In this document: positions 1-15,677 of the stretch, in pieces | How positions within the stretch are numbered: the first letter of the stretch is position 1 | Layout of the letters: the number at the start of each line of letters is the position of its first letter | Assembly (NCBI GenBank): GCA_947169835.1 | Contig: CAMVRH010000004.1 | Location: forward strand, 1-15,677 | DNA: 15,677 bases | From: an uncultured Lachnospira sp. | GTDB taxonomy: Bacteria; Bacillota; Clostridia; Lachnospirales; Lachnospiraceae | Reading direction: 5' to 3' | Made by a program: the position numbers and the translations under genes | Notes under the pieces: model-generated | Databases searched by the model: none | The model's input: only the letters and a program-made list of their open reading frames with translations | What the model was told of the DNA's origin: nothing

Positions 1-126
1 TGTATTAGTAGCCTCGGCATTTAGTTTTCTCTTTTCAGTAAGAGCTTTTACTACAGCTCCCACTACTCCGCCACCAAATAATGCGGCGACCACAGTAATA
101 ACACTTCCCCAATCAACTCCCGGCAT
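1..126 (-). CDS. Membrane-anchored phage protein, N-terminus only (cut by window edge)
   Basis: The gene starts at ATG 124-126 and runs off the left edge, so only the first 42 residues are visible. A GGAAAGGAG-type ribosome binding site sits about 10 nt upstream. Residues about 7-26 form one hydrophobic Gly/Ala/Val-rich segment (VAALFGGGVVGAVV), followed by a basic, then Ala/Glu-rich stretch (KALTEKRKLNAEATN). This looks like a single N-terminal membrane anchor followed by a cytoplasmic helix or coiled coil. Small phage proteins of this design occur near head-tail genes, but I do not recognise the family. It follows the adaptor gene by 28 bp and is probably co-transcribed with it. Confidence 0.6.
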   Translation of the reverse strand, partial: MPGVDWGSVITVVAALFGGGVVGAVVKALTEKRKLNAEATNT

Positions 127-154
127 TTTATGTTCTTCTCCTTTCCTGTTCAGG

Positions 155-1072
155 CTATATTACATACCTTCTGTTTGTGATTTGTTTGTGCATTAGCGTA
201 ATCCAATCATTGTATACATTTTGTTGCCCTAATTCGGATTGTGAGTTAAGTCCTTCTGCCCCTCTATTCAAGTATGCAATACAAGAACATTTTACTATTA
301 CAGGCCAGCACTCATTCATCAATCTTGTGTTTACCATTCGATTTGTCCATTGAGCCGCTTCATGAATTACCATTTCACAAACATCTTCTAATATTTCTAA
401 ATTATCTCTAACAGTAGGCTCTGTGTCATGAGCGCCTCCTAACGCCTCTCCCATTTCGCCTGCTACAGGGATATAATAGTAATCTAAATTCGAAATCATA
501 TAAATTGGATATATGACATTATTATCTACAATAATCTTATCTTCTGGATATAATCTACCAGGATAAAGATTATATGTAACTTCATCAATTTCGATTATTC
601 CATTATTATTGCCATTTCTATCGGTTTCATATTCTATTTTTTCATCATCTTTAATAAACTGAACGTATATGTGGTTTGAAGAATTATTTACTTCACCTAC
701 AATATCCGTTCTGTTTATAGGGAGATAGAAGTTATTCTCAGTTAATCCATTAAAATTCAATACGTCAGGTGTAATTTCTCCTATTTCCGAACCGTATATA
801 AATAAAGCCGGAAACTCTTGTCGTGAGCTATCAACTAGCCATCCACGATTGGCCACCCACCATGCGTAATTTTTAGTTTTTTCTTTGATTAAAGCGACTT
901 CGCTATCTGTGAAACCGCCGTTAGAAACAGTTAAGAAAGCATCCGTATGCCCTTCAATTGGAGCTGGTTCTGATTGATCAGGTACCATTTCTTTGTCGCC
1001 TTTATAATTTTTTCCTAGCATACGTTTTGTTTTCTCTACTATTTTCTCAAATGTAATATCCGCTACTAGCAT
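155..1072 (-). CDS. Head-tail connector/adaptor-like protein (gp6-like C-terminus)
   Basis: 305 residues. The last ~80 residues (about 222-305) are helical and include AYLNRGAEGLNSQSELGQQ. This resembles the 'RG-EGL-SQSE-G' signature seen in gp6/gp15-type head-tail adaptors of tailed phages, proteins that sit under the portal and link capsid to tail. The first ~200 residues are not a standard part of that ~100-aa family. They contain a D-R-N-G-N-N-N-G-I-I-E-I-D-E stretch at 151-164 that resembles a Ca-binding loop. The start is ATG with AAGGAGG 7 nt upstream. It has its own late promoter (1165-1207) and a terminator-like hairpin in the leader. The adaptor call rests on the C-terminus only; the rest is unassigned. 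Confidence 0.55.
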   Translation of the reverse strand: MLVADITFEKIVEKTKRMLGKNYKGDKEMVPDQSEPAPIEGHTDAFLTVSNGGFTDSEVALIKEKTKNYAWWVANRGWLVDSSRQEFPALFIYGSEIGEITPDVLNFNGLTENNFYLPINRTDIVGEVNNSSNHIYVQFIKDDEKIEYETDRNGNNNGIIEIDEVTYNLYPGRLYPEDKIIVDNNVIYPIYMISNLDYYYIPVAGEMGEALGGAHDTEPTVRDNLEILEDVCEMVIHEAAQWTNRMVNTRLMNECWPVIVKCSCIAYLNRGAEGLNSQSELGQQNVYNDWITLMHKQITNRRYVI

Positions 1073-1090
1073 ATAGCCGCCTCCTTAAAT

Positions 1091-1129
1091 ATAATAAAAC
1101 AGACCGGTTGAGAAACCTCAATCAGTCTG
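1091..1129 (-). terminator. Hairpin with U-tract in leader of adaptor gene (terminator or attenuator)
   Basis: On the minus strand, CAGACTGATTGAG pairs with CTCAACCGGTCTG around a GTTT loop (1100-1129), with one G-U and one mismatched pair. TTTTATTAT follows directly (1099-1091). This is the form of an intrinsic terminator. It lies after dUTPase, but also about 30-60 nt downstream of the predicted start site of the promoter at 1165-1207, so it falls inside the leader of the adaptor mRNA. Confidence 0.6.
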
Positions 1130-1164
1130 CTAATCACGTGCGATTGTGATTTCCACCTACACAG

Positions 1165-1207
1165 AGTATATATTATTTTTTTATATTGTGCAAATGGAGT
1201 ACAACTT
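1165..1207 (-). promoter_or_regulatory. Late promoter with 18-bp conserved upstream box (copy 2)
   Basis: On the minus strand the -35 is TTGCAC (1193-1188), the spacer is 17 nt, and the -10 is TATACT (1170-1165). The -35 is the end of AAGTTGTACTCCATTTGC (1207-1190). The same box, with one difference, overlaps the -35 of the portal promoter at 6950-6967. The conserved bases extend upstream of the -35 rather than into the spacer, which points to an activator or regulator site. The box overlaps the dUTPase stop codon. Confidence 0.7.
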
Positions 1208-1658
1208 ATTTCTTGTCTGTACTACCAAACCCTCCAGTCCTTTCCGCTCTAGGGTTAGATGAAAAATCGTTTTCTGCTAAAATAAATTTTTGAATAATTC
1301 CTTGACCAATTTTATCTCCTTTTTTAATAAAACTTCCAGTTTCATTTAAACTAGAGAATGCAAAACAAATTTCTCCATCATTATCTGGGTTATTATAATA
1401 ATCACTATCTACAATTCCTACCCCATTCATAAGAATTAATTCTTTTTTCTTAGGATTAGAGCTTCTATTGCATAGCATTAAAAATTCATCTTCTGCCATT
1501 TTTATTTTAACACCAGTTTTTACATATGTCACAGCACCTTTTCCCGGTACAAGCTGGTCTTCCAATGCAAAAAAATCATAGCCAGCACTATATTTAGTAG
1601 ACCTCTCTGGTAATTTAATATCTTCCTCTATTCTACTCACTTTTTCAAATTTCGCCAT
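1206..1658 (-). CDS. dut: dUTPase (dUTP diphosphatase, trimeric type)
   Basis: 150 residues, the normal size for the trimeric family, which hydrolyses dUTP to dUMP and PPi and keeps uracil out of DNA. All five motifs are visible: I SAGYD (24-28), II NRSS (64-67), III NGVGIVDSDYY (78-88, with the catalytic-site Asp and Tyr), IV GDKIGQGI (114-121) and V RTGGFGST (140-147). The YNNPDNDGE insert after motif III is typical of Gram-positive phage enzymes. The start ATG overlaps the stop of the upstream gene by one base (TAATG), with GGAGGAA as ribosome binding site, so translation is probably coupled. It is placed among late genes, not with replication genes. Confidence 0.95.
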   Translation of the reverse strand: MAKFEKVSRIEEDIKLPERSTKYSAGYDFFALEDQLVPGKGAVTYVKTGVKIKMAEDEFLMLCNRSSNPKKKELILMNGVGIVDSDYYNNPDNDGEICFAFSSLNETGSFIKKGDKIGQGIIQKFILAENDFSSNPRAERTGGFGSTDKK

Positions 1659-1960
1659 TATAGTTCCTCCTTATTTTTTAAATTCAGTAAATACACTCCA
1701 CTATTAAATAACTCGTCATAATAACTGTTTTGACTTTGTGCGATTTCTTCTGTGTATTTTGTTAAATCTATAATTTTTTTATCTCGTAGATGTTCTACAA
1801 TCATATGCCTAGTCTCATGTAATACAGCTTGGTTAAACATAATATGACCATATAAATCTATAGAAACATCTATATAATAAGTGCCATTCCATTCATGAAA
1901 TGTCCCTAATAAAATAGTATCACCAGGATTAGCTTTAAACCCTTTGTCTTTATATCTCAC
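1658..1960 (-). CDS. Unknown 100-aa protein, possible HExxH motif
   Basis: I do not recognise this family. The predicted chain is alpha/beta with an HETRH motif at about residues 48-52 (HExxH pattern), a second HE at 22-23 and a charged C-terminal half. At this length HExxH may be coincidental. The GTG start at 1960 has no convincing ribosome binding site. The frame stays open upstream for about 15 codons (to a TAA inside the preceding gene) without ATG, GTG or TTG, so either GTG is used by reinitiation or a rare start is used. The stop overlaps the dUTPase start. Confidence 0.55.
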   Translation of the reverse strand: MRYKDKGFKANPGDTILLGTFHEWNGTYYIDVSIDLYGHIMFNQAVLHETRHMIVEHLRDKKIIDLTKYTEEIAQSQNSYYDELFNSGVYLLNLKNKEEL

Positions 1961-1988
1961 AAATCTATATACAATAGGTTTGTCTATC

Positions 1989-2189
1989 TCAATACCGTAA
2001 GCTGTTTACATATTTTTCTGAGAGTTCTTTTATAGGAGTAGAATCTATGTCCAATTTTTTTATATGTATTGTAGTTGTAGGGTCAACTATATAGGTAAAT
2101 ATAAATATAATCGCAAAAGCGAAAAATATTACAATCGATAACCAAAACATAATTTGTCCTCCTAGAAACCATTGCCATTTTATCTTCAT
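1989..2189 (-). CDS. Small single-pass membrane protein (66 aa)
   Basis: Residues about 8-34 form a long hydrophobic segment (FLGGQIMFWLSIVIFFAFAI and onward), preceded by a short basic N-terminus (MKIKWQW) and followed by a polar ~30-residue tail. The start ATG has GGAGGTG 4 nt upstream. It is the first gene after the endolysin terminator, with only 15 bp between the terminator's U-tract and the start codon, so it is probably expressed by terminator read-through. Its position next to holin and endolysin would fit a lysis accessory (spanin-like or antiholin) or a superinfection-exclusion protein, but nothing in the sequence decides this. Confidence 0.65.
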   Translation of the reverse strand: MKIKWQWFLGGQIMFWLSIVIFFAFAIIFIFTYIVDPTTTIHIKKLDIDSTPIKELSEKYVNSLRY

Positions 2190-2204
2190 ATTGCACCTCC
2201 AATG

Positions 2205-2240
2205 GCAAATTAAAATAAAAAAGGCGGGTGTAACCGCCTT
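2205..2240 (-). terminator. Intrinsic terminator of the lysis genes
   Basis: On the minus strand AAGGCGG pairs with CCGCCTT (2240-2221) around a TTACAC loop, followed by TTTTATTTTAATTT (2220-2207). The hairpin begins 5 bp after the endolysin stop codon. It is the strongest terminator in the left arm. Confidence 0.9.
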
Positions 2241-2245
2241 TAAGA

Positions 2246-3385
2246 CTACACACGTTGGCAGTCTCTTATATTAACAGCCGCTGTGACTGCGCTGCCCTTA
2301 CCGATTACAACTCTATCTCCAGATACTTCAATCACATCAAAAATACTATTATGTGTCCAATCAGCAAGTGGTATCCCTGAATAAGATTTTGTACCAGTAA
2401 ATCTAACTCTGCATCCTTTTGTTATAGGTTTCTGTGCTGGAGCAGGTTGTAGCATTTCATTCACTTTATCTTGTACTGCATCATATCTATCACCAAGTAA
2501 CAATACTCTTTGTTCTCCTACACCATATTTGCCTTCAATTACTTCTTTTGCTAATGTATCAATAGGAGCAGAGTATATATGATTTATGAAATCTTGTACT
2601 TCATCATAACGAGTACCTAATTTTTCTTTTCTTTCATCTCCATTACCATACTCTCCTTGCATTACACCTAACGCTAACTCAAAGGTGCTTCCACTTGGTG
2701 CTGGAGTAGGTTTTGGAGCAGGAGCTGGTTCAGGTTTGGGCTCTGGATTAGGTTTTCCTGGATTAAGAAACTCACGATACGCATAGTTAGTATCTAATCT
2801 TCCATCATATCCATCAAACCATCCATCACTAGTGAATTGCCATAAACTCCAATCAGTTTCTTCATCAGAAGATACATCTAATCCTCTTTGTTTTCCATTA
2901 CGAGTAGGCCACATTGCTACCCATTTGTCAAATCTTGATAATCTGTCACCTGATAATTGATTTTTAAACCAGGATAAAGATGCATATACACCTGCATAAT
3001 ATCCTGCATTCTCAACTTTTTCACAAAAAGCATAGCACATGTCTTTTAAAGTAGAATTTGATGGCATACCATTTTTCTTTTTATAACCATCAGCGTCTTC
3101 CATATCAAACCAGCAACCATAAGTTGGTGTATATGGTGCGATTGCATTCAAAAATGCGTTAGCTTCTTTTTTTGCTCCATTCACATCCAATGCGTATGAG
3201 TACCAATAGAAGCCCATAGGAATATTATATTTTACACAATTATCAGCAAACCATCTAAAACTATCATCAATAGTGCCTCTAGTGCCATACCCTACACGGA
3301 TTATAATAAAATCTACTTGGTCTTTCATAACAGAAAAGTCTATACCACTTTGATAATCTGATATATCAATCCCTCTTTTTGCCAT
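2246..3385 (-). CDS. Endolysin: GH25 muramidase with two CW_7 repeats and an SH3-like domain
   Basis: 379 residues. Residues 1-215 are a glycoside hydrolase 25 (Chalaropsis-type lysozyme) domain: GIDISDYQ at 5-12 with catalytic-site D7, the DME pair at 94-96, and WQFTSDGWFDGYDG near its end. It hydrolyses the MurNAc-GlcNAc bond of peptidoglycan. A Pro/Lys linker (about 213-236) leads to two ~40-aa repeats (about 239-315; 'Y-GxGxxR---LGxRYDxVQDxxN') of the CW_7 cell-wall-binding type first known from Cpl-7. An SH3-like domain ends the protein (320-379). I chose ATG 3385 (MAKRGIDIS). The upstream ATG at 3403 would put the AGGAGGTGG ribosome binding site (3400-3392) inside the gene; ATG 3388 is also possible. 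No signal peptide, so it needs the holin next door. Confidence 0.95.
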   Translation of the reverse strand: MAKRGIDISDYQSGIDFSVMKDQVDFIIIRVGYGTRGTIDDSFRWFADNCVKYNIPMGFYWYSYALDVNGAKKEANAFLNAIAPYTPTYGCWFDMEDADGYKKKNGMPSNSTLKDMCYAFCEKVENAGYYAGVYASLSWFKNQLSGDRLSRFDKWVAMWPTRNGKQRGLDVSSDEETDWSLWQFTSDGWFDGYDGRLDTNYAYREFLNPGKPNPEPKPEPAPAPKPTPAPSGSTFELALGVMQGEYGNGDERKEKLGTRYDEVQDFINHIYSAPIDTLAKEVIEGKYGVGEQRVLLLGDRYDAVQDKVNEMLQPAPAQKPITKGCRVRFTGTKSYSGIPLADWTHNSIFDVIEVSGDRVVIGKGSAVTAAVNIRDCQRV

Positions 3386-3447
3386 CATTTTCCACCTCCT
3401 CATGATTTCTTAGAATTTCAGCGTTTCCTTCTTCAATTTTTTCTTCT

Positions 3448-3771
3448 TTACTTTTTTTCTTTACCATCCGCTTTACCTCCTTGTATCAACGTTTTTACTT
3501 CGCCTGCTACAGGGTGGCCTATTTCATATAGTCCAATCGCGCTCGCAAGTAGTACAAATATATTAACAATTCCAGAAGTAATTCCAGCAAAATCAAATTG
3601 ACCAATATAAATTATGCGTAATACACCTACTACTATTGAAAATACTAGTGCCAACCATTTAGTATCAATTTTATTCGGTAAATATCTCTTAAAGACTTGT
3701 GTAAGTAGTGTAATTATTAGTGAGCAACCTGCGATTGTCCCTAAAATTTCTATACTAACAAAATCATTCAT
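3448..3771 (-). CDS. Holin
   Basis: 107 residues with three or four hydrophobic segments (about 8-26, 39-55, 61-80 and possibly 83-88 onward) and a short Lys-rich C-terminus (GGKADGKEKK). This matches small phage holins of Gram-positive hosts, which open the membrane for the endolysin. The start ATG has GGAGG 7 nt upstream. The endolysin follows 62 bp downstream, the usual lysis-cassette order. The stop lies directly after a run of seven A's on the coding strand, and a +1 shift there would open a further 28 codons overlapping the endolysin start. Confidence 0.85.
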   Translation of the reverse strand: MNDFVSIEILGTIAGCSLIITLLTQVFKRYLPNKIDTKWLALVFSIVVGVLRIIYIGQFDFAGITSGIVNIFVLLASAIGLYEIGHPVAGEVKTLIQGGKADGKEKK

Positions 3772-3796
3772 AGTTTTACCTCCTCATTTTTTAAAT

Positions 3797-4189
3797 TTAA
3801 TATTGCATACGATTTAATGAATCATGCGCATTCTCATCAGGTGCCATTATATCGCGTTCTTTTAGCTTAATCAATAACTTTTGCCTTCTCAATGTATAAA
3901 CGCCTTTAAGAGCATCGTACGCCTCTACAGTGTACGGATCTTTTTTGTATTGAGAAAATAAGCAGAATCCATTTAAGTCTGCCTCTACATCTTTCACTAC
4001 AAAAACAAGTGCCCCAATTCCAAATTTTTGTTTAGAAGCGGGTTTTTTCTCAGTTTTAGCACTTTTCTGTTCTTCTTTTTGTTCTTGAACAGGAGTACTC
4101 TCTGTTTCAGGTACTGTTATTTCTTCTTTTATTTCTTCTACAGGCACATTTTCTACCTTTTTAGAAGTATTTTTCTTTCTTGAAGCCAT
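3797..4189 (-). CDS. Unknown 130-aa protein with disordered charged N-terminus
   Basis: I do not recognise the family. Residues 1-53 are Lys/Glu/Pro/Thr-rich and almost certainly disordered. Residues about 54-118 look like a small folded domain (KFGIGALVFVVKDV, then NGFCLFSQYKKDPYTVEAYD and GVYTLRRQKLLIKLKERD), and the chain ends in a polar tail. The start ATG has AAAGGAG 9 nt upstream. It lies between the scaffold/zinc-ribbon genes and the holin, a position where head-completion or minor structural proteins are found. A structural role is only inferred from position. Confidence 0.7.
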   Translation of the reverse strand: MASRKKNTSKKVENVPVEEIKEEITVPETESTPVQEQKEEQKSAKTEKKPASKQKFGIGALVFVVKDVEADLNGFCLFSQYKKDPYTVEAYDALKGVYTLRRQKLLIKLKERDIMAPDENAHDSLNRMQY

Positions 4190-4204
4190 AATTTTTTCTC
4201 CTTT

Positions 4205-4366
4205 CTAATAATTTATTTTATTTTTTCTTAAAGTTCTCGCATTTCTGCAAGATTTGCATCTTTTTGGTGGTATAAACCCTTTTTCTTCATAAAATTTCTG
4301 ATCATTTGCTGTAAAAACAAACTCTTTTCCACAATCTAGGCATTTAATTTTAATATCTCCATCCAT
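4205..4366 (-). CDS. Small zinc-ribbon protein (53 aa)
   Basis: The chain has a C9-x2-C12-G...C37-x2-C40-R pattern. CGKEFVFTANDQKFYEEKGF followed by PPKRCKSCR matches the 'probable zinc-ribbon' family (zf-trcl type), a structural zinc site usually in nucleic-acid- or protein-binding roles. The start is ATG 4366 with GAAGGGAG upstream and the stop is TAG 4205-4207. It sits 17 bp after the scaffold gene and 15 bp before the next gene, on the operon strand with no gap to spare. Two intact CxxC pairs and the family match make it a real gene despite its size. Its function in the head region is unknown. Confidence 0.85.
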   Translation of the reverse strand: MDGDIKIKCLDCGKEFVFTANDQKFYEEKGFIPPKRCKSCRNARTLRKNKINY

Positions 4367-4383
4367 TACTATATATCTCCCTT

Positions 4384-5055
4384 CTATTTTTTACTTGTAA
4401 AGTTAAAATTAAACTGAGGTTCATCTGATTTTTTCTTTTTATCGCCTAATAGCACATCTGGATGGTCTTTTAGAAGTGTTTGGACCCTAGCATTAGTAGC
4501 TTCTAAGAAGATTTGGTTTCTTTTATCAACATAATCCTCAATTTCTTCATCTGTTGACACATCTTCTGCACGAAGTAATGATAGTAAACGTGGGTCATAA
4601 CCTTTTTCTGCTACAAGTGCTGTGATTTTATCTCTACGACGGATAAGAGAAAGTTCTTTTTCATACTCAGCTATCTTCAATTCTTGGTTGTCGATTTGCT
4701 TTTTATATCTCTCCTCCATACTTAGCTTAGCCATTTCCTCAGCTTCTTTTTTCTTAGCTTCCATTTCTTCTAAAATATTTTGCCTCATTTTTTCTTTTTC
4801 TGTACTTATGGTCGCTTGTAATGCGCTTTCTCTTTTAGAATACTCTTGTTCCTTTTTAGTTAAAGCTGTATTTATAGCTTTTTCAAGCTTTTTATCAAAT
4901 TCAGCCTGTAATTTAGGGTCTTGTAATAACACATCTAAGTTTTGTGTGTCTGACTCTTGTGGTCTACCTACTTGTGCAGGTGTAGTTGATGTAGTAGAGT
5001 TGTTATCTACTACTCCGTCTTGGTTTTGGTTGTCCATATTTTGATTTCCTTCCAT
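4384..5055 (-). CDS. Capsid assembly scaffolding protein, DUF4355-like
   Basis: 223 residues, highly charged, no Cys. Residues 1-45 are Gln/Asn/Thr-rich and disordered. Residues about 50-150 are a long Lys/Glu coiled coil (KKLEKAINTALTKKEQEYSK and onward, then MSMEERYKKQI). Residues 142-200 resemble the 'LVAEKGYDPRLLSLLRAEDV' helix pair of DUF4355/GP20-type scaffolds. Such proteins help assemble the procapsid and leave it before DNA packaging. It directly follows the portal, the usual place for a scaffold. The start ATG 5055 has GGAGG 11 nt upstream; an in-frame ATG six codons in also has GGAAGG nearby. A major capsid gene would normally come next, but none does. Confidence 0.8.
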   Translation of the reverse strand: MEGNQNMDNQNQDGVVDNNSTTSTTPAQVGRPQESDTQNLDVLLQDPKLQAEFDKKLEKAINTALTKKEQEYSKRESALQATISTEKEKMRQNILEEMEAKKKEAEEMAKLSMEERYKKQIDNQELKIAEYEKELSLIRRRDKITALVAEKGYDPRLLSLLRAEDVSTDEEIEDYVDKRNQIFLEATNARVQTLLKDHPDVLLGDKKKKSDEPQFNFNFTSKK

Positions 5056-5097
5056 GATTTTTTAATCCTCCTATTGGTTTTAATTTTTTTATTACAG

Positions 5098-5121
5098 GTC
5101 ACCGGCACTTAAGCCGGTGAC
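5098..5121. other. Stem-loop between portal and scaffold genes
   Basis: GTCACCGGC and GCCGGTGAC (9 perfect base pairs) flank the 6-nt loop ACTTAA. It lies in the 85-bp gap between the portal stop and the scaffold start. On the minus (coding) strand it is followed by A-rich sequence, so it is not a good intrinsic terminator for this operon. It could protect or punctuate the mRNA. On the plus strand T-rich sequence follows after about 9 nt, so a weak terminator against antisense transcription is also possible. Confidence 0.6.
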
Positions 5122-5140
5122 TTATAACCGTTTTTATTTT

Positions 5141-6889
5141 TTATTTATTAGGTCTACCTTCTCTTGACTTGAGTGCTGGTATATTATTCGTCCTATTCGG
5201 CACCAAATTAGGTCTTTTGGTCTTATTTGCTATTTGGTTGTTTGTCTGTGATGCAGTTGTGTTTTCTGCTGTAGTTTTCGTGTTTGAGCTGGTACTTTCT
5301 AGTTGAGAGTTAAGCTTATCCACATCATTTGGTGATACGTACTGCGTATCTGGTGTAACTGTCTCCCAAGGTATTTCTTTCTCTGCGTCTTTATTTTTCT
5401 TCTCAGTAGCATAGTCATAGCCAAGGTTAGATAGAAGAGTTTTCTGAGAAATGATACCATTTAGTGCTAACTGTTGATTAATTGTCTCATCAGTCATAGA
5501 TGGTAAGTTAGTATTAATAGTGATAGTAATGTCGTCAATATTATAATATGTATTAGAGATAAGGTTAATTCTCTGGAAGAAGTTAGCCCATCTATGTTTT
5601 ATGAGCACCACGATACCTTGTCTTATGTCGTCCAGCATCAGCGCCATAGTATAGAATTTACGGTCTATTGCGCTCGCGTTAAGGTCTCCTGAATTGAAGG
5701 CACTGTCGTTAGTATTAGGTATACCAGACACCTGAAAGATACTGTCTACATAATATTTTAAGTATTTCGTCGCATCTTCAGCATGTATTTCTTTTAGTAG
5801 CCAAGACACGTCTCCACCCTCTTGTACGAAAAACGTTTTAGAGTTCTGTAAGTAGTTATCTTCAATAACACGTGCTGGGTTCTGAATTATATCTGGATTA
5901 GATGATGAGATGGGTTGTGTTGGATCGAACTCTGGATTAGGTATTGTCAGCGGGTTCTCTGGTCTATATCCAGATATTTTAAGTTTAGCGTCTGTGTCAT
6001 TGTACTGGTACATATCATTTAAATTATTCATAATGTTTTCGTATGATGTGACTAAAGAAATTATAGGGTCGATAATAGAGATTTGTGGGTCTGGCTCAAA
6101 CACAGAAAATGTAGGTATCGTATGAGTAGATTGTTTTTCCTGTTTTAAAGTTATTACTTCTTTGTATTTTGATGTGGCGTCCTGCGCGGTAGTCTTATCG
6201 TAGATACTTGTACCGTAATAATTGGTATACGGATTACATTCAATACAATAATACAAGGTATGCTCTTGGTTGTCATCAGAGTTGCGTGCATCTAATGTGT
6301 ATCTCGTAACTAGAGCGACAGCGTTTTGCTGCTGCACATCACTGATGTCCGTAGGAAAGAGTGCGACTGTGTTTAGTGCGCTAAGGGTATAGTATGTATA
6401 ATTTGGGTCTGATTCATTCGGAGCAGTGCCGTCCAAGGAGTCTGCTACTGTAGGTGCTAAATCTAGTTGGCGTTCGTATGCACAACCGAAAAGGACCGCA
6501 TCATGGAAGAGTGCTTTTAGCTCCTTCACATCATCATTTTTTGATGAAAGTGTAGTGATTATAAATTTAAGCTGTGCTGCTGTATCTGGATCAAGTGGTT
6601 CGGTATGTGATGGATGAAGAAGACGATATGCTGGCTCTTCTGATTGGTCTACAATTTCAGCATTGTAAACTATCTCTCCTGAGAGGTAACCTGCTGCTAA
6701 GTCCGTAATAAACTTTTCGAAAAAAACTTGAACGGTCTTACCTGTGACTGTAGAAGTAGACGTAATACCACGCAAATAGCGGTCTTGTATGTCTGCCCTT
6801 TTTTGCAAAACTGCATCTACTTCATTAAATAAGTCATCTAGTTTACCGTTCTCATACTCGTCTTTTATATTTTTTGTTATTTTAATCAA
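5141..6889 (-). CDS. Portal protein, SPP1 gp6-like
   Basis: 582 residues, somewhat longer than the SPP1 portal. The layout fits the SPP1-type portal family: an N-terminal 'ITKNIKDEYENGKLDDLF...KRADIQDRYLRG' region, a central SVFEPDPQISIIDPIISLV and NIMNNLNDMYQYNDTDAKLK helix region, the VSGIPNTNDSAFNSGDLNAS segment (about 390-410) and a 'RWANFFQRINLI' clip/stem-like stretch. The last ~90 residues are Thr/Asn/Ser-rich and likely disordered. The portal forms the dodecameric DNA entry channel. The start is TTG (6889-6887) with GGAGGTAAAAGCGCC upstream. It is the first gene of the late operon; no terminase gene lies ahead of it, the divergent control region does. Confidence 0.85.
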   Translation of the reverse strand: MIKITKNIKDEYENGKLDDLFNEVDAVLQKRADIQDRYLRGITSTSTVTGKTVQVFFEKFITDLAAGYLSGEIVYNAEIVDQSEEPAYRLLHPSHTEPLDPDTAAQLKFIITTLSSKNDDVKELKALFHDAVLFGCAYERQLDLAPTVADSLDGTAPNESDPNYTYYTLSALNTVALFPTDISDVQQQNAVALVTRYTLDARNSDDNQEHTLYYCIECNPYTNYYGTSIYDKTTAQDATSKYKEVITLKQEKQSTHTIPTFSVFEPDPQISIIDPIISLVTSYENIMNNLNDMYQYNDTDAKLKISGYRPENPLTIPNPEFDPTQPISSSNPDIIQNPARVIEDNYLQNSKTFFVQEGGDVSWLLKEIHAEDATKYLKYYVDSIFQVSGIPNTNDSAFNSGDLNASAIDRKFYTMALMLDDIRQGIVVLIKHRWANFFQRINLISNTYYNIDDITITINTNLPSMTDETINQQLALNGIISQKTLLSNLGYDYATEKKNKDAEKEIPWETVTPDTQYVSPNDVDKLNSQLESTSSNTKTTAENTTASQTNNQIANKTKRPNLVPNRTNNIPALKSREGRPNK

Positions 6890-6924
6890 GGCGCTTTTAC
6901 CTCCTTTTTGTTCACTTTGAAGTT

Positions 6925-6967
6925 ATTATAATATATAAAATTTTCGCTAGCAAGTGGAGTACAACTT
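6925..6967 (-). promoter_or_regulatory. Late promoter for the portal operon with 18-bp box (copy 1)
   Basis: On the minus strand the -35 is TTGCTA (6953-6948), the spacer is 17 nt and the -10 is a perfect TATAAT (6930-6925). AAGTTGTACTCCACTTGC (6967-6950) overlaps the -35 and matches the box of the promoter at 1165-1207 in 17 of 18 positions. The start site would fall near 6918, giving a leader of only ~30 nt that holds AAAGTGAACA and the ribosome binding site. Confidence 0.8.
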
Positions 6968-6981
6968 TGTTGTTTATGGGT

Positions 6982-7003
6982 AAGAAGGTTGTTGTCTAAA
7001 TAT
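6982..7003. repeat. 22-bp direct repeat, copy 1
   Basis: AAGAAGGTTGTTGTCTAAAT and two more bases, matched at 7026-7047 with one difference. The copies start 44 bp apart, about four helical turns, so a protein could bind both on one face. They lie between the two divergent promoters. Confidence 0.75.
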
Positions 7004-7025
7004 CCTCCCTCTTTTAGCAAACGAC

Positions 7026-7047
7026 AAGAAAGTTGTTGTCTAAATAT
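7026..7047. repeat. 22-bp direct repeat, copy 2
   Basis: Second copy of the repeat at 6982-7003 (21 of 22 identical). A short hairpin (CCCCT/AGGGG, 7050-7067) follows. Apart from these, 7068-7150 holds nothing I can assign. Confidence 0.75.
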
Positions 7048-7158
7048 TTCCCCTGTATGTTTAGGGGGTCGCCACGTAAAATCGTGATCTTGAAAGAGAT
7101 ACTAAGCAAGCTAGTTTGAGCTACTTTTTAAGTTGTTACAAAAATGTTGTTAAAATTG

Positions 7159-7187
7159 TTGATAAATTGTTGATAAAATGGTATAAT
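7159..7187 (+). promoter_or_regulatory. Rightward (early) promoter
   Basis: TTGATA (7159-7164), 17-nt spacer, TATAAT (7182-7187). The -35 lies in two adjacent perfect copies of ATTGTTGATAA (7155-7165 and 7166-7176), with related GTTGTTA stretches upstream. These tandem copies could be a repressor or activator site. The promoter faces the plus-strand gene set that begins at 7247. Confidence 0.85.
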
Positions 7188-7201
7188 AGTTATAATAAAA
7201 G

Positions 7202-7228
7202 AATATAAAATATTCTATATTTTATATT
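7202..7228. promoter_or_regulatory. AT-rich 11-bp inverted repeat in the early leader
   Basis: AATATAAAATA (7202-7212) and TATTTTATATT (7218-7228) are perfect inverted copies around TTCTA. The element lies between the early promoter and the ribosome binding site of the first gene. It can form a weak A-U hairpin in the mRNA or serve as a DNA operator. Confidence 0.55.
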
Positions 7229-7246
7229 TAGAAGGGAGTGAGTAAT

Positions 7247-7528
7247 ATGTATAGGGATTTAGAATTTTTATACGATTTAATGCCACAATATGATAGCAGA
7301 AAATCATTTTACGGAAAAGCTAAAGTTTTTAGAAATCCAAAAGGAAGCATTTTATTAATGTCTTATTCAACAATAGTTGCAGAAATTATTGACGAAATTG
7401 TAGAAGGTGAAAGAAAAGCAAATGTTTTTGGTTGGTATTCAAACACAACAGCAAGGCATATAAACGAATTTTTGCAACAAAATGGTTTTGACAAAATGAG
7501 TAAAAAAGAAATGGAAGGAGGTGCTTAA
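7247..7528 (+). CDS. Small conserved phage-type protein (KSFYGKA / ARHINEF signature)
   Basis: 93 residues from ATG 7247, placed 9 nt after GGGAG. A GTG three codons upstream overlaps the ribosome binding site and is less likely. The chain reads PQYDSRKSFYGKAKVFRNPK, then ILLMSYSTIVAEI and VFGWYSNTTARHINEFLQQNGF. This pattern (KSFYGKA, SYxTxVA, WSxTTxRHIxEFL) is familiar from small unannotated proteins of phages and mobile elements of Gram-positive bacteria, often first in an early operon. No function is known to me. The next gene's ribosome binding site lies in its last codons. Confidence 0.75.
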   Translation: MYRDLEFLYDLMPQYDSRKSFYGKAKVFRNPKGSILLMSYSTIVAEIIDEIVEGERKANVFGWYSNTTARHINEFLQQNGFDKMSKKEMEGGA

Positions 7529-7530
7529 TT

Positions 7531-7893
7531 ATGAAAATGGTTAACGCAAAACTATTTGCAATAAAATACAAATTATTGCAAATGCTCACAAAGTCACTTG
7601 ATAGTGACAAAGACGCAATCAAAGAAGGCGCAAAAATCACATTTAATGACTTTGCAAATATTAAAGTTGTAGAATGTACTAAAAAATCATACACAAAAGA
7701 AGCACAAGCAATGCTTGACAAATATGCAAAAGAAAATGGACTTGAAAAAGTTGAAACAAAATACTTAAGAGTTGAAATTGACCACATTGACACAATAGCA
7801 GAAGAAACAGCAAATAAGATTTTACTAGAATTAGAAGACAGCAACGACAAACTAATCAAAAGAGTAGCAAGTAAGGTTGCAAGTAAGGGGTAG
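7531..7893 (+). CDS. Unknown 120-aa protein, mostly helical
   Basis: I do not recognise the family. The protein is Lys/Glu/Ala-rich, with likely helices at 1-22, 54-70 and 90-115 and short strands around KITFNDFANIKVVECTK and VETKYLRVEIDHID. No Cys pairs, membrane segment or nucleotide-binding motif. GGAGGTG sits 8 nt before the ATG, inside the end of the preceding gene, so the two are probably co-translated. Its stop codon lies in the left arm of a hairpin (7887-7906). Confidence 0.7.
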   Translation: MKMVNAKLFAIKYKLLQMLTKSLDSDKDAIKEGAKITFNDFANIKVVECTKKSYTKEAQAMLDKYAKENGLEKVETKYLRVEIDHIDTIAEETANKILLELEDSNDKLIKRVASKVASKG

Positions 7894-7906
7894 CCCACAC
7901 TACCCC
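7887..7906 (+). other. Stem-loop at gene end
   Basis: GGGGTAG (7887-7893) pairs with CTACCCC (7900-7906) around CCCACA. The stop codon TAG of the 120-aa gene is part of the stem. An A-rich stretch follows, not a U-tract, so this is not a standard terminator. It may slow 3' decay or separate the expression of the genes on each side. Confidence 0.6.
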
Positions 7907-7929
7907 TAAAAAGAAAAGAGGTGTTATAT

Positions 7930-8022
7930 ATGGATAAATATTATGAGGATTTTGAAATCGCATACATACCAACATCAATAAAAGACGCATACAAAGAATA
8001 TAAAAATGAAAGAGGTGAGTAA
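7930..8022 (+). CDS. Possible small protein (30 aa)
   Basis: ATG 7930 to TAA 8020-8022, with AGAGGTG 6 nt upstream. The sequence is rich in Tyr, Lys, Glu and Asp (MDKYYEDFEI, then KDAYKEYKNERGE). Its last codons hold the GAGGTG ribosome binding site of the next gene, and its stop is one base from that gene's ATG, which is how real genes in this operon are packed. No family is recognised. It could instead be a leader peptide coupling translation of the next gene. Confidence 0.5.
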   Translation: MDKYYEDFEIAYIPTSIKDAYKEYKNERGE

Positions 8023-8023
8023 T

Positions 8024-8188
8024 ATGCCAGTAGTAAGTAAGAATAAATTATTTAAGGAATATAGAAACATAGCTTTCCAAGTATTCATGACAAAATCAAC
8101 AAGACCAACCGAATATGAAAGAGACTTTATAGCAAACGGCAATGCAAGAATAAAAGAGCTTGAGGTACAACTAAGCACAAAAGAATAA
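8024..8188 (+). CDS. Unknown 54-aa protein
   Basis: MPVVSKNKLFKEYRN and onward, basic in its first half, helical. ATG 8024 follows GAGGTG by 6 nt. An in-frame ATG at 8006 would overlap the preceding small gene and lacks its own ribosome binding site. No recognised domain. The 62 bp after it (8189-8250) hold a weak CTCTC/GAGAG stem and no gene. Confidence 0.6.
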   Translation: MPVVSKNKLFKEYRNIAFQVFMTKSTRPTEYERDFIANGNARIKELEVQLSTKE

Positions 8189-8250
8189 TCGCTCTCGAAC
8201 GTTTTAAATGGGAGAGGGTGCAAGAGTAATACCATAAAGGGGGTGATAAT

Positions 8251-8478
8251 ATGGTACAAGTAATGTATTATATCACAAAAGAAGATGAAATCATATTCGC
8301 AACAAGCAACAAATTCAATAGCTTAGAAGAAGCTATGACACTATTAAAAGGAATGTATGCGGATTTAATGGCAAAGTCAAACATTAAAAACATAACACTA
8401 ACCGACAAGGAATTGACATTCACAGACTTTAAAGAAGGCGAAACAGATGAAATTCACAAATTCATAATAACAAAGTAA
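8251..8478 (+). CDS. Unknown 75-aa protein
   Basis: Alpha/beta in outline: strands around VMYYITKEDEIIFATS and ITLTDKELTFTDF with a helix (SLEEAMTLLKGMYADLMAKS) between them. AAGGGGGTGATAAT gives a strong ribosome binding site. Not recognised. It is followed after 12 bp by the RadC-like gene with the same type of ribosome binding site. Confidence 0.7.
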   Translation: MVQVMYYITKEDEIIFATSNKFNSLEEAMTLLKGMYADLMAKSNIKNITLTDKELTFTDFKEGETDEIHKFIITK

Positions 8479-8490
8479 GGGGGTGATAAC

Positions 8491-8934
8491 ATGGCAACCA
8501 TTTATAAAATGAAAGTACAGCTTGCCAAAGTCTACGAGCTAGAATGCGACACAATTATAAAAAGACCAATCGACATTGTAAACTTTATAAATTCAACAGA
8601 GCACTATGACTTGTCAGCTAATGAGCAAGTTATCGCAATCGCACTAGATACCAAAAACAAGATACTTGCATATAGTGATATCTATATCGGTGCAACTAAT
8701 ATGTGCAATGTGAAAGTAGCGGATATCTTTAAATTCCTATGCTCTACACCAGCAACAAAATTCATAATCGCACACAACCACCCAAGTGGAGACGCAACAC
8801 CAAGCCAATGCGACCTAGATTTTACAAAAAGACTAGAGACCGCTTCTAATCTAATAGGCATAGAAATGCTTGACCATATTGTAATAGGTGACAATGACTA
8901 TACAAGTATATTCGAATATAGACAAAACAAATAA
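8491..8934 (+). CDS. RadC-like JAB/MPN domain protein
   Basis: 147 residues, only the catalytic domain of RadC-type proteins without the N-terminal helix-hairpin-helix part. The JAMM zinc site is complete: NEQVIAIALD (E45), HNHPSGD (H95, H97), S105 and D108, followed by EMLDHIVIG (125-133), a RadC hallmark. JAMM domains are metal-dependent hydrolases. RadC-family genes are common on phages, plasmids and genomic islands, and were once linked to DNA repair, but their reaction is not established. The start ATG follows GGGGGTGATAAC. It belongs to the early rightward gene set. Confidence 0.9.
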   Translation: MATIYKMKVQLAKVYELECDTIIKRPIDIVNFINSTEHYDLSANEQVIAIALDTKNKILAYSDIYIGATNMCNVKVADIFKFLCSTPATKFIIAHNHPSGDATPSQCDLDFTKRLETASNLIGIEMLDHIVIGDNDYTSIFEYRQNK

Positions 8935-8952
8935 AAAGGGGGTGAGTATATC

Positions 8953-9261
8953 ATGGAGAAATATACATTATATGTAGGCTTAAATGATAAAGACACAAAG
9001 ACGCAACTAATCAGCACACTAGAGGCATACAAAATTTGTAACAATATATTACTACATTATACAGACGGTGCCACCATATTTGAAGCCAACGGCTTATACA
9101 GACATGAGGACGGCACACTCGTACTAGAGAAAACTCTAAGAATAGAATTGTTATTCGCAACAAAAACTATCATTGACAAAATTGTAGCAGACTTAAAAGT
9201 AGCTTTTAACCAAGAGAGCATTGCAGTACAAAAACAAGTTATTGATAGTTACTTGTTATAA
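8953..9261 (+). CDS. Unknown 102-aa protein (DUF3574-like outline)
   Basis: The chain KYTLYVGLNDKDTKTQLIST, then TDGATIFEANGLYRHEDGTL and EKTLRIELLFATKTIIDKIV suggests a ferredoxin-like alpha/beta fold. The 'GLN.......DG.T.....G.Y....G....E' spacing recalls DUF3574-type proteins, but I hold this loosely. Similar short proteins occur in Gram-positive phages and conjugative elements. GGGGGTGAG is the ribosome binding site. The promoter of the next operon begins 3 bp after its stop. Confidence 0.65.
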   Translation: MEKYTLYVGLNDKDTKTQLISTLEAYKICNNILLHYTDGATIFEANGLYRHEDGTLVLEKTLRIELLFATKTIIDKIVADLKVAFNQESIAVQKQVIDSYLL

Positions 9262-9263
9262 AC

Positions 9264-9292
9264 TTGACTTTTAATTAAATTTATAGTATAAT
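9264..9292 (+). promoter_or_regulatory. Promoter of the AAA+/VWA/bS6 operon
   Basis: TTGACT (9264-9269), 17-nt spacer, TATAAT (9287-9292). The start site would be near 9299, within AAAAGTGAACA (9294-9304). The 99-bp gap to the next gene contains only this promoter and the structured leader. Confidence 0.9.
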
Positions 9293-9297
9293 TAAAA

Positions 9298-9345
9298 GTG
9301 AACAGTGCGGACTAGCCATCAGGCTAAATTTGAACCGCACAAGTT
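9298..9345 (+). ncRNA. Structured 5' leader of the AAA+ gene
   Basis: GTGCGG (9305-9310) pairs with CCGCAC (9335-9340), enclosing a second perfect stem TAGCC/GGCTA (9313-9317, 9322-9326) with an ATCA loop. AAC (9301-9303) can also pair with GTT (9343-9345). The fold ends just before TAGAAAGGAG, the ribosome binding site. No U-tract follows, so it is not a terminator. Possible roles are translational control, binding of a regulator, or mRNA stabilisation. I do not recognise a known riboswitch class. Confidence 0.55.
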
Positions 9346-9360
9346 AGAAAGGAGTTTTAT

Positions 9361-10245
9361 ATGGATTATGTAAAAATCACACCTAGTCAATTCAAGAAAG
9401 GACTAGAAAGCAAAAAGAATATGCTTGTATTCGGTAAATCAGGCATAGGCAAAACCGCAACAGTATATGAGTATGCAGAGGAGCATGGACTAAAAGTAGT
9501 AGATTATGACCTAGCAGGTAGACTACCAGAGGAAGTTGCAGGTATTCCAGCAGTACAAGATAGCTACTACAAAAGGATGCTAGACGAAGACTTACAAGAA
9601 ATGTTTGCAAAGAAAGGCGAAGGCTTTATACTACTATTTGACGAGGTAAACCAAGGCAGTCCAGACACACTAAATACCCTATACAGAATAACACACCCAA
9701 ACCCAGAAATGAGGAAATGGGCAGGACACGACATAAGCAAATGTCAAATAGTCGCTTGTGGCAATATGAGTGACGGCACAGACGGCACAGTATATTTAAC
9801 AGACTTGCCAACACCACTTGTAAACAGATTTTTTGTATTCCAACTTACAACAAGCAATAAAGAAACAACTGACTACTTAAAGAAGAAATACAAAAATATT
9901 CCACAGGTTGCCAAGTATATCAAGGTAATGCTTGACGCAGATATTAGCCCAAGAGACGTTGACTTAGCACTTGATATACTACAATATGATTATGACGGTA
10001 TGTTTCTTGAAAGCAAACTAGGCGCTGCCCTAACAGCTAAAATCTATGATATTCAAAAGGGCATTAAAAACCTAGACCCAGCAGAGCTAATCAAAAATGC
10101 TAGAAAAGTATATGCACAATTCAAAGAGGACGGAGAAGTAATGTTTGGAGCTGAAACGATAACAACCGAAGAAGACTTAAAACATAAGTTTGAAGAATTC
10201 CTAAGCGACGAGGAGATTAAAGGAGTAATGGAAGGGGGTGAGTAA
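9361..10245 (+). CDS. MoxR-type AAA+ ATPase
   Basis: 294 residues. Walker A is GKSGIGKT (25-32), Walker B LLFDE (91-95), sensor 1 VACGN (131-135), and a likely arginine finger R156 in PLVNRFF. The N...GSPDTLNTLYRI stretch after Walker B and the ACGNMSDGTDGT region are typical of the AAA_5/MoxR group, ATPases that remodel partner proteins and are usually encoded beside a VWA-domain partner. That is exactly the case here: the next gene starts 3 bp after this stop, its ribosome binding site (GGGGGTGAG) lying in the last codons, so the two are translationally coupled. The target protein is unknown. Confidence 0.9.
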   Translation: MDYVKITPSQFKKGLESKKNMLVFGKSGIGKTATVYEYAEEHGLKVVDYDLAGRLPEEVAGIPAVQDSYYKRMLDEDLQEMFAKKGEGFILLFDEVNQGSPDTLNTLYRITHPNPEMRKWAGHDISKCQIVACGNMSDGTDGTVYLTDLPTPLVNRFFVFQLTTSNKETTDYLKKKYKNIPQVAKYIKVMLDADISPRDVDLALDILQYDYDGMFLESKLGAALTAKIYDIQKGIKNLDPAELIKNARKVYAQFKEDGEVMFGAETITTEEDLKHKFEEFLSDEEIKGVMEGGE

Positions 10246-10247
10246 AT

Positions 10248-11693
10248 ATGGCTAATGTATTCTTAAATGGAGAAGACAGAGACATTGAAACAGCTATTAT
10301 GCTAGAGAAAGCCATAGTACACGACATAGGAAATGCAGTAGCATATACAGACGGTAACAGAATATTTGTAAATACTGACGACAACTTATACAACATACTA
10401 CCAGCATACGACCACAAAATGCTCAAATGGCTACTATGGCATGAAAGATACCACAAAGAATTAAGACACCATAACCGCTTCTTTAAATACTTAAGTGAGG
10501 TAGAAGAAGCGGACACCATAGACCAATTCAGAGTAACTAAAGAAGAAGTAAACATAATCATGGACATATTAGTACATGACTCTTTATCTAAATTATTTCC
10601 AGAATTGATCGAAACAGCAGTGAACAACCTTGCCCAGATGCGCAACAGAAATTCTTTAGGCTATACTTTCACAACATTCACACTAGAAGAAATGCTCGAG
10701 GAATATTCAAAACATAAACACAGAGAAGATAAAGACGAGGGCGAGGGTGCAGGAGACGGAGACGACAGCAAAGAAGACAAGAAAGACGGAGAGAAAACAA
10801 AAGGCAAGACAAGTAAGGGTAAAGACAGTAAAGACAAATCAAAAGACAGCGAGAAAGAAGGCGAAAAGAAAGAAGACCCAAGCAAGAAAGGACACGGAGA
10901 AGGGGGAAGTGGTGAAGCCCCAAGCAAAGGAAAAGACAGACCAGAAGACGGCGAGCCAGAAGAGCACGACGCTGAAGAGCCAACACCAGAAAGTGAACAC
11001 GAAAAAACCGACTGGTCAAAGCTTGAGAATATAGACAGTAAAGAATTCATAACAGAAGACGAGGCAGAAGAATACCTTGACCAAATCGCAAAGCTAAAAA
11101 GAATGAAAGCAAAATTAGGTAAGCTAACTGAAACATTAAATGGGCTAGTAACAAGTGTAAGACGTAGGACATATGCAAAGCCAAATCCTGTAAAGGTAGG
11201 CGGTGGCATAGTACTTAAAGGTAGCAGACCAGGTAAGGTAGCCTTATATCTAATATTTGATGCAAGTGGTAGTATGAGTTGTGAGATGAATACATTTAAA
11301 GATATTATCAGCAAAGCTATACCGCAAGCAATGACAACACCTACAACATGGTTTAGTGGCTGGTCACACAGAGATGAAGGCAGAAAAGTAATGGAAAAAT
11401 GTCAAGACCCAAAAGGCAGAAACAACGACTATTACAAAGGCACATTCCAAGACTTTATGAAAATACTTGCACGTGGTGGTTATGATGATGACGGTGATAG
11501 GACAATCGAATTATGTTACCTAGCTGAACAAGCAGGATACACACCAATTGGAGTAACAGATGGTGGTGGACAAATCAGCTGGAGTAAAGATAAATTAAAG
11601 AAATTACAAAGGACAATATTTGTAGGGTCAAATGACAGATGGTTAAAAAGAGCAAAAGAAATCAACCCAAGAATTCAAATATTATGTATATAG
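10248..11693 (+). CDS. VWA-domain protein with HExxH metallopeptidase-like N-terminus
   Basis: 481 residues in three parts. Residues 1-150 contain HERYHKELRHH (HERYH at 65-69) and later VNIIMDILVHD, matching the layout of the putative metallopeptidase domain paired with VWA-like domains (DUF2201 type). Residues about 151-258 are a Lys/Asp/Glu/Gly/Ser linker of low complexity, certainly disordered. Residues 265-310 are helical. Residues about 329-481 are a VWA-like domain with the MIDAS motif DASGS (338-342) and a later TDGGG (about 437-441). VWA domains bind partners through a metal ion. It is coupled to the MoxR ATPase, so the two probably form a chaperone or remodelling pair. Whether the HExxH is active is unknown. 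Confidence 0.85.
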   Translation: MANVFLNGEDRDIETAIMLEKAIVHDIGNAVAYTDGNRIFVNTDDNLYNILPAYDHKMLKWLLWHERYHKELRHHNRFFKYLSEVEEADTIDQFRVTKEEVNIIMDILVHDSLSKLFPELIETAVNNLAQMRNRNSLGYTFTTFTLEEMLEEYSKHKHREDKDEGEGAGDGDDSKEDKKDGEKTKGKTSKGKDSKDKSKDSEKEGEKKEDPSKKGHGEGGSGEAPSKGKDRPEDGEPEEHDAEEPTPESEHEKTDWSKLENIDSKEFITEDEAEEYLDQIAKLKRMKAKLGKLTETLNGLVTSVRRRTYAKPNPVKVGGGIVLKGSRPGKVALYLIFDASGSMSCEMNTFKDIISKAIPQAMTTPTTWFSGWSHRDEGRKVMEKCQDPKGRNNDYYKGTFQDFMKILARGGYDDDGDRTIELCYLAEQAGYTPIGVTDGGGQISWSKDKLKKLQRTIFVGSNDRWLKRAKEINPRIQILCI

Positions 11694-11708
11694 AAAGGAG
11701 TGAGGCAT

Positions 11709-12032
11709 ATGTATAGAATATTAAAGTCAGCTGGACTAGGTGCAAATGTAATAATAGAAAACACAGAAACTAAAGCTAATATAATTTTAGGCAGAATATC
11801 AAATGAAATCTACAACATGATTAAGAGTGCAGGCTATGACCCAGGTGGCCCATATAACATATGGAATATAGAAGTGAACAAGGATCTAGCCATAAGCATC
11901 GCCCGACTAACAATGAAAATGAGCAAACCAATAAGAGACCAAAGCAAGAAAGCAAAACAAGAAGCCATTAGAAAAACAAACAAAGAAATAGACGCAATGG
12001 ACGTAATGTTAGGACTAGCAAACTATAATTAG
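11709..12032 (+). CDS. Unknown 107-aa protein with shared C-terminal tail
   Basis: The start is ATG 11709, 9 nt after AAAGGAG; a GTG at 11700 overlaps the ribosome binding site. Residues 1-70 look like a small alpha/beta domain (NVIIENTETKANIILGRISN), 71-93 a basic helix (KMSKPIRDQSKKAKQEAIRK), and 94-106 the peptide IDAMDVMLGLANY. That peptide recurs at the C-terminus of the bS6-like protein encoded 480 bp downstream, and the DNA encoding it is identical over 29 nt. The basic helix suggests nucleic-acid binding, and the tail suggests that both proteins dock on one common partner. No family recognised. Confidence 0.75.
   Translation: MYRILKSAGLGANVIIENTETKANIILGRISNEIYNMIKSAGYDPGGPYNIWNIEVNKDLAISIARLTMKMSKPIRDQSKKAKQEAIRKTNKEIDAMDVMLGLANYN
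11986..12014 (+). repeat. 29-bp exact repeat (C-terminal tail), copy 1
   Basis: Identical to 12924-12952, in the same reading frame relative to both genes. It encodes IDAMDVMLG plus flanking bases. The sequences diverge on both sides, although the next residues stay similar (LANY versus FADY). Confidence 0.9.
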
Positions 12033-12049
12033 AAAGGAGTGAGGTATAT

Positions 12050-12466
12050 ATGAGTAACTATACAAGATTATCTATTAATAAGAATAGAGGCTGGAGAGGT
12101 CTAGCCAAAGCAAGAATTTATGATATAACAAGTAAGGACGAAATAGAATTAATATTCAGCTTTTCAAGATGTGTATGGGAAGACCTAATCATAAGACATA
12201 AAATAGTATTGCAAGATACTGACAACTACTATGTAGTATACTTTGAAGACGAACATAAGCAACTACCAAGTCCACTACAACAACGCAGTGTATTAATTAA
12301 AAGCTTTAATGAGACAATCAAGAGCATAACTAAAGTTAAGAAAACAGAGTGGACGTCAACTAAAGGCGACGACTGGTCAGCAATCAGGAACTTTATTCAA
12401 AACAATAACAATCACACAACAAGTGACTGGAACTATATAGGCATTAGAGTCATTCCAGAAATATAA
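12050..12466 (+). CDS. Unknown 138-aa protein
   Basis: MSNYTRLSINKNRGWRGLAK and onward: an alpha/beta protein with several aromatic residues (VWEDLIIRHK, DNYYVVYFEDE, SDWNYIGIRVIPE). No motif that I recognise, no membrane segment and no shared C-terminal tail. The ribosome binding site GAAAGGAGTGAGG overlaps the end of the preceding gene's stop region. It sits inside the AAA+/VWA/bS6 operon and so is likely expressed with it. Downstream, ATCCT (12472-12476) can pair with AGGAT (12487-12491) with AAAAGTGAAC in the loop. Confidence 0.7.
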   Translation: MSNYTRLSINKNRGWRGLAKARIYDITSKDEIELIFSFSRCVWEDLIIRHKIVLQDTDNYYVVYFEDEHKQLPSPLQQRSVLIKSFNETIKSITKVKKTEWTSTKGDDWSAIRNFIQNNNNHTTSDWNYIGIRVIPEI

Positions 12467-12511
12467 TATCCATCCTAAAAGTGAACAGGATAGAAAGGAG
12501 AAGTGAGAATT

Positions 12512-12979
12512 ATGAAGTACATGTATGAAACAATTATAATATTCACAGATACATTAAGTGAAAAGCAATACGACAGAGTGGTACATGAGTATAAAGGAAA
12601 GATCCTAAAAGGAGAAATAAAAGCTGAAACAATAAGTGTAGACAAACTAGGAAAAAAGAAACTGGCATATGAAATTAAAGGTAGCAAAGAAGGCTGGTAT
12701 GCTATATTCAAATATGCTACCGAACCAGATAAAATTCCTACTGTAGAAAGATTCATACGCACAGATGTAAATGTACTTAAATTCATAACAGTCAAGACAA
12801 GTGACGAAGACGACGAAGAATATAAAGAAGTAGATACAGGCGAAGAATTATACAGCGACTCACCAACAGTAGAAGTAGACAAAAGTGAACAAGATGATTC
12901 TGATGCAGGCAATCCAAATTCTAAAATAGACGCAATGGACGTAATGTTAGGATTTGCAGATTATGTAAAAGTAAGTTAA
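12512..12979 (+). CDS. Ribosomal protein bS6 homologue with SSB-like acidic tail
   Basis: 155 residues; residues 1-96 match cellular bS6 end to end: YETIIIFTDTLSEKQ (strand 1), the signature GKKKLAYEIKGSKEGWYAIF (47-66), and TVERFIRTDVNVLKFITVK (77-95). bS6 pairs with bS18 on the 30S platform and binds 16S rRNA. After the fold comes a very acidic linker (97-137, 14 Asp/Glu in the first 25 residues), then IDAMDVMLGFADY (139-151), shared with the 107-aa protein two genes upstream. Cellular bS6 is normally 90-140 aa and lacks this peptide. ATG 12512 has AAAGGAG 11 nt upstream; ATG 12521 is an alternative. It may replace host bS6 in ribosomes, or act as an RNA/ssDNA-binding protein with an SSB-style tail. 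Confidence 0.85.
   Translation: MKYMYETIIIFTDTLSEKQYDRVVHEYKGKILKGEIKAETISVDKLGKKKLAYEIKGSKEGWYAIFKYATEPDKIPTVERFIRTDVNVLKFITVKTSDEDDEEYKEVDTGEELYSDSPTVEVDKSEQDDSDAGNPNSKIDAMDVMLGFADYVKVS
12924..12952 (+). repeat. 29-bp exact repeat (C-terminal tail), copy 2
   Basis: Second copy of 11986-12014, at the end of the bS6-like gene. See the shared-tail finding. Confidence 0.9.
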
Positions 12980-12984
12980 TGTGA

Positions 12985-13013
12985 TTGACATTGTTTATAA
13001 ATAATGATATAAT
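12985..13013 (+). promoter_or_regulatory. Consensus promoter
   Basis: Perfect TTGACA (12985-12990), 17-nt spacer, perfect TATAAT (13008-13013). It begins 5 bp after the bS6-like stop codon and drives the 54-aa gene, the first HNH gene and the RuvB-like gene. It is the closest to consensus of the promoters seen here. Confidence 0.95.
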
Positions 13014-13038
13014 TAAAATAGGAAAGGAGTGTGGTGAT

Positions 13039-13203
13039 ATGGACAGAAACGAAATCTTAAAAGCAATCAAAGATTTAGCACAAGCACAGGGCTTCTATGG
13101 TAGACTATTAAGAGCAATTGAGGAAGACCCAACAATATTAGACCAACTGGAGCAACAACAATTTAGTGACACAGTAGATTTAGTATTATATTTAGAAAGT
13201 TAG
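13039..13203 (+). CDS. Unknown 54-aa protein
   Basis: MDRNEILKAIKDLAQAQGFY and onward, an acidic helical protein ending in DTVDLVLYLES. The start is ATG 13039 after GGAAAGGAG; earlier in-frame starts would lie inside the promoter. Short proteins with the 'AQGFYGRLLR' pattern are familiar as hypothetical proteins from Gram-positive phages, without a known role. It is the first gene downstream of the consensus promoter and should be strongly expressed. Confidence 0.7.
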   Translation: MDRNEILKAIKDLAQAQGFYGRLLRAIEEDPTILDQLEQQQFSDTVDLVLYLES

Positions 13204-13219
13204 AAAGGAAGTTTGAAAT

Positions 13220-13687
13220 ATGTGGAAAGACATTAAAGGCTATGAAGGCAACTATCAAGTAAACACAAAAGGACAGATAAAAAATTTGCAAAAAGATAAT
13301 GTACTAATAGGTTACACAAATAACAGAGGCTATCAAATGGTACATTTACGTAAAGGAAATACAAATAAATTATGTAGTATTCATCGAATAGTAGCAACCG
13401 CATTTATACCAAACCCATTAAATCTTCCAGAAGTAAATCATAAAGATGAAAATAAAACGAATAATTGTGTAGATAATTTAGAGTGGTGTACTAGAAAATA
13501 TAATACAAACTATGGCACTCACAATAAAAGAATAAGTGACACAAAAAGAAATAATACATACAATACAAAACCCGTACAATGCGTAGAAACTAAAATAATT
13601 TATCCAAGCGTAAGAGAAGCAGAAAGACAAACAAAAATAGATAACTCACAAATTAGTGCAGTATGCAATAAAAAGAAACGGGTATAA
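13220..13687 (+). CDS. HNH homing-type endonuclease, C-terminus frameshifted
   Basis: 155 residues as read. Residues 1-45 are NUMOD4-like (WKDIKGYEGNYQVNTKGQI); 52-95 carry the HNH nuclease core (HRIVATAFIPNP, EVNHKDENKTNN, DNLEWC); 118-154 are a NUMOD1-like DNA-binding segment. The chain stops at ...CNKKKRV. Removing one G of the GGG at 13680-13682 gives YKTAGGYHWKYIERSDV, stopping at 13736. KTAGGYHW is the usual end of this family, so a one-base insertion (real, or a sequencing error) has cut the last ~18 residues. The gene is free-standing, inserted between the 54-aa gene and the RuvB-like gene. The nuclease core is intact; activity is uncertain. Confidence 0.85.
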   Translation: MWKDIKGYEGNYQVNTKGQIKNLQKDNVLIGYTNNRGYQMVHLRKGNTNKLCSIHRIVATAFIPNPLNLPEVNHKDENKTNNCVDNLEWCTRKYNTNYGTHNKRISDTKRNNTYNTKPVQCVETKIIYPSVREAERQTKIDNSQISAVCNKKKRV

Positions 13688-13732
13688 AACCGCAGGTGGC
13701 TATCATTGGAAATATATAGAAAGGAGTGATGT

Positions 13733-14620
13733 ATGATGATAACACAAAAAGAATTATTTAAAAACATTGTTGGGCAGGAGCAGGCAAAAAATGCCATATA
13801 TGATTGGTATTGCTCAGAAAAACAACCATTGTTGATTTACGGAAATAGTGGATATGGGAAAACAATGTTTAGTGAACAGTTAGGAGCCAAGACAATTGAC
13901 ACAACACAAATGAGAGGTGACAGATTAAACACAATACTTAAACCAATTAAAGAAGCGGAAGATGGTGACATATTATTCTTTGATGAAATTCACAGTCTAC
14001 CAGGAAAAATACTTGAAGGTCTTTACAAGATAATTGATAAAGGGACATTCTACGATACAGAGTTATGCATGGATTTACCTATACCAAATGTAAGATTTGT
14101 ATTCGCTACGAATATATTGAACCCTTTACCAGAAGCATTTAAAAACAGATGTAGATTTGTAGAGTTACAAGATTATACAGAGGAGGAACTAGCTGAAATA
14201 GTACAGAAAGCAAACCCAGGACTAAACAAAGAAAGCATACCAAGTATTATAAGAGCTAGCAAAGGTGTACCAAGGACAGCATTAAGTTTAGCGAAATCAA
14301 TGAAAGCAGGTATGGTAACTGAAGGTTATAAGAATCTAACAGTGAACAGAGTAAACGATTTATTAGACTCAAGATTCAATATCGATGGTGACACTGGCTT
14401 ATCAGCCAAGGAATTCAAGATAGTGCAAAAGGTAATTGAAAGAGGTAGTATCTCAACAAGTGCAGTAGCAAACATTATCGGTTGCAATATCAAAGACGCA
14501 AAGCTATTATATATTGAGCCATTAAGAGCAAGTGAGTGGCTAGCAGTAAGCACACATGGTGTTATACCGGGAAGGCGTGCTCACGAAAACTATAGACTAT
14601 TTACAAGAAAAGGAGCATAA
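13733..14620 (+). CDS. RuvB-like AAA+ ATPase
   Basis: 295 residues, slightly shorter than cellular RuvB. Walker A is GNSGYGKT (37-44), Walker B LFFDEIH (81-87), sensor 1 ATN (125-127), arginine finger in FKNR (136-139) and sensor 2 GVPRTA (178-183). The last ~70 residues look like the winged helix of RuvB (IEPLRASEWLAVSTHG and RRAHENYRLF). Cellular RuvB drives Holliday-junction branch migration with RuvA. No RuvA or RuvC gene is in the window, so it may use host RuvA, or act as a loader on phage DNA. ATG 13733 follows AAGGAG by 7 nt; ATG 13736 is also possible. A terminator follows at 14659. Confidence 0.8.
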   Translation: MMITQKELFKNIVGQEQAKNAIYDWYCSEKQPLLIYGNSGYGKTMFSEQLGAKTIDTTQMRGDRLNTILKPIKEAEDGDILFFDEIHSLPGKILEGLYKIIDKGTFYDTELCMDLPIPNVRFVFATNILNPLPEAFKNRCRFVELQDYTEEELAEIVQKANPGLNKESIPSIIRASKGVPRTALSLAKSMKAGMVTEGYKNLTVNRVNDLLDSRFNIDGDTGLSAKEFKIVQKVIERGSISTSAVANIIGCNIKDAKLLYIEPLRASEWLAVSTHGVIPGRRAHENYRLFTRKGA

Positions 14621-14634
14621 AAAGAGTAAGAATA

Positions 14635-14657
14635 CCTATGCACATAAACAAATGTTC
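14635..14657. repeat. 23-bp direct repeat around terminator, copy 1
   Basis: Begins CCTATGCACATAAACA and matches 14690-14712 at 19 of 23 positions. The inner AACAAATGTT (14647-14656) is also a perfect inverted copy of AACATTTGTT (14702-14711). Confidence 0.7.
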
Positions 14658-14658
14658 G

Positions 14659-14685
14659 ATAGGGAGCGTATAGCTCTCTATTTTT
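14659..14685 (+). terminator. Intrinsic terminator after the RuvB-like gene
   Basis: ATAGGGAGC (14659-14667) pairs with GCTCTCTAT (14673-14681) with one G-U pair and a GTATA loop, followed by TTTTT. It sits 38 bp after the RuvB-like stop, between the two 23-bp direct repeats. Confidence 0.8.
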
Positions 14686-14689
14686 ACAG

Positions 14690-14712
14690 CCTATGCTCGT
14701 AAACATTTGTTC
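14690..14712. repeat. 23-bp direct repeat around terminator, copy 2
   Basis: Second copy of 14635-14657 (19 of 23). TATGTG (14716-14721) just beyond it can pair with CACATA (14641-14646), extending the inverted repeat that encloses the terminator. Confidence 0.7.
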
Positions 14713-14742
14713 TTATATGTGTGTAGCTGGTGTAGTTTTTCT

Positions 14743-14787
14743 GTGTGTGTTTAATTATTTTTTACCACACTTGTTCACTTTTAGATG
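14743..14787. repeat. 45-bp direct repeat flanking the second HNH gene, left copy
   Basis: Runs from GTGTGTGTTT to CTTGTTCACTTTTAGATG and matches 15322-15366 at about 40 of 45 positions with no gap. It contains the TGTTCAC motif and ends next to the ribosome binding site of the HNH gene. Confidence 0.8.
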
Positions 14788-14805
14788 AAAGGAGATGAAA
14801 TTCAG

Positions 14806-15291
14806 ATGGAAATTTGGAAAGATGTAAAAAGTTATGAAGGTTTATACTGGGTATCAAGCCAAGGCCGTATTAAAAATAGACATGGGCGAGTATTAATTCC
14901 TGAAATAAGAAGCGGTTATTATAGTGTAGATTTATGTAAAGATGGAAAACGTAAGAAACAGCGTATTCATAGACTCGTAGCGGAAGCGTTTATACCTAAT
15001 CCATTAAATTTAAAAATGATCAATCATAAAGATAAAAATAAACTGAACAATGAAGTATCCAACCTGGAATGGTGCGATAACACATATAATTCTCAATATA
15101 GTAAATGTCGTGAAGGACTTGCAGTTTATTGTTTTGATTTAGATGAAATATTTAGATCCGCAACTGAAGCTGCTGCTAAAACAAAAGTGAACAGAACCAG
15201 CATTTTAAAAGTTTGTCGTGGACAACTTCAACAAGCTGGCGGAAAATTGTGGTGCTATCTGAAGGATAAAGATGGAAAATTCCCCCTGTAA
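14806..15291 (+). CDS. HNH homing-type endonuclease (NUMOD4-HNH-NUMOD1)
   Basis: 161 residues, intact. NUMOD4-like at 4-45 (WKDVKSYEGLYWVSSQGRIK), HNH core at 55-91 (HRLVAEAFIPNPLNLKMINH, then NLEWC), and NUMOD1-like at 106-150 (AVYCFDLDEIFRSATEAAAK, ending GGKLWCYL). Such free-standing enzymes cut DNA at a long site and spread their own gene. ATG 14806 was chosen because AAAGGAG lies 11 nt before it; the in-frame ATG at 14785 has no ribosome binding site. It lies after a terminator, alone between two 45-bp direct repeats, and its codon use (more cgt, gat, aaa) differs somewhat from the operon upstream. All of this suggests an insertion. Confidence 0.92.
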   Translation: MEIWKDVKSYEGLYWVSSQGRIKNRHGRVLIPEIRSGYYSVDLCKDGKRKKQRIHRLVAEAFIPNPLNLKMINHKDKNKLNNEVSNLEWCDNTYNSQYSKCREGLAVYCFDLDEIFRSATEAAAKTKVNRTSILKVCRGQLQQAGGKLWCYLKDKDGKFPL

Positions 15292-15321
15292 GTGTTCTGT
15301 GTGTGTATTCATTTTACCCCG

Positions 15322-15366
15322 GTGTGTGTTTATTAAATTTTTACCACGCTTGTTCACTTTTAAATG
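15322..15366. repeat. 45-bp direct repeat flanking the second HNH gene, right copy
   Basis: Right-hand copy of 14743-14787. A partial third copy of its first half (CTGTGTGTGTATTCATTTTA) lies just before it at 15297-15316. Confidence 0.8.
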
Positions 15367-15391
15367 TTGAGAAAAAAAAATTTATAATTTT

Positions 15392-15604
15392 GATTGCTCC
15401 AAAATCGGCTTGATTGCTCCAAAAAATTGTTTATAAAAAACGTTGGAGCAATCATGTTTTGACTGCTATAATACTGACTTTTAATTAGACGACTGAAAAA
15501 TTTATAAACAATCAACATTTTGGAGCAATCAATTTGGAGCAATCACCTTAACCCCAATAATACCAAGTGTTAAGCTACTTACTTTTAATTAATGATTGCT
15601 CCAA
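15392..15604. repeat. Six copies of GATTGCTCCAA in both orientations (operator array or origin)
   Basis: Forward copies are at 15392-15402, 15412-15422 and 15594-15604; reverse copies (TTGGAGCAATC) are at 15443-15453, 15520-15530 and 15534-15544. All are exact over 11 bp. TTGTTTATAAA (from about 15427) and TTTATAAACAA (from about 15501) form a further inverted pair, so 15412-15530 is a large imperfect dyad around the promoter at 15443-15472. The whole 386-bp stretch 15292-15677 has no gene, and the rest of it is AT-rich with nothing else that I can assign. Confidence 0.85.
15443..15472 (+). promoter_or_regulatory. Extended -10 promoter inside the GATTGCTCCAA array
   Basis: TATAAT (15467-15472) is preceded by TGC, an extended -10. 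TTGGAG (15443-15448), part of a repeat copy, could be a weak -35 with an 18-nt spacer. A protein bound to the repeat would block the -35. No gene begins between here and the window end, so the transcript serves either a gene beyond 15677 or an RNA such as a replication primer. Confidence 0.6.
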
Positions 15605-15677
15605 GTGATGAAATTTCTAATTAGTATATATTTTTTTGTAGAGGTAGAGTTAAAAAAAATATTATAGTAAAGATAAA

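Follow-up and report, generated by a model that had tools for sequence, protein, structure and literature searches.

A phage bS6-type protein and an unlike neighbour share a C-terminal tail in an AAA-VWA operon

Ribosomal proteins encoded by phages are usually presumed to replace their counterparts in the host ribosome. In E. coli, RimK adds glutamate residues to the C-terminus of bS6. In bacterial SSB, a folded nucleic-acid-binding domain is followed by an acidic linker and, at the C-terminal end, by a conserved peptide through which partners are recruited; SSB carries a DDDIPF-like acidic-Phe tip at the very C-terminus.

The viral ribosomal proteins of uncultivated phages include bS6, with an enrichment in the phages of animal-associated bacteria, as stated in the accessible part of Mizuno et al. 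(2019, PMC6375957). A bS6 encoded by a phage is thus already known per se; the earlier note on this DNA had called it uncommon, and its presence in phages stands whereas the emphasis on rarity has to be softened. According to the available extracts of two other papers, the MIDAS of the NorQ/NorD pair acts on the side of the target protein rather than of the ATPase, MIDAS sites accepting an acidic residue that the target supplies (PMC9976466), and Mdn1 uses a MIDAS domain to extract assembly factors from ribosomal precursors (PMC8837202).

The bS6 gene and its operon

The window, i.e., the whole stretch of 15,677 nucleotides analysed here, presents the gene order AAA (9361), VWA (10248), tailORF (11709), NKNRGW (12050) and bS6 (12512), with bS6 last (tailORF and NKNRGW are working names). 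The following features are referred to in the text, AGTGAACA being a DNA word described further below.

9264..9292, + strand: sigma-70-like promoter (11 of 12) upstream of the AAA gene, consensus match only; AGTGAACA follows at 9297
9361..10245, + strand: AAA ATPase, MoxR-like by interpretation (PF07728 AAA_5, 24.7 bits, cut-off 22)
10248..11693, + strand: VWA protein, with a MIDAS-type DASGS (11259-11273) and an N-terminal HExxH (10440-10454)
11709..12032, + strand: tailORF, 107 aa, a tail-bearing domain without known relatives; alternative GTG start at 11700
11985..12029, + strand: tail EIDAMDVMLGLANYN of tailORF (pattern search, base comparison)
12050..12466, + strand: NKNRGW, conserved protein of unknown function between tailORF and bS6, present in related operons
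12480..12487, + strand: AGTGAACA directly 5' of the bS6 ribosome-binding site (word search)
12512..12979, + strand: bS6-type protein, 155 aa (ORF translation; Pfam, NCBIfam and PDB matches)
12524..12796, + strand: S6 domain, residues 5-95 (Pfam match; genome match C4:12524-12796)
12797..12922, + strand: acidic linker (sequence; mean charge after residue 96 in homologues)
12884..12891, + strand: AGTGAACA in the linker, read as SEQ (word search)
12923..12976, + strand: C-terminal tail KIDAMDVMLGFADYVKVS with core D140-G147, proposed docking peptide (pattern search, homologue comparison)
12985..13013, + strand: promoter-like site, 12 of 12 (TTGACA, 17 nt, TATAAT, TG before), consensus match only
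13733..14620, + strand: AAA protein of RuvB-like or clamp-loader-like type, in the transcription unit proposed to come next (profile matches)

The protein encoded by the last gene matches the Pfam family Ribosomal_S6 (PF01250) over residues 5-95 with 67.9 bits (cut-off 27, E 9.2e-19) and the NCBIfam equivalog TIGR00166 over residues 5-96 with 54.3 bits (cut-off 42.9), and its top PDB match is a bS6 chain (E 4.1e-10); it is on these profile matches that its fold rests. With both profiles above their cut-offs, the proposal of the earlier note that a phage encodes bS6 here is upheld. The PHROG families gave no match to it up to E 0.1. Its sequence shows a bS6 homologue extended by some 40 acidic residues and then by a conserved end, an architecture that recurs in its relatives: in 122 tailed homologues, the part beyond residue 96 has a net charge of -10 on average, and the acidic linker and conserved end described in the earlier note are thus borne out.

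We compared the domain with 30 cellular-type rows, 24 of them unnamed untailed proteins assumed to be cellular. In 26 of the 34 columns that reach 80% conservation or more among these rows, the window protein has the commonest residue, the eight departures being at residues 2, 38, 57, 68, 77, 78, 84 and 86, and in 25 of the same columns the commonest residue is held by most of 24 phage bS6 rows. This retention, together with the detection of viral bS21 and bL12 in ribosomes (PMC6375957, available part), would fit a replacement ribosomal protein that enters the host 30S and biases translation, the tail merely aiding competition. Replacement nevertheless leaves unexplained why tailORF and other small proteins bear the same tail and why the tail type agrees with the trees of AAA and VWA (see below), and we consider it distinctly unlikely.

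Neither ssb nor rpsR lies beside the window bS6 gene, whose neighbours are phage-like or unknown genes encoding, e.g., a portal-like protein (27% identity with an annotated portal, over 78%) and two AAA proteins, in agreement with the non-cellular context claimed previously. Read from the sequence, AGAAAGGAG precedes the ATG of bS6 and a ribosome-binding site precedes tailORF. The 12-of-12 promoter-like site located directly 3' of the bS6 stop suggests that bS6 is the end of the AAA-VWA unit. The AAA protein matches phrog_1297 (E 1.3e-21) and, below the cut-off of the Pfam profile search, bpMoxR (E 0.048). The VWA protein matches none of the VWA Pfam profiles and no Thr of the MIDAS signature DxSxS-T-D was identified in it; its DASGS, TDG and HExxH motifs are invariant in 9/9 rows of alignment A3, and its model resembles 1shu (prob 1.00) and the NorQD chain 9qhe_G (prob 0.92) in a structure search. 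NKNRGW matches nothing in Pfam up to E 1. Elsewhere in the region, a DUF3574 protein (33.4 bits, cut-off 25) is encoded upstream of the AAA gene, at 8953-9261. An Api92-like protein (DUF1281_C, L042:12435-12983) comes after NKNRGW in one relative and has look-alikes in several others; the window has no space for such a gene in the NKNRGW-bS6 interval.

A bS6-profile scan of viral contigs recovered 11 contigs, two of which (L010 and L014) are near-copies. The VWA gene is present in 7/7 contigs with a tailed bS6 versus 0/4 with an untailed bS6, the latter having been searched over whole records that are possibly fragments. The untailed bS6 proteins occur in four other phage contigs of 40-115 kb (L020, L021, L022 and L023) without a VWA match. 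The reciprocal VWA-profile scan recovered 21 viral and 4 genome contigs; 23 of them contain a complete tailORF, and in the remaining two (L012 and L037) the contig ends. The longest related records measure about 77 kb, and no bS6 match was obtained in the 77-kb records G060 and G061, in which VWA is present; by this distribution, bS6 is evidently an accessory gene, dispensable in the lineage. The VWA protein has no match in 50,697 INPHARED records, so the phage lineage seems to be uncultured. One MAG titled Brachyspira has two contigs (L039 and L042) carrying two different members of the lineage, and the other genome contigs, L040 and L041, are titled Pygmaiobacter and Clostridia; the Brachyspira label may reflect binning.

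The C-terminal tail and the DNA word in the linker

The motif IDAMDVMLG that ends the window bS6 also ends tailORF, encoded two genes upstream. At the DNA level, the two tail regions of the window are identical at 29 of 30 bases, positions 11988-12008 and 12926-12946 being exactly the same, and a degenerate 21-base core pattern (at most 2 mismatches) occurs twice in the window versus in 0/200 shuffles. The identity of 29/30 bases could be taken to mean that the likeness of the tails arose by recombination between the 3' ends of bS6 and tailORF. Against this, in the other 9 phages (the window's 7/7 was left out of the count), the tail residues shared by bS6 and tailORF use the same codon in 18/50 cases versus a fraction of 0.38 between phages. 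Same-codon use is therefore no higher within than between phages, indicating that the peptide is conserved and not the DNA; moreover, the motif persists across deep divergence. Recombination thus appears highly improbable as the source of the likeness.

The tail can be described by the core pattern D-x-h-[DN]-h-h-[LFY]-[GN], where h is a hydrophobic residue. Among the best-ranked homologues, this pattern fits 118/120 tailORFs and 115/122 tailed bS6 proteins, fractions that are upper estimates, the homologues having been gathered with tail-containing queries. The seven bS6 misses comprise four near variants (P0220, P0222, P0250 and P0259) and three proteins that seemingly extend past the motif (P0219, P0233 and P0253), while one of the two tailORF misses is a near variant (P0149) and the other has a different end (P0076). 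The first Asp of the core is replaced by Asn in 8/115 bS6 cores; every commonest core listed among the homologues retains at least one Asp. Alignment A5 comprises 22 tailORFs (the window protein and 21 different tailORF proteins from related loci), and the motif is terminal in each of them, with Asn at the first Asp in one and at the second in two. In bS6, 0-24 residues follow the core, so that the motif is mostly set back from the C-terminus, by anything from a few to many residues.

Within a single related phage, as many as three unlike proteins bear the tail motif. Further small tailed proteins, encoded near the bS6 position (L039:13410-13739, L042:13000-13320 and L018:10466-10783; tail example, SEQPDAEDVLLGLSDY), are beta-rich by eye and have no Pfam match; those of L039 and L042 are 49% identical, and no bS6 was found beside them. 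The tailORF protein alone is predicted to adopt a beta-beta-beta-alpha-beta-alpha arrangement, with pLDDT of 84-91 for residues 1-70 and about 60 for the tail, and a structure search with this model gave no convincing match. We also folded a VWA-tailORF fusion read through the intergenic stop, without the AAA hexamer and metal and with 5/20 alignment rows covering tailORF. In this model, of poor quality overall (mean pLDDT 58, pTM 0.36), the VWA domain reaches a pLDDT near 85, the tailORF domain near 75 and the tail, as a short helix, less than 50; no docking of the tail on VWA alone was predicted in this fold.

The linker of 113/122 tailed bS6 proteins contains the residues SEQ which, where the DNA is at hand, are the translation of the DNA word AGTGAACA. 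The window has 12 copies of this word versus 0.69 expected, i.e., a 17-fold over-representation, and 0/200 shuffles reach 12; they include sites at 9297, 12480 and 12884 on the + strand and at 6909, 14772 and 15351 on the - strand. The word, often in the form AAGTGAACAR, is the top 8-mer in 7/11 sequences including the window (order-3 Markov expectation), and it has 100 copies versus at most 21 for any single-base variant in the window and four long records. The four phage loci with untailed bS6 have 1, 0, 0 and 0 copies. In 10/10 bS6 genes, AGTGAACA lies after the S6 domain, in three reading phases, giving SEQ in eight genes, EVN in one and running across the stop in one. Among 129 sites in eight sequences, 75 are sense, 16 antisense and 38 intergenic, one of the three sense phases being blocked by a stop codon. 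All four copies in the MAG of the longer TAAAAGTGAACA are on the window contig. Intergenic sequences of the AAAAGTGAACAAGCGTGGGGTAATATAAA form are located near HNH-like genes (by eye) at 14772-14783 and 15351-15362 (- strand), with similar ones in relatives. The word is possibly a stoperator-like site, comparable to the dispersed stoperators of mycobacteriophages (PMC9283540, available part), or an RNA element.

Tail types, gene trees and a possible partner

From the tail letters alone, we assigned three tail types: L (DALDVLLG-like), F (DxFDLIYG-like) and I (DLLDIIYG-like). The types of bS6 and tailORF match in 10/10 compared phages having both genes (near-copies dropped), and the pairing of the two tails by identity is significant by permutation (p 0.0036). 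In trees built without L013, of 17-21 rows each, the F-type group forms one supported clade for VWA (99/98) and for AAA (96/96); the L type is not one clade on the VWA tree (2 changes). By AU tests, the F grouping is rejected for the RuvB-like AAA protein (p 0.0004), NKNRGW (p 0.002) and the tailORF domain (p 0.025), and it is not rejected on the portal tree (p 0.145). The bS6-domain tree also rejects it (p 0.0044 with 10 rows; p 0.0035 without the long branch L028), whereas AAA and VWA of those same phages back it at 99-100. Sister domains can differ in their ends: the bS6 domains P0003 and P0244 (99/99) bear different tails, and the bS6 domain of the window groups with F-type relatives, yet its tail is of the L type, as in its own tailORF. 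A single change between L and F suffices on the AAA and VWA trees, versus three for bS6, where supported branches require two; the independent switches are thus few, and the 10 compared phages are related.

Linkage alone does not explain this pattern, since NKNRGW lies between both tailed genes in the window and yet rejects the grouping. The trees are most simply read as selection that matches the tail to some partner inherited together with AAA and VWA. The same pattern would be expected had phages exchanged their bS6 domains while the tail downstream stayed fixed, and such an exchange would still imply that the tail is part of the machinery of the lineage. We propose for the tail the role of a docking peptide that can be swapped, whose partner evolves with the AAA-VWA pair and is most likely that pair itself. 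The AAA and VWA proteins are indistinguishable as partners in these data, and the partner may also be a host protein or another phage protein that shares their history.

Tailed bS6 domains cluster in 26/27 rows with support 93/85, in a tree of 95 columns with many weak forks; the exception, L028, stands apart on a long branch, and a single tailed clade is not rejected (p 0.345). Two untailed 112-residue proteins stand beside the tailed group in this tree. The phylogeny against host bS6 suggested in the earlier note did not place the tailed domains beside the bS6 of genomes of the window MAG's family.

The same note had likened the layout to that of SSB and suggested that the bS6 fold was recruited as an RNA/ssDNA-binding hub; in the version considered here, the tail would bring in replication proteins as that of SSB does. 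The acidic linker with its conserved end, the RuvB-like or clamp-loader-like AAA protein encoded downstream and, in some phages, the beta-rich small tailed proteins would be in line with such a hub. The likeness to SSB did not hold up, however: there is no DDDIPF-like tip, the motif is mostly internal and common to an unlike neighbour, its type tracks AAA/VWA, and no Pfam match to the SSB family was found for the window bS6 (P0001) up to E 1. As the RuvB-like AAA tree also rejects the tail grouping and the extra tailed proteins match no Pfam family, we regard a hub as very unlikely.

We tentatively favour, at slightly less than an even chance, a model in which the tail docks on AAA-VWA and the S6 domain holds this remodeller at an S6 target. 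The phage bS6 domain is fused, through a flexible acidic linker, to a short C-terminal peptide; this peptide would dock on the phage AAA-VWA complex, perhaps as an acidic ligand of the VWA MIDAS. The S6 domain would then aim the ATP-driven remodeller at a target such as the 30S platform (bS18, 16S rRNA) or a structured mRNA, the most likely outcome being that ribosomes or RNA-protein complexes are remodelled to the advantage of the phage. From the behaviour of MIDAS sites in relatives and the Asp present in the common cores, we infer that the tail is the plug by which clients or adaptors connect to AAA-VWA.

The main rival of this docking model, in our opinion a rather unlikely one, is that bS6 and tailORF are substrates: the tail would be a recognition tag, and AAA-VWA, with its HExxH, would unfold or process both proteins, e.g., during virion assembly. 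The invariance of HExxH speaks for it, as does the proposal that the MoxR-vWA-metallopeptidase pair of jumbo phages acts in virion assembly with peptidolytic processing (PMC7824862, available part). However, the carriers of the tail are conserved folded domains, one of them of an RNA-binding type, their genes lie outside the structural-looking block (by eye) and a Pfam match to DUF2201_N is under its cut-off. A more specific version of docking, which we consider unlikely, is a phage counterpart of midasin, in which an AAA-MIDAS machine tethered to the small subunit via the swappable bS6 tail as MIDAS ligand would remodel host ribosomes during infection; tailORF and the other small proteins would then be alternative adaptors with the same plug, and ribosome-bound complexes would be remodelled as well.

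Under the docking model, the shared tail provides a concrete candidate partner for a phage ribosomal protein, and a search for the tail offers a route to the clients of phage AAA-VWA machines. If docking is true, the phage may be attaching a molecular machine of its own to the ribosome of the bacterium or to some other RNA target. Across recombining phages, a ribosomal protein here shares a peptide with an unlike neighbour, a peptide that fits the history of AAA-VWA.

Comparison with described systems

The viral ribosomal proteins of Mizuno et al. (2019, PMC6375957) are alike in that bS6 is found in uncultivated phages; the accessible part of that paper mentions neither a shared C-terminal peptide nor an AAA-VWA operon, both of which are present in the window. 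With RimK-glutamylated bS6, the likeness is in composition alone, the acidic stretch of the window protein being gene-encoded. The layout is also that of bacterial SSB, but the peptide of the window protein is common to unlike proteins and comes without the SSB profile or tip.

Mdn1/Rea1 midasin, an AAA and MIDAS machine that acts on ribosome precursors via ligand domains of assembly factors (PMC8837202, available part), provides an analogy only: there is no common ligand domain and the ribosomal subunit would differ. The MoxR-vWA-metallopeptidase pair of group 2.2 jumbo phages has, by description only, the same domain combination (PMC7824862, available part), whereas the records studied here do not exceed about 77 kb and the pair lies beside tailORF and sometimes bS6. 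Finally, the MoxR pairs NorQ/NorD, CbbQ/CbbO and RavA/ViaA (PMC9976466, available part) likewise associate an AAA_5-type ATPase with an adjoining VWA-fold DxSxS protein, the fold being a predicted one in the window, which adds an N-terminal HExxH and candidate clients with a common C-terminal peptide.
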